Shown piece after piece: positions 1 to 64,000 of a DNA stretch of 64,000 nt. Position 1 is the stretch's first letter, and the number at the start of each line of letters is the position of its first letter. The translations under genes were made by a program, and so were the position numbers. Source of the DNA: Phaeospirillum sp. (lineage in GTDB: Bacteria; Pseudomonadota; Alphaproteobacteria; Rhodospirillales; Magnetospirillaceae); the NCBI GenBank assembly GCA_030651575.1, contig JAUSFB010000027.1:186001-250000 (forward strand), read 5' to 3'. The notes under the pieces were generated by a model, which did not search any database, had not been told where the DNA came from, and saw nothing but the letters and a program-made list of their open reading frames with translations.

Positions 1-2
1 AC

Positions 3-41
3 GCCATCGATGAAGACGACAATATCACCGAAGGCGAATAA
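3..41 (+). CDS. 3' end of an upstream gene (partial)
   Basis: Reading from base 3 gives the open codons AIDEDDNITEGE followed by TAA at 39-41. The tail is very acidic and ends just before a non-coding gap, which fits the C-terminus of a plus-strand gene whose body lies left of the window. Only twelve codons are visible, so neither the family nor the frame can be confirmed. It converges with the hemerythrin-like gene on the other strand. Confidence 0.35.
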   Translation, partial: AIDEDDNITEGE

Positions 42-107
42 ACAAAGAACCTTGGCGACACGCCCGCGCCGCCCCCCATGTGGAGAGGGGCTGCGCGGGC
101 GAAGATT

Positions 108-599
108 TCAACCGACTTCGGCGCGATAGATATTCGCCATTTCGGCATCGGCCTCGGGATCGAGCAGGGCGGAAATAGCGGCCAGCAGGCCCATCTCTTC
201 CTTCTGGATGTGGAAGATCTCGCGCTCGATCAGCTCGCCGCCGGCATCGCGGAACTCGCCCCAGCTGGCATCGGTAAAGCCGGCATCCGCGGCGGCCAGG
301 GCCAGATCGGCCACCTGAATCGCCAGCGGCAGGATCGAACGGTGTTCGTGGGTCAGCATGGTGACGATGCCGGTCTCGCCCTGTTCGATGAACGCCTTGA
401 ACAGGTGGTTCTCCTCGAAGCCGAAATGATTCTCGACCTCGGAACGCAGGGTGCGCGACAGCTGCTTCATCTTGCGCGCCACCAAATCGTCCACCTGGGG
501 CGGCTTGCGATTGGCGCCAAGAAACTCCTCCAGCGATTGCAGGGCCTCGATGGTGGTCATATGGGCCTGATGCAACAGGGCGCCGGTCTGGGTCTGCAT
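108..599 (-). CDS. Hemerythrin-like (HHE) domain protein
   Basis: A 163-aa soluble protein with the pattern of a hemerythrin-type four-helix bundle that binds a di-iron centre: HFGFEENHLF, then THEHRSILP, then EIFHIQKEEMGLL supply the usual His/Glu ligands. Such proteins bind O2 or NO or protect against nitrosative stress. An AAGGA ribosome site precedes the ATG. It is the last gene of a minus-strand set after the DUF2249 and polytopic membrane genes; the gap to the membrane gene's stop is only four bases, so they are probably cotranscribed. The family call is firm; the role in NO handling is inferred from neighbours. Confidence 0.82.
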   Translation of the reverse strand: MQTQTGALLHQAHMTTIEALQSLEEFLGANRKPPQVDDLVARKMKQLSRTLRSEVENHFGFEENHLFKAFIEQGETGIVTMLTHEHRSILPLAIQVADLALAAADAGFTDASWGEFRDAGGELIEREIFHIQKEEMGLLAAISALLDPEADAEMANIYRAEVG

Positions 600-603
600 G
601 CGA

Positions 604-1902
604 CTATCCTTCGTGGTTGGCGGCGGCCGCCGCCGTCATGTGGGAACGATACCGACGGATCACCTCGAAGGCGAACACGCCGAAAGCGATGGAACCGGCC
701 AGGCCGGCGAACAGGCCCAACCACATGGGCCAAGCCCAGCCGCCGATGATGGCGACGGCGACCAGGGCCAGGGCCGCCACATGGCAGGCAAGATGAATAT
801 CCACCGGCAGCTTGGGCGCCAACCGGGACACCAGCGCCGGCTTGCCGCCCAGCGACGACGAATGCATGGAGGCCAGAAATGGCATGATCCGCTGCATCAG
901 GGCAGTGACGAAGGTCAACAGCCAACCGAATATCAAAAGGAAGCCCCACAGCGTCGACCAGGGATCGGCCGGAGCCCCCAGCGCCAACGCCACCGCCAAC
1001 AGCAGACTGAGCGGCAGCATGACCAGCGCCACCCAGACCAGCCGGAAGAACGGCTCGAACTTCTTCTTCATACGGCTTTGGATGGTGCCGCGCATGGCAT
1101 GGGCGTGCAGCCCCACCGCCACCAGTCCCAGCACCGCCCCCAAGGCCGCCACCACGCCGATTCCGGCGGCGGTCCCCGCCACGGCCAGCGTCAGGGCGAC
1201 GCCCGAGGCCAGGGCCGCGCGCTTGACCAGGGCGTCAGGCACGGCGGAGCCCAGCACGAACATGGGGATCAGGACGGTGGAAAAACCCAGCGCCAGCATC
1301 CCCATGAAGCCATAGCCGGCCAGCGCCGCATGGGTGGCGGCGATAGCGGCGTGATCGGGCAGAAAACCTTTGGTGAAGTCCACCAGCAAGACCAGCCCCA
1401 GCACCGCCAGCAACGCCAGCGACACCACCGCCATGGCGGAATAGCGGGTGACGCCCGGCAGATCGGTGACCTTGCGCAGATTGGCCGAAACCAGCCAGCC
1501 GAACAGCGCCATCCCCACCACCGCCAGGGTCGCGCCCAGATGCTGCGCCCAGCCCAGCGCCAGACCGAGCCCGACCACGAACACGGCCACGCCGGGGACA
1601 TAGACCCAGAACATCAGGCGGATGGCCCATTGCGGCCCCAGCGGCCGGCGGGTCGCCACCGGCAGCAACTGGATCGCCGCCCCCATGGCCGCCATGACCA
1701 GGGTGCCGAGGGTGATCATGTGCAGGGCGGCCAGAACCAGCCCCTGTCCGCCGACAAAGCCCAGCACCGCCCCCGGCCCCGCCGTCAACAGCGTGGCCCA
1801 GGCGGCGACGTGGAACAGCACGGCCGCGATAAAAAAGCGATAGGGGAGCGAGGGCGGAAGCAGACGGTCCTTGGCCCCCATCATCAGACTGCCGGGAAAC
1901 AT
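604..1902 (-). CDS. Polytopic membrane protein, heme-copper-oxidase-like (NnrS-like)
   Basis: A 432-aa protein with about twelve hydrophobic segments filling nearly its whole length. His-containing helices such as LHMITLGTLVMAAMG followed by IQLLPVA, and ATHAALAGYGFMGMLALG, resemble the heme-binding helices of NnrS and of the CcoN-like fold, known for metal/heme membrane proteins linked to NO metabolism. The start ATG overlaps the stop of the DUF2249 gene as TGATG, indicating translational coupling. A longer open frame reaching 2217 exists but runs through the DUF2249 gene and is not used. Inner-membrane location is certain from sequence; the exact family is less so. Confidence 0.7.
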   Translation of the reverse strand: MFPGSLMMGAKDRLLPPSLPYRFFIAAVLFHVAAWATLLTAGPGAVLGFVGGQGLVLAALHMITLGTLVMAAMGAAIQLLPVATRRPLGPQWAIRLMFWVYVPGVAVFVVGLGLALGWAQHLGATLAVVGMALFGWLVSANLRKVTDLPGVTRYSAMAVVSLALLAVLGLVLLVDFTKGFLPDHAAIAATHAALAGYGFMGMLALGFSTVLIPMFVLGSAVPDALVKRAALASGVALTLAVAGTAAGIGVVAALGAVLGLVAVGLHAHAMRGTIQSRMKKKFEPFFRLVWVALVMLPLSLLLAVALALGAPADPWSTLWGFLLIFGWLLTFVTALMQRIMPFLASMHSSSLGGKPALVSRLAPKLPVDIHLACHVAALALVAVAIIGGWAWPMWLGLFAGLAGSIAFGVFAFEVIRRYRSHMTAAAAANHEG

Positions 1903-2483
1903 CAGGACATGCGCTCCAACCACAGACGGATATTGACCATCTCGCTGGCGATCCGGGCAATGTGCCAGCCGCGCTCGGCCAATTCCAGGGCCAGCAATTG
2001 CGGCTCGCGGTCGTGATGGACCACCACGGTCTCGTTCCCGGCGATGCCTTCGACCAGACGGATGATGGCCAGCAATGGATTGGGAGGCGTCAGCTTGCGC
2101 ACATCGATATGGATGCCGTCGTCTTCCCGCCAGGTCATGGCGCCCTCGGGCGTGACCTCGACCTCGGCGCCCCGCTCCCAGTCGGCACCGCCGTCCTGGT
2201 GAAAGAACACCCGCCAATGGCCCTCGGACAGCTTGCGCCCGTAGGAGGAAAAACCGCGGCCGGCCAGCACCCGACGCAGCGGCGACGGATTGAACGGCGC
2301 GTCGATCACCAGAAAGCCGCCGAACTCGACTCCGGCCGCCGCCTCCATGATGGCGGAAAAGGGATCGGTTCCCTCAGCCAGCAGGCCGCGCACATCCACC
2401 GGCTGACAGTCCAGCGCCGAGGCCAGCCATTCCGGCGGCCCTCCCACGTCCCTACCGTCCACCATCGGCGTAACTTCAGCCAT
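1902..2483 (-). CDS. DUF2249 domain protein (two copies)
   Basis: A 193-aa protein with two successive DUF2249-like units: one around residues 30-98 (VDVRGLLAEGTDPFSAIMEA to HWRVFFHQDGG) and one around 124-190 (IHIDVRKLTPPNPLLAII to MVNIRLWL). Each has the 'DVR' strand, a middle helix and the 'RGW/RGF' turn typical of this small sulfur-carrier-like fold, often found with hemerythrins and NnrS. I chose ATG at 2483, with GGGAAAGG about seven bases upstream, over the GTG one codon earlier. It heads the operon, downstream of an FNR/DNR-type box. Confidence 0.75.
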   Translation of the reverse strand: MAEVTPMVDGRDVGGPPEWLASALDCQPVDVRGLLAEGTDPFSAIMEAAAGVEFGGFLVIDAPFNPSPLRRVLAGRGFSSYGRKLSEGHWRVFFHQDGGADWERGAEVEVTPEGAMTWREDDGIHIDVRKLTPPNPLLAIIRLVEGIAGNETVVVHHDREPQLLALELAERGWHIARIASEMVNIRLWLERMS

Positions 2484-2537
2484 CACATGCCTTTCCCAAG
2501 GTTAAGCCAACCGTGCCCACCCGCCGGAACGACCGCC

Positions 2538-2551
2538 TTGACGTTTGTTAA
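2538..2551 (-). promoter_or_regulatory. FNR/DNR-type box before the DUF2249 operon
   Basis: The 14-mer TTGACGTTTGTTAA matches the Crp/Fnr-family consensus TTGAY-N4-RTCAA at 9 of 10 fixed positions. It ends about 55 bases upstream of the ATG at 2483, in the gap between the DUF2249 gene and the end of the Crp/Fnr gene. Two Crp/Fnr regulators are encoded immediately upstream, so autoregional control by NO or low oxygen is likely. Binding is inferred, not shown. Confidence 0.6.
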
Positions 2552-2576
2552 GCAGGATCAGGGGATTGCATAATTG

Positions 2577-3281
2577 TTAGGCCGCATCCTCGCGCACCAG
2601 CCGGCGCAGAGCTTCGATATCGGTAATCTCGATCTCGCGGCCACGGGTCTCGACCCCCACCGCCTTGAGGCGATTGAGCGCGCGCGACAGGCTTTCCGGC
2701 GCGATGCCGATCCTGCTGGCCAGGACCGACTTGGTCAGCGGCAGGCGCACCCGCTCGGAATTGCCCGAGCTGTCCGCCACCTTGGCCGCCAGGGCCAGCA
2801 GGAAGGTGGCGAGGCGCTGGCTGGGCGATTTGCTTTTCAGTTCGCTGATCTCGTGGATCAGGTGGACCTGGCGCCGCGATAACCCGGACAGCAGGATCAG
2901 GCCGATGGACGGCTTTTCGGCCAACCGCTTGAGAAACAGCCCCGCCGGGATGTGAATCAGGCGCGAGCCCGCCGCCACCTCGCAATTCAACGGGAAAATC
3001 CCCGACGAAAAGATGGCCGCCTCAGCGAAGGTGCAAATGGGATCGAACACCTCGATAATGGACTGATCGCCGGTTTCGGTCAGGGCGAACAGGTTGACGC
3101 GCCCCTCCAGCACCACGAAAAAGCGATCGGCCTTGTCGCCCTGGCTGAACAGCAGCTCGACCTCGGGATAGACCGCCACATGGGCGCCGTCCAGCAACAG
3201 CGCCAGTTCGCCGACGGAAAGCCCGGCCAGCAGCGGCGTCTGGGCGACAAGTTCAAGATCGGAGGAGGCTAGAGTACTCAT
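2577..3281 (-). CDS. Crp/Fnr family transcription regulator
   Basis: A 234-aa regulator. Residues about 10-120 form the cyclic-nucleotide-binding-like beta roll (FFVVLEGRVNLFAL), followed by a long dimer helix and a C-terminal winged helix with TKSVLASRIGIAPESLSRAL as recognition region. The N-terminal Cys cluster of FNR is missing, so it is not an iron-sulfur FNR; the layout resembles DNR/NNR proteins that sense NO through heme. The start at 3281 lies five bases after the stop of the paralogous gene; the farther start at 3311 would overlap it by 25 bases. The probable target is the box at 2538. Confidence 0.8.
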   Translation of the reverse strand: MSTLASSDLELVAQTPLLAGLSVGELALLLDGAHVAVYPEVELLFSQGDKADRFFVVLEGRVNLFALTETGDQSIIEVFDPICTFAEAAIFSSGIFPLNCEVAAGSRLIHIPAGLFLKRLAEKPSIGLILLSGLSRRQVHLIHEISELKSKSPSQRLATFLLALAAKVADSSGNSERVRLPLTKSVLASRIGIAPESLSRALNRLKAVGVETRGREIEITDIEALRRLVREDAA

Positions 3282-3286
3282 GCGGA

Positions 3287-3985
3287 TCAACCCGTCTCGT
3301 CTTCGGCGCAAAACGCCCGCAGCCGCGCCACATCGGCGATGACCACCAGATTGTCGGGCAGCGATTCGACGCCCAGCCGCGCCAGCTTGCCCAGGGCGCG
3401 AGACAGGCTTTCCGGCTTCATGCCCAACTGCTCGGCCACCAGCTTCTTGTCATAGGGAAAGCGCAGCTCGGCGCGGCCGTCATCGGCCTCCACCAGGGTC
3501 AGCAGGAAGCTGCCCAGCCGCTGGGCGGTGGTCTTCAGCTTCAGCTCGGCGATCTGACGCACCAGCATGCGCAGGCGCAACGACATGGATGTCAGCATGT
3601 GCAGCATGATATCCATGCGGCCCTCCAGCCGGGCGCGAAAGGCCTCCGCCGGAATCGCCAGCAGGCTGGCCGGAGTCAGCACCCGCGCCGACATGATGTA
3701 GCGGCCCGAACCGAACATGGCGGCGTCGCCCAGCACGGTGGCGCGCCGCGCCACCTCGACCACGCTCTTGCGACCGCCGGACTCCAGCGACAGCTCCACA
3801 TGGCCGTCCAGCACCACATAAAAGCGGTCCACCGGCTGACCTTCGCGGTACAGCTCGTGCTCCTGCGGCAGGGACAGAACCTCGGCCCCCTCCAGCAGAC
3901 CCCGGATGTCCTTCTCCACCACCCCGGAAAACAAGGGTGAGAATTGCAGTTGCAACAGGATTTCCCTGTCCAGCGCCTGCGCCAT
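3287..3985 (-). CDS. Crp/Fnr family transcription regulator (paralog)
   Basis: A 232-aa regulator with the same layout as its downstream neighbour: sensor beta roll (FYVVLDGHVELSL), dimer helix, and winged helix with KKLVAEQLGMKPESLSRALG. It also lacks the FNR Cys cluster. The two genes form a tandem pair, probably from duplication, and their helix-turn-helix regions are alike enough that they may read similar boxes. It is divergent from the racemase gene at 4130; in the gap only a weak half-site (GTCAA at 4015-4019) is visible. Confidence 0.8.
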   Translation of the reverse strand: MAQALDREILLQLQFSPLFSGVVEKDIRGLLEGAEVLSLPQEHELYREGQPVDRFYVVLDGHVELSLESGGRKSVVEVARRATVLGDAAMFGSGRYIMSARVLTPASLLAIPAEAFRARLEGRMDIMLHMLTSMSLRLRMLVRQIAELKLKTTAQRLGSFLLTLVEADDGRAELRFPYDKKLVAEQLGMKPESLSRALGKLARLGVESLPDNLVVIADVARLRAFCAEDETG

Positions 3986-4129
3986 GCCATTTCCCCAACA
4001 GTGATTTTGCCAAAGTCAATTCAGGCGGCGAACGGTACGACGAAGGCGGCGGGGGTTCCAGTCCTTTATGGGTTGCCCAAAACCGGCACGAACAGATAAG
4101 AAGACCCTGAATTATCCGGGGGTTGGAAT

Positions 4130-4951
4130 ATGGACGAAGCATCGCGTCTGCCGATCGGGATTTTTGATTCGGGCGTCGGCGGGCTGACCGTGCTGAAAGC
4201 GGTGCGCGAGCGCCTGGGAGCCGAATCGCTGATCTATCTCGGCGACACCGCCCGCCTGCCCTACGGCACCAAAAGCGCCCAGACCGTGGCGGCCTATGCC
4301 CTGGATGCCTCGCGCCGGCTGGTCTCTTACGGCATCAAGGCCCTGCTGGTGGCCGACAACACCTCGTCCGCCCATGCGCTGGAGGCGTTGCGGGCCGAGT
4401 TCCCCGGCCTGCCGGTGGTGGGTGTGGTCGAGCCCGGCGCCACGGCGGCGGCGGCGGCCTCGTCCCATGGCCGGATCGTGGTCTGCGCCACCGAAAGCTC
4501 GGTCCAGGCCGGAACCTATCCCCGCGCCATCTTGCATTCGCGTCCCGGCGCCCAGGTAACCCAGCTGGCCTGCCCGCTGTTTGTCTCCATGGTTGAGGAG
4601 GGCATGGTGGACGGCCCCATCGCCGAGCAGATCGCGCGCCACTACCTCGACCCGCTGTTCACCGGCCCCGACGCCGCCGACTGTCTGCTGCTGGGCTGCA
4701 CCCACTTTCCGGTGCTGGCGCCGCTGTTTCATCGCCTGCTGGGGCCGAAAGTCGCCGTGGTGGATTCGGCCTCGACCACTGCCATGGTGATCGAGGATCT
4801 GCTGTCGTTGCGGCGGCTGAAAGCGCCGGAAGGCGGCCAGGGCGCCATCCGCTATCTGGCCACCGACGCGCCGGAACGCTTTGCCCGCGTGGCGACGGTA
4901 TTCGTGCCCTGGGCCATCAAGGCGTCGGAAATCGAAAGTATCGATCTTTGA
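4130..4951 (+). CDS. murI: Glutamate racemase family protein, first catalytic Cys replaced by Asp
   Basis: A 273-aa protein that follows glutamate racemase along its whole length: GIFDSGVGGLTVL at the start, IYLGDTARLPYG, PVVGVVEPG, and LLLGCTHFP near the end. MurI makes D-glutamate for peptidoglycan with two cysteines acting as opposing acid/base groups. The second is present (Cys190), but at the first, normally in ACNTAS, the sequence reads ADNTSS with Asp76 (codon GAC at 4355-4357). The enzyme may therefore be altered in stereochemistry or mechanism, or use Asp as the base. It is single and divergent from the Crp/Fnr pair. Confidence 0.85.
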   Translation: MDEASRLPIGIFDSGVGGLTVLKAVRERLGAESLIYLGDTARLPYGTKSAQTVAAYALDASRRLVSYGIKALLVADNTSSAHALEALRAEFPGLPVVGVVEPGATAAAAASSHGRIVVCATESSVQAGTYPRAILHSRPGAQVTQLACPLFVSMVEEGMVDGPIAEQIARHYLDPLFTGPDAADCLLLGCTHFPVLAPLFHRLLGPKVAVVDSASTTAMVIEDLLSLRRLKAPEGGQGAIRYLATDAPERFARVATVFVPWAIKASEIESIDL

Positions 4952-4961
4952 CCGAGCGCCG

Positions 4962-7900
4962 TCAGCCGAGATACTTGGCGATCTCGACCTCGTCGATCTG
5001 GTCGGCCTTCAAGAAACGCTCGGCATAGCGGAGATAGACGCCCGAGGAGAGAAAGAGGTCGAACAGGTCGGGGTCGATATGCTTGTCCTTCTTGAAGAAG
5101 CTGAGGATCTTGACGCATTCCGACAGGGTCTTGGGCTTCTTATAAGGCCGGTCCGACGCGGTCAGTGCCTCGAAGACATCGGCGATGGCGGTAATCCGCG
5201 ACGGGATCGACAGATCCGTATGGTCCAGGCCGCGAGGATAACCGGTACCCGTCAAGGTCTCATGATGGGCGCCGGCATATTCGGCCACCCGCGACAGCTG
5301 CTTTGGAAACGGCATCCGCTCCAGCATGATGATGGTCTGGATGATGTGTTCGTTGATCTTGAAGCGCTCTTCCTCGGTCAGGGTGCCGCGCCCGATGCCC
5401 AGATTATAGACCTCGCCGAAATTGTAGAGGTTGTCCGGGACCTTGGTCTTGAAGCGCAACTCCGGGTCGAAGACCGCCGAATTCGCCGGCCGGGGGATGA
5501 CGTGGTGGGGCTTGTCGGCCAGCAGCGACTCCGCCGCCGGCAACGGCGCGGCGGGCATGGTCTCCATGCGGCGCAATTCGTCCTGGGACAGGCCCAGCCG
5601 GTCGTCGAAATGGCGCATCCAGCCGCGCCCGGCGATTTCCTTCAGCCGCGCGACCCGTTCGGGCGCCATGAATTCGCCCCCCAGATTGCACTCGGCGACA
5701 AAAGCGAACTCCTCTGCCAGCTCGGCCTTGCGCGCCTCGAAGCCGGCCTCGGCCGCCTCGGGGGGCGTTCCCGCCGCGATGGCCTCCAACTGCCCGATCC
5801 GGGCGTCGCGCAACAAGACCTCGAACCGCATCCGCACCTCGTGGATGCGGTTGTGGATGGTCTCCAGCTTGGTCGCCTTGTCGACCACGTATTCCGGGGT
5901 GGTGACCTTGCCGCAATCGTGCAGCCAGGCCCCGATCTTGAACTCGCGCCACTGTTCCGGAGTATGGAAGGCGAACCCGGCCAACGGTCCCTCGGTCACC
6001 TTGCAGGCTTCCTCGGCCAGCATCAGCGACAGTTCCGGCACCCGCTCGCAATGGCCGCCGGTATAGGGGCTCTTGGCGTCGATGGCGCCGGCCATGATCT
6101 GGATCATGGCGTCCATCAGCCGTTCCTGGGCGTCCAGCAGCTCGCGGTTATAAAGCGCGGTGGCGGCCTGGGCGGCCAGGGCCTCGACAAAGCGCTGGAT
6201 CTGGGGCGAGAACGCCACGATCCCGTCGCTCCCCGCCGGTCGGGCGTTGATCAGTTGCAGCGCCCCGATCACGTCGCCGCCGCGCGGCTTCAACGGCACG
6301 GTCAGAAACGAGGTCGAGTGATAGCCGCTGCGCTGGTCGAACGCCTTGGTCCCGGAAAAGTCGAACCGACCCTCGTCATAGGCATCCGGAATGTTGATGG
6401 TCATCTGCTCGTGCACCGAATGACTGACCACATTGGACCGGTTGGGCGTGCCGTCCGCCAGGGTCATCGCCACCGGCGGCAATGATGGCGGCGGCTCGCC
6501 CTCGCCCCCCATCTTGATACCCAGCGTGTCGTTGCGGATGATCTGAAACCGCAACTTGTCCTCGTCGCAGATGTACAAGGTGCCGCCATCGGCGTTGGAC
6601 AGCTCCTTCGCCCCCATCAGGATCATGTCCATCAGGCGGCCGGAATCCCGTTCGGCCGACAACGCGATCCCCAGATCGACCAGACGCTCCAGCCGTCCCT
6701 GGGCCGCCGCCAATTCGCCGGAGCGGGCGGCGATGGTCTGCTTCATCAGCCCGAAGGCCTCGCCGAGATCCTGAAACTCGCTGACGAACGAGCCGCTGGA
6801 CGGATTGCCGGCGAAATCGAACCGCCGCACCCGCTCGGCCTCGACCACCAGATGCTTGACCGCCCGGGCGATGTTGCGGGCCAGCAGCATGGCCAGCGGC
6901 ACCACCAGCAGCAGAACCAGCGCGGTGACGGTCAGAATCCGCCGCTGCATGTCCTTGATCGGGCCGGTGAAATCGGCGAATGGCGAAATAATGCCGATGG
7001 AGATGGCCTGACCGCTGCGGTCATGCCAATCGGTGGCCTGGACCAGGACCTCGCCGCGCCCGGTCTGAACCAGTCTGGCGGTATCGCTGGCGACGGTTTC
7101 GGACAGCGCCCGCATCAGCGGATCGTCGATTTCGGCCAGCTTGGCCAGCGGTTCAATCTCCCTGCCCACTCCCGCCGCCAGGGCCGGAGCCAGGGCGAGA
7201 ATGCGGCGCTTCTGATCGATCAACGCGATTCCGCCCTGGGGGGAGATGACCTGACTCCCCACGAAGCCGGATAACCCGCGCAAGGTGACGTCGACGCCGA
7301 ACACCCCCGCGCCATTGGCGAGACGACGCGACGCCGTCAATCCGGGCTCCCGCAGCGAGCTGAACACATAGGGCTCGGACAGAATGCTGTCGGGGCGATC
7401 CAGGGCCGCCAGATACCATGGCCGCTGGCGGGGATCGTAAGGAGGGTTGTCCTTGACCTCGGACCCCCGCGCCGCCAGCCCCTCGCCCAGGAAGGTCCAG
7501 GTCTCGCGCCGGACTCCGTCGGCGCCGGTGGCGATGGCGCGGAGAATGAAGCGGGTTCCCGCCGGCGCCTTGTTCGCCGCCAGGATACGGTCGTCGTCCC
7601 GGACCGCGATGACCTGAAGAAAACCGCCATCGGCCTGTCCGATATAAACGGAATAGAGATTCGGGCTCTGCTCCAGCGCCCGCAACAGGAACGGCACCGC
7701 CCCGTGCCCGGTGGCGTCGCCGATCGGGTCAACCGAAGCGGGTAGCGACGCCCCCAACCCGGCCAGGTCGAGCAGATCGTTGATCTGAACCTCGACCCGG
7801 TCGGCGACCCGCGCGGTGATCTCCGAAAACAGCCGCTGGGCGCCTTCCTGGGCGGCGCGGCTGCTGGCGAGGTAAATGCTGGTCGCCGTGGCGATGGTCA

Positions 7901-7976
7901 GGCAGGCCACCACAAACGCGATGATCAGCACGATACTGACCTGCAATCCCAGACGCGGCCGCCTCAACATCGCCAT
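4962..7976 (-). CDS. Membrane sensor: dCache-HAMP-GAF-HD-GYP phosphodiesterase
   Basis: About 1004 aa. A TM helix near the N-terminus (VSIVLIIAFVVACLTIATAT), a large periplasmic double-Cache-like region, a second TM helix (ILTVTALVLLLVVPLAMLLA), HAMP, a GAF domain, then a C-terminal HD-GYP domain with WLHDCGK and HHETLTGTGYP. HD-GYP enzymes hydrolyse c-di-GMP. About 170 residues are inserted between the HD helix and the following conserved helix, longer than in the usual domain. I prefer ATG at 7976, preceded by GGGAATGGGG; upstream ATG 8009 and TTG 8018 have no ribosome site. It converges with murI with only a ten-base gap. Confidence 0.85.
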   Translation of the reverse strand: MAMLRRPRLGLQVSIVLIIAFVVACLTIATATSIYLASSRAAQEGAQRLFSEITARVADRVEVQINDLLDLAGLGASLPASVDPIGDATGHGAVPFLLRALEQSPNLYSVYIGQADGGFLQVIAVRDDDRILAANKAPAGTRFILRAIATGADGVRRETWTFLGEGLAARGSEVKDNPPYDPRQRPWYLAALDRPDSILSEPYVFSSLREPGLTASRRLANGAGVFGVDVTLRGLSGFVGSQVISPQGGIALIDQKRRILALAPALAAGVGREIEPLAKLAEIDDPLMRALSETVASDTARLVQTGRGEVLVQATDWHDRSGQAISIGIISPFADFTGPIKDMQRRILTVTALVLLLVVPLAMLLARNIARAVKHLVVEAERVRRFDFAGNPSSGSFVSEFQDLGEAFGLMKQTIAARSGELAAAQGRLERLVDLGIALSAERDSGRLMDMILMGAKELSNADGGTLYICDEDKLRFQIIRNDTLGIKMGGEGEPPPSLPPVAMTLADGTPNRSNVVSHSVHEQMTINIPDAYDEGRFDFSGTKAFDQRSGYHSTSFLTVPLKPRGGDVIGALQLINARPAGSDGIVAFSPQIQRFVEALAAQAATALYNRELLDAQERLMDAMIQIMAGAIDAKSPYTGGHCERVPELSLMLAEEACKVTEGPLAGFAFHTPEQWREFKIGAWLHDCGKVTTPEYVVDKATKLETIHNRIHEVRMRFEVLLRDARIGQLEAIAAGTPPEAAEAGFEARKAELAEEFAFVAECNLGGEFMAPERVARLKEIAGRGWMRHFDDRLGLSQDELRRMETMPAAPLPAAESLLADKPHHVIPRPANSAVFDPELRFKTKVPDNLYNFGEVYNLGIGRGTLTEEERFKINEHIIQTIIMLERMPFPKQLSRVAEYAGAHHETLTGTGYPRGLDHTDLSIPSRITAIADVFEALTASDRPYKKPKTLSECVKILSFFKKDKHIDPDLFDLFLSSGVYLRYAERFLKADQIDEVEIAKYLG

Positions 7977-8066
7977 CCCCCATTCCCGCAGCCACCAGAA
8001 GCCCGGCATTCTGCACAAGAATCAGAATAATGTAAGCTTCATGAATCGGGAGGCGCGGCGCAGGGC

Positions 8067-8780
8067 TCAATCCTGGAGGGTAGACAAGAACGCCCAAAGA
8101 TTGGTCCAGTCGGCCGGGGTCTTGGCACGCAGGATGTCGAGATCGTCATGGGCGCGCGCCCCCGTCAGAAAGCCTTTCACCTGCGCCTTCAGGTAGGGGA
8201 TGTGCTGGGCGGCCAGCGGCGGTTTCTTGACACGCCCCTCGCCCTTGCGGCCGTGACAGGCGGCGCAGTCAGCCCCGTAGAAGGCCTTGCCCGCCTCGAC
8301 GTCGCCCGGCTCGTGCGGGACCACCAGCACCCGCTTCATGACCTGAAGACGGGCATAGCCGTCGGCGGGCATATTGGCTGGCGGCTTGGTGTCCAGCTTG
8401 ACCTCGGACAGGAAGCGCGACACGTCGAGCACATCGGCCTCGGACATCTCGCGATCGACCGCGAACGGGATCATGGGGATATTCTCGCGCTCGCGGGTCT
8501 TGAACTTGCGGAATTGCTCGGCCAGATAATCGGCGTTGAGCCCCCCCAACCGGGGATAGACCCCGCCGCCGCCGCCGGCCCCCAGGTCGCCGTGACAGCC
8601 GGCGCAGGTCCGCATGACGTCCTGGGCGTTATCGGGATCATAAACATAGGGCTTGCCCTTGATCATGATGCCGGTCGCCGATGGAGTGGCGGCGGTCTGA
8701 GCCGCCAACGGACCGCCCGCCAGTGAAACGACTCCGAAAACAGCGGCGAAAGCCAGTGCCAAGCGCAGTCCATTTCTCAT
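8067..8780 (-). CDS. Periplasmic diheme cytochrome c
   Basis: A 237-aa protein with a Sec signal peptide (hydrophobic stretch 6-22, cleavage near LAAQTA) and two c-type heme sites, CAGCH (59-63) and CAACH (172-176), one in each half. Two-domain cytochromes of this size (c4-like) carry electrons to terminal oxidases or nitrogen-oxide reductases in the periplasm. It has its own transcription unit; an FNR-like dyad lies about 58 bases upstream, suggesting induction at low oxygen. The donor and acceptor cannot be read from sequence. Confidence 0.85.
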   Translation of the reverse strand: MRNGLRLALAFAAVFGVVSLAGGPLAAQTAATPSATGIMIKGKPYVYDPDNAQDVMRTCAGCHGDLGAGGGGGVYPRLGGLNADYLAEQFRKFKTRERENIPMIPFAVDREMSEADVLDVSRFLSEVKLDTKPPANMPADGYARLQVMKRVLVVPHEPGDVEAGKAFYGADCAACHGRKGEGRVKKPPLAAQHIPYLKAQVKGFLTGARAHDDLDILRAKTPADWTNLWAFLSTLQD

Positions 8781-8837
8781 CGCGGGCCTCCATCGTGGGT
8801 CGGACCGTAGTAGCTAGCGCCCCGGCCGTCGCCCCGC

Positions 8838-8853
8838 CTTGAGCGAAGTCAAG
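8838..8853 (-). promoter_or_regulatory. FNR/DNR-type dyad before the cytochrome c gene
   Basis: CTTGA-GCGAAG-TCAAG is a perfect five-base-arm dyad and matches the Crp/Fnr consensus TTGAY-N4-RTCAA at 9 of 10 positions. It ends 58 bases upstream of the cytochrome ATG, a usual place for such an activator site. Regulation by the pair of Crp/Fnr proteins at 2.6-4.0 kb, or by an FNR elsewhere, is inferred. Confidence 0.5.
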
Positions 8854-8901
8854 TCACCCTGTGGATGGACGGGGCGGACATGCTCGGCTATATAGCTCCA
8901 C

Positions 8902-9945
8902 ATGCTCGGACGAATCCTCAAGCTCATCGCCATCAACCTCGGCCTGCTGGTCGCCGGGCTACTGGCGGTCGAGCTGATCTTCGGCGGCTGGTTCAGCCGC
9001 GACCCCATCGACCGCCTCAATATCGCCCGCTCCAGCGCCGTCCAGATCGACGCCGCCGGGGTCTATCCCGGCGGGGCGCCGTTCACCTATCGGCGAGACG
9101 CCTGGGGCTTTCGCGGCCGGGGCGTCGCCCCCCCCGCCATCGACATCCTGACGGTCGGCGGCAGCACCACCAATCAGCTTTACCTGCCCGACGACGCCAC
9201 CTGGCAAGCCGTGCTGGCCCGTGGGCTGGCCCGGCTGGGCAAGCCCGCCGTCATCGCCAATTCCGGGATCGACGGGCAAAGCACTGTCGGGCATCTGTTC
9301 AATTTCGAGTCCTGGTTCCCCTATGTTCCCGGACTGAAGCCCCGAATCGTGCTGGTCTATGTGGGGATCAACGACGCCATGATCGGGGTCAACGCCACCG
9401 ATTCCCTGGCCTTTTCCAGCGGTTTCAAATGGTTCCGGCACAATTCCGCCCTGTTTCGCCTCAGCCACACCGTGATGGGGGCGTTGGAGGCGCGACGCAC
9501 CAACCTGTCCCATACCGCGCTGGACTTCGCCCGCGCCAAGTGGACCGACACCCCCAACACCGCCGATAACCGCCAGGCCCGCTCGGTCGCCGACCCCGCA
9601 GCCTATGCCGAGCGCCTGAACCAACTGACCGACCGCATCCGGGCCATGGGAGCCCAGCCGGTCTTCGTCACCCAGACTCGCGGCGACTACCGGATCAGGG
9701 ACGGCAAGGTCTGGGGCATGGTGCGCGATGACGACGAACTGAACGGCGTCGACAACTGGCGGCTGCTGGCCGAGTTCAATGCCGTGACCCTGGCGGTCTG
9801 CGCCAAGCGCGAGGCGACCTGCCTCGACCTCGCCGGGGAACTGGCCTTCGCCGATGGCGACTTCTACGACCACGTTCACAACACCCCGGCGGGGGCGGTC
9901 AAAATCGGCGACTGGCTGGCGGAGCGGCTGGCCCGGCTCTTATAG
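8902..9945 (+). CDS. SGNH/GDSL hydrolase-like protein, membrane-anchored
   Basis: A 347-aa protein with an N-terminal hydrophobic helix (LIAINLGLLVAGLLAVELIF), probably an uncleaved anchor. Block I is ILTVGGSTT with catalytic Ser88, block III is VYVGINDAM with Asn157, and DFYDHVHNTP near the end gives the Asp/His pair. SGNH enzymes are esterases or acyl hydrolases and acetyl transferases of envelope polymers; the substrate here is unknown. It stands alone between the cytochrome and CBS genes, and its stop lies only five bases from that of the convergent CBS gene. Confidence 0.75.
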   Translation: MLGRILKLIAINLGLLVAGLLAVELIFGGWFSRDPIDRLNIARSSAVQIDAAGVYPGGAPFTYRRDAWGFRGRGVAPPAIDILTVGGSTTNQLYLPDDATWQAVLARGLARLGKPAVIANSGIDGQSTVGHLFNFESWFPYVPGLKPRIVLVYVGINDAMIGVNATDSLAFSSGFKWFRHNSALFRLSHTVMGALEARRTNLSHTALDFARAKWTDTPNTADNRQARSVADPAAYAERLNQLTDRIRAMGAQPVFVTQTRGDYRIRDGKVWGMVRDDDELNGVDNWRLLAEFNAVTLAVCAKREATCLDLAGELAFADGDFYDHVHNTPAGAVKIGDWLAERLARLL

Positions 9946-9949
9946 GAGG

Positions 9950-10336
9950 CTATTCACCCAGCCCGATCTTGACCAGATCGCCTATGGAGATGATGCCGGC
10001 CACCACCCCGTCGCGCACCACCGGAACATGACGGCAGCGCGTTTCGGTCATGACCACCAGCAGGTAGCCCACTTCGTCTTGCGCCCGACAGGTGATCACA
10101 TCGCGAGTCATGATCTCGGAAACCGACATATCGATGGCGTCCCAGCCGAATCTGGCGACGGCCCGCGAGATGTCGCGCTCCGAGACGATCCCGATGACCC
10201 CGCCGGTGGGATCGGTGCAGACCAGCGCCCCGATATTCATGTCCATGAGCAGCGTCGCCGCCTCGTGCACCGAAGCCCCCGGTCCGATGGTCTGAACGCT
10301 ATCGCCCTTGGTAGCGAGAACATCTTCAACGTGCAT
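9950..10336 (-). CDS. CBS-pair domain protein
   Basis: A 128-aa protein made only of two CBS repeats: MHVEDVLATKGDSVQTI to GIVSERDISRAVARFG, and VSEIMTRDVITCRAQDE to HVPVVRDGVVAGIISIGDLV. Free-standing CBS pairs bind adenine nucleotides and regulate partner proteins. ATG at 10336 has GGGGGT upstream; the open frame extends farther but without homology. The next gene upstream on the strand is a histidine kinase, 85 bases away. Converges with the SGNH gene. Confidence 0.85.
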   Translation of the reverse strand: MHVEDVLATKGDSVQTIGPGASVHEAATLLMDMNIGALVCTDPTGGVIGIVSERDISRAVARFGWDAIDMSVSEIMTRDVITCRAQDEVGYLLVVMTETRCRHVPVVRDGVVAGIISIGDLVKIGLGE

Positions 10337-10421
10337 GCCTACCCCCTGCCGAGAAACCAAACCCCTCGGAACAAAGTATGCGGCAATTGGAATGGATGGG
10401 CAAACGCGGCTTGCGCCGCCA

Positions 10422-11900
10422 TCAAGGCGTATCCGGCAGCGTAAAGAAGAAAGTGCTGCCGTCTCCGGGCTTCGACTCCACCCAGATCCGCCCCAGATGA
10501 TGCTGGACGATGCATTTGCACACCGCCAGACCGACCCCGGTTCCCGGATATTCGGCATGGGTGTGAAGACGGCGGAAGATCTCGAAGATGTCCTGCTCGG
10601 TGGTCAAGATGCCGATGCCGTTGTCACGCACCGAAACCAGCCATTCCCCGGCCTTGTGCTGGGCGGAAACGACGATTTCGGGCGTCGCGCCCGCCCGGCG
10701 GAACTTGATGGCGTTCCCGATCAGATTCTGGAACAGCTGCATCAGCTGTACCTCGTCGCCCACCACGTCCGGCAGGTCGCCCAACATGATCAAGGCCCCC
10801 GCTTCGTCGATGCTGCATTTCAGATTCCGCAGGGCCTGGGCGCAGACATCGGCCAGGGCCACGCGGGCGAATCCGCGTCCCTCGCCGGTGACGCGGGAAT
10901 AGGCCAGCAAGTCGTTGATCAGCTCGTGCATCCGCTTGGCCGCGTCGACAATGAAGGCCATGTATTCCTTGGCCTCGGAATCCATGTCGCCATGAAAGCG
11001 GCGGTCGAGCAACTGGGTGAAAGAGGTCAGCGTCCTCAGCGGCTCTTGCAGATCGTGCGAGGCGACATAGGCAAAGCGCTCCAACTCGGTATTGGCTTCG
11101 GTGAGATGGCGAACCGCCTTGTGCAACTCCTGGTCCCGCAACTGACGCTCGGTCATGTCCAGGGTAATGCCGACGAAATGCGACACCTTGCCCGACAGGT
11201 CGCGCACGGGGGAGACCGAGGCCTCGTCCCAATAAAACGAGCCGTCCTTGCGCTGATTATGAAACATCCCGCGCCAGACATTGCCGCTGGAGATGGTCTG
11301 CCAGAGCTGCCGGTACTCCTCGACCGGAGTGTCTCCGCCCTTGACGATGTTGGGCGTCCTGCCCAACACCTCGTGACGCTCGTAACCGGTATTGGCGCAA
11401 AAACAAGGATTGACGTAGGTGATGATCCCCTTGGTGTCGGTGATCATCACCGCCACCGGGCTCTGCTCCACCGCCATGGACATGATGCGGACCTGTTCCT
11501 GGGCCTCGCGGCGCTGGGCCCGGTCCACCGCATCCCTGATCTCACGCTCGATGGCCGGGACCAGCCGGGCCAGGGCGGCCTTGTCCAGAAAGTCGGCGGC
11601 GCCGCGCTTCATCAGCTTGACCGCCTCCTCCGCCCGCACCATCCCCGACAGAATGATGAACGGCAGATCCTGGCCGCTGGCCAGCACCATATCCAGCGCC
11701 TCTTCGGCGCCGAAGGCGGGGAGATGGTAGTCACTGAGTACCACGTCCCAGCCCCCCCGGTCCAGACAACGCCGCATCTCGGCCACGGTCTCCACCCGAA
11801 CGATGTCGGGCGCAAAACCACCGCTGATCAGTTCGAGTTCCACCAGCTCGGCGTCGTCGGGCGAGTCCTCGACCAGGAGCACCCGTAACGGCTTGGGCAT
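10422..11900 (-). CDS. Hybrid sensor: receiver-PAS-histidine kinase
   Basis: A 492-aa soluble protein. The N-terminal receiver (1-125) has phospho-acceptor Asp57 in VVLSDYHLP; a PAS/PAC domain covers about 140-255 (ITYVNPCFCANTGYE, KDGSFYWDEASVSPV); the HisKA phospho-His is His282 in YVASHDLQEPLRTL; and the ATPase domain has NLIGNAIKF, DNGIGI and GTGVGLAVCK. The receiver-first order suggests it is activated by another kinase. No membrane segment is present. ATG 11900 has GAGGAG upstream. No output regulator is adjacent. Confidence 0.85.
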   Translation of the reverse strand: MPKPLRVLLVEDSPDDAELVELELISGGFAPDIVRVETVAEMRRCLDRGGWDVVLSDYHLPAFGAEEALDMVLASGQDLPFIILSGMVRAEEAVKLMKRGAADFLDKAALARLVPAIEREIRDAVDRAQRREAQEQVRIMSMAVEQSPVAVMITDTKGIITYVNPCFCANTGYERHEVLGRTPNIVKGGDTPVEEYRQLWQTISSGNVWRGMFHNQRKDGSFYWDEASVSPVRDLSGKVSHFVGITLDMTERQLRDQELHKAVRHLTEANTELERFAYVASHDLQEPLRTLTSFTQLLDRRFHGDMDSEAKEYMAFIVDAAKRMHELINDLLAYSRVTGEGRGFARVALADVCAQALRNLKCSIDEAGALIMLGDLPDVVGDEVQLMQLFQNLIGNAIKFRRAGATPEIVVSAQHKAGEWLVSVRDNGIGILTTEQDIFEIFRRLHTHAEYPGTGVGLAVCKCIVQHHLGRIWVESKPGDGSTFFFTLPDTP

Positions 11901-12095
11901 CCCCCCACTCCTCGCGCCAGACATCATTTGCGGCTCACAGCCCACCGGCGAATTTCTCCAGAGATTGCCGCCGCCAAGAATAGCAAGCCATGCGCGATTT
12001 GTCCCGATTTGGATACGCCGCCAAATCCATGCCATTCATGGGCTGTTCAAACAAGCAGCGAACGTCGTTCACGGCATGTGTTGTATATCTTTCGC

Positions 12096-12449
12096 ATGAG
12101 CAAGGAAGCGAACGCCCTGATGACACAGACCCCGGATCGACGGAACCATATTCGCAAGGTTGGTCAAGGACTTGTCGTCCTGATCGATGGCCGCGTCCAC
12201 CCGGTGGTCGACATCTCCATCGCCGGAATAAGCTTCCAGGCCGCTGGCCATACCGTGGGGACGAAGGTCAGCCTGAAAATCGCCCGGATTTCCGATATTA
12301 ACGACTGCATTGGCGGAACAATCACGATAAAATCAGCGGGTGACACGACCACTCGCGGTGAGTTCTTGCCGACCATGCCGCTGCTGCGCTATATCATCGG
12401 CCATATTGGCGAAGCCACAGGGACGAAGCCGGCGTATTTCAAAGAATAG
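12096..12449 (+). CDS. PilZ domain protein (c-di-GMP binding)
   Basis: A 117-aa protein with both c-di-GMP binding motifs of PilZ: the basic RRNHIRK near residue 20 and VVDISIAGISF about 25 residues later (D-x-S-x-x-G). Single-domain PilZ proteins transmit c-di-GMP level to motility or polymer secretion. The start is uncertain: ATG 12096 lacks a ribosome site, while ATG 12120 has AAGGAAG but at a long distance. It lies just upstream of a receiver-HD-GYP gene with which it is likely cotranscribed. Confidence 0.75.
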   Translation: MSKEANALMTQTPDRRNHIRKVGQGLVVLIDGRVHPVVDISIAGISFQAAGHTVGTKVSLKIARISDINDCIGGTITIKSAGDTTTRGEFLPTMPLLRYIIGHIGEATGTKPAYFKE

Positions 12450-12455
12450 TGTGCG

Positions 12456-13556
12456 ATGCCCCCTGCTGGTCACGTCTCTCTTATTGCCGTCGTCGACGCC
12501 AATGCCACCCATCGCTCGCAGGTGACGCAGGCGCTGGTGTCGCTTTACTGCGTCAACGAGTACCCGGACGGCGAACGCGCCCTGCACGGGCTGCGGGCCG
12601 CGCCGCCCAGCGTGATCCTGGTGGACGAATTCTCCCCTCCGCATGGTGGCTTTGATTTTGTCCTGCTGGCCAAGGCCGATCCGGTTCTGTCCAAGATCCC
12701 GATCATCCTCACCTCCAAGACCCCCGTGACCGCCATCACCGAGCAGTTGAAACGTTGCGGCGCCGATTGCTTTCTCCCCAAGCCCTACCGGCGCAGCACG
12801 CTGATCAACTCCATTACCGCCCAGGTCAACAAGCATGTCGAGGCCGACTGGGAGAATCTGCCCCTGAAGGCGCGCGCCGCCCTCAAGGGCACGGTCCAGA
12901 TCTTCAACAACATCTCCGACTTCATCGCCGCCGGAGAGCCGGTTCCGTTCGCCTCGGTCAAGGAGGCCTGCGCCCCGCTGGTCGACGCCATCGGCCAGAA
13001 CGACTTCAAATCCATCCTCAACGGCGTCAAGGAACACGATAACTATTCCTACGCCCACAGCCTGCGGGTCGCCACGTTGCTGTCGCTGTTCGGCCATACC
13101 TTGGGCCTGAAGCCGGAGGATCAGCTGGTTCTGGCCAGCGGCGGCCTGCTCCACGACGCCGGCAAGATCTCCATCCCGCACGAGGTGCTGAACAAGCCCG
13201 GCCGTCTGACCGACGAAGAGTTCACGGTGATGAAGAGCCACGTCACCGAGACCATCAAATTCCTCAATATCAGCCCCGATATCCCCAAGCCGGTGATCAT
13301 CATCGCCGCCCAGCATCACGAAAAGCTGGACGGCACCGGCTATCCCAACCAGCTGAAGGGGGGGGACCTCAACGATCTGGCCCGCATGGCCTCCATCGTC
13401 GATGTCTTCAGCGCCCTGACCGACCGCCGGGTCTACAAGCCGCCCATGGAAGCCGAAAAGGCGCTGGCCATCATGACCGACGAGATGGGAAGCCACCTCG
13501 ACCAGCACTTCCTGGCGCTGTTCAAGACCATGCTGCTGGATGCCGTGGTGGACTGA
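12456..13556 (+). CDS. Response regulator with HD-GYP output
   Basis: A 366-aa protein. Residues 1-125 are a receiver with Asp57 in VILVDEFSPP and the conserved KP near 109; residues about 180-355 are an HD-GYP domain with LLHDAGKISIPHEVLNK (HD at 233-234), QHHEKLDGTGYP (GYP 294-296) and IVDVFSALTDRR. It should hydrolyse c-di-GMP when phosphorylated. It begins six bases after the PilZ gene, so one transcript probably makes both the c-di-GMP binder and the degrader. Confidence 0.88.
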   Translation: MPPAGHVSLIAVVDANATHRSQVTQALVSLYCVNEYPDGERALHGLRAAPPSVILVDEFSPPHGGFDFVLLAKADPVLSKIPIILTSKTPVTAITEQLKRCGADCFLPKPYRRSTLINSITAQVNKHVEADWENLPLKARAALKGTVQIFNNISDFIAAGEPVPFASVKEACAPLVDAIGQNDFKSILNGVKEHDNYSYAHSLRVATLLSLFGHTLGLKPEDQLVLASGGLLHDAGKISIPHEVLNKPGRLTDEEFTVMKSHVTETIKFLNISPDIPKPVIIIAAQHHEKLDGTGYPNQLKGGDLNDLARMASIVDVFSALTDRRVYKPPMEAEKALAIMTDEMGSHLDQHFLALFKTMLLDAVVD

Positions 13557-13557
13557 T

Positions 13558-13587
13558 CCCGGCGAGCCGCTTTTGCCGCTCGCCGGG
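13558..13587. terminator. Hairpin between convergent genes
   Basis: CCCGGCGAGC and GCTCGCCGGG form a ten-base-pair GC-rich stem with a ten-base loop, located directly between the stops of the HD-GYP gene and ettA, which converge here. Position suggests a bidirectional terminator; there is no clear run of T on either side, so the call is moderate. Confidence 0.5.
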
Positions 13588-13594
13588 CCAAGGC

Positions 13595-15274
<1,680 letters not shown>

Positions 15275-15363
15275 CGGGCTTCTCCGGTCGGGACTTAATG
15301 CGTGCGTTGGGGATTGAGTAGACGCAAGCAGGCGTCCAGGTCAAGCCTTGGGGCGTTATGGAG

Positions 15364-15759
15364 CTAGCGGCTGATGACCAGCCGCGTCACGCCGGGCAGT
15401 TCGGCCAGCAACTCCTCGGCCAACAGCCTGGACCACGGGCGGGAATCGTTGAACGAGGCCTGAAGCGCCGCGTCCAGGCGCATCTGCCAATCGTCGATGG
15501 GAAACAGCGCCACCCATTCCACGCCGTCGTCGAAGCGGAACACCGGCTCGACCACCTCGCGCGTCATGGCCCACGGCGTCGAGCTTTCGATGCAGCGACC
15601 GCTATTCTGCAACAGGCAGCGCGGCCCATCGGCGCCCTGGACCAGAACCGCATGGCGGCCATGACCGCTGTCGCCGCAGATAGTCTCGGCGAAGCGGCGG
15701 AACGCGGCGGCGGAGTCGGAGCCGTCCAGGGTGCAGCGGAATTCCTCGGGCTTTGACAT
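15364..15759 (-). CDS. Hypothetical protein, 131 aa
   Basis: A small soluble protein without signal peptide or membrane segment. It reads as a compact alpha/beta protein (RHAVLVQGADGPRCLLQ, VEPVFRFDDGVEWVALFPID, ELPGVTRLVIS). I do not recognise the family. It lies between ettA and the divergent rnr; codon and base use match the surrounding core genes, so it is probably a real chromosomal gene. Confidence 0.6.
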   Translation of the reverse strand: MSKPEEFRCTLDGSDSAAAFRRFAETICGDSGHGRHAVLVQGADGPRCLLQNSGRCIESSTPWAMTREVVEPVFRFDDGVEWVALFPIDDWQMRLDAALQASFNDSRPWSRLLAEELLAELPGVTRLVISR

Positions 15760-15873
15760 CGGGACTCTCCATGGGATACGGGTAACAGAGCATGAAGGGC
15801 CACATATACCCCTTGACCCCCATCAAGGCGGGGTTTTCTTGCCCCCGTCGCCGCCAGAGTCTAGGCTGCCGCC

Positions 15874-18108
15874 ATGAACAAGCCCCCGCACAAAGCCCCA
15901 AAGCACGTCCCGATTCCCTCCAAGCAGGAAATCCTCGACTTCATCAAATCGTCGCCCGGCCGGGTCGGCAAGCGCGAACTGGCCCGAGCCTTCGGCTTGC
16001 GCGGCTCCGACAAAATCGATCTTAAGGCTATCCTCAAGGAGTTGGAGAAGGACGGCTCGGTCGAGCGCGGCCACCAGAAGCGCTTCGCCAAGCCCGGCGT
16101 CCTGCCCGATATGGGCGTGGTCGAGATCATCGGCACCGATACCGATGGCGAGCTGCTGGCCCGGCCACTGGTCTGGGAGGGCGAGGGACGCCCGCCGCGT
16201 ATCTTCATGGCGCCGTTCCGCGCCGGCGAACCCGCCCTGGGCATCGGCGACCGGGCGCTGTGCAAACTGCGCCGCCTGCGCGACGACACCTATGAAGGCC
16301 GCGCCATCCGGGTGGTGGGCGAGGCCCGCGCCCGTGTGATCGGCGTGTTCGAACCCAATCCCGACGGCACCGGCCGCCTGCGCCCAACCAGCCGCAAGGA
16401 AAAGTCGGAATATCTGGTGCCCAAGGGCGAGACCGGCGACGCCCTGGCCGGCGAGCTGGTGCTGGCCGACATCATGCCGGGCCGCCTCTACGGCATGCGC
16501 CAGGTCAGCATCAAGGAACGCCTGGGAGCCATGGAGGCGGCGCGAACGGTCAGTCTGGTGGCCATCCACACCAACGACATCCCGTTCGAGTTCCCCGAGG
16601 AAGCCCTGAAGCAGGCCGCCGCCGAAGGTCCCGCCCCCCTGGACGCGCGCACCGATCTGCGCGCCATCCCGCTGGTCACCATCGACGGCGAGGACGCCCG
16701 CGACTACGACGACGCCGTCTGGGCCGAGCCCGATCCCGACCCCAAGAATCCCGGTGGCTGGCACTGTCTGGTCGCCATCGCCGATGTCAGCTGGTATGTG
16801 CGCCCCGGCGACGCCCTGGACCGCGAAGGGTTCAAACGCGGCAACTCGGTCTATTTCCCCGACCGGGTGGTTCCCATGCTGCCGGAGGAACTCTCCAACG
16901 GCTGGTGCTCGCTGAAGCCCGACGAGGACCGCCCCTGCATGGCCGTCCACTTCTGGCTGGACAAGCTGGGCAACAAACTGCGCCATCGTTTCGTGCGCGG
17001 AATGATGCGCTCGGCGGCGCGGCTGACCTATGCCCGCGTCCAGGCCGCCAAGGACGGCAATCCCGACGAGGGCACGGCAAAGCTGCAAGATTCGGTGATC
17101 GCGCCGCTGTATGGCGCCTGGAACGCTTTGTTCCTGGCCCGCAAGGAGCGCGGCGTGCTGGAACTGGACCTGCCCGAGCGCAAGGTGGTGCTGGACGAAA
17201 CCGGCAAGATCGCCACCATCGAGGAGCGCGAACGCTTCGACAGCCACCGGCTGATCGAGGACTTCATGATCGCCGCCAATGTCTGTGCCGCCGAGACGCT
17301 GGAGCAGATCCACCGCCCCTGCATGTACCGGGTCCACGACCTGCCCAGCCAGGAAAAGCTGGACTCCCTGCGCGAGTTCCTCGGCAGCATGGATCTGAAG
17401 CTGGCCAAGGGTCAGGTGCTGCGCCCGGAATACTTCAACCGGATTCTCGAAGCGGTGGCCGACACTCCCAATGCCCATCTGGTCAACGAGGTGATCCTGC
17501 GCAGTCAGGCCCAGGCGGTCTATCAGCCGGAAAATATCGGCCATTTCGGCCTGGGACTGGCCAAATACGCCCACTTCACCTCGCCCATCCGCCGCTATGC
17601 CGACCTGCTGGTCCACCGCGCCCTGGTCAGCGGCCTGAAATTCGGCGAAGGCGGCCTGCCTGCGGATGCGGTTGCCAACTTCGAGGCCTGGGGCCAACAC
17701 ATTTCGATGACGGAACGACGCGCCGCCACCGCCGAACGCGAGGCGGTCGACCGCTACGTCACCGCCTATCTGGCCGACCGGGTCGGGGCCACCTTCAAGG
17801 CCAAGGTCTCGGGCGTCACCCGCTTTGGCCTGTTCGTCACCCTGGAGGGCACCGGCGCCGACGGACTGGTTCCGATCTCGTCGCTGCCCGAGGACTTCTA
17901 TGTTCATGACGAGCCCCGCCACGCCCTGATCGGCAAGCGCACCCGGCGCACCTTCCAACTGGGCCAGCGCCTGGATGTGGAATTGCGTGAAGCCAACACC
18001 TTGACCGGCTCCATGGTGTTCAATCTGGCCGGCGAGACCGAGCGCGGCCCCCGCCCGCCCAAACGCGGCCCCGCCCCCTTCCGCCCGCCCAGGCGCAAGG
18101 GTCGCTAG
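15874..18108 (+). CDS. rnr: Ribonuclease R
   Basis: A 744-aa exoribonuclease of the RNB family. An N-terminal winged-helix (QEILDFIKSSPGRVGKRELA), cold-shock-like domains, then the catalytic RNB domain whose metal-binding aspartates lie in TIDGEDARDYDDAV, the conserved YARVQAAKDG and FGLGLAKYAHFTSPIRRYADL blocks, and a C-terminal S1 domain (FKAKVSGVTRFGLFVTL) followed by a basic Pro/Arg/Lys tail. RNase R degrades structured RNA 3' to 5' and rRNA fragments. The length is typical. Followed by a strong hairpin. Confidence 0.93.
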   Translation: MNKPPHKAPKHVPIPSKQEILDFIKSSPGRVGKRELARAFGLRGSDKIDLKAILKELEKDGSVERGHQKRFAKPGVLPDMGVVEIIGTDTDGELLARPLVWEGEGRPPRIFMAPFRAGEPALGIGDRALCKLRRLRDDTYEGRAIRVVGEARARVIGVFEPNPDGTGRLRPTSRKEKSEYLVPKGETGDALAGELVLADIMPGRLYGMRQVSIKERLGAMEAARTVSLVAIHTNDIPFEFPEEALKQAAAEGPAPLDARTDLRAIPLVTIDGEDARDYDDAVWAEPDPDPKNPGGWHCLVAIADVSWYVRPGDALDREGFKRGNSVYFPDRVVPMLPEELSNGWCSLKPDEDRPCMAVHFWLDKLGNKLRHRFVRGMMRSAARLTYARVQAAKDGNPDEGTAKLQDSVIAPLYGAWNALFLARKERGVLELDLPERKVVLDETGKIATIEERERFDSHRLIEDFMIAANVCAAETLEQIHRPCMYRVHDLPSQEKLDSLREFLGSMDLKLAKGQVLRPEYFNRILEAVADTPNAHLVNEVILRSQAQAVYQPENIGHFGLGLAKYAHFTSPIRRYADLLVHRALVSGLKFGEGGLPADAVANFEAWGQHISMTERRAATAEREAVDRYVTAYLADRVGATFKAKVSGVTRFGLFVTLEGTGADGLVPISSLPEDFYVHDEPRHALIGKRTRRTFQLGQRLDVELREANTLTGSMVFNLAGETERGPRPPKRGPAPFRPPRRKGR

Positions 18109-18140
18109 CGAGGACGGTTTCCGGCCCTCCCGCCATTAAA

Positions 18141-18169
18141 AACGACCCGGCAAAATTTGCCGGGTCGTT
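18141..18169. terminator. Strong hairpin after rnr
   Basis: AACGACCCGGCAAA and TTTGCCGGGTCGTT form a nearly perfect 14-base-arm inverted repeat. It follows rnr by 32 bases and precedes the flagellar cluster. On the minus strand it is followed by TTTTT, on the plus strand by a mixed sequence, so it may end transcription in both directions. Confidence 0.65.
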
Positions 18170-18287
18170 AACCATCTCTTCAGTGACGCGGCATTAGGCT
18201 GGCAAGGTGTAGCAAGGCTGGTTGTGGGCGCGCGCATGCCGGTGCGCCCCGCCGTTACCGCCCGGGGGCCGGGCCGATGGAGACGAC

Positions 18288-19952
18288 GTGAACGCATTCC
18301 TTCAGATGCTGCGCGGCCTTGGCCCCATGCGCCTTGCCGCCATCGCTGGCGTCGGTGTCAGCATCCTTGGATTTTTCATCTATCTGATGAGCCGCGTCGC
18401 CGCGCCGCAGATGGAGTTGCTGTATGGCGACCTCGACCTTGGCGACTCCAAGCAGATCATCGAAAAGCTGACCACAGAGAAGATCCCCTACGAGCTGCGC
18501 AAGGACGGTACCGAGGTCTGGGTGCCCAAGGACCGCAAGCTGGACCTGCGGGTCCGCATGGCCGAACAGGCGCTGCCCACCGGCGGCCGGATGGCCGGCT
18601 ACGAGCTGTTCGACAAACAAGACGCGCTGGGCTCCACCAGCTTCCAGCAGAACATCACCATGATCCGGGCCATGGAAGGCGAACTGGCCAAGACCATCCG
18701 CTCCATCGACAAGGTCAAGTTCGCCCGCGTCCATCTGGTGCTGCCCAAGCGCGAGGCCTTTTCGCGCGACACGCAGGAGCCCTCGGCCTCGGTCATCCTC
18801 AAGATGCAAGGCAGCCAGCGGCTGGACAAGGGCCAGACCTCGGCGATTCAGCACCTGATCGCGGCGGCGGTGCCCAAGATGAAGCCGTCGCGCATCTCCA
18901 TCGTCGACGACAAGGGAACCCTGCTGGCCAAGGGCTTCGAGAACTCCAAGGAGTTCCAGGCCCAGACCGCCGACGAAATGCGGATCAATATCGAGGCGCG
19001 GCTGGTCAAGACCATCGAGGACCTGCTGGAGCGTTCGCTGGGGCCGGGCCGCGTCCGCGCCGAGGTGACGGTGGACATGGATATGAGCCATGCAGTCACC
19101 ACCGAGGAAACCTTCGACCCCGAGACCAAGGTGGTCCGCTCGCAGGTCACCACCAACGAGGGCGAGCAAAGCCAGGATGCCGAGCCGACCCCGGTGACGG
19201 TGCAGCAGAACCTGCCCGACCCCAACGCCACCTCCTCGGGCAATATCCGCACCTCGACCAAGACCAATAAGAGCCAGGAAACCGTCAATTACGAGATTTC
19301 CCGCAAAACCAAGAACACGGTCCGCGAGATCGGCGAGATTCGCAAGGTCTCGGCCGCCGTGATCGTCGACGGCGTGCGCGAGAAGTCCGCCGACGGCAAG
19401 CAGACCACCTATCGCGACCGCACCCCCGAGGAAATGGCCCAGATCGAGGCCCTGGTCAAATCGGCCATCGGCTTCACCAAGGACCGCGAGGACCAGGTCA
19501 AGGTCGCCTCCATGCCGTTCTACAAGGGCGAAGAACTCGACATGGCCGAGGAACCGGGCGAGTTCATCTTTGGCATGCGCCGCGACTTCGTCGAGAAGGT
19601 GGCCTCCAACCTGGGCCTGTCCGTCGTCGCCATCTTGTTCCTGCTGCTGGTGCTGCGCCCGCTCATCAGCCGCGCCATCGAGTCCATGCAGGGTCAGGTC
19701 GGCCCCGACGGCCGTCGCCTGCTGACCGCCGAGGGCGGCGCCATTCCGCAACTGACCGGCCCCGGCGCCGTCGCCATGGCGGCCCCCGGCCTGGGCGGCG
19801 AGGAAGAGGTCATCGCCGATGAACTGATCGACATCGACAAGGTCGAAGGCCGCGTCAAGGCCTCCTCCATCCGCAAGATCGGCGAAATCGTCGAGAAGCA
19901 TCCGGAAGAGGCTTTGTCGATTATCCGCAACTGGATGTACCAAGAAAGCTGA
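18288..19952 (+). CDS. fliF: Flagellar M-ring protein FliF
   Basis: 554 aa from the GTG at 18288, which has GGAG five bases upstream and gives the expected FliF length; a longer open frame to 18222 has no support. A TM helix lies near residues 15-37 (LAAIAGVGVSILGFFIYLMS), followed by the ring-building motifs around KIPYELRKDGTEVWVP and ALPTGGRMAGYELFD, a charged periplasmic middle with long Thr/Asn stretches, a second TM helix (LGLSVVAILFLLLVLRPLIS) and a cytosolic C-terminus that docks FliG. First gene of the flagellar run, 13 bases before fliG. Confidence 0.95.
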   Translation: MNAFLQMLRGLGPMRLAAIAGVGVSILGFFIYLMSRVAAPQMELLYGDLDLGDSKQIIEKLTTEKIPYELRKDGTEVWVPKDRKLDLRVRMAEQALPTGGRMAGYELFDKQDALGSTSFQQNITMIRAMEGELAKTIRSIDKVKFARVHLVLPKREAFSRDTQEPSASVILKMQGSQRLDKGQTSAIQHLIAAAVPKMKPSRISIVDDKGTLLAKGFENSKEFQAQTADEMRINIEARLVKTIEDLLERSLGPGRVRAEVTVDMDMSHAVTTEETFDPETKVVRSQVTTNEGEQSQDAEPTPVTVQQNLPDPNATSSGNIRTSTKTNKSQETVNYEISRKTKNTVREIGEIRKVSAAVIVDGVREKSADGKQTTYRDRTPEEMAQIEALVKSAIGFTKDREDQVKVASMPFYKGEELDMAEEPGEFIFGMRRDFVEKVASNLGLSVVAILFLLLVLRPLISRAIESMQGQVGPDGRRLLTAEGGAIPQLTGPGAVAMAAPGLGGEEEVIADELIDIDKVEGRVKASSIRKIGEIVEKHPEEALSIIRNWMYQES

Positions 19953-19964
19953 TAGAGGCGTCCC

Positions 19965-20984
19965 ATGGGTCGTGTCAAAGAAGACTACCGCAGCCTCACC
20001 GGCCCGCAAAAGGCGGCCATGTTCATGCTGTCGCTCAACGAGGAACACTCGTCGAAGCTGTTCGGCATGCTGGGCGATGACGAGATCAAGGAACTGTCCC
20101 AGATCATGGCCAGCCTTGGCACCGTGTCGTCCAATCTGGTCGAGCGCGTCTTCGTCGAATTCGCCGACGCGCTGTCATCGACCGGATCGCTGACCGGCAC
20201 CTTCGACACCACCGAACGGCTGCTCATGAAGAGCATCCCCAAGGATCGCGTCTCGGCGATCATGGAAGAAATCCGCGGCCCAGCCGGCCGCACCATGTGG
20301 GACAAGCTGGGCAACGTTTCCGAACAGGTGCTGGCCAACTACCTGAAAAACGAATACCCGCAGACCGTCGCGGTGGTGCTGTCCAAGATCAAGGCCGACC
20401 ATGCATCCCGCGTGCTGGCGGTGCTGCCGGAAAACTTCGCCATGGAAGTCATCATGCGCATGCTGCGCATGGAGGTCGTCCAGAAGGAAGTGCTGGACGG
20501 TATCGAAAAGACGCTGCGCAGCGAGTTCATGACCAATCTGGCCCGCACCCAGCGCCGCGATTCGCACGAACTCATGGCCGATATCTTCAACAACCTGGAC
20601 CGCAACACCGAGAACCGTTTCATGAGTGCCCTGGAAGAGCGCAACCGGGAAAGCTCGGAGAAGATCAAGGCCCTCATGTTCACCTTCGACGACCTCATCC
20701 GCATCGATGCCGCCGGCATCCAGGTGCTGCTGCGCTCGGTGGAAAAGGACAAGCTGGCCATCGCCCTCAAGGGCGGCGCCGACGCGGTCAAGGAACTGTT
20801 CTTCAAGAACATGTCGGAACGCGCCGGCAAGATGCTGCGCGAGGACATGGAGGCCCTGGGACCGGTGCGTCTGCGCGACGTGGATCAGGCCCAGGCCGCC
20901 ATCGTGGTCATGGCCAAGGAACTGGCCTCGTCCGGTCAGCTGGTCATCTCCGAAGGCCGTGAGGAAGACGAACTGGTGTACTAG
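19965..20984 (+). CDS. fliG: Flagellar motor switch protein FliG
   Basis: A 339-aa cytoplasmic switch protein. The N-terminal domain that binds FliF, the middle domain that binds FliM (including the EHPQT-related [13 protein letters not shown]) and the C-terminal torque helix with charged residues ([20 protein letters not shown]) are all present. FliG converts ion flow through the stators into rotation. Ribosome site GAGGCG precedes the ATG. It follows fliF and precedes fliH, the usual order. Confidence 0.94.
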
Positions 20985-21073
20985 CCGGCACGGATGTAAC
21001 TGCCGGCGACCGAGGCGAAACAACAAACCAAGCAAACCGGATTCGCGCCGGCGACGAAGGACTTTTAACCACG

Positions 21074-21745
21074 ATGGCCGATAAGAAGTACATGTTCGAC
21101 CTGGATTTCAGCCCGCCTTCGGCCCGTCCAAAGCCGAAACAGGAAGAGACGGTCGAGTACGAGCCCGAAGAGGATATTCCGCCGCCGCCCAGCTTCACCG
21201 AAGAAGATCTCCAGGTGGTGCGCGAGGCCGCCTACGAGGAGGGCTACCGCACCGGCCTGAACGAGGCCACCGAGGCGACGGAACACCAGATGGCCGAAGC
21301 CATGACCCGGCTGGCCGAGACCATGGCAGCGCTGCACGAAGCGCAAGAGCAGGCCGCCGACACCAATCAGCGGGTCGCGGCGCGGGTGGCCATGGCGGTG
21401 TTGAAGAAGGTGCTGCCGGCGGCGTGCGAGGCCAATGCCTTCGAGGAGGTGATCCGCACGGTGCAGGACTGCTTCGCCCATGTTCTGGACGAACCGCGCA
21501 TCATCGTGCGGGTCGAGCAGGATCTGGTGGACCCGGTGCGGGACCGCCTGGAAGCGGTGGCGGGAATGCACGGTTTCGAGGGCCGCGTGGTGGTGCAGCC
21601 CGACCTGCGGCTGATGCGCGGCGATTGCCGGGTGGAATGGACCGATGGCGGCGCCGAACGCGATCAGGTCCGCCTGATCGCCGATATCGAGGCGGCGGTG
21701 GAACGCTCGGTGGCCCTGCCCGAACGACGCCACAACGAAGACTGA
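21074..21745 (+). CDS. fliH: Flagellar assembly protein FliH
   Basis: A 223-aa acidic protein: a Pro-rich N-terminus (about 10-50) that anchors to the C-ring, a coiled-coil centre (EEGYRTGLNEATEATEHQM, with several alanine-rich heptads), and a C-terminal domain that inhibits the ATPase FliI. FliH is poorly conserved, but position between fliG and fliN, length and layout fit. It should act as the peripheral stalk dimer of the export ATPase. Confidence 0.82.
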   Translation: MADKKYMFDLDFSPPSARPKPKQEETVEYEPEEDIPPPPSFTEEDLQVVREAAYEEGYRTGLNEATEATEHQMAEAMTRLAETMAALHEAQEQAADTNQRVAARVAMAVLKKVLPAACEANAFEEVIRTVQDCFAHVLDEPRIIVRVEQDLVDPVRDRLEAVAGMHGFEGRVVVQPDLRLMRGDCRVEWTDGGAERDQVRLIADIEAAVERSVALPERRHNED

Positions 21746-21813
21746 AACGATGCCCGGCGAGGGGCAGGAAGAAGACTTATTTTACCGGTGAATAGCCGGC
21801 CGTGGAGGTTGAT

Positions 21814-22137
21814 ATGGCAGATTTCGAGCTGAACGACTTCAAGCCCGAGGGCGAGGAACAGCGCGGCGACATTCCCGATGTTCCACGCTCGGCCCGCGAC
21901 CTGGAGGCCGTCTACGATATTCCGGTCCAGGTCTCGGCGGTGCTGGGCAAGGCCACCATGCAGGTCAACCAGCTGCTGAAGCTGGGACGCGGCGCGGTGG
22001 TCGAGCTGGACCGCAAGGTCGGGGAGGCCATCGACATCTACGTCAACAACCGTCTGGTGGCGCGTGGCGAGGTGGTCGTGGTCGAGGATCGCCTGGGCGT
22101 GACCATGACGGAAATCATCAAGACCGACCGCGCCTAA
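21814..22137 (+). CDS. fliN: Flagellar motor switch protein FliN
   Basis: A 107-aa protein ending in a complete SpoA/FliN domain: YDIPVQVSAVLGKATM, LLKLGRGAVVELDRKVGEA, IYVNNRLVARGEVVVVED and LGVTMTEII. I place the start at ATG 21814, five bases after GGAGG, rather than at the GTG at 21802. FliN forms the base of the C-ring with FliM and helps dock the export ATPase. Confidence 0.93.
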   Translation: MADFELNDFKPEGEEQRGDIPDVPRSARDLEAVYDIPVQVSAVLGKATMQVNQLLKLGRGAVVELDRKVGEAIDIYVNNRLVARGEVVVVEDRLGVTMTEIIKTDRA

Positions 22138-22171
22138 AGGCTGCGGTCCGGGCTGACGGGAGAGGGACGAC

Positions 22172-23545
22172 ATGCGACTTCTGATCATTGGCACGCTCGA
22201 CGGGCAAATCGGCGCCGCCAGCCAGATCGCCATGGCGCGCGGTGCGAAGGTTCGCCAGGCCGAGGACGTCCCGGCTGGCCTGGAGGTGCTGCGCACCCAG
22301 GGCGCCGATCTGGTGATGATCGACGTCAAGCGCGACATCAAGGGACTGATCGACTCGCTGGAGGCCGAGCGCATCGTGGTGCCGGTGGTGGCCTGCGGCA
22401 TCGCGTCGGACGCCTCGGCGGCGGTGCGCGCCATCAAGGCCGGCGCCAAGGAGTACATCCCGCTGCCGCCCGACGCCGAACTGATCGCGGCGGTGATCGC
22501 GGCAGTGACCCAGGAAAGCCATAACATCATCTTCAAAGACCCGCGCATGGGCCAGACCTTGAAGATGGCCGAACAGGTGGCCAATTCCGACGCCTCGATC
22601 ATGATCACCGGCGAATCCGGCACCGGCAAGGAACTGATCGCCCGCTTCGTCCACAATAAAAGCCGGCGCTCGGACAAACGCTTCGTCGCGGTCAACTGCG
22701 CCGCCATCCCCGAGAACCTCCTGGAATCCGAACTGTTCGGCCACGAAAAGGGCGCCTTCACCGGGGCCGTGGCGCGGCGCATCGGCAAGTTCGAGGAAGC
22801 CAACGGCGGCACCTTGCTGCTGGACGAAATCTCGGAAATGGACATCCGGCTCCAGTCCAAACTGCTGCGCGTGCTTCAGGAAAAGGAAATCGACCGGGTC
22901 GGCGGCAATCAGCCGATCAAGGTCGACGTCCGCATCCTCGCCACCTCCAACCGGACCATGGAAGATGAGATCAGGAAGGGCGCCTTTCGCGAGGATCTGT
23001 ATTACCGCCTTAACGTCGTCACCCTGGAACTGCCGGCGCTGCGCGAGCGGCCGCTGGACATCGCCATCCTGGCCGATCACTTCGTCAAACGCTACACCGA
23101 GGCCAACGGCCTGCCCAGCCGGTCGCTGTCGGCCGAGGTGCGCCACATGCTGACCCGCCATGTCTGGCGCGGCAATGTGCGCGAGCTGGAAAACTGCATG
23201 CACCGCGCCGTGCTGCTGGCCTCGGGCTCCGAGATCGGCCCCGAGGCCATCATCCTGTCCGGCGGCCATGTGGGCACCAATCCCGACCCCCTGGTGGCGC
23301 AGGCGGCCAATGCCGCCGCCACCGTCATGGGCGGCGGCCGGGCCAACATGGTGGGAAAGACCGTGGCCGAGGTCGAACGCGACCTGATCATCGACACACT
23401 CAGCCATTGCCTGGGCAACCGGACCCACGCAGCCACCATCCTGGGGATTTCCATCCGGACGCTTCGCAACAAGCTGAAGCAGTACGGCGACGAGGGGATC
23501 GACGTTCCGCCGGCCGGTGGCGAACCCGAACGAGCAATGTCCTAG
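22172..23545 (+). CDS. flbD: Sigma-54-dependent flagellar regulator FlbD
   Basis: A 457-aa activator. A receiver-like N-terminus (1-115) retains Asp in MIDVKRD but is atypical, as in FlbD of Caulobacter. The AAA+ domain has GESGTGKE (Walker A), ELFGHEKGAFTGA (the sigma-54 contact loop), GGTLLLDEISEMD (Walker B) and the R-fingers; a Fis-type helix-turn-helix (THAATILGISIRTLRNKLKQY) ends the protein. It should switch on late flagellar genes with sigma-54. The position inside the flagellar run supports the name. Confidence 0.9.
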   Translation: MRLLIIGTLDGQIGAASQIAMARGAKVRQAEDVPAGLEVLRTQGADLVMIDVKRDIKGLIDSLEAERIVVPVVACGIASDASAAVRAIKAGAKEYIPLPPDAELIAAVIAAVTQESHNIIFKDPRMGQTLKMAEQVANSDASIMITGESGTGKELIARFVHNKSRRSDKRFVAVNCAAIPENLLESELFGHEKGAFTGAVARRIGKFEEANGGTLLLDEISEMDIRLQSKLLRVLQEKEIDRVGGNQPIKVDVRILATSNRTMEDEIRKGAFREDLYYRLNVVTLELPALRERPLDIAILADHFVKRYTEANGLPSRSLSAEVRHMLTRHVWRGNVRELENCMHRAVLLASGSEIGPEAIILSGGHVGTNPDPLVAQAANAAATVMGGGRANMVGKTVAEVERDLIIDTLSHCLGNRTHAATILGISIRTLRNKLKQYGDEGIDVPPAGGEPERAMS

Positions 23546-23570
23546 GCCATGACCCAGAAAGAACGTCACC

Positions 23571-25685
23571 ATGGCTGAGGCTCCAGGTCCTGAAGACAGC
23601 CTAAGCGCCAGCGCGGTGTTTGGCCGCTTCAACTCGGCGATCCGGCGCGGCGATGTCGGCCTGGCCCTGGGCGTCATCACCATCTTGATGGTGCTGATCC
23701 TGCCGCTGCCGCCATGGGCGCTGGATATCGGCCTGTCGCTGTCGCTGACCATGGCGGTGCTGATCCTGATGGTCTCGATCTTCATCGAAAAGCCGTTGCA
23801 GTTCAGCTCCTACCCCACCGTGCTGCTGATCACCACCCTGATCCGCCTCGCGCTCAACCTTGCCTCGACCCGCCTGATCCTGTCGCACGGCCATGAAGGT
23901 GTCGAGGGCGCCGGACGGGTGATCGCCGCCTTCGCCAGCTTCATCATGAGCGGCAATTTCGTCATCGGCATCATCGTGTTCGCCATCCTGGTGATCGTGA
24001 ACTTCGTGGTCATCACCAAGGGCTCGGGCCGCATCGCCGAAGTGGCGGCGCGCTTTAACCTGGACGCCATGCCGGGCAAGCAGATGGCCATCGACGCCGA
24101 TCTGTCGGCCGGCCTGTGCGACGAGCCGACGGCGCGCAAGCGGCGCTCGGAACTGGAGCAGGAATCGGCCTTCTTCGGCTCCATGGACGGCGCTTCGAAA
24201 TTCGTTCGCGGCGACGCCGTCGCCGGTCTGATGATCACCGCCATCAACATCATCGGCGGCATGGTCATCGGCATGGCCCAAAACGGCCTGACCTTCAGCC
24301 AGGCCGCCGACATCTATACCAAGCTGACCGTCGGCGAAGGTCTGGTGACCCAAGTGCCGGCGCTGATCGTGTCGGTCTCGGCCGGTATGCTGGTGACCAA
24401 GGCCGGCGTTCAGGAATCGGTGGACAAGGCGCTGTTCGGCCAGTTGGCCGGCTATCCCCGCGCCGTCGGCATGGCCGGCGCCCTGATGACCGCCATGGCG
24501 CTGGTACCCAACATGCCGTTCCTGCCCTTCGCGATCCTGGGCTTCGGCATGGGAGCTGCGGCCTATTTCCTGGATCAGGGCCAGCGGGCCAAGATCGAGA
24601 AACAGACGGTGGTCGAGGCCGAGCAGGCGTTGCAGGCCCCGCCGGTGGCCGAGGAGCCCATCTCCACCGCCCTGAAGATCGATCATGTCCGTCTGGAGCT
24701 GGGCTATGGCCTGCTGCAACTGATCAACAATCCCAAGGGCCAGCGCCTGACCGATCAGATCAAGTCGCTGCGCCGCGCCGTCGCCGGCGAAATGGGCTTC
24801 ATCATGCCCAGCGTCCGCATCCAGGACAACATGCAGCTGCCGGCCAACACCTATGTCATCCACGTCAAGGAGGTCGAGGCCGGCCGGGGCGATCTGCGCC
24901 CCAACATGCTGCTGATCATGGACCCGCGCGGCGAGGACATCACCCTGCCGGGCGAAAAGACCCGCGAACCCACATTCGGCCTGCCGGCGCTGTGGATCGA
25001 GCCGGTCGCGCGCGAGGAAGCGCTGTTCCGCGGCTATACCGTGGTCGATCCGCCGACGGTGATCACCACCCACCTGACCGAGGTGATGAAGGACAACATG
25101 TCCGAGCTGCTCAGCCATGCCGAGACCCAAAAGCTGCTGGACGAGCTGGACAAGGAACACCAGAAGCTGATCGCCGAGCTGATCCCCAGCCAGATGACGG
25201 TAGGCGGCCTGCAACGGGTACTGCAAAACCTGCTGGGCGAGCGCATCTCCATCCGCGACCTGCCCACCATCTTGGAGGGTATCGCCGAGGCCTGCGGCCA
25301 CACCCGCAACGTCACCATGATCACCGAGCATGTCCGCGCCCGTCTGGCGCGGCAGATTTCCGACAGCAACACCGGCGGCCAGGGTTTCATCCCGCTGATC
25401 ACCCTGTCGCCGGAATGGGAACAGGCCTTCGCCGAGTCCCTGGTGGGCAGCAGCGAGGAAAAGCAGATCTCCATGGCGCCCTCGCAATTGCAGGACTTCA
25501 TCGCCCGGGTGCGTCAGACCTTTGAACGCTTCGCCATGCAGGGCGAGACCCCGATCCTGCTGACCAGCCCGGTGGTGCGGCCCTATGTGCGCTCGATCAT
25601 CGAACGCTTCCGCCCCATGACGGTGGTGATGAGCCAGTCCGAAATCCACCCCAAGGCCCGCATCAAAACGCTGGGACAGATCTGA
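23571..25685 (+). CDS. flhA: Flagellar export apparatus protein FlhA
   Basis: A 704-aa export gate protein with about eight TM helices in residues 20-330, the conserved cytoplasmic FHIPEP-type loop (VVITKGSGRIAEVAARFNLD, DAMPGKQMAIDADLSAG) and a large cytosolic C-terminal domain (about 350-704) that receives chaperone-substrate complexes. Length and order of motifs are typical. It follows flbD by 25 bases and is followed by flhF. Confidence 0.95.
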   Translation: MAEAPGPEDSLSASAVFGRFNSAIRRGDVGLALGVITILMVLILPLPPWALDIGLSLSLTMAVLILMVSIFIEKPLQFSSYPTVLLITTLIRLALNLASTRLILSHGHEGVEGAGRVIAAFASFIMSGNFVIGIIVFAILVIVNFVVITKGSGRIAEVAARFNLDAMPGKQMAIDADLSAGLCDEPTARKRRSELEQESAFFGSMDGASKFVRGDAVAGLMITAINIIGGMVIGMAQNGLTFSQAADIYTKLTVGEGLVTQVPALIVSVSAGMLVTKAGVQESVDKALFGQLAGYPRAVGMAGALMTAMALVPNMPFLPFAILGFGMGAAAYFLDQGQRAKIEKQTVVEAEQALQAPPVAEEPISTALKIDHVRLELGYGLLQLINNPKGQRLTDQIKSLRRAVAGEMGFIMPSVRIQDNMQLPANTYVIHVKEVEAGRGDLRPNMLLIMDPRGEDITLPGEKTREPTFGLPALWIEPVAREEALFRGYTVVDPPTVITTHLTEVMKDNMSELLSHAETQKLLDELDKEHQKLIAELIPSQMTVGGLQRVLQNLLGERISIRDLPTILEGIAEACGHTRNVTMITEHVRARLARQISDSNTGGQGFIPLITLSPEWEQAFAESLVGSSEEKQISMAPSQLQDFIARVRQTFERFAMQGETPILLTSPVVRPYVRSIIERFRPMTVVMSQSEIHPKARIKTLGQI

Positions 25686-25722
25686 TGAAGCGGCCCCCTG
25701 ACATGAGGCGGACAGCAGCAGA

Positions 25723-26721
25723 ATGAGGCTTAAGTCCTTCACCGCGCCGACCATGACCGAGGCCATGGAGCTGGTCCGCCAGGAACTGGGCGACGACGCC
25801 ATCATCGTCTCGACCCAACGGGCCGCCGGCTCCAAGGGGGTGCGCATCACCGCCGCGCTGGAACCGGCCGACGCCGATCTCGCCGTGGCCGAGCTGCTGG
25901 GGGAAAGCGTCGACTCCTCGGCCGCCGAGGCGGTACGGGCGGCCCTGGCCGAGCACGGCGTCCCCCAGAAAGTGGCCGACCGGCTGGTCAACGCGGCCCG
26001 CACCGCCGAAATCAGCGACCCCACCCTGGCCTGCGCCGCCGCGCTGGAAGCCGGCTTCACCTTCGCCCACCTGCCCGAGCACTCGGCGCCGCGGCCGTTC
26101 ATGCTGGTCGGCCCCAACGGATCGGGCAAAAGCATCGCCGTGGCCAAACTGGCGGCCCGCTCGGTGCTGAAACAGCGTCAGGTCGGCGTCATCACCTGCG
26201 ACAATATCCGCGCCGGCGCGGTCGAGCAGCTGGCCGCCTTCACCAGCATCCTGGAAATCGAACTGGTGCGGGCGCGCGGTCCCGAATCCCTGGCGCGGAT
26301 CGTGGAAAGCACCAACGGCCTGTTCGACCTGATCCTGATCGATTCGCCGGGCCTCAACCCGTTCAAGCAAAGCGACATGGACTATCTCCAGGCCCTGATC
26401 GAGGCCGCCGACGTAGAGCCCATCCTGGTGATGGCCGCTGGCGGCGACGCGATCGAGGCGGCAGAAATCGGCGAGGCCTTCGCCAATGTGGGCGCCACCC
26501 GCCTGTTCGCCGCGCGGCTGGACACCACAAGGCGGCTGGGCTCGGTGCTGGCCTGCGCCGAGGCCGGACAGATGGCTTTCTGCGATGTGTCCGCCAGCCC
26601 CCATGTCGCGTCGGGCATCTCGCCCATTTCCGCCCTTTCGCTGGCCCGGCTGATCATGCCGCAGCCGGCCGCTCCGCAAACTCACGATCAAACATTCTGG
26701 ACCGAGGCAACCACATCATGA
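25723..26721 (+). CDS. flhF: Flagellar biosynthesis GTPase FlhF
   Basis: A 332-aa SRP-type GTPase. The N-terminal MRLKSFTAPTMTEAMELVRQ start and DAIIVSTQRA are typical of FlhF, followed by an NG domain with P-loop GPNGSGKS, VGVITCDNIRAGAVEQL, and LILIDSPGLNP in place of the common DTAG. It sets flagellar number and polar position. The P-loop reads GKSIA rather than GKTT, a variation worth noting. The stop overlaps the next ATG (ATGA), coupling it to flhG. Confidence 0.88.
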   Translation: MRLKSFTAPTMTEAMELVRQELGDDAIIVSTQRAAGSKGVRITAALEPADADLAVAELLGESVDSSAAEAVRAALAEHGVPQKVADRLVNAARTAEISDPTLACAAALEAGFTFAHLPEHSAPRPFMLVGPNGSGKSIAVAKLAARSVLKQRQVGVITCDNIRAGAVEQLAAFTSILEIELVRARGPESLARIVESTNGLFDLILIDSPGLNPFKQSDMDYLQALIEAADVEPILVMAAGGDAIEAAEIGEAFANVGATRLFAARLDTTRRLGSVLACAEAGQMAFCDVSASPHVASGISPISALSLARLIMPQPAAPQTHDQTFWTEATTS

Positions 26722-27512
26722 CGATGGAAGCACCCACCCTCGCACCGCGCCCGACCGTCCGGGCCAAGGGCCGCAATATCGTCGCGGTCGCCTCGGGCAA
26801 AGGCGGCGTCGGCAAAACCTGGTTCTCCATCACCCTCGCCCATACCCTGGCCCGCGCCGGGCAACGGGTGCTGCTGTTCGACGGCGATCTGGGCCTGGCC
26901 AACGTGGACATCCAGCTGGGCCTGATGCCGAAATCCGACCTGGGCAGCGTCGTCGCCGGGCGACAGACCCTCAATCAGGCCCTGACTCCATTCCCCGAGG
27001 GCGGCTTCGACATCATCGCCGGCCGTTCGGGCAGTGGCACGCTGGCCAATCTTCCGCTGTCGCGTCTCCAGATGCTGGGCGACGATCTGGCGGTGCTGGC
27101 CGGCAATTACGACCGCGTCGTGGTCGATCTGGGCGCCGGCGTCGAGAAGACCACCCGCAACTTCTCGCAGCAGGCCGGCACCATCATGGTGGTGACCACC
27201 GACGAGCCGACCTCGCTGACCGACGCCTACGCCTTCATCAAGGTCACCCATATGGAGCGGCCCGGCACCGATATGCGGATCGTGGTCAACATGGCCAATT
27301 CCACCCGCGAGGGCGAGCGCATCTACAACACCCTGCTCAAGGCCTGCGAAGGCTTCCTCAAGATCTCACCGCCGCTGGCCGGGGTGATCCGGCGCGACCT
27401 CAAGGTCCGCGAAGCCATCCGCAACCAGACCCCGATCATGACCCGGTCCCCCAACGCCGAAGCCGCCGCCGATGTGGAGGCCATCGTCCAGCGCCTGATC
27501 CGGCCGAGGTAA
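26718..27512 (+). CDS. flhG: MinD/ParA-like flagellar number regulator FlhG
   Basis: A 264-aa ParA/MinD-type ATPase with the deviant Walker A SGKGGVGKTW, the switch LLFDGDLGLANVDIQLGL, RVVVDLGAG and TTDEPTSLTDAYAFIK. FlhG (also called FleN or YlxH) limits the number of flagella and acts on FlhF. Start overlaps flhF by four bases. The C-terminal membrane-targeting helix is short. The name rests on motifs plus the flhF neighbour. Confidence 0.9.
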   Translation: MTMEAPTLAPRPTVRAKGRNIVAVASGKGGVGKTWFSITLAHTLARAGQRVLLFDGDLGLANVDIQLGLMPKSDLGSVVAGRQTLNQALTPFPEGGFDIIAGRSGSGTLANLPLSRLQMLGDDLAVLAGNYDRVVVDLGAGVEKTTRNFSQQAGTIMVVTTDEPTSLTDAYAFIKVTHMERPGTDMRIVVNMANSTREGERIYNTLLKACEGFLKISPPLAGVIRRDLKVREAIRNQTPIMTRSPNAEAAADVEAIVQRLIRPR

Positions 27513-27514
27513 AA

Positions 27515-29215
27515 GTGTCGTCTTCCGCCATCCCTCCGGCGCCGCCTCCCGTCCCCGTCTCGGCCAAGACGGCGGCGGCGGCGGTATTGACGGTAATAGG
27601 CGGGGGCGAAACCCTGGCAAAACTACCGATGGGATCGCTGATCACCGCCTCCATGCAGGCCGCCGAGGCCAAGGCGGTGATCCAGGTGCTGACCAGCAGC
27701 GGCGCGATCCTGGAACTGAAGCTTCCTCCCAACCTGCAACTCCCCGCCGACGCCGAACTGACCCTGCAACTGGTGCAGTTGGGCGGCCTGCCGGCCTTGA
27801 AGCTGCTGGCCATCAACGGCCGGCTGTTTCCGGCGGGCAACCCGCTGACCGGCGGAGCCCTGCCGCCGCCGGGAGCGGCCGATCTGCTGATGCCGGGACT
27901 GGGAGGCCCGACCGTGGGGCGCGGCGCCGCCGTCACCCTCGACCCCGCCGCCCAGCCGCCCCAGGCCGCCGGAATCCCGGCTGGCGGAGCGCCGGGGGGG
28001 GGGGCGCCGCTCGGGCTGATGGCCACCGTGGTCCGTTCCGCCCCCGCCGGGGCCGTGATGATCCCCCAAGGCCTCGGCCCCGATGGCCAACCCCAGGGAC
28101 CACAGACCCCACCGCCCGGCTTTTCCGATCTGCCGACCGGCACCCAGCTGACCGTGAGAATCGCCGGCATCGCCCCGCCGGGCGGGGCTCCGGCTCCCCC
28201 GCTGGAGACTGCGCCCCCCTTGCCGCCCCGGAGTCCGGCGGGACTGCCGGCGCCGCCCACGGCTCCGGCCCAAGCCGCCGCGCCGCCGCCACCAGCGGCG
28301 GCGACCGCCCCGGCATTGCCGACCGCCACGCCCGCCGCCGGTCTTCCTCCCGCCACGCCGCCCACCGTGGCGCTGACCGGCAATGTGATCGCCCACTCAC
28401 CGGGAGGAAACTCCCTGGTCCAGACCCAGGCCGGTCTGCTGTCGCTATCCGCCGGTCCGCCCATGCCGGTGGGGGGAACCGTTCAGTTGGAGGTGGTGGG
28501 AGCGCCGGTCCCTCCCCCCGCCCCAACCGCCGGCCCGCTGCCGCAGGGATTGGGGCCGAACGGCTGGCCGACCCTGTCCAGCGCCGCCGATGTGCTGGCC
28601 CAGGCCGACCGCCAGGCCGCCGAGCAGCTGATCCGCATGATCCCCCAGGCCAATCCCCGGCTGGCGGCGGCCATGTCGGTCTTCGCCGGAGCGGTTCGCT
28701 CGGGCGACTTCAAGCAATTGGCCGGCGACGGAGTGATCAAGGGCCTCGACAAGGCCGGCCGCCGCGATCTGGCCGACCGGCTGAAACGCGACTTCCTCGA
28801 CCTGACCGAGGACGCCCAGCGACCGCGCGGCAATGGCGACTGGCAGGCGATCACCCTGCCCTTCGCCCATGGCGCCGATATCGATCCGATCCGCCTTTAC
28901 GTCCACCGCCCGCCCCCCGATGAAGATGGCGAGGGCGGGAATTCAAGCCAGGAGCAACGCTTCATCCTGGAGGTGAGCATGAGCCGGCTGGGCCGCATCC
29001 AGTTCGATGGGCTGATCCAGCGCGAGAATAACCGCTTTGACCTGATCGTGCGGAGCGCCGAGCCGCTGGGAGCGGAAATCTGCCACGATATCGCCGGCAT
29101 CTTCGCCGAATGCGGCCAGTTGACCGGCATCAAGGGAGTGGTGGGCTTCCAATCGGGCCGCAGCTTCGTCGAACTGCCCCCCTGCGATGCCAAGGGCACC
29201 CGGATCATGGTATGA
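27515..29215 (+). CDS. FliK-like flagellar hook-length control protein (Pro/Ala-rich)
   Basis: A 566-aa protein starting at GTG 27515 (GAGGTAAAA upstream, two bases after flhG). Residues about 100-340 are very rich in Pro, Ala and Gly and likely disordered; the last 200 residues fold, with VSMSRLGRIQFDGLIQRE, NRFDLIVRSAEPLGAEIC and KGVVGFQSGRSFV, resembling the FliK C-terminal domain that switches export specificity. The ruler-like middle and the place at the end of the flagellar run support the role. The low-complexity stretch has runs of G and C that invite sequencing errors. Confidence 0.65.
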   Translation: MSSSAIPPAPPPVPVSAKTAAAAVLTVIGGGETLAKLPMGSLITASMQAAEAKAVIQVLTSSGAILELKLPPNLQLPADAELTLQLVQLGGLPALKLLAINGRLFPAGNPLTGGALPPPGAADLLMPGLGGPTVGRGAAVTLDPAAQPPQAAGIPAGGAPGGGAPLGLMATVVRSAPAGAVMIPQGLGPDGQPQGPQTPPPGFSDLPTGTQLTVRIAGIAPPGGAPAPPLETAPPLPPRSPAGLPAPPTAPAQAAAPPPPAAATAPALPTATPAAGLPPATPPTVALTGNVIAHSPGGNSLVQTQAGLLSLSAGPPMPVGGTVQLEVVGAPVPPPAPTAGPLPQGLGPNGWPTLSSAADVLAQADRQAAEQLIRMIPQANPRLAAAMSVFAGAVRSGDFKQLAGDGVIKGLDKAGRRDLADRLKRDFLDLTEDAQRPRGNGDWQAITLPFAHGADIDPIRLYVHRPPPDEDGEGGNSSQEQRFILEVSMSRLGRIQFDGLIQRENNRFDLIVRSAEPLGAEICHDIAGIFAECGQLTGIKGVVGFQSGRSFVELPPCDAKGTRIMV

Positions 29216-29273
29216 TCGTTCTCCGGCATGGACCTTGCTTGAGGATCTTGATGCTTCCGAGACAAAGTTCCCC

Positions 29274-30776
29274 ATGAATACCCTGGCACGCGACCCCAAA
29301 GGCTATTACGCGATCCTTGGATTGACTCCGGGGGCGGACATCAATGCCATCAAGACCGCCTATCGCTCACGAGTAAAGACGGTCCACCCCGACCGCAACG
29401 CCTCCAGCCGCGCCCGCGAGGAATTCCAGCGCCTGATGGAGGCCTACGCCGTTCTCAGGGACGTCGTGCGTCGCGCCGAATACGACACCACCGGCCAGGA
29501 ATGCCAAAGCGACGACGACGACATCGCGGGCGACGACTCGATTCCCATCGCCTGCGGCGGCTGTGGCAGCGTCACCGCCCAACCCCGCTACGTGGCCTAT
29601 CACACCGTCCGGTCATTCCTGATCTGGGCAAAAACCGGCCGGTTGGAGGGAATTTTTTGCCGGGTCTGCGCCGATCGGACCGCCGTGCGGGCCTCGATCA
29701 TTTCATGGCTGTGGGGTTGGTGGTCGCCACCGGGCCTGTTGCTGACGCCGCTGGCGCTGCTGCGCAATCTGTTCGGCGGCTCCAAGCCCCGGCGCGAGAA
29801 TGCCCGCATCCTGATCCGCCAGGGTCGCGCCTTCCTGGCCCGAAGCGAGATTGAACTGGCCCACTCGCTGGCCATGCAGGCCGCCCGCTTTGCCCGCACC
29901 CCCGACGATCGCGGTCGGGTCGAAGAGTTGCTGGACGCCACCCGCGGCATCGACGCCAGCCGCCGTCTTCGCAGCCGCTGGCGGCTGGGGGGCGGCGTCT
30001 TCCTGGCCCAGGCGCTGCCGCTAGTGGCGCTGCCGGTGACCGCGCTGGTGTTCTTTCTGATCGCCACCCGCCCCTGGGACCAGCCGGTCTCGACCTCGGG
30101 CAGCATCGCCATGCGGCCGCCCGCCGTGGGTGAAATCCGCCACGTCGCCATCGAGGGACTGAAAGTCCGCATGGCCCCGGCCGCCGGCGCGCCGGTGCTG
30201 ACCCTGCTGGACCGCTTCACCACCGTCGAGGTGACCAGCGAAACAGAATCGGCCGAGTGGGTCCGCATCCGCACCCCAGCCGGAGTCGACGGTTTTGTCG
30301 AGACCCGCTCGCTCTATGCCGGCTCGGGCGCCCGGTTCAAGACCCAATGGTGCGCCGAAAATCGCGGCGCCACGCCCAGCACCGGCGAAGTTCTGACACG
30401 GCGCGTCTCCGGCGACCACCGCCTGCTGGTCCACAACGAAGGCCGCCGCGACGGCGTGGTCAAGCTCAAAACCCTGGCCGGCAACACGGTGACGGCGTTC
30501 TACGTGCCGGCCACCTATCATATCGGGGTCGGCGGCATCCCCGAGGGCACCTATCGCATCGAATTCGCCACCGGCTCGCACTATTCGCGCGGCTGCGGCG
30601 TGTTCCTCGACGAGATGCAGGCCATGGTGATGCCGGTAACCCTGACCTTCAAATACATCTCGCCCGGCACCGCCCGCTCGCTGACCAGCATCGCCGAGGT
30701 CTCGCTGTCGCCCGCCTCCAACGACCCGGTCCAGCCACAGCCCCTGTCATCGGACCGCTTCGCCGCCGACGATTAG
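29274..30776 (+). CDS. J-domain protein with zinc ribbon, TM segments and SH3-like domain
   Basis: 500 aa from ATG 29274. A J domain opens it (YYAILGLTPGADINAIKTAY, HPD at 38-40), so it should stimulate an Hsp70. Two Cys pairs (CGGCGS, CRVC) form a zinc-ribbon-like site, then a hydrophobic region, a basic helical part, a clear TM helix (FLAQALPLVALPVTALVFFLI), a bacterial SH3-like region (about 270-335, VRIRTPAGVDGFVETRSLY) and a beta-rich C-terminal domain. The C-terminal half would be periplasmic. No standard family has this order; client unknown. It follows the flagellar cluster by 58 bases. Confidence 0.7.
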   Translation: MNTLARDPKGYYAILGLTPGADINAIKTAYRSRVKTVHPDRNASSRAREEFQRLMEAYAVLRDVVRRAEYDTTGQECQSDDDDIAGDDSIPIACGGCGSVTAQPRYVAYHTVRSFLIWAKTGRLEGIFCRVCADRTAVRASIISWLWGWWSPPGLLLTPLALLRNLFGGSKPRRENARILIRQGRAFLARSEIELAHSLAMQAARFARTPDDRGRVEELLDATRGIDASRRLRSRWRLGGGVFLAQALPLVALPVTALVFFLIATRPWDQPVSTSGSIAMRPPAVGEIRHVAIEGLKVRMAPAAGAPVLTLLDRFTTVEVTSETESAEWVRIRTPAGVDGFVETRSLYAGSGARFKTQWCAENRGATPSTGEVLTRRVSGDHRLLVHNEGRRDGVVKLKTLAGNTVTAFYVPATYHIGVGGIPEGTYRIEFATGSHYSRGCGVFLDEMQAMVMPVTLTFKYISPGTARSLTSIAEVSLSPASNDPVQPQPLSSDRFAADD

Positions 30777-30869
30777 GTATGCGGGCTGGCCTCCCTCGCC
30801 AGCCACATCTTGAATCAGATTTCCGCCCTTTTGGGAATCCCCCGTGATTCCGTCAGAGCGGTCAATGCT

Positions 30870-31280
30870 CTAGCGCTTTTCCACCGGCCGGCTTTCGCCG
30901 ATCCAGCGTTTCATGCCTTTTTCGACGTTGTAGAGATGGGTATAGCCCATTTGCTCGGTCAGCGCCTTGCCCAGGACGGCGGTCCGGTTGCCGCTGCGGC
31001 AGATCAGCGCCACCTCGTCGCCGGGCTTGGCCACGAGGGACAGGCGCTCGATGAAATCGGGCGCCAGCTTGCCGCGTTCGTCGAACGCCATGATCTTGTG
31101 CGAACCGGCGATGGTTCCGGTCTCGGCCCATTCCGGCGGAGTGCGGATATCGACCACCGGCACCCCTCGCGCCATCAGAGCCGCCAAGGCGGCGTTATCG
31201 ACATGGGTCAGCGCCGCCTCGGCGAAGGCGGCGGTGGAAACCAGCATGGCCAGCAGGGTGGCAATGATCAGTCTCGGCAT
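30870..31280 (-). CDS. Periplasmic rhodanese-like protein
   Basis: 136 aa from ATG 31280, with a Sec signal peptide (LIIATLLAMLVSTAAFAEA). A single rhodanese domain follows: VPVVDIRTPPEWAETGTI and the active-site loop CRSGNR with Cys94. Such proteins move sulfane sulfur between thiols; in the periplasm the acceptor is unknown. It follows the PAS-GGDEF-EAL gene by 19 bases on the minus strand and may share its transcript. Confidence 0.82.
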   Translation of the reverse strand: MPRLIIATLLAMLVSTAAFAEAALTHVDNAALAALMARGVPVVDIRTPPEWAETGTIAGSHKIMAFDERGKLAPDFIERLSLVAKPGDEVALICRSGNRTAVLGKALTEQMGYTHLYNVEKGMKRWIGESRPVEKR

Positions 31281-31299
31281 GAATAATCGCCCTTTGTGA

Positions 31300-33825
31300 T
31301 TATAGCGGCCAGGGGCTGCGCTCGCGCACCAGGGTGGCGAAGGCGTCGCCCGGCACCGCTTTACTGAAATAATAGCCCTGGGCCTCGTCCACATTGTGCG
31401 ACAGCAGGAAGTCCAGCTGCTCGCGGGTCTCGACGCCTTCGACGTTGACGCGGGTGCCCAGCGAGTGGCCCAGATTGACGATGGCCTCGACCACCGCCGC
31501 GTTATCCGGGTGCAGGCCGATATCGACCACGAAGGAGCGGTCGATCTTCAGCTTGTCCACCGGAAACCGCTTCAGGTAGTTCAGCGACGAATAGCCGGTG
31601 CCGAAATCATCGACCGAGATTACCACGCCCATGGCGCGCAGGCTTTGCAGCACCTCGATGGTGGCCTCGACATTCTGCATGGCGATGCCTTCGGTAATCT
31701 CCAGTTGCAGCGTATCGGCGGAAAATCCGGTCTGGTCGAGGATCTCGGCCACCATGGCCACCAGACTCTGGGTCTGCTTGAACTGGGCCGGCGAGAGGTT
31801 GACGGCGATCTTCATGGGCTCCAGCCCGCTTTTCAGCCAGTCGCGGCCCTGGATGCAGGCCTGATACAAGATCCAGCGCCCCAGCGGCGCGATCAGGTCG
31901 GTGCGCTCGACGATGGGGATGAACTCGGCCGGCGGCACCCAGCCTCGGGTGGGGTGATTCCAGCGCAGCAGCGCCTCGCAGCCGACGATCCGCCCGGAGG
32001 ACAGCTCGACCAGCGGCTGATAGTGCAACTCCAGCTGGTTGGTGCCAAGCGCCAGCCGCATGTCGCGCTCGACCAGCTTGCGGGCCTGAACCTCGGCGTC
32101 CATCTCGGCGACATAAAAATGGTAGTTGTTGCGGCCCTCGGCCTTGGAGCGGAACATGGCCAGATCGGCGTTTTTCAGCAGTTGATCTGCGTCGGTGGCG
32201 TCGGAGGGGTAAAGGGTGATGCCGATGGAGGTGCTGGTCAGGACCTCGTGATCCTCCAGGCCAAACGGATCGGCGATGCTGGCGATGATGGCCTCCGCCA
32301 CCCGGCTGGCTCCCTCGGCGTCGTCGAGATCGGTCAGGATGACGGCGAATTCGTCGCCACCGAGCCGGGCGACCGTATCGGTCTCGCGCACGCAGCGGCA
32401 CAGCCGCTTGGCGACCGCCTTCAGCAGCAGATCGCCCACATGATGGCCCAGCGTGTCGTTGATGTCCTTGAACTTGTCGAGGTCCAGGAACAGCAGGCCA
32501 AGCGTCCAGCCCGAGCGTTTGGCCTGGGCCAGCGCCTGGCGCAGGCGCTCTTGGAACAGCACCCGGTTGGGCAACTCGGTCAGCGAGTCGTGATGGGCCA
32601 GATGGTGGATGCGGGCGGCGGTCAGCTTGCGCTCGGTGATGTCGCGCCCCACCAGCACCAGCCCGCGACGGCTGCCATCGGTGTTGAACAGCGGGATCTT
32701 CATCATGTCGAAGACCTTGACGCCGCCATCCCTCAGCTGCAAATCCTTCTCATAGGCGGTCGGGACGCCGTCCATCCAGGCCCGCTCGTCGGTGTCGCGG
32801 GTGCTGATCAGGAAATCCTGATGACCGCGCGACAGCCGCGACAGCTCCTGGGCGGTGCGCCCGACATAGTCGACGCCGTGCAGGCCCACCAGATCGAGGT
32901 AGAACTGATTGGCCACCAGCCAGCGCCCTTCGCCATCCTTGAAGCAGATCAGGTCGGGCATGGCGTTGATCAGGGTGGTCAACCACTCCTTCTGGGTCCG
33001 CAGTTCCTCCTCGTTGGCCTTGCGCGCGGTGATGTCGTGGCCGATGGCGACGAACAGCTTCTGGCCGCCCAGTTCCATGGCCGAGGCCGACAGCTCCAGC
33101 GGGAATCGGGCGGTGAGCTTGCGCAGGCCGACAACCTCTGTCCGGTGATCGAGATAGCTGTCGATGAGCAAGGCGCCCTGGGCGTCGGCCAGTTCGGGGA
33201 TCAGGACGGCAATGCTTTTGCCGACGATTTCGTACGGATTGTAGCCAAAGATGCGCTCGGCGGCGGGGTTATAGGTGCCGATGGCCCCATCCTCGCCAAA
33301 GGTGACGATGGCGTCGGCGGTGTTGTCGACGATGGCGCGGTTGTGCAACTCGGACAGCCGATAATTCTCGGCCAGCGCCTCCATGGTGCGGGCCTGCTGA
33401 CGCAGCATGGCCTCGCGGGACGCCATGGCGGTCACATCGAACACCTGGATCAGGCACGACCGCGCGCCGCCGCTGTCCAGCGGCTTGACCGCCACGATCT
33501 GGTGCATGGGCTCGGGATGATTGGGGGTACCGCCCTCGCGCAACAGCGGGAACAGCTTTTTGTTGAGCGATGACGACAGCATGGCCGACAGACCGCTGGT
33601 CAGCGCCTGCGTCACCGATTGGAAAATCCGCGAGCCGGCCAGATCGGGAAAGATTTCCTCCAGCCCGCATCCCGAGGCCCAGGTCGCGTCAATCCCCGAC
33701 GCCTGGGTCATCCAGGCGTTCCACAAGACGACCTTGCCCGCCTGATCGATCAGCACGATGCCGATTTCGCTGGCGTCGGTCAGGGATTGAAGAACGCTGT
33801 CCACCGTCATGGCTCGCCCGCTCAT
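31300..33825 (-). CDS. Multi-PAS diguanylate cyclase/phosphodiesterase (GGDEF-EAL)
   Basis: An 841-aa soluble protein. Three PAS-like sensor units (about 8-130, 155-270, 275-395), a GGDEF domain with intact RLGGDEFAVIL, and an EAL domain with CEALLRWNHP, DDFGTGYSSLNYLKRFPVD and VEGVET. Both catalytic sites look intact, so it could make or degrade c-di-GMP. The start ATG overlaps the stop of the CheC-like gene by four bases (ATGA), joining it to that signalling operon. Confidence 0.9.
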   Translation of the reverse strand: MSGRAMTVDSVLQSLTDASEIGIVLIDQAGKVVLWNAWMTQASGIDATWASGCGLEEIFPDLAGSRIFQSVTQALTSGLSAMLSSSLNKKLFPLLREGGTPNHPEPMHQIVAVKPLDSGGARSCLIQVFDVTAMASREAMLRQQARTMEALAENYRLSELHNRAIVDNTADAIVTFGEDGAIGTYNPAAERIFGYNPYEIVGKSIAVLIPELADAQGALLIDSYLDHRTEVVGLRKLTARFPLELSASAMELGGQKLFVAIGHDITARKANEEELRTQKEWLTTLINAMPDLICFKDGEGRWLVANQFYLDLVGLHGVDYVGRTAQELSRLSRGHQDFLISTRDTDERAWMDGVPTAYEKDLQLRDGGVKVFDMMKIPLFNTDGSRRGLVLVGRDITERKLTAARIHHLAHHDSLTELPNRVLFQERLRQALAQAKRSGWTLGLLFLDLDKFKDINDTLGHHVGDLLLKAVAKRLCRCVRETDTVARLGGDEFAVILTDLDDAEGASRVAEAIIASIADPFGLEDHEVLTSTSIGITLYPSDATDADQLLKNADLAMFRSKAEGRNNYHFYVAEMDAEVQARKLVERDMRLALGTNQLELHYQPLVELSSGRIVGCEALLRWNHPTRGWVPPAEFIPIVERTDLIAPLGRWILYQACIQGRDWLKSGLEPMKIAVNLSPAQFKQTQSLVAMVAEILDQTGFSADTLQLEITEGIAMQNVEATIEVLQSLRAMGVVISVDDFGTGYSSLNYLKRFPVDKLKIDRSFVVDIGLHPDNAAVVEAIVNLGHSLGTRVNVEGVETREQLDFLLSHNVDEAQGYYFSKAVPGDAFATLVRERSPWPL

Positions 33826-34442
33826 CCCGCCAGAATTCGTGCGACATAGGCTTCGACCGCCTCGGAGAACTGTTGCGCCGAGGCGATATCCATCACAAAG
33901 GCCAGATATCCACCGACCCCCTTGGAGGTCAGGATGAAATCCACCTGGAGGAACATCACCAGTTCGCTGTCGGGATGTTTCACATCAAGGATGCGAGCCC
34001 CCTTGCCGCGGGCATAGGTCGGCAGCGAGCTTTCGATGGAAATGCCCAGCTGATTGGCCAAGCTGCCGAGGCAGGCGTTGAGGATGATGTTGCCGATCTC
34101 CAGCAACGCCTCCTGCTCCAACTCGGTCAGCGAGTCCAGCGGGACGGACGACCCCAGCAGGGAACGCACCAGCTCCAGACTTTTGCTCTCGGGAAAGATC
34201 AGAAGGATGTCGCCGGAAAAGCTGCTTTGAAACCGCTGGCGCACCGCCACCGAGTCCAGCCGCCCGGTGGCCTCGTCGATGCGCGCCGCCGCGTTGACCG
34301 GGCTCAGAAACTCGACGGACGGCACCGACAGCGCCACTTCGTCCTCGACCAGTTGCGACAGCGAGGCGGCGGCCTGCCCGATGGCGATATTCAAAATCTC
34401 GGTTACGGCGTCTCGTTCAGAATGCCCGAGGATGTCGCTCAT
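33822..34442 (-). CDS. CheC-like chemotaxis phosphatase
   Basis: 206 aa from ATG 34442. Two motif repeats typical of the CheC/CheX/FliY phosphatases are visible: DAVTEILNIAIGQAAASLSQ and LTELEQEALLEIGNIILNACL (E-x2-N pattern). These remove phosphate from CheY-type receivers. Overlaps both neighbours by four bases: the receiver gene upstream and the GGDEF-EAL gene downstream, so the operon links a receiver, its likely phosphatase and a c-di-GMP enzyme. Confidence 0.82.
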   Translation of the reverse strand: MSDILGHSERDAVTEILNIAIGQAAASLSQLVEDEVALSVPSVEFLSPVNAAARIDEATGRLDSVAVRQRFQSSFSGDILLIFPESKSLELVRSLLGSSVPLDSLTELEQEALLEIGNIILNACLGSLANQLGISIESSLPTYARGKGARILDVKHPDSELVMFLQVDFILTSKGVGGYLAFVMDIASAQQFSEAVEAYVARILAG

Positions 34443-34801
34443 GGCACGCTGACGAGAAACCGGGCCAGAGCCTCGTCCTTCAGCGGCTTGGACATGAAGC
34501 TCACTCCCATCGCCTCCGCTTGCTGACGGACGGGTTCCTGGATATTGGCGGTCAGGAGACTGATAATGGCGGAAGGACAGCGGGAGCGCAGCTGTCGCGC
34601 CGTCTCCAACCCGCCGATTCCTGGCATGTTGACGTCCATCAGGACATAGTCGGGCTGGTCCAGGGCGACGGCGGTCAAGGCCTCCTCGCCGCTGGCGGCC
34701 TCGATAACCGGCCATGTGGGATGCAGCTTGGCGATAGCGGCTCGGGTCATCATTCGGGCGACCCTGCTGTCATCAACCACCAGCACTATCTTGTCCGCCA
34801 T
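34439..34801 (-). CDS. CheY-like single receiver protein
   Basis: A 120-aa stand-alone receiver: acidic pair VVDDSR, phospho-acceptor in YVLMDVNMPG, Thr in LLTANIQ and Lys in SKPLKDE. No output domain. It heads an operon with a CheC-like phosphatase and a GGDEF-EAL enzyme, overlapping the former by ATGA, so it may work by protein-protein contact. The cognate kinase is not adjacent. Confidence 0.88.
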   Translation of the reverse strand: MADKIVLVVDDSRVARMMTRAAIAKLHPTWPVIEAASGEEALTAVALDQPDYVLMDVNMPGIGGLETARQLRSRCPSAIISLLTANIQEPVRQQAEAMGVSFMSKPLKDEALARFLVSVP

Positions 34802-34919
34802 CGCGCGCGCACTCCGTCCCGTGTCCAGCCCCCCGGCCAGGGGATATGCATATGAAATCTATGCTTGACGCGTCGCCGCATCGCAAGGGTAAAGTCCTTC
34901 TTGGGCCACTCGGGAGTAT

Positions 34920-35342
34920 ATGCCGATGATCAGTCACCACGCGGCCCTCATTTATGTGATGGTCATGGTTTCCGCCGCCGACCGCAATATGACAGATGCC
35001 GAACTGCACCTGATCGGCGAGGTTGTCAGTTTTTTGCCTATTTTCCGCGACTACGACCCCGCCCTGCTGCCCCGGACCACCGCCGCCTGCGCCGAGATGC
35101 TGGACTCCGATGACGGCCTGGACCGTATGCTGGAGGTCATCAAGGGCTCGTTGCCGCCGCGCCTGCGGGAAACGGCCTACGCCCTGGCCTGCGATGTCGC
35201 CGCCGCCGACGGCGCCCCCCATCAGGAGGCATTGCGGCTGCTGGAACTGTTCCGAATCCACCTGGGCATCGACCCCCTGGTCGCCGCCGCCATCGAACGA
35301 GCCGCCCGAGCCCGCTTCGTCGTCGCACCGGTTCCCGCCTGA
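34920..35342 (+). CDS. TerB-like helical protein
   Basis: A 140-aa all-helical protein. HHAALIYVMVMVSAADRNMTD followed by AELHLIGEVVSFL and RETAYALACDVAAADGAPH carries the two acidic metal-binding turns (AADR, AADG) found in TerB/DjlA-type domains, associated with tellurite resistance and membrane stress. A CGGGAG ribosome site precedes the ATG. It lies just before tRNA-Thr and is the last core gene. Confidence 0.7.
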   Translation: MPMISHHAALIYVMVMVSAADRNMTDAELHLIGEVVSFLPIFRDYDPALLPRTTAACAEMLDSDDGLDRMLEVIKGSLPPRLRETAYALACDVAAADGAPHQEALRLLELFRIHLGIDPLVAAAIERAARARFVVAPVPA

Positions 35343-35404
35343 ATATCTCGGCTGCGCTCTTGCAAATCCGTCACAGCAGCGGTAACGTCCGCCCACGTCA
35401 CGGT

Positions 35405-35480
35405 GCCGGCGTAGCTCAGTTGGTAGAGCAGCGCATTCGTAATGCGCGGGTCGGGAGTTCGAGTCTCTTCGCCGGCACCA
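35405..35480 (+). tRNA. tRNA-Thr(CGT)
   Basis: A complete 76-base tRNA with encoded CCA. Acceptor stem GCCGGCG pairs with CGCCGGC, the D arm has GCTCAGTTGGTAGAGC, the anticodon arm is GCGCA-TTCGTAA-TGCGC with anticodon CGT (threonine, codon ACG), and the T loop is TTCGAGT. The 3' half is the insertion site of the element to its right and is repeated at 49275-49326. Confidence 0.95.
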
Positions 35481-35482
35481 TT
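35431..35482 (+). repeat. attL: left end of element 1 (tRNA-Thr 3' half)
   Basis: The 52 bases from the anticodon stem to just past the CCA match 49275-49326 at 46 positions. The first 20 and the last 15 bases are identical; all six differences lie between, in the variable and T arms. Crossover must lie in one of the two exact blocks. The tRNA here remains complete. Confidence 0.85.
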
Positions 35483-35487
35483 CTTTT

Positions 35488-35519
35488 CAAGGGCTTAGCG
35501 GTAATTCGCTAGGCCCTTG
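35488..35519. terminator. Hairpin after tRNA-Thr
   Basis: CAAGGGCTTAGCG and CGCTAGGCCCTTG form a 13-pair stem with one G-T pair and a six-base loop, seven bases after the tRNA. It may terminate the tRNA transcript. Because it lies inside the element, the integration event would have supplied it. Confidence 0.5.
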
Positions 35520-35538
35520 ACCATTTCTGGGGCGTTTT

Positions 35539-35655
35539 GGGTAACAAATTGGGTAACATTCGCGGAATCGCGTTACCCACGGCGCATCCACCACGGCCAA
35601 GCCCCAAAATTCCGCCGTCTTCGCTGTTACCCAAACCATTCCCGAACTGTTACCC
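35539..35655. repeat. Cluster of GGGTAACA sites near attL
   Basis: Two direct copies of GGGTAACA (35539-35546, 35551-35558) and three inverted copies (GTTACCC at 35572-35578, TGTTACCC at 35625-35632 and 35648-35655) lie in this otherwise empty stretch. The same octamer occurs twice with similar spacing at 49128-49146 beside the integrase and attR. Paired short repeats on both sides of the ends are what arm-type integrase or excisionase sites look like. Confidence 0.5.
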
Positions 35656-35762
35656 AAAATCATCGGCTCGACTCCCACCCGTCACGAGCATAACCTTTCC
35701 GTGCCTACCGGTGCGGCTTTTTCACCGAGGCATCGCGATGCCTCCCGAGAGGGAGAAATCCG

Positions 35763-35972
35763 ATGGCTCAGTTTAACAAGCGGCTCGTATCGAAGAAGGA
35801 GCTGAAAACCGTCTGCGGCATCCCATACACACCCCAGCACATCCAGCGACTGGAGACGGCGGGCAAATTCCCCAAGCGGGTACAGCTTGGCCCCAACCGC
35901 GTCGCGTGGCTGTTGTCCGAGGTGGACGAATGGGTCAACGAGCGAATCACCTTGCGTGATGCGCCCCGTTGA
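35763..35972 (+). CDS. AlpA-like regulator / excisionase
   Basis: A 69-aa DNA-binding protein with the MerR-like helix-turn-helix of AlpA: LVSKKELKTVCGIPYTPQHI, ETAGKFPKRVQLGPNRVAWLLSEVDEWV. AlpA proteins activate the integrase of P4-type elements or act as recombination directionality factors. Ribosome site GGGAG lies upstream. It sits right after the putative arm sites near attL, a usual position. Confidence 0.8.
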   Translation: MAQFNKRLVSKKELKTVCGIPYTPQHIQRLETAGKFPKRVQLGPNRVAWLLSEVDEWVNERITLRDAPR

Positions 35973-35991
35973 AAACGGACGCATTTCCTTC

Positions 35992-36558
35992 TTAAGGGGC
36001 GGGAGACGGTCGAGGTGCACACTCGACCGTTTCCTTTTTAGCCTGCCCGCATCTTTGAACGCCCAATGCCCCTAAGATCAGTTTCTGGCTCATCATGACC
36101 ACGGTAAGAACAAATTTATTTCTTGGGCTGGACCACATCTCAACTGTTTTTGGTGGGTTCAGTATATTATCGAACATCTTAAACCCATCCAAGCTATTGC
36201 ATAGGGGTTCAATTTCTCCAGCATCAAATCCAACTTCAAGATGGTGGTGGGCGACCTTGTTTCTAATCTCCGCAATCTTCTTGAGGTCGCGGTATATCGG
36301 CTTATTAACTAAAGCGAGTGCGTATGCAACATCAGCGCGAGCCTGAAACCCACCAAGGGCACCGCCGCCAAATTCGAGCAATTCATCTGAAATTTTGCTT
36401 TTTATAAAAAACTTATGCAGCAACGCTGCCAAACAGGCGTCCAAATAACTCGCCGCAATCAATATGACAGACAGGTCTGAAGACCCATTAAGAACGGCAA
36501 AGAATTTTTTCGTGTCATCTGAGAGTACTTCAGGTGCAAGGGGAGTTCGTTTAGCCAT
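35992..36558 (-). CDS. MltR-like family protein
   Basis: A 188-aa protein. The stretch ISDELLEFGGGALGGFQAR, DVAYALALVNKPIYRDLKKI and IRNKVAHHHLEVGF matches the pattern of MltR (mannitol operon repressor) family proteins, which lack a typical DNA-binding motif. No mannitol genes are near, so the name implies only the fold. I chose ATG 36558, nine bases after GAGGAG, over 36564. Base use is AT-richer than the core, as expected for element cargo. Confidence 0.65.
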   Translation of the reverse strand: MAKRTPLAPEVLSDDTKKFFAVLNGSSDLSVILIAASYLDACLAALLHKFFIKSKISDELLEFGGGALGGFQARADVAYALALVNKPIYRDLKKIAEIRNKVAHHHLEVGFDAGEIEPLCNSLDGFKMFDNILNPPKTVEMWSSPRNKFVLTVVMMSQKLILGALGVQRCGQAKKETVECAPRPSPAP

Positions 36559-36578
36559 TGCCATAATCTCCTCTATTT

Positions 36579-37433
36579 TTAAAACAACCCCGCCCGTCTC
36601 GTATCCCCGATCTTCCGCCACCCGTTGCGGAAATCTTCCATCACCCCCGCCAGCGTGTTGAAGAAAAAGAACGGGGTGAAGTCCGCGCCGAAATCGGCTC
36701 GCTGCGATAGATGGCGTTGGGTCAGGTCCAACGCCTTGTCATCCTCGAACACGGCGAGGATGCGGGGGCTGTGCGGATAGGCGAACTGCGTCTCGATAGC
36801 CCCCTCGCCGATGGCGTAGCGGTATTCCGCCAGCTTGTCAGCCATCCGCTTCGTCCGATACTGGTTGTACATCTCCAGCACGAACAGGCGCGGCGTGCTG
36901 TCTGGGTCGGTGAGGTGGAAGACGCAATCGGGAATGATGCCGGTGCCGTCGGCCAGATCGATCTTGGTGAGCGACCGGCGGCGGGGCTTGGTCTTGCTGC
37001 GGTTGGCTCCGCTCACGTCGAAGTACGACGACAGGGCATCGACACTGTGGCCGTGGTCCGCCGCCCATTGGCGCACGGCGATCTCGCAATCCACGGTGTG
37101 GAGGCGATGGAGAAAGCCGTGGCGGACCAGCACCACGCCCTTCGGGTATGGCACCTCGGCAGGCTCCAGCCCCAAGGCCCCCGCCAGCAGCTTCGCGCCG
37201 TGGTCGGTGAGGTAATGGGCGGCGGGGATGCGGCCCACACCTGGCATCGCCCCGTGATCGATCTTGCCCAGCTTTGGGCGTTTGCCGCCTGCCAGATCGC
37301 GCAACACCGCGTAGAGGTGCGACGATTGGGCCGAGACTTTCAGGCGCAACATCTGCTCCGCCGTGAGATAGCGATAGACCCGCAGCGCATCGAGGGCGCG
37401 GAACTCGGTATCGGTGAGGGTGGTGACGCTCAT
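36579..37433 (-). CDS. Replication-relaxation family protein
   Basis: A 284-aa protein with an N-terminal winged helix (FRALDALRVYRYLTAEQMLRL, SQSSHLYAVLRDL) and a C-terminal nuclease-like or scaffold region (GIIPDCVFHLTD, RLFVLEMYNQYRTKRMADKL). This is the layout of plasmid 'replication-relaxation' proteins found beside coupling ATPases. The start overlaps the end of that ATPase gene by four bases, so they are translationally coupled. Confidence 0.65.
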   Translation of the reverse strand: MSVTTLTDTEFRALDALRVYRYLTAEQMLRLKVSAQSSHLYAVLRDLAGGKRPKLGKIDHGAMPGVGRIPAAHYLTDHGAKLLAGALGLEPAEVPYPKGVVLVRHGFLHRLHTVDCEIAVRQWAADHGHSVDALSSYFDVSGANRSKTKPRRRSLTKIDLADGTGIIPDCVFHLTDPDSTPRLFVLEMYNQYRTKRMADKLAEYRYAIGEGAIETQFAYPHSPRILAVFEDDKALDLTQRHLSQRADFGADFTPFFFFNTLAGVMEDFRNGWRKIGDTRRAGLF

Positions 37434-39253
37434 ACGAAATCGACTTTGCGGGGCTTGGGCGGCCTTGGGCGCGGCGCGGGGCCATCGGATGGGGCTTGGG
37501 TGCCCTTGGGCACCGAAAACTCCGCAGCGGTCTCCGCTGGCGGTTCAGAGGGCGTGTTGGGGCGGTAGTGGGCGCGACACTGCATCGCCTTGGCGGCTTC
37601 CCACGCCTCCGCGCCGATGTGGTCGCGGATGCGCGGCACGATCAGTTTGAAGGCGGGGGTATTGCCCGACACCTTGACGAAGAACTGCCCGACCGACAGC
37701 TTTTGCAACGCGTCGAGTCCGACATTCATCCGCTCGTCCATCGGCTTCAAGGTCTTCACGTCGTTCATCCCGCAGATTTTGACAGCGGTGTTTCCGACCA
37801 CGGCGGCGGCCAAATCGCGGTCCATATCTTGGGCGAAGGTCTGTTGCGCCAAGGTGAGGTGCAGGCCGTATTTGCGGCTCTCGGTCAGGATGGTCTGGAC
37901 GCTGGGTGACAGGAAGTTCTGGCACTCGTCCACGAAGACGTGGACCGGAACCCGCTCGGCCTCGGGGACGCTCTCGCGGCGGATGGCGAGGCCCTGCAAC
38001 ATCGCCAGCACGAAGCTGCCGAAGGTCGGGCTGGTCTCCGCCCCGATGCCGCCTTTCGGCAAAGCAAACACGATAATCTTGCCCGCGTTCACCGCCGCTT
38101 CCAGATCGATGGTGGAAGGCCCCACCAACAGCCGGTACAGCACGGGCGAATTCAACAGGCTTTGAATGCGGGTGTAGAGCGCGCCCTTGGTGCTCTCGAA
38201 TTGCTTTTCATAGAAGCGTTCACGGAAGAAATCGCGGTGCGCCTGAACGGCGGAGCGACAGCCGATTTCCCACAAGTCGTGGTTGCGCTTGTCGTCCATA
38301 AAGGTCTGGAGGTCGCGGATGGTGCTGCCCGCCCGCCGCAGCAGGGTCGAGATGCAGGGAATCAGCAGCGCGCCCATATTGCCCGACAGGCTGGCGTGTC
38401 CGGCCTTGCGCATCAGCTCGCCGAACACGCTGGCGATTTGCTCCGCCATCACGTGCACGGCGGTCTCGGATTGGTCGGCCAGCTCGAAGGGGTTGATGGT
38501 CGGCGTGAAGCCCTCGGCGAGGCTGGGGTGGAGATAGACCAGCCGCCCCGATGCCGCCACTTCGGGGAAGCGCGCCACCTGCTCGGCCAAGTCGCCGTGC
38601 GGGTCGATGAGAACCAGACTCACCGGAGAGCGGGCGCGCAGATAGGCATTAAACAGCACTTTGAGCAATTCGCTCTTGCCGCTGCCCGATTGGCCGGTGA
38701 TGTAGGTGTGCCTCTTCCGTGCGTCTTCGGGAATCAGCACGGGGAGGCGGCGGTAAAAAAACCCACATAGGGATGGAGCCACCGTCTCAAGATACGCCAT
38801 ATACCCCGCCCAATCAGGCGTATGGCGGTCAGGATCAAATAGTCCGGCAAGACGTTCTTCGAGCGGCGATGGGGCAAGGTGGTCGGCGTGAAAATGGGGA
38901 GCGGGCCGGTGGTGGCGGTCGAAGTCGCGGCGGCGTTCCGTGGTCTCGATGCGGTGCAGGCGTTCGCGGATGGAGACGATGCGGCGCAGCGCATCCAGAT
39001 ACTCGCCTTGGCTCAGGAAGTTGGCGGCCTCGATCTCGGCCCGCGCGGCGGCGGACAGGGGAGCCGCCTGCGCCAAGGCGTCACGGATTTTTCCCAGACG
39101 GCGCGTCACCACGATTCGGCAGGCATCGACACTATCACAAAGCTCGGTCTCGCCGATCACGTGGCCAGCGGGTCCGTTCACCCCATTGTCAGACCCGATG
39201 TGGTATAGGCCGAGCACCGCCAAGGCGTCCCGCTCGTAGTCCACAGCCGCCAT
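37430..39253 (-). CDS. Type IV coupling-protein-like DNA translocase ATPase
   Basis: A 607-aa P-loop ATPase of the HerA/TraD group. Walker A is TGQSGSGKSELLK (187-194), followed by LVLIDPHGDLAEQ, and Walker B is HVFVDECQNFL with the arginine-bearing QTFAQDM loop. Such proteins pump DNA through a type IV channel or during plasmid transfer. There is no obvious N-terminal TM pair. It is coupled to the replication-relaxation gene downstream. The C-terminal 60 residues are Pro-rich. Confidence 0.8.
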   Translation of the reverse strand: MAAVDYERDALAVLGLYHIGSDNGVNGPAGHVIGETELCDSVDACRIVVTRRLGKIRDALAQAAPLSAAARAEIEAANFLSQGEYLDALRRIVSIRERLHRIETTERRRDFDRHHRPAPHFHADHLAPSPLEERLAGLFDPDRHTPDWAGYMAYLETVAPSLCGFFYRRLPVLIPEDARKRHTYITGQSGSGKSELLKVLFNAYLRARSPVSLVLIDPHGDLAEQVARFPEVAASGRLVYLHPSLAEGFTPTINPFELADQSETAVHVMAEQIASVFGELMRKAGHASLSGNMGALLIPCISTLLRRAGSTIRDLQTFMDDKRNHDLWEIGCRSAVQAHRDFFRERFYEKQFESTKGALYTRIQSLLNSPVLYRLLVGPSTIDLEAAVNAGKIIVFALPKGGIGAETSPTFGSFVLAMLQGLAIRRESVPEAERVPVHVFVDECQNFLSPSVQTILTESRKYGLHLTLAQQTFAQDMDRDLAAAVVGNTAVKICGMNDVKTLKPMDERMNVGLDALQKLSVGQFFVKVSGNTPAFKLIVPRIRDHIGAEAWEAAKAMQCRAHYRPNTPSEPPAETAAEFSVPKGTQAPSDGPAPRPRPPKPRKVDFV

Positions 39254-39464
39254 TGCACCGCCTCCGGTAGACTGCTCTGCATCCTGCTATCTTACAACGG
39301 AAAGGCGCGTTGTAAAGCAAGGCCCTAGCGGAAAAATCTAATTACAAAACGCTCCCTTCCTTCCGCTTTGAAGTTTGCTCCTCCTCCCTCGTTTCCTCGC
39401 TCGTCGTCCCAACCTTCAAACCGTCAGTCCGTTCGCGTTGCCGCCCCAAGCCCGACAGCCCGCC

Positions 39465-40061
39465 TCAAGCCGTGAACATTGATCGCCACCACGGACGTGC
39501 GGCCTTCTTCTTCGTCCGGCGGAATTTCGGCCTTGCGGTCGGGATCGGCGGCGATGGTTCCGCCGTTGCTCCGGCGATGGCGCGCGCGGTCGGGGTGTCT
39601 TGGGCCGCCAGCAAATTGCCTTGGGTCCGCTCCAGAATCTTGCGCCAGTTCTCCCGCTCGTGGGCGCGGTCTTGGCGTTCGTGGTCGAGAGTGGATTGCA
39701 GGTTGGCGATGATGGAATCCTTGGCCGTGACCGTGGCGCGAAGCTCCACCAGCTCGGAAGCATCTTGGACGTTTCTATGAACGCTTCCGGAACCTTCACC
39801 CTCTGGGGGTGAAGGTTCCGAGAAGGGTTGCAACTGCTCGAACACCGCCTCCAAGGCCGCAACCGCGACCAGCTTTTGCCGCCCCTCCATCTTGACCGAT
39901 CTCGGCGGGATTTCGCCGCTGGAGAGCTTTTTCTGCACCGTGCGCCGCGAGCATTTCGCCAGCCGTGCCGCCGTCTCAAGATCAACATACGGGGGCGGCA
40001 TCGGGGCGGCGGGGGGAGTGGCTTTCATAGAAAGGAAGGGTGAAGCTTCATAGAACGTCAT
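39465..40061 (-). CDS. KfrA-like helix-turn-helix / coiled-coil protein
   Basis: A 198-aa protein: an N-terminal helix-turn-helix (YVDLETAARLAKCSRRTVQ, then KLSSGEIPPRSV), a coiled coil about 100-150 (VELRATVTAKDSIIANLQ, DHERQDRAHERENWRKIL) and a basic tail (RRTKKKAARPWWRSM). This resembles KfrA-type plasmid proteins, which repress their own gene and help segregation. Four TCATAGAA repeats overlap its start, suggesting its operator. Start uncertain: ATG 40061 and 40028 both lack a clear ribosome site. Confidence 0.55.
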   Translation of the reverse strand: MTFYEASPFLSMKATPPAAPMPPPYVDLETAARLAKCSRRTVQKKLSSGEIPPRSVKMEGRQKLVAVAALEAVFEQLQPFSEPSPPEGEGSGSVHRNVQDASELVELRATVTAKDSIIANLQSTLDHERQDRAHERENWRKILERTQGNLLAAQDTPTARAIAGATAEPSPPIPTARPKFRRTKKKAARPWWRSMFTA

Positions 40062-40087
40062 AGAAAGTATGAACCCGCTTCATAGAA
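40025..40087. repeat. Four TCATAGAA direct repeats
   Basis: The octamer TCATAGAA occurs at 40025-40032, 40048-40055, 40058-40065 and 40080-40087, with one inverted copy inside the gene (TTCTATGA at 39773-39780). They overlap the start region of the KfrA-like gene and the gap to the gene before it. Such clustering suggests a binding site of a repressor or partition protein. Confidence 0.6.
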
Positions 40088-40105
40088 CCGCGCAAACAGC
40101 CCGCC

Positions 40106-40678
40106 TCACGCAAGGTCTTGCTGCAACGCCTTGGCGATGATGAGGGCGGCCTCTTTCTCCGCCTCGATGCGGGCCTGCTCCAAGGCCTGTTGCTCGGCGG
40201 CGAGGCGGCGGGTTTCTTCCTCGCGCGACTGGTCCTCAAGCTGTCGTTGCTGCCGGTCCAAGCGGTATCTCTCGTCCCGCTCCGCCTGCCGTAGCTCATC
40301 GCGGAAACGCTTTTGTTCGTCCCGCATCCGCTGTTCGAGGAGGGCGAACATCTCGTCTTCCCGCGCCCGCATCGGGGTCTGGGGCAGGGTCACGCCGTGG
40401 GCGATGAAGTATTGCCGCTCTTTCTGGTGGCGCAGTTTCCACGCGGTGTATTTGACGCGCACCAGAGCCTCGGTCTCCCGCGTCGCCTCGGCAAGGCGTT
40501 GCTCCAGTCGGGCAAGCTGCAACTCGTAAACCCGCGCCTTAGGAATCATCCGGTCCAGCCTGCGGCGGCGAACCCACGCCACCCCACCGGCAACCACCAG
40601 CACCGGCACCGAATAGGGCAGCGTCGCCAGCGAGGCCGCGCCCACGATCACGATGAGAATGACGCGCTTGAGGGTCAT
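40106..40678 (-). CDS. Membrane-anchored coiled-coil protein
   Basis: 190 aa from ATG 40678. A TM helix (VILIVIVGAASLATLPYSVPVLVVAGGVAWV) is followed by a highly charged coiled coil rich in Arg, Glu and Gln over about 50-185 (RLEQRLAEATRETEALVR, RDELRQAERDERYRLDRQQ). Its ATG overlaps the stop of the preceding small gene (TAATG). No family recognised; the pair may be accessory envelope proteins of plasmid transfer, on the ground of neighbours only. Confidence 0.55.
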   Translation of the reverse strand: MTLKRVILIVIVGAASLATLPYSVPVLVVAGGVAWVRRRRLDRMIPKARVYELQLARLEQRLAEATRETEALVRVKYTAWKLRHQKERQYFIAHGVTLPQTPMRAREDEMFALLEQRMRDEQKRFRDELRQAERDERYRLDRQQRQLEDQSREEETRRLAAEQQALEQARIEAEKEAALIIAKALQQDLA

Positions 40679-40950
40679 TATTTGAGCTTCGACGCCCAAC
40701 GCCACACGAGGACGGTGAAGAGGGGCAGGCCATAGAGCGGGATGGAAGCCGCGAGAATGACGAACCAAAATAGATAGGTCCGCACCCGCCGCCAGCCGTT
40801 TTCCTGCCACTCGATCTTGCGCGCGGCGCGGTCTTGCTCCTTGCGGAAGGTGCGGTCGATCTTCGCCTGCAAGATTTGTTGCCGCGCCTCCGCCCGCGCC
40901 TGTTCCTTGGCGTGTTTGAGGGCTTCCTTCTCAAGCTGGCGCGGCGTCAT
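40678..40950 (-). CDS. Small membrane protein with basic helical N-terminus
   Basis: 90 aa from ATG 40950, which follows a GGGGGTGGGA ribosome site. The first 50 residues are a charged helix (QLEKEALKHAKEQARAEARQ), then two short hydrophobic stretches (YLFWFVILAASIPLYGLPLFTVLVW). It is translationally coupled to the following coiled-coil membrane protein. Family unknown. It is divergent from the serine recombinase. Confidence 0.5.
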   Translation of the reverse strand: MTPRQLEKEALKHAKEQARAEARQQILQAKIDRTFRKEQDRAARKIEWQENGWRRVRTYLFWFVILAASIPLYGLPLFTVLVWRWASKLK

Positions 40951-40997
40951 TCCCACCCCCGATACCCATTTGTTAATATGTGAACGTCCGATCACCT

Positions 40998-41666
40998 ATG
41001 AACAAAACCACCATTCCCGCGACAAAACACGTCGCCTATTACCGCGTCAGCACCGACCAGCAAGGCCGGTCGGGTCTCGGTCTCGACGCCCAACGCACCG
41101 CCGTTGCCACCCATATCGCCCGCACTTCGGGTGAAGTCGTCGGTGAGTTCGTCGAAGTCGAGAGTACACGGCGCAAACGCCGCCCTCAACTGGAAGCGGC
41201 GTTGAAACTCTGCCGCCAGACCCGCGCCCGACTGGTCATCGCCAAACTCGACCGGCTGGCGCGCAACGTCGCCTTCATCGCCAACTTGATGGAGAGCCGC
41301 GTGGATTTCATCGCCGTCGATAACCCGCACGCCTCGCGCCTCGTGCTCCACGTCCTCGCAGCCTTCGCCGAACACGAACGCGAACAGATCGGCGAACGCA
41401 CCCGCGCGGCCCTCGCCGCCGCCAAGGCACGGGGCGTGAGGCTGGGCCGAACCGGCGTGGATCGGGCACGCGAAAACATCGCGGCGGCGGATGCCTTCGC
41501 ACTGGCGATGGCTCCAGTGATCGAGGGGCTACGGGAGGAAGGAATCACCACCGTGCGGGCAATGCGCGACGAACTCAACGCACGGGATGTGCCCACGGCC
41601 AAAGGCGGGATGTGGCATCTGGCGACGGTGTGGCGGGTGGTGGGGAGGGGGGCGGCGCTAACTTAA
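40998..41666 (+). CDS. Serine recombinase (resolvase/invertase family)
   Basis: A 222-aa serine recombinase: catalytic Ser in YYRVSTDQQGRSGLGLDAQR, Arg in ARLVIAKLDRLARN, and AFAEHEREQIGERTRAALAAAK as the E-helix; a helix-turn-helix-like tail follows. It may resolve dimers of the element or be a transposon relic. The ATG at 40998 begins the homologous part; a GTG at 40980 in the same frame is possible. Neither has a strong ribosome site. Its stop overlaps the end of the convergent TPR gene. Confidence 0.85.
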   Translation: MNKTTIPATKHVAYYRVSTDQQGRSGLGLDAQRTAVATHIARTSGEVVGEFVEVESTRRKRRPQLEAALKLCRQTRARLVIAKLDRLARNVAFIANLMESRVDFIAVDNPHASRLVLHVLAAFAEHEREQIGERTRAALAAAKARGVRLGRTGVDRARENIAAADAFALAMAPVIEGLREEGITTVRAMRDELNARDVPTAKGGMWHLATVWRVVGRGAALT

Positions 41667-43177
41667 TCATCGCCAAGCGCATCGCTTAGCCACGGAAATG
41701 TCGGGTGCAACATAGAAATAAGAACGCTATGGGCGTGCGCATCCAGCTCTTTCAGTTTTGCGGCCACAGCCTCGCCATCACGCAGTCGCCCCACTGGATC
41801 AATCGATATCGCATAACTTCCCAGCCATATCGCGATATCATAACTATGCGCACACGTTATAAGTGCAATTTTGTAAAAAATATCTGACTCCGATATATAC
41901 AGGCCCTTAAACGAATACGATATTGCGTTGATAACGTTTGTTGCATTGATTGGAATTTCACCTTTTTTTAGCAGCGCTGCCGCAATTTTTTCAATACGTG
42001 GCGCAATAAGATTGCGACCAGAGGCGATGGAGGCGTCAAAGTATGTCTCCGCAATCAAAAATGATTTCTTCTCCATATAAAGCCGCCCAAGGTAAAAATT
42101 CACTGCAAAAAAATGCCTCCTATCTTTAGCAATCGAAAGCGCATCAAGCAACGCTTCCTCACAATTTTGTTGTTGTCCACGCAAGTAGAAAATATGCGCC
42201 AGCATCATTTTCGCATAAAAATGCCTGCCATACTTTCTTAATGCCTCATTAAAATAATACAATGCTCGATCGATTCTCATGCCGTTCATGTATGACATGC
42301 CAGATTCGAAATGCTTATGCGCATCAAGCTCGGCCTTATTTAGCTGAGAGCTTAGTATTTTATCAAGACTCTCCTTGAAAATTAAAGTCTGTCGCTTAAT
42401 TCTAGACTCAACATTCTTGATGCTGGCGCTTAATATGTAAGTCGCTTTCTGCTGCTCCTCCAGCAGGCTGACTATATTCAGATCTATATTTTCAATCACT
42501 GAATGCGTTGCAGCCAACCCGCTGCAAATACTCACCAAGTGACTGTCGAGCAATTGGCCGACCTCCTCAGCTTGCATGGCAAGCTCTAATATACCATTGT
42601 TGATTAATTGGCGGGTCTCATTTCCTTGGATAGCCATGCATTGCGTAACACCCGCAAATCCATCTCGTACATATTCACCGACCTGAATAACACCGTTTTC
42701 AATTCTCCCAACACCTGTTGAAATATCTCTTATACCAGAATGAATACGCTCATTCTGCACGACATTTAGCCACCCCACTTCAGCTACAGAGTTTAACCCT
42801 CTATGAATTAACTGAAACTCATTGCTCCTATTGTTGTCACTCAATACCATCAGATCAGTAATCTTATTTGCATCGCCGCGAAGAGACGCTATTTCATCAC
42901 GAATGCGATCCTGTCCCTCCGATAGTTCGCCAATGGCTGTCGTCACATTTGAATCGTTTGCGCGATGCAAAACGTTTTGTTCGAGGCGATACAGATGTTC
43001 CTGCATCACCTCACCGCTTTGTCGCTGATACTCGATAGCCGCCTTCTGCCCGATAAGGGCCAGATTACTGGCCTCTTCAATTTTCGCAAGGCTGCCAACC
43101 ACTTTGGAGACGGGGTGGGTGCTGGAATATGTCGGCGCCCAAAACCGCGATCCCAGCGTAACCTTCAATTCAGACAT
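41663..43177 (-). CDS. Coiled-coil / TPR protein of unknown function (AT-rich cargo)
   Basis: 504 aa from ATG 43177 (GGAGGGG upstream). Residues about 20-290 are long helices with heptad pattern (VVQNERIHSGIRDISTGVGR, ESRIKRQTLIFKESLDKIL); residues about 295-420 form tetratricopeptide-like repeats (FESGMSYMNGMRIDRALYYF, FYLGRLYMEKKSFLIAETYF). No catalytic motif or TM segment seen. The gene is much richer in A and T than the core, so it came from elsewhere. It is divergent from a small gene and near a membrane protein gene of similar composition; the three may form one unit. Confidence 0.7.
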   Translation of the reverse strand: MSELKVTLGSRFWAPTYSSTHPVSKVVGSLAKIEEASNLALIGQKAAIEYQRQSGEVMQEHLYRLEQNVLHRANDSNVTTAIGELSEGQDRIRDEIASLRGDANKITDLMVLSDNNRSNEFQLIHRGLNSVAEVGWLNVVQNERIHSGIRDISTGVGRIENGVIQVGEYVRDGFAGVTQCMAIQGNETRQLINNGILELAMQAEEVGQLLDSHLVSICSGLAATHSVIENIDLNIVSLLEEQQKATYILSASIKNVESRIKRQTLIFKESLDKILSSQLNKAELDAHKHFESGMSYMNGMRIDRALYYFNEALRKYGRHFYAKMMLAHIFYLRGQQQNCEEALLDALSIAKDRRHFFAVNFYLGRLYMEKKSFLIAETYFDASIASGRNLIAPRIEKIAAALLKKGEIPINATNVINAISYSFKGLYISESDIFYKIALITCAHSYDIAIWLGSYAISIDPVGRLRDGEAVAAKLKELDAHAHSVLISMLHPTFPWLSDALGDD

Positions 43178-43258
43178 ATCCCCTCCGGCGCACAAGGCCC
43201 GCCTAGGTTGCAGATTATTTTACAAAATGCTAATATGCGCTAAATACACTTACTGCGC

Positions 43259-43555
43259 ATGCCAAAACAATTTGAAAAAAACAATGCACCAGATAGCCTC
43301 GACAATGTTACTGCAATTTATCTTGCAACGTTCATAGTCGAGAAGATCAAGCGCAGATACTTACGTGAAGGATTAGAATGCTCCGCTGTCGAGTTAGCGC
43401 GCCTATTCGAAATCAATCCAAAAAATGACGATGGCTCTCAAAAAACGGAAAATGACATAATTCACGACTTAATAAGCAATCAAGAATCTTGCCAATGCGT
43501 CGATGATGTTGATATACGCCAAAAGATTCTAAATACTGTATTGCACAACAGCTAA
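43259..43555 (+). CDS. Small hypothetical protein, 98 aa (AT-rich cargo)
   Basis: A 98-aa acidic, helical protein (DNVTAIYLATFIVEKIKRRY, ELARLFEINPKNDDG). No motif recognised. The ATG has no ribosome site and lies near an AT-rich divergent promoter region shared with the TPR gene, so it could be leaderless. It ends four bases into the convergent membrane protein gene. Confidence 0.5.
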   Translation: MPKQFEKNNAPDSLDNVTAIYLATFIVEKIKRRYLREGLECSAVELARLFEINPKNDDGSQKTENDIIHDLISNQESCQCVDDVDIRQKILNTVLHNS

Positions 43556-44868
43556 TTGCCACCCAAAGTCTCATCGAATATATACATTGGGTGAATTCTT
43601 ACTTTTTCGATATTTTCTAGTATCTGTCGCTTTTTATGATGGAATGGCAGATCTCCCTGACGCCCGAACCGCCCTTGAACATACTCTTTCTGTATTTCAT
43701 TGCATAGCCTCCCGCCATAGGAAGTCACCAGAGCGAGAGTTGTGCCAATTACAATGGGGCTTCCATCTTCAATCAATGGAATCCAAAGAATACTTTTCCC
43801 AACAAGGTCTTTTTGCAAAATTGCTTCGTGAGGTTTTGATTCGCAGTCTACGCGCAATTCGAAAAACGCGGAATTGCTGTTTTCAATTACATTTGAGAAC
43901 AGACCACATAGGAAAGCCTCTACCGTATAGTGTACACACCCTGATGATTGCGCCAAGATGCGGTCGGGCTTCAATACAATGCCACTTTCTAAGTCGATAT
44001 GGGAAAACATAAGAGCTATATCATCAATTGACTGATTCGGATTCCAAATTTCAGATGCGTCACGCCTTAATAAGTCCTCCCGCCTTTCGTGAAGAAGAGT
44101 TGCATTTTGACTTTCCTCTGCGCGTGCAATCGCATTTTTATTATTACAAGTGTCGATATTCTTATTGCCGCCGAGAGACGTGATAACGCTTTCAAGTGAT
44201 CCATTAATAAAGTCTGCATCTAGAGCCCTTATTAAATCTGCATCACGTGTGTAGGCGCACAATATATCGCCCTCGTTAACAATCTGACCATCGTTGACAA
44301 AAATTCCACATATGAGAATAGAGTTCGATATTTCCTTAGATGCAGGCGTGCTTTTGCTGAAAAAAGTTTCATTGCCTCGAAGTGCGGCGGTGTTGCTGAA
44401 ATCGGGTTCAGCGTAATACTCTAAGAACGCCTCGCCACCTGCAATAGAAAACATAAATGACGGCGCTCCACCACATTCATTGAGACGTCTAGAGACGCCT
44501 GAATGAATTATTTTTATATATGCCGTTCTGCTCGCACAGATAATATCGGTAGATTTAACTGCCTTACCGTCGGCAACAGAGGTAAAAATAGCTTTCACTG
44601 TTTCCATATTTAACTGAACGTCCGGCGCCCCCAAAAGTATCTCGCGTTGCTCAAACAATCGCTCTTGCCGAGAACGTTCCTCTGCTAATTTTTTAGAGCG
44701 CTCATTACTTTTACGCGCTTCATCCCATATAGATAAGGCCCATACTGCAATAATAATTGCACAAGCAAGTATCGCGGCTAGTCCAACTCCAACTTTTGCA
44801 GCAACAATAATAAACATAACTACAGCCACTACTACTGCGCAACCATAACCTTCATCCAAGTCGCTCAT
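43552..44868 (-). CDS. Membrane protein with lipoyl/biotinyl-like beta domain (AT-rich cargo)
   Basis: A 438-aa protein. Two hydrophobic helices at the N-terminus (VVVAVVMFIIVAAKVGVG and AAILACAIIIAVWALSIW), a charged coiled coil (about 45-75), then a beta-rich region. GIFVNDGQIVNEGDILCAY and SVADGKAVKSTDIICAS have the V-x2-G-x-x-V-x2-GD pattern of lipoyl or HlyD-like barrel-sandwich folds, but no modified Lys is evident. Function unknown. AT-rich and next to the TPR gene, so probably cargo of element 1 rather than a transfer gene. Confidence 0.6.
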   Translation of the reverse strand: MSDLDEGYGCAVVVAVVMFIIVAAKVGVGLAAILACAIIIAVWALSIWDEARKSNERSKKLAEERSRQERLFEQREILLGAPDVQLNMETVKAIFTSVADGKAVKSTDIICASRTAYIKIIHSGVSRRLNECGGAPSFMFSIAGGEAFLEYYAEPDFSNTAALRGNETFFSKSTPASKEISNSILICGIFVNDGQIVNEGDILCAYTRDADLIRALDADFINGSLESVITSLGGNKNIDTCNNKNAIARAEESQNATLLHERREDLLRRDASEIWNPNQSIDDIALMFSHIDLESGIVLKPDRILAQSSGCVHYTVEAFLCGLFSNVIENSNSAFFELRVDCESKPHEAILQKDLVGKSILWIPLIEDGSPIVIGTTLALVTSYGGRLCNEIQKEYVQGRFGRQGDLPFHHKKRQILENIEKVRIHPMYIFDETLGGN

Positions 44869-44989
44869 GATTTAATTAATCCCGCAGGGTGGTTGTCCGC
44901 ATTTCTAAAGGCATTGGGCTTTTGTTTTTGCAGTCAGGCCAGCGTCGCACAATGCTTGCTGGCCTCTAGGTCTCGGACGAATTGTGCAC

Positions 44990-45114
44990 GCAGGCTCGGA
45001 CTAAAGGCCAACACCATCAATCTGCATCTCAGTGAGGCGAGGGACAAGCTCGACGTGGCGAATGGAACCCACGCGGCGGCGCGGGCCGTTGACTTTGGTT
45101 TGATCTGCCCGTGA
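44990..45114 (+). pseudogene. Remnant of a LuxR-type regulator (HTH only)
   Basis: The codons read ARRLGLKANTINLHLSEAR, then DKLDVANGTHAAARAVDFGLI before a stop. This is the recognition half and C-terminus of a LuxR-type helix-turn-helix. No autoinducer-binding domain is present upstream, only non-homologous sequence, so the gene is truncated. It lies between the AT-rich cargo and the initiator gene. Confidence 0.55.
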
Positions 45115-45124
45115 GTCTGGGTGG

Positions 45125-46468
45125 TCAGACGTGGTCAAGCTTCTTGGCAACAAACACCCGAAACAACCCCTCCGCCCCGCTCGCCTTCCAGCCCCGCAAT
45201 CGGAAATCCGCCGTGAAGGTGTCCGCGTATTTCCCCGCCTCCACCTCCGCCACGAATGCCGCCCGTAGGGCTTCAAGCTCTGCCGCTGGCATCGCCGCCA
45301 GTCGGGCGGTGAGGTCGCGTTTGCGGGCGGCCTGTGCCGCCGCCTCGGCTTCCTCCGCCTGTTGCCGCAGGGTCTTCTCCCGCTCCCGTGCGGCGCAGGC
45401 TTCGGCGGTCTCGGCTGCGGCCTGCCGTTCCGCCGCCGTCTTCTTGCCGAAGCCTTCCCGTAGGCAGCGGGCGAGATAGGCGGGCAGATCGTGCACGGGG
45501 TTGGCTCCGGCTTTGCGCCGCTCCACCTCGGCCAACACCTTGTCGCGAATCTCGGTTGCGCCGGTGAGGCCGTGCGCCGCAACCGCGTTGCGGGCGGTGC
45601 GCTCGTCGATGGTATGGCGGCCCAGGCTGGCGATGAAGGCCGCCACGCCCGCTTCATCGAGGGATGGGGCCGAGGCCACCGGCTCGACGCCAAAGAACCG
45701 TTGCAGCACCGCCAAGGGCTTTTCGAACAGCAAGGGTTGCTGCCATTGGGTCTTGCGCTCGATGTGAAGAATCACCCCCGCCACCTTCCGGCCCTCCCGA
45801 TACGTCGTGTAGGTCACCGCGTAATCCGAGATGCGGTTGAGGGCGGCGATGGATGGTTTCAACACTTGGTCCTTGAAGGTGACGTAATCCGTATACGAGG
45901 TCGGGGGAATGCCGAGGAAATCCTTGAGCTTGACCAGCGAAATCCGCTCGACTGGCTTGCCTCGGCAAAAGCTGTCGGCCACGAATTCATAGAGCGGGTA
46001 GGCGTATTTCGGATGGGCCAGCACCGCCAGCATAATGAGCTTCAACTTGGCGAAGACGCTGGGATTGCGGATGATGGGCAACAGTTCAGGGTGGAATTTG
46101 TAGCGGATGGCCCCCGAGCGGCGGGAGATTCCCAGAGTGATGAGGAACGAGCATCGCAGCTCGTCCAAGGTGCGGTCTTCGCCGAGGAAGTTCCACACGA
46201 TGTCATTGCTTTTGATCTCGCGAAAAGCCTCGTAAATGCGCTCGTAATTCTTGCTGTCGGTCCAGCCGAGGAAGTCGTGCACGAACTTCACGCGGGCCTC
46301 GTACAGCCCCTTGGCATCGGGCTCGGTTTCTTGGGCGTTGAAGATCAGCAGCGTCATAATGCGCTGCGCCACTTGCGACATTTGCCGCTGGAAATGCACC
46401 AGAGCCGTGGGCTTCTTGATGTCGCTGCCGAGAAGGCGGGTGATGACCGCGAGTTCGCGTTGGTCCAT
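45125..46468 (-). CDS. Plasmid replication initiator protein (Rep_3/RepB type)
   Basis: A 447-aa initiator. The N-terminal two-thirds show the paired winged helices of Rep_3 proteins (QVAQRIMTLLIFNAQE, SFLITLGISRRSGAIRYKFHP, YPLYEFVADSFCRG, VLKPSIAALNRISDYAVTY); the rest is a charged coiled coil (ERQAAAETAEACAARERE) and a short C-terminal domain. It binds iterons upstream of its own gene, present here at 46.5-46.7 kb. This shows that element 1 can, or once could, replicate by itself. Confidence 0.82.
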   Translation of the reverse strand: MDQRELAVITRLLGSDIKKPTALVHFQRQMSQVAQRIMTLLIFNAQETEPDAKGLYEARVKFVHDFLGWTDSKNYERIYEAFREIKSNDIVWNFLGEDRTLDELRCSFLITLGISRRSGAIRYKFHPELLPIIRNPSVFAKLKLIMLAVLAHPKYAYPLYEFVADSFCRGKPVERISLVKLKDFLGIPPTSYTDYVTFKDQVLKPSIAALNRISDYAVTYTTYREGRKVAGVILHIERKTQWQQPLLFEKPLAVLQRFFGVEPVASAPSLDEAGVAAFIASLGRHTIDERTARNAVAAHGLTGATEIRDKVLAEVERRKAGANPVHDLPAYLARCLREGFGKKTAAERQAAAETAEACAAREREKTLRQQAEEAEAAAQAARKRDLTARLAAMPAAELEALRAAFVAEVEAGKYADTFTADFRLRGWKASGAEGLFRVFVAKKLDHV

Positions 46469-46500
46469 CGGGGGCGGGGTTACGGCGGCAATCTTAGCGG

Positions 46501-46675
46501 AAAGTGGGGTAACGGCAAATCCGGCCTATGGCACTTTGCGTACCCGCACCGACCCCACTTGCGTACCCCAACCGACCCCACTTTTCATTTTGGCCAGTAC
46601 CCGCACCGACCGTAGTTTAGGCCGTTTTCGTACCCGCGTTGACCGTAGTTTAGTATCTTGAGCGACCCCACTTTT
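46501..46675. repeat. Iterons, probable replication origin
   Basis: Repeats sharing GTACCCGCACCGACCCCACT or a close variant: 46538-46560, 46561-46585, 46597-46620, 46630-46653, and a half copy GCGACCCCACTTTT at 46662-46675; AAAGTGGGGT at 46501-46510 is an inverted half. The GTACCC starts are 23, 34 and 33 bases apart, close to whole or half helical turns. Two copies end in CCCCACTT and two in CGTAGTTTAG. They lie directly before the Rep_3 gene. Confidence 0.8.
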
Positions 46676-46719
46676 GATATGAGAGGCCTTTGTTTATGGA
46701 ATATCGGCCTCTGCCCTAA

Positions 46720-46765
46720 CAATGCTGCCATATATTATTAATATATATAAGTATTAAACAGCAAC
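46720..46765. other. AT-rich tract beside iterons (possible unwinding element)
   Basis: The stretch around ATATATTATTAATATATATA is almost pure A and T, an abrupt change from the GC-rich iterons just before it. Initiator-dependent origins usually have such a duplex-unwinding region beside the iterons. The role is inferred from composition and position. Confidence 0.5.
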
Positions 46766-46935
46766 AGGATGCAGTTGCTTTATTTTCAACTAGGGACAGA
46801 GATTGAGGCACGCCTGCCCGCTTCACCGGAGGCGCGTGAGAAACGGTTGTGCTTTTGTCTCCCGAAGGCAGGCAGTGGAATCAAACCGGCAAGGCGGTGT
46901 AGGCTGCCGCTGTGATTACCAAGGAGGCCCCTGCG

Positions 46936-47196
46936 ATGTCGGAGCGGTTCACGGCAACGGTTCAAGCCGATGCGTTGTCGCACGAGCTTGCCGCCGCGCT
47001 GTCCTTGCGTCCGATTCGCGGCGCACGCTACCGCGTCACCGTGGAAGAGGTCGAGGAGAGCGACGAGGAGAAGCGGGCGGCTTTGCGGGCCGCGATCCAG
47101 CGGGGGCGCGACGATATCGCCGCCGGTCGGGTCATCGATGGTGAAACCGCCTTTGCGCAATTGGCGGCAAAGCACTTTCCGAACCGCACGAAATAG
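46936..47196 (+). CDS. Antitoxin-like protein without a toxin
   Basis: 86 aa from ATG 46936, eight bases after AGGAGG. It shares ELAAAL near the start and IQRGRDDIAAGRVIDGETAF near the end with the antitoxin at 47296, and the upstream 60 bases are also alike at a spacing of exactly 360 bases. Only 75 bases separate its end from the next leader, so no toxin gene fits: it is an orphan copy from a tandem duplication. Confidence 0.7.
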   Translation: MSERFTATVQADALSHELAAALSLRPIRGARYRVTVEEVEESDEEKRAALRAAIQRGRDDIAAGRVIDGETAFAQLAAKHFPNRTK

Positions 47197-47295
47197 AGAC
47201 GCGGAACGGGCAAGCTGCCGTGACCGCGAGAGGCGTGGAAACCGGCGGGCGTGGTGGTGTAGAATGCCGCTATGATCACCAAGGAGGCTGTCGAA

Positions 47296-47553
47296 ATGCG
47301 GGAAAGCGCGTCGCTTATGATGCGGGGCGATAAGCTCCAGCCGGAACTTGCCGCCGCGCTCGAAGGCAGCGAGGCGGGGGCGATTTACGAGGTCTATGTC
47401 CATAAGGCATCCGCCGAGGATGCCGCTTTCTTTCTTGAGACGCGCGCGAAGGTACAGGAGGGCATAGACGCACTCGAAGCCGGAGACGTCGTGGATGCCG
47501 AGGAGCTTTACGCCGAGCTTGAGCAAAAGTTCGGCATTGTGATCAACCGCTGA
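47296..47553 (+). CDS. Antitoxin of a ParE/RelE-type module
   Basis: 85 aa from ATG 47296 with AAGGAGG upstream. Acidic and helical; QEGIDALEAGDVVDAEELYA gives the ParD-like C-terminus that wraps a toxin. A ParE-like gene follows after two bases. The upstream leader, including GGTGTAG and TGCCGCT, is a near copy of that before the orphan antitoxin, and likely holds the autoregulated promoter. Confidence 0.78.
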   Translation: MRESASLMMRGDKLQPELAAALEGSEAGAIYEVYVHKASAEDAAFFLETRAKVQEGIDALEAGDVVDAEELYAELEQKFGIVINR

Positions 47554-47555
47554 AT

Positions 47556-47852
47556 ATGACGCTCAAACTTACGGGGCCTGCTCGGCGTGATATCAACGCC
47601 ATTGTCGGTTACATCGCCAAGGATAGTCCGAAAGCCTCGGAGCAATTTGCAAATAATCTTGCTCGTAAGTTTACCGCGCTTGCTGACGCACCTTTGATCG
47701 GGCGCGAGCAAGACGACTACGGCACGGGTATCCGCACCTTCCCCTTCGGCAATTACATGATTTTCTATCGCCCGTCCAAAGACGGGGTGGTCATCGTGCG
47801 CGTGCTGCACGGTGCGCGAAATCTGCCGGAGACGTTCAAAGCGGAAAGCTGA
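47556..47852 (+). CDS. ParE/RelE superfamily toxin
   Basis: A 98-aa toxin of the ParE/RelE fold: RRDINAIVGYIAKDSPKAS, then ALADAPLIGREQDDYGTGI and RTFPFGNYMIFYRP, ending in VVIVRVLHGARNLPE. The ParE group targets gyrase, RelE mRNA; the absence of RelE catalytic residues is not certain by eye. Paired with the antitoxin just upstream, it probably stabilises the element. It ends three bases before the convergent integrase gene. Confidence 0.85.
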   Translation: MTLKLTGPARRDINAIVGYIAKDSPKASEQFANNLARKFTALADAPLIGREQDDYGTGIRTFPFGNYMIFYRPSKDGVVIVRVLHGARNLPETFKAES

Positions 47853-47855
47853 CGC

Positions 47856-49109
47856 TTATTCCCCCGTCGTCAAGGCACCGACGAACTCGGCCCACGCGAT
47901 CATCGCCGCTCGCCGTTCGTTGAGGTAGAGGGCTTTGTTGTAGACGCCCGCGACGCCTGCCTTGGCCCCGCCCGAGATATGATTGACGCACGACTCCACC
48001 ACGTGGGGCGCGATGCCCAGACGCTCATTCATCATCGTCACCATCGTTCGCCGCAGATCGTGCAAGGTCCAATCGGGCATTGATGCAAGCCTCGCCTCTT
48101 CCCGCCGTCTGGCAATGCGACCGTCCACCCGTTCCTTGGTCTTGCTGAAAGCGGAGATGGGCGTTTTTCCGGTGGTGGTGAAGAGAAGGCCGGACTCACC
48201 AATCTCGGGGCGGGCCTCGATGATTTTGACGGCCAGCGGGGCCAGCGGCACCGAATGCGGGCGGCTGTTTTTGGTCCGGTCGCTGGGGATGTCCCAAACC
48301 GGCTTGTCGCCGTCGAGGCCGGACAGTTCCGCGCGGCACATCCCCACCACCTCGCCGCGCCGCTGGCCGGTCAGCAGCAGCAGCTTGAACAGGTCGCAGA
48401 AGGCCCCGCCTTCCGCGCCGAATGCCTGCCATACCTCGGCAATCTCGGACTCGTTCAGGGTGCGCTCGCCCACGTTCTTCGGAGCTGGCGGTTTGATGCG
48501 GTCGGTGGGCGGGATTTCCAGCAAGTCCTTTTCGGCGCACCAGTTGAAGAATTTGCTGAGATGGGCGAGGAGATTGTTGGCCCCGCCCGCGCTACCGCGA
48601 TCAACCATCGTATCCAGCACCGCGCGCACGTCGGCGCGGGTGATGGACGCTACCGGACGGTTGGCCCAAGCCGCCGTATCCGCACCGAACAGGGCGCGCT
48701 GGTATTCCCGCTGGGTGGAGGCAGCAAGGCGCGGCTCGACGTGCTGGCGCATAAACCGTTCGCCGACAGTCTTGAAGGTGTTGGCCGCTTTCTCGGTATT
48801 GGCCTGCTTCTCGATCTCCCGTTGTTGGCGCGGGTCGATTCCAGCCGATGCGGCTTCCATCAATTCCCCAGCCTTCTTGCGAGCTTCGGCAAGGGTGAGG
48901 CCGGTGCCACTCTCGGAAATTTTCGCCACACCAATGGTCAGGCGAGTGAGTTGTCCGTGCACGCGGGTCATCAGGAAATACTTGCGCGCGCCCGTATGCG
49001 AAACACGCAGGCCGAAGGCGGGCAGGGTCGTGTCGAAATAGTCAACGCGCCCCTCGGTCGGTGGCGTAATTCGGGCTACCGCCACGGTGGTGAGCTTCAA
49101 TTTCGGCAT
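47856..49109 (-). CDS. Tyrosine integrase of element 1 (P4 type)
   Basis: 417 aa from ATG 49109 (MPKLKLTTVAVARITPP). An N-terminal DUF4102-like domain (VDYFDTTLPAFGLRVS), a SAM-like core-binding domain, and the catalytic domain with LTGQRRGEV (Arg), DWTLHDLRRTMVT (His-x-x-Arg), HISGGAKAG and Tyr in VAGVYNKALY. The open frame upstream to 49325 translates the attR tRNA fragment and is not coding. Position 165 bases inside attR and type fit insertion at the tRNA 3' end. Confidence 0.92.
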   Translation of the reverse strand: MPKLKLTTVAVARITPPTEGRVDYFDTTLPAFGLRVSHTGARKYFLMTRVHGQLTRLTIGVAKISESGTGLTLAEARKKAGELMEAASAGIDPRQQREIEKQANTEKAANTFKTVGERFMRQHVEPRLAASTQREYQRALFGADTAAWANRPVASITRADVRAVLDTMVDRGSAGGANNLLAHLSKFFNWCAEKDLLEIPPTDRIKPPAPKNVGERTLNESEIAEVWQAFGAEGGAFCDLFKLLLLTGQRRGEVVGMCRAELSGLDGDKPVWDIPSDRTKNSRPHSVPLAPLAVKIIEARPEIGESGLLFTTTGKTPISAFSKTKERVDGRIARRREEARLASMPDWTLHDLRRTMVTMMNERLGIAPHVVESCVNHISGGAKAGVAGVYNKALYLNERRAAMIAWAEFVGALTTGE

Positions 49110-49127
49110 ATCCGCGCTCCGGCTCTT

Positions 49128-49146
49128 GGGTAACAATTGGGTAACA
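49128..49146. repeat. GGGTAACA pair beside integrase 1
   Basis: Two direct GGGTAACA copies (49128-49135, 49139-49146) immediately upstream of the integrase start, matching the paired copies at 35539-35558 near attL. Candidate arm-type binding sites, or the operator of the integrase promoter. Confidence 0.45.
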
Positions 49147-49274
49147 GAATGGCCCAGTTCAGGGGCGTTACCGCAGGTTACGCGATGTTCGGAGTTGAGC
49201 GCAATATGCCTTATTTTATGCGGGTTACAAGCGGTGTAGCGTGCTCTTGCATTCCGCCATATTCCACAAATTTT

Positions 49275-49326
49275 GCGCATTCGTAATGCGCGGGCCGAGG
49301 GTTCGAATCCTTTCGCCGGCACCATT
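49275..49326 (+). repeat. attR: right end of element 1 (partial tRNA-Thr)
   Basis: A 52-bp copy of the tRNA-Thr 3' half with six differences from attL, all in the variable and T arms. Its T stem (GAGGG with CCTTT) would still pair, so the sequence comes from a related tRNA gene, not from random decay. It lacks the D arm and 5' acceptor strand and is not a tRNA gene. Confidence 0.85.
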
Positions 49327-49418
49327 TTCTCCTAAGAAAACAAACAGTTAGCGTAGCACCTTGACAGGCGCTCGCTGCTGTTTTGCAATTCGCAGTGTTT
49401 TCGCAGCCCACATGCGTG

Positions 49419-49424
49419 TATAAT
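49419..49424 (+). promoter_or_regulatory. -10 box upstream of integrase 2
   Basis: A perfect TATAAT lies 36 bases before the integrase ATG, with no good -35 at the usual distance (TTTTCG, spacer 15). GGGGGCG lies just before the start codon as a weak ribosome site. Confidence 0.4.
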
Positions 49425-49459
49425 GCGCACAAACTACAACTATTACTGTTGGGGGCGCT

Positions 49460-50824
49460 ATGGGCCGACCGTCAAAACAGGACTATCGCTATCACGACGA
49501 CGGGAACGTGGCCCTGTATCGCCGCCCTAACAGCGCCATGTGGTACGCACGCTGCAAGCTGGAGGACGGCACCGCCCTCAATCCGTTCAGCACCGGCACC
49601 GAGGACGAAGCCGAGGCGGTCAAGGCCGCGAGGAAGCGGACCAGGTTCGCCCAGGTGGATCAGGAACGCGGCCTCGACCCCGGCGGCAAGACCTTCGCCT
49701 TCATCGCCGAGCAATGGCTGAAGATGATGCGCAAGGAGGTCGAGAAAAAGATTTCGACCAAGGCCAAGGTCGATGCCTACGAGGCCATCACGCGCCGCTA
49801 CCACATCCCATATTTCAACAAGACCAAGATCACCGAGATCACGCCCAAATCGCTGGCCGCCTACGAGACGTGGCGGGCCGAGTACTGGACCTCCGGTCCC
49901 GGCGCGGTGGCCGAGTTCGAGACCATCACCCGCAAGGACGGCAAGACCTATAAGCGCAAGACCAAGCGGGTGGCGCGCGGCAAGATGGATGCCGAGGACA
50001 CGGTGCTGCGGCAAATCTTCAAATTTGCGGTCAAGGAAGAATACCTGCCGGTGGCCCGCATGCCGACCATCGGCGGCAAGAAGCAGGTGGGCAACGGCAC
50101 CCAATCGAACCGCCGCCCGGCCTTCACCAAGGAACAGGCGGGCAAGCTGTTGGATTACGACGCCAACGCCTTCTACCCGATCACCGCCAAGATGGATGCG
50201 GCGACCGTGGCGCGGCTGGAAGATGACCGCATGGTGTTCAAGGCGTGGCTGGCGTTGATGCTGGGCACCGGCATCCGGCCCGGCAAGGAGCATCACGGCA
50301 TCAAGTGGAAGCACTTCGAGCAGCACGACGACCAGAACGGCAAGAACCACCTGTTCCTGACCGTCCAGAAGGACACCAAGACGGGATCGCGCACCGTCCA
50401 TGTCGATGACGAGGCCTATGGCAAGTTCCTCGCCCCCTACAAGGCGTTCCCCAACCGGGACAGCGAGATCTTCATTCAGGACGAGGATGGCAATCCAGTC
50501 TATGGCACGCGGTTCAATGCCCCCGACGATTACGTGTTCTGCGACCAGGAAACCGGCAAACCGATCCTGCGCTTCGACCGCCAGTTCCACACCATGCTGC
50601 GCAACCTCAAGATGGAGCACGACGACAACGGCGACGCCTTCACGCCGTATTCATTGCGCCATACCTGGGCCACGTTGAAGCTGAACGCCGGAATGGATGT
50701 GCGGTTGGTGGCGCTCAATCTCGGCACCAGTCCCGAAATGGTCCACCGCCATTACGGCCACGACAACACCAAGAGCCGGGCATCGGAGTTCGCCGATGTG
50801 TGGCTGAGCAAGGAGGAGGAATGA
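49460..50824 (+). CDS. Tyrosine recombinase (integrase of island 2)
   Basis: A 454-aa phage-type integrase. N-terminal arm-binding region (VALYRRPNSAMWYARCKLED), SAM-like domain (FIAEQWLKMMRKEVEKKI), catalytic domain with LMLGTGIRPGKEHHG (Arg), PYSLRHTWATLKL (Arg-His) and MVHRHYGHDNTKS carrying the second His and a Tyr. It is unlike integrase 1 in sequence, so the two elements are distinct. It begins 134 bases after attR of element 1, the place expected for a tRNA-targeting integrase. Confidence 0.9.
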   Translation: MGRPSKQDYRYHDDGNVALYRRPNSAMWYARCKLEDGTALNPFSTGTEDEAEAVKAARKRTRFAQVDQERGLDPGGKTFAFIAEQWLKMMRKEVEKKISTKAKVDAYEAITRRYHIPYFNKTKITEITPKSLAAYETWRAEYWTSGPGAVAEFETITRKDGKTYKRKTKRVARGKMDAEDTVLRQIFKFAVKEEYLPVARMPTIGGKKQVGNGTQSNRRPAFTKEQAGKLLDYDANAFYPITAKMDAATVARLEDDRMVFKAWLALMLGTGIRPGKEHHGIKWKHFEQHDDQNGKNHLFLTVQKDTKTGSRTVHVDDEAYGKFLAPYKAFPNRDSEIFIQDEDGNPVYGTRFNAPDDYVFCDQETGKPILRFDRQFHTMLRNLKMEHDDNGDAFTPYSLRHTWATLKLNAGMDVRLVALNLGTSPEMVHRHYGHDNTKSRASEFADVWLSKEEE

Positions 50825-50831
50825 GGGCGGA

Positions 50832-50856
50832 GCGAGCTTACATCACGTAAGCTCGC
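50832..50856. repeat. CTTAC-N5-GTAAG dyad, left of the STAND gene
   Basis: GCGAGCTTAC-ATCAC-GTAAGCTCGC is a perfect ten-base-arm dyad eight bases after the integrase stop. A relative, CTTAC-ATCAT-GTAAG followed by CTCGTGCC, occurs at 55817-55838 on the other side of the STAND gene; the two share the core and the right flank. It could also serve as a terminator of the integrase. Confidence 0.6.
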
Positions 50857-50865
50857 GCCCAGGGT

Positions 50866-50880
50866 GTTACCGGCGGTAAC
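50866..50880. repeat. GTTACC-N3-GGTAAC palindrome, copy 1
   Basis: GTTACC-GGC-GGTAAC, nine bases after the preceding dyad. One of four such 15-mers in island 2 (others at 56443, 60680 and 63429), all outside genes. Confidence 0.6.
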
Positions 50881-51119
50881 AGGCTTTAGCGTCTGAACGT
50901 CGGCCTTGTGCCAGAATAAGGTTTCTCGCCCCCTGTCCGAATAGGGTCGCAAGCATTCATTTCCAGTCGGCTGGCCGATTGGCCGCATTGCGGGACCTCT
51001 CAGCCAGCCGCAACTGCAAAGGCCATGGCCGCAGCGCGACGTCTGCCAACACGATGGGCGGGAAGCGGATTGATGTGGGCACAGGATCGCGCGATAGCGA
51101 TCGCCCGCCATCGCAGCCC

Positions 51120-51252
51120 GTGCGCTACGTTGAAGCCATCGAGTTCACCACCCTCGAGTAGGCCGACTGGTTCAACAACCGCAGACTTCTTGGGCCATCG
51201 GAAACACACCATTGGCCCAGGTGAACGTGAATTTCTACGCTGCTCTGGAGGT
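51120..51252 (+). pseudogene. Remnant of an IS3-family transposase C-terminus
   Basis: One frame reads VEAIEFTTLE, a TAG where the family has Trp, then ADWFNNRRLLGPSE; after a shift, VNVNFYAALE. This is the conserved end of IS3-family OrfB (EWVDWFNNRRLL, then the Ala-rich helix). At least one stop and a frameshift are present, and no inverted repeat was recognised, so it is a dead scrap. Confidence 0.65.
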
Positions 51253-51379
51253 CATCGCTGTGCTGCCGTAGGATCTAAACGAAACAGTCTCCGACAAATT
51301 CGGCACGATCAACATTCTAAAGTTGCGCGTGGTGCCCACGGGCGTCAAACTAGTTGAGCGATCGTAGGGGCGGATAGGC

Positions 51380-54300
51380 ATGCAGACTCAAATGTCAGTT
51401 ATCGTTGCAAAATTTCTCGAAGACATTCGGAAAAACCACGGCATTAAGGTCGAGATCCGCGATCCGCTGACCATGGGGAAGTCTGGCGCCTTTGTGGCGA
51501 TTGTGGACTGTTCAGGCAATCTCGACGGGATACACGTTCTGAAGGTTGACGTCCTTCCGATCAATTGGGTCGGGGAGGAAGCTCGACATGAAAAGGCTAT
51601 TGCCGAAGGGGCATTTTCTGGAAAAATTCCGCAAATCGCATTAAGTGTTAAGTCAGAACATCACTATTGCATGTTGATCAAGTTGGCGGGGCGCTCGCTG
51701 ATTAAGTGGCACCCCCTGATCGCCGATCACGGCTTGTTCCGCTCCGCTTACGCTGAATTTTCCAAGATTGCCTGGACACCCAACCTGTTCACGCTTGGGC
51801 CGCAGCAGTCGGCGCGTGAAGTGATTGCAACCCTTATGGGGTACAAGCTGTTTGAGCAGGAGGGCGGACGCATCGATAGGAATGTTTCGGAGTTTATTTC
51901 GGCCGAAATCCTTGTTGCCCCGATGTTCCTGTTCCAGGGGCAGGTGCTTCCAAATCCGGTCTTCTTCGCCAAATCAGGCCCTGACAAACCGCAGCTTCGT
52001 CCGCTCCTTGGTCCAACCCATGGCGATTGCCATAGCCAAAACCTGTTTGTCAAAGCGGGCGAGGATGCCTGCGTCCACGATATAAACCTAATTGATTTTG
52101 CAACCTATCAGTCAAGCTTGCCGTTGTTTTTCGATCATGCCTACCTTGAGCTGGCAACACTTCTACGCAGGCTCGATAGTCTTGGAAGCGTACGCTGGTA
52201 TAAGTTGGTGGAAGCGCTGGCCACGGACAACTCGGTGACGGCCGTCGATCCGAGCGAGCGCGGTTGGCTTGAGGACATTCTTAAGGCCCGCGAAGTGGCA
52301 AAGGAGCTTGCGTTTAAACAATACGATGACCGGCAGGATGACCTGCAGCTACAAATGCTTCTGGCGCAAGTCGCGGCCGGGCTGGCCTTTTTACACAAAG
52401 TTCCACGGGCAGGCAGCGGATCGGCGGGGCTTACGCCGGAGCAGTATAGCCAAAGCTTCATTTGGTCTACGGTCTTCCTCAAACGGATCCTTTCTCTGGT
52501 CAATATGGATTTGGCTGGAATTTTTCCCGGAGAAACAGCTATCCCTTGGCCGTCCAGGTTTGCCAAGGGTCCACGATCCGTGGACCAATCCTCTGACGTT
52601 TCCCTACGTCTCGAAGACTCCGGCTTCAATATCCTCGTTCTCGGCAATGACCTTGAGGCGCTTCCGCCGGAGATCGCGAGCGCGCCGTGGACCTTCATTA
52701 TCGATTTCCGAACGGCACCACCGGCAGAAGATGAGCGAGAGGCGAGCCCAAGAATGTTCCGGCAGTCCTGGCCCGGACAACCCGCCCCTGACCTGAAGAT
52801 TCTACACCGTGGTAGCATCTGGTATTTCGCCAACGGTAGAAGCGATATTTCAGATGCTTCGCCAACATCCACCACCCTAGAGTGGAAACGAAAGTACAAG
52901 CGTTTTATCGAGGATCTTCTTCACAAGATTTCAGAATTTCATTCGCCAAAGAATGTGCGCTGCTTTGTTATAGCGGATGGACTTTCCAACGATATTGTTG
53001 GGAAGGTGGTCGAGGCTATCGACACCGAATTCCATGAGACGCTCGCCCCGGTAGTGGTCACCAATATCAATGGCGTTCTACCGAACATCGATGGGGTGGA
53101 ACTGCGGCAACTTGATTTTGATACGATCGTGACCGGGCTCGGTGGTGAGCGCGCCGCGACGTTGTCGAACACCGTGGCTCTTCTGCCACAACGTTCGAAG
53201 GAAGGGATAAGCCTGGTGGCGATCCCCGATGGCATCCTGTCGCGTGTCAGTCGGGATCTGACCGTTATCTACCGCGCAAGGGCGCATAGTGCTCCAGAGG
53301 GACGATCGTTCGGGATTGATTTTCGCCGCGGCATGCCGATTGAGTGGGCTGAGCTAGCTCAGCACCTTGATGTGCCGCGCGAACGAGCCTTCGAGGCCCA
53401 TCGTAAGCAGATCGAAGAAGCAATCGAAGCGTCTGGCAATAGGACCGTGAACTTGCTGCATGAGCCGAGCGCGGGTGGCACTACGCTAGCGCGCCGACTT
53501 GCATGGACATTTATGGAACGCGTGCCGACGGTGATCGTGGATCAAGTCAGCAGCGATACATCCTCGTATCTGAGAGATATCTTCCAACTCTCCTCGCTCC
53601 CGCTGCTCGTGGTCCTAGAATCATCCATTCTCACCGAGAGTGAGCGCGAAGGTCTCCTCCAGCAACTTCGGGAAGACAACACAAGAGCGGTGTTCTTGTG
53701 GGTTTCTCGGGCGGTCAACAAGCACGGAGCCGACAACGTTCTGTCCAGTGAATTGAGCGATGACGAAACGCAGATGTTCCTTGACGCTTATCTCGACCAG
53801 GTCTCCGATCAATCTCGGCAGAGCCAGCTTCGTCAGTTAGCCAGCCCATCTACGCCGCGCGAACGACGTAACCCGTTCTTCTTTGGCCTGACGGCGTTCG
53901 GTGAGGGGTTTGTCGGCGTCGAGAAACTCGTCGAAGACGTCTTGATCGGCGCGCGTAGCAAGATAGCAAAAGAGCTCCTGACCGATCTGGCCTTCGTGAG
54001 CCTCTATAACAGCGAAGGGTTTCCTGCGAACGAATTCGACGAGCTTTGCGACACTCTCAACGACGGAAATGCGCCGGTCGAGGACGGGTCGCTATTTATC
54101 CTGCGTACGGACGGTCATGTTCGGGTATCCCACACACTCCTGGCGCGGTTAGTTCTAGCCAAGCTCGCCCGAAAAGAAGAGCAATGGCGCGCCGATATTT
54201 CGTTGTTCTCGATGATGCTTATTTCTCATCTAAACAAGCTCCGTAACAGCGCGGCCGATCGAGTTCAAAATTTGGTCAAGGCCTTATTTATCACGCGCGA

Positions 54301-55723
54301 CATCGAGAGCGCGATCCAGGCTGACGTGGATGCCTCCGTTGGTGGCATACCCAATCAGCGGAGGTTCTCGCTGCTGATCAGCGATCTCGGCAATGCGGAA
54401 TTGGCACGCAGCGTCTTCCGCCGAATCACACAGATCTGGCCGAGAGAACCCCATTATGCGGCGCACTTGGCACGCCACCTAATGTACGAAGACCCTAAAG
54501 ATATAAACGGAGCGGTGCTACAGGCCGAGTTTGCTGAAAAATTGCCCGAGGGGGAGGGGGACGCTGCACTGGTTCACGTCTCAGGTATGGCCCATCGGCT
54601 CCGCATGGAACAGCTTCTCAAGGAGGCGGCAATCGAGGGCCGCGCGCTCACCGAGATCGAACCCGAAGTCCTGGCAGATTATGAGATGGCGGTTGATTAT
54701 TTCGATCGGTCCACACAACTCAAACCGTCAAATGAGCACGGTCTGGTCGCAACCATTCAAACCGTCTCAAGTCTACTTCGGCATTCGATTAGGCTTTCCG
54801 GCACGAACAATTTGGCCGAATTCCTGCGCTCCCGGTCTACATCGCCGTACATGCAGGCCCTCGCCCTCGCAGAAGAGAATATCGATTTAATGCGCAACCG
54901 TCCACGAATCTCGATTCGGGCGGAAAAGACCATTGCTGAGTGGAACAACGTCTACGGAAATACCGAAAGAGTCGTGTCTGATCTCAGGGCATTGGCTGCG
55001 CGCCATGAGGATATCGGTGTTCGGCGCGCGCTATGTGCCGCGATCGTCGCGCGCTCGAAGCACATGTGGGGCTCGATGAGCCAGGGAGACCTTCGTACCG
55101 TGGCCGTGATGATGGAAAAGAACATCCTTCAGCAGGGCGTCCAGGATGCTGATATTCGGCGCTGGTTCTCGGCCTATCGACACCTGAACAACTTCGACGA
55201 GACGGTTGCCATCCAGCGCTTCATCGATTGGCACGGATTAAATCCAAAATCGGTCGAACCGCCCTACTACCTAGTTGCCCTGAACTTCCTTCGCTGGCTC
55301 TCTTCTCGGGGTTCCCGCGAAGCCCTGGCCGGCGAAATCAATCGCTGGATCGGAATCTGCCAAAATAACCATCCTTATGGCAGCCGATCGTGGTCCTACG
55401 AGTGGCTCGAAAAGGCAGGAGACAAATGCGGGCTGGCGCATTTCAGAAATGACTTGGATTTCGATCCACCGTCCATGATCAAGAAACAAGATCTTGGCAA
55501 ACTTGAAGCACGGCTGGAGCGTGTGGAGGGGACGCTACGTGGGTACCGGGGCCCGCAACTTGCTATCCTCGATCTTGGGTCGAACCTTTTTGCCAAGATC
55601 ATCCCTCTTGAGCGCTTGTCGAAAGATGATGAAGGCAAGCGCATTTCGGCGTTCTTGTCGTTTTCTTACGACGGGTTAATCGGTTGGGACCCGAGACTGA
55701 TCGGACGTTACCAGCGGCAATGA
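51380..55723 (+). CDS. APH-like kinase fused to SAMD9-like STAND NTPase, 1447 aa
   Basis: Residues about 1-380 look like an aminoglycoside-phosphotransferase/kinase fold: a strand with Lys55 (GIHVLKVDV), catalytic loop HGDCHSQN (214-221) and metal-binding Asp239 in LIDFA. Residues about 415-660 show blocks seen before SAMD9-like NTPases (APWTFIIDFRT, FGIDFRRGMPIEWAELAQHL). A P-loop of the GGTT type follows (HEPSAGGTTLARRLAW, 694-709), a Walker-B-like strand (SSLPLLVVLESS), and a helical, repeat-like C-terminus (about 950-1400). STAND NTPases are sensor switches of antiviral or cell-death response; here a small-molecule or protein kinase would be the effector. Single gene, flanked by related dyads. 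Confidence 0.72.
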   Translation: MQTQMSVIVAKFLEDIRKNHGIKVEIRDPLTMGKSGAFVAIVDCSGNLDGIHVLKVDVLPINWVGEEARHEKAIAEGAFSGKIPQIALSVKSEHHYCMLIKLAGRSLIKWHPLIADHGLFRSAYAEFSKIAWTPNLFTLGPQQSAREVIATLMGYKLFEQEGGRIDRNVSEFISAEILVAPMFLFQGQVLPNPVFFAKSGPDKPQLRPLLGPTHGDCHSQNLFVKAGEDACVHDINLIDFATYQSSLPLFFDHAYLELATLLRRLDSLGSVRWYKLVEALATDNSVTAVDPSERGWLEDILKAREVAKELAFKQYDDRQDDLQLQMLLAQVAAGLAFLHKVPRAGSGSAGLTPEQYSQSFIWSTVFLKRILSLVNMDLAGIFPGETAIPWPSRFAKGPRSVDQSSDVSLRLEDSGFNILVLGNDLEALPPEIASAPWTFIIDFRTAPPAEDEREASPRMFRQSWPGQPAPDLKILHRGSIWYFANGRSDISDASPTSTTLEWKRKYKRFIEDLLHKISEFHSPKNVRCFVIADGLSNDIVGKVVEAIDTEFHETLAPVVVTNINGVLPNIDGVELRQLDFDTIVTGLGGERAATLSNTVALLPQRSKEGISLVAIPDGILSRVSRDLTVIYRARAHSAPEGRSFGIDFRRGMPIEWAELAQHLDVPRERAFEAHRKQIEEAIEASGNRTVNLLHEPSAGGTTLARRLAWTFMERVPTVIVDQVSSDTSSYLRDIFQLSSLPLLVVLESSILTESEREGLLQQLREDNTRAVFLWVSRAVNKHGADNVLSSELSDDETQMFLDAYLDQVSDQSRQSQLRQLASPSTPRERRNPFFFGLTAFGEGFVGVEKLVEDVLIGARSKIAKELLTDLAFVSLYNSEGFPANEFDELCDTLNDGNAPVEDGSLFILRTDGHVRVSHTLLARLVLAKLARKEEQWRADISLFSMMLISHLNKLRNSAADRVQNLVKALFITRDIESAIQADVDASVGGIPNQRRFSLLISDLGNAELARSVFRRITQIWPREPHYAAHLARHLMYEDPKDINGAVLQAEFAEKLPEGEGDAALVHVSGMAHRLRMEQLLKEAAIEGRALTEIEPEVLADYEMAVDYFDRSTQLKPSNEHGLVATIQTVSSLLRHSIRLSGTNNLAEFLRSRSTSPYMQALALAEENIDLMRNRPRISIRAEKTIAEWNNVYGNTERVVSDLRALAARHEDIGVRRALCAAIVARSKHMWGSMSQGDLRTVAVMMEKNILQQGVQDADIRRWFSAYRHLNNFDETVAIQRFIDWHGLNPKSVEPPYYLVALNFLRWLSSRGSREALAGEINRWIGICQNNHPYGSRSWSYEWLEKAGDKCGLAHFRNDLDFDPPSMIKKQDLGKLEARLERVEGTLRGYRGPQLAILDLGSNLFAKIIPLERLSKDDEGKRISAFLSFSYDGLIGWDPRLIGRYQRQ

Positions 55724-55816
55724 CCGGCAGGGCGCTAACCTGCCGTGAAGAACGGGCGTCGCCAAGGCCGCCTACAGGAGCGTCCGCCGCCTCAGTCCGA
55801 CGCCCCATTCCCTGAA

Positions 55817-55838
55817 CTTACATCATGTAAGCTCGTGC
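55817..55838. repeat. CTTAC-N5-GTAAG dyad, right of the STAND gene
   Basis: CTTAC-ATCAT-GTAAG followed by CTCGTGCC. It matches the left dyad (50837-50858) except for C to T changes, but its outer left arm is lost. The pair brackets the STAND gene in direct orientation. Confidence 0.55.
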
Positions 55839-55996
55839 CAGGACCACCCCCGGAATCCCGCCCAGGCCTCCACCAATGCAGCATGCAGGGTCTTGGTGCG
55901 ACAGTCTACGGTGATGATTTTCATAGATAAATCGGTCGTTCTTCCGGCAATTGGCCCATAGCATGTGGTCAATGGCCCCCCAGTGGAGAACGACAA

Positions 55997-56440
55997 ATGT
56001 CCACCCTGACCAAGCTGAAGCTCGCCAATGCCTCGCGCAAGCCCGTCGAGGAAACCCCGCAGGAACGGATGCGCTCGCGCATGACCGAACACCTGACCGA
56101 GCAGTTGGCGATGGCCACCGCCCTCGTCGAAGGTCGCCCCTATGCGGCCACCCGCACCGTGACCAAGAAGAACGACGATGGCAGCACGGTGACCGTCGAA
56201 CGCGACAAGCGCCTGCGCCCCTGGTACTGGCACGACCTGAGCGGCAAGTGGTTCCTCGAACTCCGCTACGCCAACACCGTGCTGAGCCTCGCCAAGGACC
56301 AGAACGCCATTGAGATCGGGACCAAGGACAAGCTCGTCCCGACGATCCAGACGGTGATCGAAGCCGTGAAGGCGGGCGAGCTGGATGCCGCGATGAATGC
56401 GGCGCTTGCTTCGCGCAAGAAGCCCGGCAAGGCCGCCTGA
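55997..56440 (+). CDS. DUF6641 family protein
   Basis: A 147-aa basic protein: MSTLTKLKLANASRKPVEE at the start, a helical region, RLRPWYWHDLSGKWFLELRY, AIEIGTKDKLVPTIQTVIE and a KPGKAA tail. This fits the DUF6641 family often found in islands and prophages; function unknown. Ribosome site GGAGAA. It lies alone between the STAND and ABC-3C modules and ends three bases before a palindrome. Confidence 0.65.
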   Translation: MSTLTKLKLANASRKPVEETPQERMRSRMTEHLTEQLAMATALVEGRPYAATRTVTKKNDDGSTVTVERDKRLRPWYWHDLSGKWFLELRYANTVLSLAKDQNAIEIGTKDKLVPTIQTVIEAVKAGELDAAMNAALASRKKPGKAA

Positions 56441-56442
56441 CT

Positions 56443-56457
56443 GTTACCTCAGGTAAC
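56443..56457. repeat. GTTACC-N3-GGTAAC palindrome, copy 2
   Basis: GTTACC-TCA-GGTAAC, two bases after the stop of the DUF6641 gene and twelve bases before the 32-bp repeat. Too short for a terminator. Confidence 0.6.
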
Positions 56458-56469
56458 GCTTTCCTGCCG

Positions 56470-56501
56470 TGCGTGGCGACATGCACGGCAGAGCCATGAT
56501 G
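56470..56501 (+). repeat. 32-bp direct repeat, left of ABC-3C operon
   Basis: The 32 bases starting TGCGTGGCGACATGCACGGC and ending GAGCCATGATG are exactly repeated at 60154-60185. The two copies bracket the three-gene operon, which starts 150 bases after this one. Confidence 0.85.
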
Positions 56502-56594
56502 AGTTGTCGATATGCACTCGCCTCGGAGGCTATGGAAGCTCAATAGGGCGCGCCACCAGGGTGAGCAAACGTTCTGTCTGAAGCTCTTCCCCAC

Positions 56595-56623
56595 TTGACA
56601 ATTTTCAGTAGAGCGCCTGGAAT
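56595..56623 (+). promoter_or_regulatory. Promoter of the ABC-3C operon
   Basis: A perfect -35 TTGACA (56595-56600), 17-base spacer and TGGAAT as -10 (56618-56623). Transcription would start near 56630, upstream of the ATG at 56652, which argues against the earlier in-frame TTG and ATG codons. Confidence 0.5.
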
Positions 56624-56651
56624 GCCCGCCTCACTTGAGGCTCCAGGCAGC

Positions 56652-57650
56652 ATGAGACATTACCACCGCGACATTCTGGCCCTCGACGATGACGAACTGG
56701 AACTTTTCGTCTTTGACTGGATGCGTCAGAAAGAGAAGGGATACGTAAAAGTCGAGCGTTTCTCGGGGTCCAGTGACATGGGGCGTGATGTCGTCGGGTT
56801 TCTGAGCGACGGACTCCATGAGGGGCCTTGGCACAACTATCAGTGCAAGCAGTTGGGGCGAACATTGCAGCCAGGAAACGTGATCCTGGAGCTGGGCAAA
56901 ATTCTTTATTTCAGTTTTACGGGCGCGTTCACCACTCCTTCTGCATACACGTTCATTGCGCCAAAAGGGACTAGCCGCAAGGCCGAGCAGCTCATTTTCA
57001 ACCCAAGCCAACTCAAGGAAGCGTTGTTAACCGGATGGGAAGATCAGTGTGCGCGCAAGATCATAAAGAATGTAGTTATCCCGCTTGATGCCCCTTTAAG
57101 GACGCACATCGAAGCATTCGACTTTGCCGCCGTGAGCCGCCAAGGCATCAACAACATCCTTGCGGATTCGTTTATAAACCCCGTGCTGGTGCAGTGGTTC
57201 GGAGCCGACCCAGGCCCCCCGCCAAAAGGGACAGTGCCGCCCGAGGTGCTTGCCACTGAAACGGAATATGTCGGCCAGCTCTTGACGTCTTATGGCGAAC
57301 GGGATGGTTGCGAGTACTCCTGTTGCGCCGACGTTGCGGACCACCCTGAACACGTCGAACACCTAAGCTACCAGCGTGAACGCTTTTTTCAGGCCGATAG
57401 CTTTAATCGGCACTTCCGAGATAACACTATGCCCGTTGAATTGGCAGATCTTCACAATGACATCTATCATGACACGGTCCAGACGCATCGAGCTAAACAC
57501 GAAGATTCTCTGGCCCGCGTTGATGCTGTCATGGATCGAGCGGCGGCAGCCACGCCGGGTGGACCCTTGGCTAAATATGCCCGTGTCCCGATTAAGCAGG
57601 GCATTTGCCACCACTTCGTAAACGATGGTCGGTGGAAATGGCAGAAATAG
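56652..57650 (+). CDS. ABC-3C effector: restriction-endonuclease-like protein
   Basis: 332 aa from ATG 56652 (GAGG upstream). The N-terminal third looks like a PD-(D/E)xK nuclease: ERFSGSSDMGRDVVGF with Asp42 and Asp46, then YQCKQLG with Lys66. The C-terminal part (VQWFGADPGPPPKGTVPP, YQRERFFQADSFNRHFRD, HAKHEDS-like helices) fits the ABC-three-component C-terminal region that joins effectors to the ATPase. It should cut nucleic acid when released by the partner ABC protein. Its stop lies inside the next gene. Confidence 0.75.
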   Translation: MRHYHRDILALDDDELELFVFDWMRQKEKGYVKVERFSGSSDMGRDVVGFLSDGLHEGPWHNYQCKQLGRTLQPGNVILELGKILYFSFTGAFTTPSAYTFIAPKGTSRKAEQLIFNPSQLKEALLTGWEDQCARKIIKNVVIPLDAPLRTHIEAFDFAAVSRQGINNILADSFINPVLVQWFGADPGPPPKGTVPPEVLATETEYVGQLLTSYGERDGCEYSCCADVADHPEHVEHLSYQRERFFQADSFNRHFRDNTMPVELADLHNDIYHDTVQTHRAKHEDSLARVDAVMDRAAAATPGGPLAKYARVPIKQGICHHFVNDGRWKWQK

Positions 57651-58129
57651 CCGAGGACCTCGCCGGAGCAACGGCAAAACTGTTCAATAGTCCGCTTGAG
57701 ACCGGATTACGAGCCGTCTTCATTTTGGAAGCCGTCTATCCGCTGACCATTGATCTCTCGCGGCTCACTTGGCTTGACCACCTCGTAGTTCATACTGGCG
57801 ACATAAATGGGCCTCAAAGCCTCCATGTCCCTGTGCCCGGTCGGAACGGTGAGCTGCTCGTGCGGCGCCGTCTAATTGAAGAGAGCCTCACGCTGATGAG
57901 GCGTCTCCACCTTGTAGAGGCTGTTGCAGAAGCCAGTGGTGTTGCCTACCGGGCAAGTGATGAGGCCCCAGCACTAATTATGCTCATGCGCAGCAAATAT
58001 TCGACGGAGTTAAAAAAACGAGCAGAGTGGCTCGTTACGCATATTGATATCGACCATCCGGCGATGATGGCGAAGTTGATAAATCCGAGCATTAATCGAT
58101 GGTTTGTGGAGTTCCTGGATGATGTGTAG
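57638..58129 (+). CDS. ABC-3C middle component
   Basis: 163 aa from ATG 57638, overlapping the effector gene by 13 bases. FNSPLETGLRAVFILEAVYP, LSRLTWLDHLVVHTGDINGP, SLHVPVPGRNGELLVRRRL and LTLMRRLHLVE are typical of ABC-3C middle-component type 2 proteins, small helical adaptors. It should bridge the effector and ATPase. An ABC ATPase follows after 17 bases. Confidence 0.8.
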   Translation: MAEIAEDLAGATAKLFNSPLETGLRAVFILEAVYPLTIDLSRLTWLDHLVVHTGDINGPQSLHVPVPGRNGELLVRRRLIEESLTLMRRLHLVEAVAEASGVAYRASDEAPALIMLMRSKYSTELKKRAEWLVTHIDIDHPAMMAKLINPSINRWFVEFLDDV

Positions 58130-58146
58130 CCGAGCTGAGGTGGAAC

Positions 58147-60012
58147 GTGCGTCCATCGATTAAAATCCGTCACCTAGTTTTTACAGGGCCAGACGTTGAG
58201 CCAGCGCGAATGGACTTTTCATCCAATCTTGCAATGGTCTATGGCGCATCCAATACAGGCAAGTCGTTCGCGGTAAAAGCAATCGATTTCATGCTTGGAG
58301 GATCGACTGCACTGCCAGACATCGGTGAGCGCAATGGCTATGACCGCATTTGGGTTGGAATGTCTGCGGGCGATGATGGCGATATTACCCTTACACGCGC
58401 TATCGCCGGAGGAAGCTTTGAGGTCGCGGGAGGATTGATCACCTCTCATTCTGGACGGCAAAATATGCGGCCTTTGTCTGCGCGTCACGATCCAGACCGA
58501 CCTGATAATGTGTCTCACTACCTTCTTCAATGTGTTGGACTCTCGGGTCAGCAGATTGCTGTCGATGCCAACGGCAAGAAGCGTTACATGAGCTTTCGCG
58601 ACCTAGCCCGCTATTGCGTTACTGATGAAACGTCGATCCAGAGTGAGCAATCTCCGGCCCAAAGTGGCCAACATTTGAGCGCGACACGAGAGCGCAGCGT
58701 TCTGAAGTTATTGCTGACGGGCGTTGACGACGACGCGGTTGTCGAGATTCTTGACCGAAAGACTTTCAGCACATCGAAGACCGCCAAAATTGAGGTGTTT
58801 GACGAAATGCTCGCAAACATCGATGCTGAAATTGAGGGTGATTATCCTGACATTGGTGAATTGCCTGACCAAGAACGTCGTCTAGAGGAGACGTTCATTG
58901 CAGCGCAGGCCGAAGTCGAAACTGCGCAGCATTCAGTCCACAGGCTTTTTGCCAGCAAGAGAAGCGCCGCTAATAGCATAGAAAATCAAGAAACTCGTCT
59001 TTCAGAGATCGACGTAAATTTATCTCGCTTTTCTCAACTCGATGAAATTTATTCCTCCGACATCGATCGCCTTGAAGCGCTCGAAGAGGCGGGGTTCTTA
59101 ATTGGTCTCGGCGGGGCTAAGGACTGCCCATTATGCGGTGCTCAGCCTGAATCCCAGCACCATAATCATACCATTGACGAAGTCTCCCGCGTGCGAGAAG
59201 CCGCCGAGCGTGAGATTGGAAAGATAAACGTGCAACGCGTTGATCTCACTCGGACAGTTGAAGATCTGTGCGTAGAAAGAGTTCGAATTGCAGAACAACT
59301 GCCAGGGAAACGCGAGCGCCTTGAGCAGATTGAGGCTGAGATTAATCGCATAGCACCTGTGGCGCTGGAAGCTCGCCGACAACTTGATGAACTGATGGTG
59401 GCCCGCGACCGCGTCAAACACGGCCTTACACTTATTGAAAGCAGGCAGGCACTCGTCAAAAAGCGTGACGAATTAGCTGCGCTAAAGCCAGCGCGACGAC
59501 AGGAGAAGCCTCAGCTTGGCGTCAGTGGTGTTGTTGCTCACGAATTCGCCCAGACTGTAAGTCGTGTTCTGACCGAATGGCACTTTCCCGGCAACCGGCA
59601 CGTGGCCTGGGATGATGATGCGTATGACCTGCGTATTGATGGTAAACGCCGCCGCGATAATGGCAAGGGCGTCCGTGCCATCACGCATGCGGCATTCAAA
59701 GTGGCGCTATTAATATTTGCGCGAGAGCATGATCTTGCCCACCCAGGCTTCGTCATCCTTGATACGCCATTGCTCACCTATCGTGACCCGATGGCCTCTC
59801 GCGAGGGCGAGCTTACTGCGGACGAGCGCCAAGTGGCCGAGAGTTCGCTTAAAGAGCACTTCTTCCGACATTTGGCTGCAACTAGCAGCATGGGGCAGTT
59901 CATCATCGTCGAGAACGTTGATCCGCCTGCGAACATCCTTGAGATAGGCAACGTTGAGACGTTTTTTGGTGGCCGGAAAGGCGCGCGGTACGGGCTCTTT
60001 CCCCACCGGTAG
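58147..60012 (+). CDS. ABC-3C ATPase (Rad50/SMC-like)
   Basis: 621 aa from GTG 58147 (GAGG upstream). Walker A GASNTGKS (33-40), long coiled coils about 215-450 with CPLCG at 327-331 at the hairpin apex like a zinc hook, a signature-type region NGKGVRAITHAAFKVALLI (505-523) and Walker B FVILDTP (535-541). DUF3732-like layout. In ABC-3C systems this subunit senses nucleic acid or ends and controls the effector. Last gene of the operon, 141 bases before the second 32-bp repeat. Confidence 0.85.
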   Translation: MRPSIKIRHLVFTGPDVEPARMDFSSNLAMVYGASNTGKSFAVKAIDFMLGGSTALPDIGERNGYDRIWVGMSAGDDGDITLTRAIAGGSFEVAGGLITSHSGRQNMRPLSARHDPDRPDNVSHYLLQCVGLSGQQIAVDANGKKRYMSFRDLARYCVTDETSIQSEQSPAQSGQHLSATRERSVLKLLLTGVDDDAVVEILDRKTFSTSKTAKIEVFDEMLANIDAEIEGDYPDIGELPDQERRLEETFIAAQAEVETAQHSVHRLFASKRSAANSIENQETRLSEIDVNLSRFSQLDEIYSSDIDRLEALEEAGFLIGLGGAKDCPLCGAQPESQHHNHTIDEVSRVREAAEREIGKINVQRVDLTRTVEDLCVERVRIAEQLPGKRERLEQIEAEINRIAPVALEARRQLDELMVARDRVKHGLTLIESRQALVKKRDELAALKPARRQEKPQLGVSGVVAHEFAQTVSRVLTEWHFPGNRHVAWDDDAYDLRIDGKRRRDNGKGVRAITHAAFKVALLIFAREHDLAHPGFVILDTPLLTYRDPMASREGELTADERQVAESSLKEHFFRHLAATSSMGQFIIVENVDPPANILEIGNVETFFGGRKGARYGLFPHR

Positions 60013-60054
60013 CAAATCGCTCTTTCGTGGACTTTTCCCGCCTACCTAATACGT

Positions 60055-60105
60055 TGGGGACTGGGGCCTCCCCAATGAGCACTGCACGGGCGCGACCGGT
60101 CTGCC
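60055..60105 (+). repeat. Degenerate repeat, copy A
   Basis: Contains GAGCACTGCACGGGCGCG and CCGGTCTGC; shares GAGCACTG-CCGGGCGCG-CCGG-CTGC with 60594-60650. A match to the third copy (63492-63539) is weaker. Confidence 0.4.
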
Positions 60106-60153
60106 GCGCCAAGCTCAAAGTCGCGTACAAGGCTGCATAGAGTTCAAGGGCCA

Positions 60154-60185
60154 TGCGTGGCGACATGCACGGCAGAGCCATGATG
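60154..60185 (+). repeat. 32-bp direct repeat, right of ABC-3C operon
   Basis: Exact copy of 56470-56501, same orientation. It lies between the ABC ATPase gene and the convergent zinc-binding gene. Confidence 0.85.
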
Positions 60186-60220
60186 GCACCGCCGTGCTGC
60201 CGAACGGATTTTGAATGTCC

Positions 60221-60481
60221 TTACTTCGCCGCCTTCCGAGCGTCGCGCAACTTCTCCATATAGGCAACGCTGTGCACGCAATCTCCGTTCCGCTCGTGGT
60301 GTTCGAAATGAGGCTCGTTCTGGTCGCCACCGAATGGACGAACGGGCTTGTCACACCCAATGCAGCGGAAGTCCGGCTGATCCACGCCCTTTTCTTCCGC
60401 CTCTGCCCGGAAGCGTAGCGCCTCTTCAAGGCTGATGTCATTGCCATCAAGCTTGCAGTGGGTTGCCCTCTCGAACTCCAT
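60221..60481 (-). CDS. Small zinc-binding protein, CoiA-like finger
   Basis: An 86-aa protein with AAGGAGAG before its ATG. FRCIGCDKPVRPFGG and PHFEHHERNGDC give Cys-x2-Cys and His-x2-His ligands, as in the zinc region of CoiA-type proteins associated with DNA uptake or nucleases, but here without the nuclease part. Role unknown. It is convergent to the ABC-3C operon. Confidence 0.7.
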   Translation of the reverse strand: MEFERATHCKLDGNDISLEEALRFRAEAEEKGVDQPDFRCIGCDKPVRPFGGDQNEPHFEHHERNGDCVHSVAYMEKLRDARKAAK

Positions 60482-60593
60482 GATCGGTCTCTCCTTTCAG
60501 GTTGCATCCAGGCCGTCAGGCATAGCCCAGGCGACGGGGGTTGGCAATCGTGGTCCAAATTCTCAGTTAATGCTCGAAATCCTGTGCCAGTAC

Positions 60594-60650
60594 GCTGGTA
60601 GCTGGGACGGCTGCGACGAGCACTGTCCGGGCGCGGCCGGACTGCGCAGG
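60594..60650 (+). repeat. Degenerate repeat, copy B
   Basis: Contains GGTAGCTGGG, GACGAGCACTG and CCGGGCGCGG in order; the first two blocks and CCGGGCGC recur at 63492-63539. Followed 30 bases later by a GTTACC-N3-GGTAAC palindrome. Confidence 0.45.
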
Positions 60651-60679
60651 GGCATTCCGCCGCTTGCGGCTTGCCCCGT

Positions 60680-60694
60680 GTTACCGCCGGTAAC
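60680..60694. repeat. GTTACC-N3-GGTAAC palindrome, copy 3
   Basis: GTTACC-GCC-GGTAAC, identical to copy 4 at 63429. It lies in the gap between two minus-strand small genes. Confidence 0.6.
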
Positions 60695-60748
60695 GCTCCT
60701 TACCCCAACCGGACGAGCGCCCGCTGAACCAGCGGCCATCTCTGGCAT

Positions 60749-60937
60749 TCAGAGTTCCCAAATGTTCCAAACGATGCTGAACGCCTCGCCCAACGTCATC
60801 CCTTGCCGTGCTTCCATGACTGCCTTCGTGGCGCGGGCCATGGCAGCCGGGCTGTTCTCATCCAATGATCGGGACATCCTCAATGCCTCCAGAACAACCA
60901 AACGCATAGGGTGTTCCTTGACGATAAGTTCCTTCAT
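60749..60937 (-). CDS. Small hypothetical protein, 62 aa
   Basis: 62 aa from ATG 60937 with GGTGGAGGG upstream; a start at 61024 would overlap the next gene and lacks a ribosome site. Helical (LVVLEALRMSRSLDENSPAA, AVMEARQGMTLGEAFSIVWN). No family recognised. It follows a secreted protein gene by 62 bases. Confidence 0.5.
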   Translation of the reverse strand: MKELIVKEHPMRLVVLEALRMSRSLDENSPAAMARATKAVMEARQGMTLGEAFSIVWNIWEL

Positions 60938-60999
60938 GCCCTCCACCTTCGGCGTTCCAGGCACATTCTCTCGGAAAAGAGTTCGGCGAAAGCCATCCC

Positions 61000-61431
61000 T
61001 CAGAAATTCCGCGCCCGTTCGCACCGCCGCACACCTTCATCCTCGATGGCCTTGCGGTCGCTCTTGGGCAGATCGATAACGGTGCGCTGGTAGACGAGGT
61101 AGGTCTCGCAATCGTATTCGAGGACATACTTGAAGCACAAATGGTCGGCCTCGGGGTCGCCGTCGTTGTAGTCGCGGATGGCATTGGTGATCAGCTTGCC
61201 GTAGCGGTCGGTAATCTGCGTCATCCTGATGAAGGCGTCCAGGTCGGCTTCGGCGGTGATCTTCAGGTCGTTGTCGCGAGTCCACATATGCCAGCGCAGG
61301 CGCTCGACCAGCACGGCCGAGATTGGCGAAAGCTTGAGGCGATGAATTTGGCAGGCATCGTTGACGGCGAGGGCCTCGCCCATTGCCAGCATGAGAAGGC
61401 CCGACAGGCCGATCACAGCGATTTTTCTCAT
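61000..61431 (-). CDS. Secreted hypothetical protein, 143 aa
   Basis: 143 aa from ATG 61431, after GAGGCAAGA. A clear signal peptide (MRKIAVIGLSGLLMLAMGEA, cleavage near LAVND), then a helical domain with four cysteines that could form disulfides (CQIHRLKLSP, LCFKYVLEYDCETYLVYQ, RRCERARNF). Unknown function. One of several small exported proteins on this strand. Confidence 0.6.
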   Translation of the reverse strand: MRKIAVIGLSGLLMLAMGEALAVNDACQIHRLKLSPISAVLVERLRWHMWTRDNDLKITAEADLDAFIRMTQITDRYGKLITNAIRDYNDGDPEADHLCFKYVLEYDCETYLVYQRTVIDLPKSDRKAIEDEGVRRCERARNF

Positions 61432-61459
61432 TCTTGCCTCATCGGCACACAGGGCAGAC

Positions 61460-61948
61460 CTAATTGATGGGTCCCCGATCCGGCTGCTCCCACTGGCTGT
61501 GCGCCGGGCAGCGCATTTCCTTGGAATTAAGGGTGCAATGATTGGCTCTGATGTCGGATTTGTCCAAGACGTATATCTCGGAGAATTCACCGCCAAATCG
61601 GCGAGCATACATGATGCCTACATGCTGAACACCGGCGGATCGGTCACTGCACACATTATCTGTCGCGCAGAAATAAAGCTTGAATGCCGCATATTTCGTC
61701 TCGGTTCGCTTCTGAAACACGCAGTGGTTTTTTGATATTTTGAATGTGCTTTTTGCTGCCTCCTGCAAGGCGTTCCGTGCTAGGCCATATCCCATCTCCA
61801 CAACATCGTTGATGGCTGGGATAGCGTCGCACCCGTACGCACCATCATCTAGCGCCTTAGTTGAGTTTAGGACGTTATCTAGCATGGCTCCTGCGTTCGC
61901 GCTCTGCAAGCTGGCGACGGACATTATTAATGCAACTAAATATCTCAT
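61460..61948 (-). CDS. Secreted hypothetical protein, 162 aa
   Basis: 162 aa from ATG 61948 with GGAAG upstream. Signal peptide MRYLVALIMSVASLQSANAG, then a region with five cysteines (YGCDAIPAINDVVEMGYG, NHCVFQKRTETKYAAFKLYF, CATDNVCS). No family recognised. The gap to the next exported protein gene is 28 bases, suggesting an operon. Confidence 0.6.
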   Translation of the reverse strand: MRYLVALIMSVASLQSANAGAMLDNVLNSTKALDDGAYGCDAIPAINDVVEMGYGLARNALQEAAKSTFKISKNHCVFQKRTETKYAAFKLYFCATDNVCSDRSAGVQHVGIMYARRFGGEFSEIYVLDKSDIRANHCTLNSKEMRCPAHSQWEQPDRGPIN

Positions 61949-62005
61949 TTCTGCTTCCTTCGTGATGAGGCGCATGCGGAGCGTTGATTGCCAGTCTTAA
62001 CAACG

Positions 62006-62941
62006 TCAACGTAGAGGTACATTTCGTTCGCCAGACGTCCGTTGCTCAATCATTTTTCTGGTTTGTTCTCTGTAACGTTCATCGGCGGCACGGCTCTCGG
62101 CTTTTTCGTTATCTTTATAAGCCTTTGTTGCCGAAATGGCTTTGGCAAGTACCTGCTCGTCGATATACGCTATTTGAATGTTACGACCCGCCTTGATTCT
62201 CACGACGGGGGACATTTGTTCTACATCGTCTTGTGTAGCGATAAAAAATTTGCAGCTTCTATCTGCGCGGCCAGAGCGTGTCCTCTTTAGGGCAAAGGCC
62301 ATGGCAACTGCCGAGGGGGCTTTCCACGTTGAGCTGCTTGTTGAGGATCGTACGGTACTGTCTGCCTCTTTGAGGAAATGAAGCAGCATGGGCTCCTTGT
62401 CGAAGATGCTTCCCGCGAGAATACAGGTTCGTTCGTATGTGGATGCCAGATTTACCCCAAAGACATATTTTTCCTTTTTCTGGGCGTCATTATCTGCTTG
62501 TAGGGTGGAGACTGTCTTGCGGAACTCGGGGTTGGCGCTGATCGCGGTCGCGCAGATTTTTGCTGCGCCTTTAAGGTCATCGCCCTCCATTGCCGCTAAT
62601 ACCGCTTTACTGGTCAGCACGCTGGGAGCCACGACATTTGCCGCATCAATGATACGAGTTGGCTTCTGGTATCCCTTCTTGGCAATGGCATCAAGAATCT
62701 CTCCAAAATCTCCTTCAAGAATATCAAGTCCTTCTGCAATCTTGTATTGTTCCTCCTGATATTCTTGAGGTCGGTCATAGATGAGTTTGAGCATGCAATG
62801 TGATACCATTAGCGTGTCCGCCCACCTATCAATACTAACGCTGCCCTCCTCCCCAACGGCGGGCATTGGCCTTAATATCAAGGATGTTATTGTAAGTAAC
62901 ATAAGTGTTATTTGTGACATGCTGCCAAGTTCTATCTTCAT
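62006..62941 (-). CDS. Secreted hypothetical protein, 311 aa
   Basis: 311 aa from ATG 62941 with GGAG upstream. Signal peptide around residues 9-30 (ITLMLLTITSLILRPMPAVG). The body is helical in the first two-thirds (RPQEYQEEQYKIAEGLDIL, GAAKICATAISANPEFRKT), with a beta-rich part and a charged coiled C-terminus (KDNEKAESRAADERYREQ). No family recognised. It heads the run of exported proteins. Confidence 0.6.
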   Translation of the reverse strand: MKIELGSMSQITLMLLTITSLILRPMPAVGEEGSVSIDRWADTLMVSHCMLKLIYDRPQEYQEEQYKIAEGLDILEGDFGEILDAIAKKGYQKPTRIIDAANVVAPSVLTSKAVLAAMEGDDLKGAAKICATAISANPEFRKTVSTLQADNDAQKKEKYVFGVNLASTYERTCILAGSIFDKEPMLLHFLKEADSTVRSSTSSSTWKAPSAVAMAFALKRTRSGRADRSCKFFIATQDDVEQMSPVVRIKAGRNIQIAYIDEQVLAKAISATKAYKDNEKAESRAADERYREQTRKMIEQRTSGERNVPLR

Positions 62942-63142
62942 GACTATCTCCGCTTATCCAAGAAGCTCTCTCGCCATTGATTGTCGATGCGAAGTCAGGC
63001 GAGCATCTGTACATGGGGGAGCTGGAATGGCAGGCCGCAAAAGCACCGGCTATAGGGCTGTGGTGTTGTCGACATATTTTGGTGATTTCGGCACGGTGAA
63101 AGGAATGAAAGTGGCCGGAACAGGTGGCGTTTCCTTCAGCGG

Positions 63143-63277
63143 CTATGCCAAGGATGGTTTACTGCGTATCGGCATTAACGAATGCGGCGATGCCCATGTT
63201 GCCTCAATATCCGTGCCGGTTGCCATTGCCGAACCGCACATCACCAATACCGAAAACCCCGCCAAAAGCTTGTGCAT
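63143..63277 (-). CDS. Small secreted peptide, 44 aa (possibly truncated)
   Basis: ATG 63277 follows GTGGAGG at five bases. The 44 codons read as a signal peptide (MHKLLAGFSVLVMCGSAMA) then about 25 residues ending at TAG 63143. The same frame continues without other stop for about 30 codons to a second TAG, so a longer protein may have been interrupted. Confidence 0.4.
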   Translation of the reverse strand: MHKLLAGFSVLVMCGSAMATGTDIEATWASPHSLMPIRSKPSLA

Positions 63278-63428
63278 GCCGCCCTCCACATCCAATTGTA
63301 GCGGACGAGTCTGTTGCATGACCCCGCTTGCGTCAGACTACAAACGCGCAGATGTCTTCGTTATTGTGGGAAACTACGGATTGATGGGCCGCTGCCGGGC
63401 CAGAAAGTGGGCGGCGTTGGCTCCTACT

Positions 63429-63443
63429 GTTACCGCCGGTAAC
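63429..63443. repeat. GTTACC-N3-GGTAAC palindrome, copy 4
   Basis: GTTACC-GCC-GGTAAC, identical to copy 3 and about 105 bases before the end of the beta-barrel gene. Confidence 0.6.
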
Positions 63444-63491
63444 GGCCTCGCCGCGAATCCCTCCGCAGACCGGGGTCCGGGGCGCTCCAGC

Positions 63492-63539
63492 GCGCAGGTA
63501 GCTGGGGAGGAAGACGAGCATTGGCCGGGCGCAGATGCG
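63492..63539 (+). repeat. Degenerate repeat, copy C
   Basis: Contains GGTAGCTGGG, GACGAGCATTG and CCGGGCGC in the order of copy B (60594-60650). Lies at the island's probable right side next to the beta-barrel gene. Confidence 0.45.
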
Positions 63540-63548
63540 TAATCTGTC

Positions 63549-64000
63549 CTAGAATTTGTATACGTAGAGAACTCGCGACGTGATCTCGTATACTTCCAGG
63601 CTGTCGATGCTCCTGACGCGATAGCCGACTTCGGGCCGCACACCGTTTCCGAACTCATAGCCGAGGCTTGTGTTGAACAGGTAGTCGCGCTTTTCCTCGA
63701 CATTGGGCGTGTTGTTGATGCGCAGGGTGTAGCCGACGCTCAGTCGCCAATTGCCTGGATTGACCTCCAAACCCGTCGAGATGTAATCCCGTTCCGCATT
63801 CCGCACGCCAGCCCTGTTCCAGAAATGCTGGTACTCGAACATCGGAGCCACAACGAACCCGTCGTCAATCGCCCATTCGTGCCGAACGCCACCGACCACA
63901 CCAATTTCGGCCTCGGGCAGATCAGAGTTCGTGGTGCTGATCTTCCGGGTTTCCTGCCGCAGCAGACCCGTATGCCAGGAAAAGCCCTCGACGGACGGAA
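63549..64000 (-). CDS. Outer-membrane beta-barrel protein, C-terminal part (partial)
   Basis: The minus strand is open from the window edge to TAG at 63549, about 150 codons. It shows alternating amphipathic strands (GFVVAPMFEYQHFWNRAG, ISTGLEVNPGNWRLSVGYTL, FNTSLGYEFGNGVRPEVGY) and ends in YVYKF, the terminal aromatic recognised by the Bam machinery. Upstream codons (HTGLLRQETRKISTTNSDL) continue the barrel. The family cannot be fixed from this part; the N-terminus is outside the window. Confidence 0.75.
   Translation of the reverse strand, partial: PSVEGFSWHTGLLRQETRKISTTNSDLPEAEIGVVGGVRHEWAIDDGFVVAPMFEYQHFWNRAGVRNAERDYISTGLEVNPGNWRLSVGYTLRINNTPNVEEKRDYLFNTSLGYEFGNGVRPEVGYRVRSIDSLEVYEITSRVLYVYKF

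What the first reader, a model, noticed from the sequence alone, without database searches (positions are those of the whole stretch)
51380..55723. Kinase-STAND fusion: APH-like kinase joined to a SAMD9-like NTPase
The 1447-aa protein has an aminoglycoside-phosphotransferase-like catalytic loop (HGDCHSQN, LIDFA) at its N-terminus and a GGTT-type P-loop (PSAGGTTLARR) with the upstream blocks of SAMD9-like STAND proteins, followed by helical repeats. Bacterial relatives usually carry SIR2, nuclease or protease effectors; a small-molecule/protein kinase as effector is unusual. Next to an integrase and an ABC-3C system, an antiviral role is plausible. This is my strongest candidate for an undescribed system.
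Basis: partly seen in the sequence, partly recalled or inferred. Interest (0 to 1): 0.8.

Follow-up and report, generated by a model that had tools for sequence, protein, structure and literature searches.

The report
Kinase-armed bacterial SAMD9-like immune sensor
This bacterial gene, on what is likely a mobile DNA element and next to a known phage-defence system, encodes a protein predicted to fold like the human antiviral protein SAMD9 but with a kinase-type domain at its front end, where other bacterial relatives carry a nuclease-type domain; it is likely a phage sensor that would stop infection by phosphorylating a still unknown target.

Summary

A kinase is not unusual here: of 116 hits to the STAND part of a distant member, 80 carry this kinase (Pfam TCAD9), 27 AlbA_2 in the same slot, none both. 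Bacterial SAMD9-family proteins with an N-terminal kinase were described computationally in 2017 (as Ser/Thr kinases). Eight paper searches listed no functional study.

The gene lies in a 27-kb element at tRNA-Thr, beside Lamassu; defence neighbours at 3 of 10 loci read. Best reading: antiphage STAND receptor whose kinase is the effector; target unknown.

The parts
51380..55723 (+). kinase-STAND gene (SAMD9-family protein with APH-like kinase), 1447 aa
51380..52534 (+). residues 1-385: APH/choline-kinase-fold domain (Pfam TCAD9 relative)
51542..51544 (+). Lys55, putative ATP-binding lysine (K in 114 of 118 rows)
52019..52042 (+). catalytic loop HGDCHSQN, residues 214-221 (H214, D216, N221 in 118 of 118 rows)
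52094..52096 (+). Asp239, putative metal-binding Asp of LIDFA (118 of 118 rows)
52616..53293 (+). residues 413-638: SIR2-like domain of the SAMD9 type; TTNxD in 0 of 159 rows, GAGxS-like in 3 of 159
53294..54268 (+). residues 639-963: STAND NTPase module
53459..53491 (+). degenerate P-loop HEPSAGGTTLA, residues 694-704 (Lys replaced by Gly)
54269..55369 (+). TPR-like helical repeats, about residues 964-1330
55376..55702 (+). residues 1333-1441: C-terminal OB-type domain, aligned with the SAMD9 C terminus
49460..50824 (+). tyrosine integrase of the element that carries the gene
49275..49326 (+). repeat of the tRNA-Thr 3' end, left end of the element; a further copy lies beyond the window (contig C68 262263-262318, would be 76263-76318)
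55997..56440 (+). DUF6641 gene between the kinase-STAND gene and Lamassu
56595..57650 (+). LmuA (Lamassu; ABC-3C CTD6)
57605..58129 (+). LmuC (Lamassu; ABC-3C MC2)
58147..60012 (+). LmuB (Lamassu SMC-like ATPase)
50833..50854 (.). palindromic repeat, left of the kinase-STAND gene (partner at 55814-55835)
55814..55835 (.). palindromic repeat, right of the kinase-STAND gene

Best explanation
The gene encodes a bacterial member of the SAMD9 family of STAND proteins, predicted to carry an APH/choline-kinase-type domain at its N terminus, and it is likely an antiphage receptor in which that kinase would be the effector. Inferred working: at rest the C-terminal TPR and OB domains hold the protein inactive; a phage product or an RNA bound by that end would release the STAND module; the module, which lacks the P-loop lysine and so may bind rather than hydrolyse ATP, would assemble; the assembled kinases would then transfer phosphate to a target needed for phage growth, halting infection or the cell. 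The SIR2-like domain would be a structural part, not an NADase. Shown here: domain order, predicted folds, conservation of the kinase and P-loop residues, kinase or AlbA_2 on the same STAND body in different relatives, integrase and tRNA-end repeats around the gene, Lamassu beside it. Inferred: activation, assembly, effector role and target; of targets I favour a component of translation.
Against: No activity of any kind is shown. Defence neighbours were found at 3 of 10 loci. At L001, L003, L004, L005, L006 and L007 I scanned 4, 1, 2, 3, 1 and 1 neighbouring ORFs with PADLOC: one L001 ORF matches helicases of many systems (best DpdF, E 2.6e-19), which I read as a generic helicase, another L001 ORF a CARF model (E 4e-6), one L005 ORF HTH models (best E 3e-9), one L007 ORF a subtilase model (E 3e-10); the rest nothing. 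L002 was not scanned. The L026 match covers residues 7-273 of a 1105-aa neighbour. The set came from a query of the kinase type and only 7993 candidates were scored, so 80:27 is not a census. The protein has no match in PADLOC or NCBIfam at E 0.1 and none in the phage records. APH-fold kinases mostly act on small molecules, so a translation target is a guess.
Confidence: 0.6

Rival explanations
1. The kinase is a regulator, not the effector: it senses a ligand or phosphorylates the protein itself, and another part (SIR2-like domain or a partner protein) does the damage.
For: Kinases commonly serve as regulatory modules (recalled); the SIR2-like domain is found in 159 of 163 collected proteins by my profile.
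Against: The SIR2-like domain lacks the NAD motifs: TTNxD in 0 of 159, GAGxS-like in 3 of 159. The same slot holds AlbA_2 in 27 of 116 hits and never both, which is what an exchangeable effector looks like. The ORF lists of the 10 loci show no obviously shared neighbour (judged by eye, not by clustering).
Confidence: 0.2
2. It is not a defence protein but a general stress or development signalling protein (as suggested for bacterial members in 2017), and its place beside Lamassu is incidental cargo of the element.
For: Many relatives are in Streptomyces and Micromonospora; 6 of 10 loci read showed no convincing defence neighbour among those scanned, 1 was not scanned.
Against: Patchy spread (1 of 55 family genomes; 6 of 398 in the phylum sample with any match, 3 of them full-length and one of these the own genome), likely mobile element, R-M, Lamassu or a defence candidate beside it at 3 of 10 loci, and a body shared with an antiviral protein.
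Confidence: 0.15
3. It is a small-molecule kinase (resistance or metabolism enzyme) with a STAND regulator.
For: APH, EcKL and Kdo kinase profiles match weakly in it or its relatives; choline and aminoglycoside kinases are among the nearest folds.
Against: Kinase, SIR2-like, STAND and OB parts occur in this order in 123 of 163 collected proteins (the collection started from kinase-type queries); I know of no resistance enzyme built so (recalled).
Confidence: 0.05

Closest known systems
Bacterial branch of the SAMD9 family with N-terminal kinase (Mekhedov, Makarova, Koonin 2017, PMC5445408)
   Same: SIR2-like, GGT P-loop NTPase, TPR, OB in this order, AlbA_2 absent, kinase at the N terminus, family noted in actinomycetes.
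   Different: The paper calls the kinase Ser/Thr; here, and in 5 kinase-type relatives that I scanned (among them Frankia, Streptomyces, Micromonospora), the N-terminal match is TCAD9 (above its cut-off in 1 of 5), partly with APH-, Kdo- or ABC1-type kinases, and no Pkinase match at E 0.1. The paper's figure and supplements could not be read, so that the two sets are the same is likely, not proven.
Human SAMD9 (PDB 9zjr and others)
   Same: Residues 405-1441 align with SAMD9 389-1589 by fold; sequence homology; lysine-less P-loop.
   Different: No SAM and no AlbA_2 domain; kinase instead.
Bacterial AlbA_2-SAMD9-like proteins (mostly about 1210 aa, e.g. P0149, Acidovorax)
   Same: Same SIR2-like, STAND and OB parts.
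   Different: SLFN_AlbA_2 domain in the kinase's place.
Avs5 (SIR2-STAND antiphage protein; PMC12931631, passages)
   Different: Avs5 has active SIR2 motifs and a canonical GPAGSGKT Walker A; no kinase.
APH-type kinase effectors in ternary conflict systems (Kaur et al. 2020, PMC7159879, and 2021, PMC8195603; passages)
   Same: APH-superfamily kinase named as a predicted conflict effector ('a few examples' in 2020).
   Different: Those sit in multi-gene vWA-MoxR systems; here the kinase is fused to a SAMD9-type STAND. That Pfam's TCAD9 is that domain is inferred from the Pfam name; the passages held contain no 'TCAD'.

Membership tests
SAMD9 family | Detectable sequence homology to SAMD9 over the core | tested here: met
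   Profile vs PDB, E 1.8e-23, three co-linear stretches, the third weak on its own
SAMD9 family | Order SIR2-like, P-loop NTPase, TPR, OB | tested here: met
   Models and fold alignments
SAMD9 family | P-loop with Gly for Lys (GGT/S) and conserved upstream His | tested here: met
   HEPSAGGTT; K in 0 of 161, His694 in 157 of 161
SAMD9 family | AlbA_2 domain (core, but the 2017 paper says it is lost in some members and missing, with a kinase at the N terminus, in many bacterial ones, so not required) | tested here: not met
   No PF04326 match; kinase fold there instead
SAMD9 family | Antiviral activity | not testable with these tools
   -
APH/choline-kinase superfamily | Kinase fold | tested here: met
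APH/choline-kinase superfamily | Catalytic Lys, HGDxxxxN, second Asp | tested here: met
   K55, H214-D216-N221, D239
APH/choline-kinase superfamily | Phosphotransfer activity | not testable with these tools
   -
Pfam TCAD9 (PF19974) | Score above the curated cut-off of 40 bits | tested here: inconclusive
   29.3 bits here, but 52.3, 47.7, 43.4 and 42.7 in L007, L026, L027 and P0120 with the same architecture
Avs5 | NAD-hydrolysing SIR2 motifs GAGxS and TTNxD | tested here: not met
   TTNxD 0 of 159 rows, GAGxS-like 3 of 159
Avs5 | Canonical Walker A lysine | tested here: not met
   K in 0 of 161
vWA-MoxR ternary conflict system | vWA and MoxR genes beside it | tested here: not met
   No such match among the 9 other window proteins scanned with Pfam; genes at other loci were not all scanned

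The most novel reading that the evidence does not exclude
Bacterial SAMD9-type receptors stop phage by phosphorylation: on one and the same STAND body, evolution swaps an anticodon-nuclease-type domain for an APH-type kinase, and both hit the same target class, so the kinase shuts down translation by phosphorylating tRNA or another part of the translation machinery. That would be a new effector chemistry for immune STAND proteins and would root the human SAMD9 pathway in a family of exchangeable translation blockers.
Probability: 0.15. Interest if true: 0.85.

Novelty: new member of a known kind. Interest (0 to 1): 0.5.

Why it matters
SAMD9 and SAMD9L are human antiviral and disease proteins whose bacterial relatives are little tested. 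This family gives a single-gene bacterial counterpart in which the effector appears to have been exchanged, so that what the shared body does (sensing, switching without a P-loop lysine) can be separated from what the effector does. If the kinase proves to be the effector, phosphorylation by an APH-fold enzyme joins nucleases, NADases and proteases as an immune output, and its target becomes a direct question.

Tried and rejected
Rejected: SIR2-like domain as NADase effector (motifs missing). Rejected: a kinase being rare in this family. Rejected: identity with Avs5 (P-loop lysine and SIR2 motifs differ). Led nowhere: single-sequence search of the PDB (0 hits up to E 1); NCBIfam and PADLOC for this protein; phage records; plasmids (1 record, an 834-aa Ruegeria 'phosphotransferase' sharing part of the kinase domain); the same integrase in 376 genomes of the class at E 1e-40 (only the window's own); Pfam and PADLOC for the 1946-aa ORF of L006. 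Paper searches whose listings showed no functional study of a kinase-SAMD9 bacterial protein: (open-licence PMC only; up to 20 papers listed per search, often of many more). The STAND tree (quick method, midpoint root, several long branches that meet) leaves the deeper order unsure and does not say whether kinase or AlbA_2 came first. Rows dropped before counts: for kinase residues, 11 of 129 domain rows that span under 280 residues; for the tree, 95 rows were used, taking every second kinase-type row from P0046 on and every second AlbA_2 row, and leaving out five truncated rows; A2 and A3 hold 38 and 40 rows, the window's own included. A regular expression for the kinase motif in an earlier script failed on 14 of 127 proteins; 5 of those hold only a short part of the domain, and the other 9 keep H, D, N and D in the alignment, the pattern having been too strict.
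Full report
What was checked. The ORF at 51380-55723 (+) is real and 1447 aa long. By itself it scores low in Pfam: TCAD9 at residues 183-289 (E 6.6e-7, 29.3 bits, cut-off 40), nSTAND_NTPase7 at the P-loop (E 4.7e-4), EcKL and APH weakly; nothing in NCBIfam or PADLOC at E 0.1. Of the 36 members of alignment A1, 24 match nSTAND_NTPase7, 22 TCAD9, 19 EcKL and 18 nSTAND_NTPase5 at E 0.01. It has many homologues: 37 hits with the whole protein and 38 with residues 630-1447, in both the protein itself included and some hits truncated, from 75% down to 23% identity, with named ones in Martelella, Bradyrhizobium, Sorangium, Pseudodesulfovibrio and Desulfatibacillum. Two further loci with about 25% and 22% identity keep the same order in Ciceribacter (L006) and Acetatifactor (L007); in L007 TCAD9 passes its cut-off (52.3 bits). 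P0036 (23% identity) has the SAMD9-like body without the kinase.

Effector exchange. Searching with the STAND part (residues 640-1500) of a distant relative, P0046, gave 116 proteins, P0046 included: 80 with TCAD9, 27 with AlbA_2 (PF04326), 9 with neither by the precomputed Pfam column, none with both and none with Pkinase PF00069 (counted by hand from the table). The query was itself of the kinase type and candidates were capped at 7993, so this is not a census. By my own profiles 123 of 163 collected proteins have kinase, SIR2-like, STAND and OB in this order. On a quick tree of 95 STAND domains the 14 AlbA_2 rows used form one group (SH-aLRT 99) that lies next to the 35-row group of this protein (the fork joining them has support 91); the root is not known. 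Human SAMD9's tRNA-cutting activity is described in PMC13245274 (passages); that it resides in the AlbA_2/Schlafen-like domain is recalled, and fits Pfam's name SLFN_AlbA_2. A domain slot that holds either a nuclease-type domain or an intact kinase is best read as the effector slot; this is inference.

What is already known. Mekhedov et al. 2017 state that many bacterial SAMD9-family members lack AlbA_2 and have an N-terminal Ser/Thr protein kinase. Five kinase-type relatives that I scanned, among them Frankia, Streptomyces and Micromonospora proteins, match TCAD9 (1 of 5 above the cut-off), some also Kdo, APH or ABC1 kinases, and not Pkinase at E 0.1, so the 2017 kinase and this one are likely the same thing under a coarser name; the figure and supplements could not be read. 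Kaur et al. 2020 mention a few active APH-superfamily kinases as effectors in ternary conflict systems (passages), and the 2021 follow-up again lists small-molecule kinases (passages). Avs5 is a tested bacterial STAND protein that its authors liken to SAMD9, with an active SIR2 and a canonical Walker A (passages). [quoted passage not shown] Eight paper searches (listings) showed no functional study of a kinase-SAMD9 bacterial protein.

Surroundings. The 3' end of tRNA-Thr (35405-35480) is repeated at 49275-49326 (88% over 52 bp) and again beyond the window at contig C68 262263-262318 (96% over 56 bp to the second copy, which also lists four weaker matches on other contigs). So two elements probably stand in tandem at the tRNA: one of about 14 kb with a Rep3 initiator and an integrase, and one of about 27 kb that starts with the integrase at 49460-50824 and carries the kinase-STAND gene, DUF6641 and a complete Lamassu operon. 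The gene is present once in its genome, in 1 of 55 genomes of the family (the own one), in 2 of 385 of the class at E 0.001 (the own one, and one that shares only the kinase part) and in 6 of 398 of the phylum (3 full-length, own included). Ten loci with the gene were read (window, L001-L007, L026, L027). A defence system or candidate lies next to it in 3: Lamassu in the window; type I restriction genes with the kinase-STAND gene 82 bp behind HsdR in L027; and, 230 bp in front of it in L026, a 1105-aa protein whose first 273 residues match PADLOC candidate PDC-M54A. For L001, L003, L004, L005, L006 and L007 the scanned neighbours gave nothing that I find convincing (one L001 ORF matches helicases of many systems, best E 2.6e-19), and L002 was not scanned.

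Verdict. The anatomy is firm (about 0.95). An antiphage role is likely (about 0.7), the kinase as effector more likely than not (about 0.75), and the whole statement about 0.6. The target is open; translation is my preferred guess because of the AlbA_2 exchange and the OB end. As a kind it is known from sequence analysis; as a mechanism it is untested.

Noticed in passing
window 50865-50881, 56442-56458, 60679-60695, 63428-63444: The palindrome TGTTACCNNNGGTAAC occurs exactly at 4 places in the 4.23-Mb genome, all within 13 kb of this element, between the integrase, the kinase-STAND gene with DUF6641, the Lamassu operon and the genes after it; three more places elsewhere have one mismatch. It could mark cargo boundaries or be a regulator's site.
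   Followed up: partly
window 50833-50854 and 55814-55835: A palindromic repeat of about 22 bp flanks the kinase-STAND gene on both sides (no match in 100 shuffles).
   Followed up: partly
window 56466-56501 and 60150-60185: A 36-bp direct repeat (97%) flanks the Lamassu operon, as if the operon had been exchanged as a unit.
   Followed up: no
window 35405-35480, 49275-49326, and contig C68 262263-262318 outside the window: Two probable tandem integrative elements at tRNA-Thr, bounded by copies of its 3' end.
   Followed up: partly
L011:11893-14397 (Ruegeria plasmid), L010:1324-4026: The same kinase domain occurs without the STAND part, on proteins of 834 and 900 aa with TPR matches further on (weak in the first).
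   Followed up: partly
P0037 (2360 aa): TCAD9 kinase fused to an AAA_16-type NTPase, a different body (Pfam column).
   Followed up: no
P0088, P0092, P0093, P0095, P0097, P0101, P0103, P0109, P0112, P0121: Some members carry extra PF12872, PF00076 or PF00313 domains (OST-HTH, RRM and cold-shock; names recalled), which hints at RNA as a ligand (Pfam column).
   Followed up: no
P0036: A SAMD9-like STAND protein with neither kinase nor AlbA_2 match and an unidentified N-terminal part.
   Followed up: no
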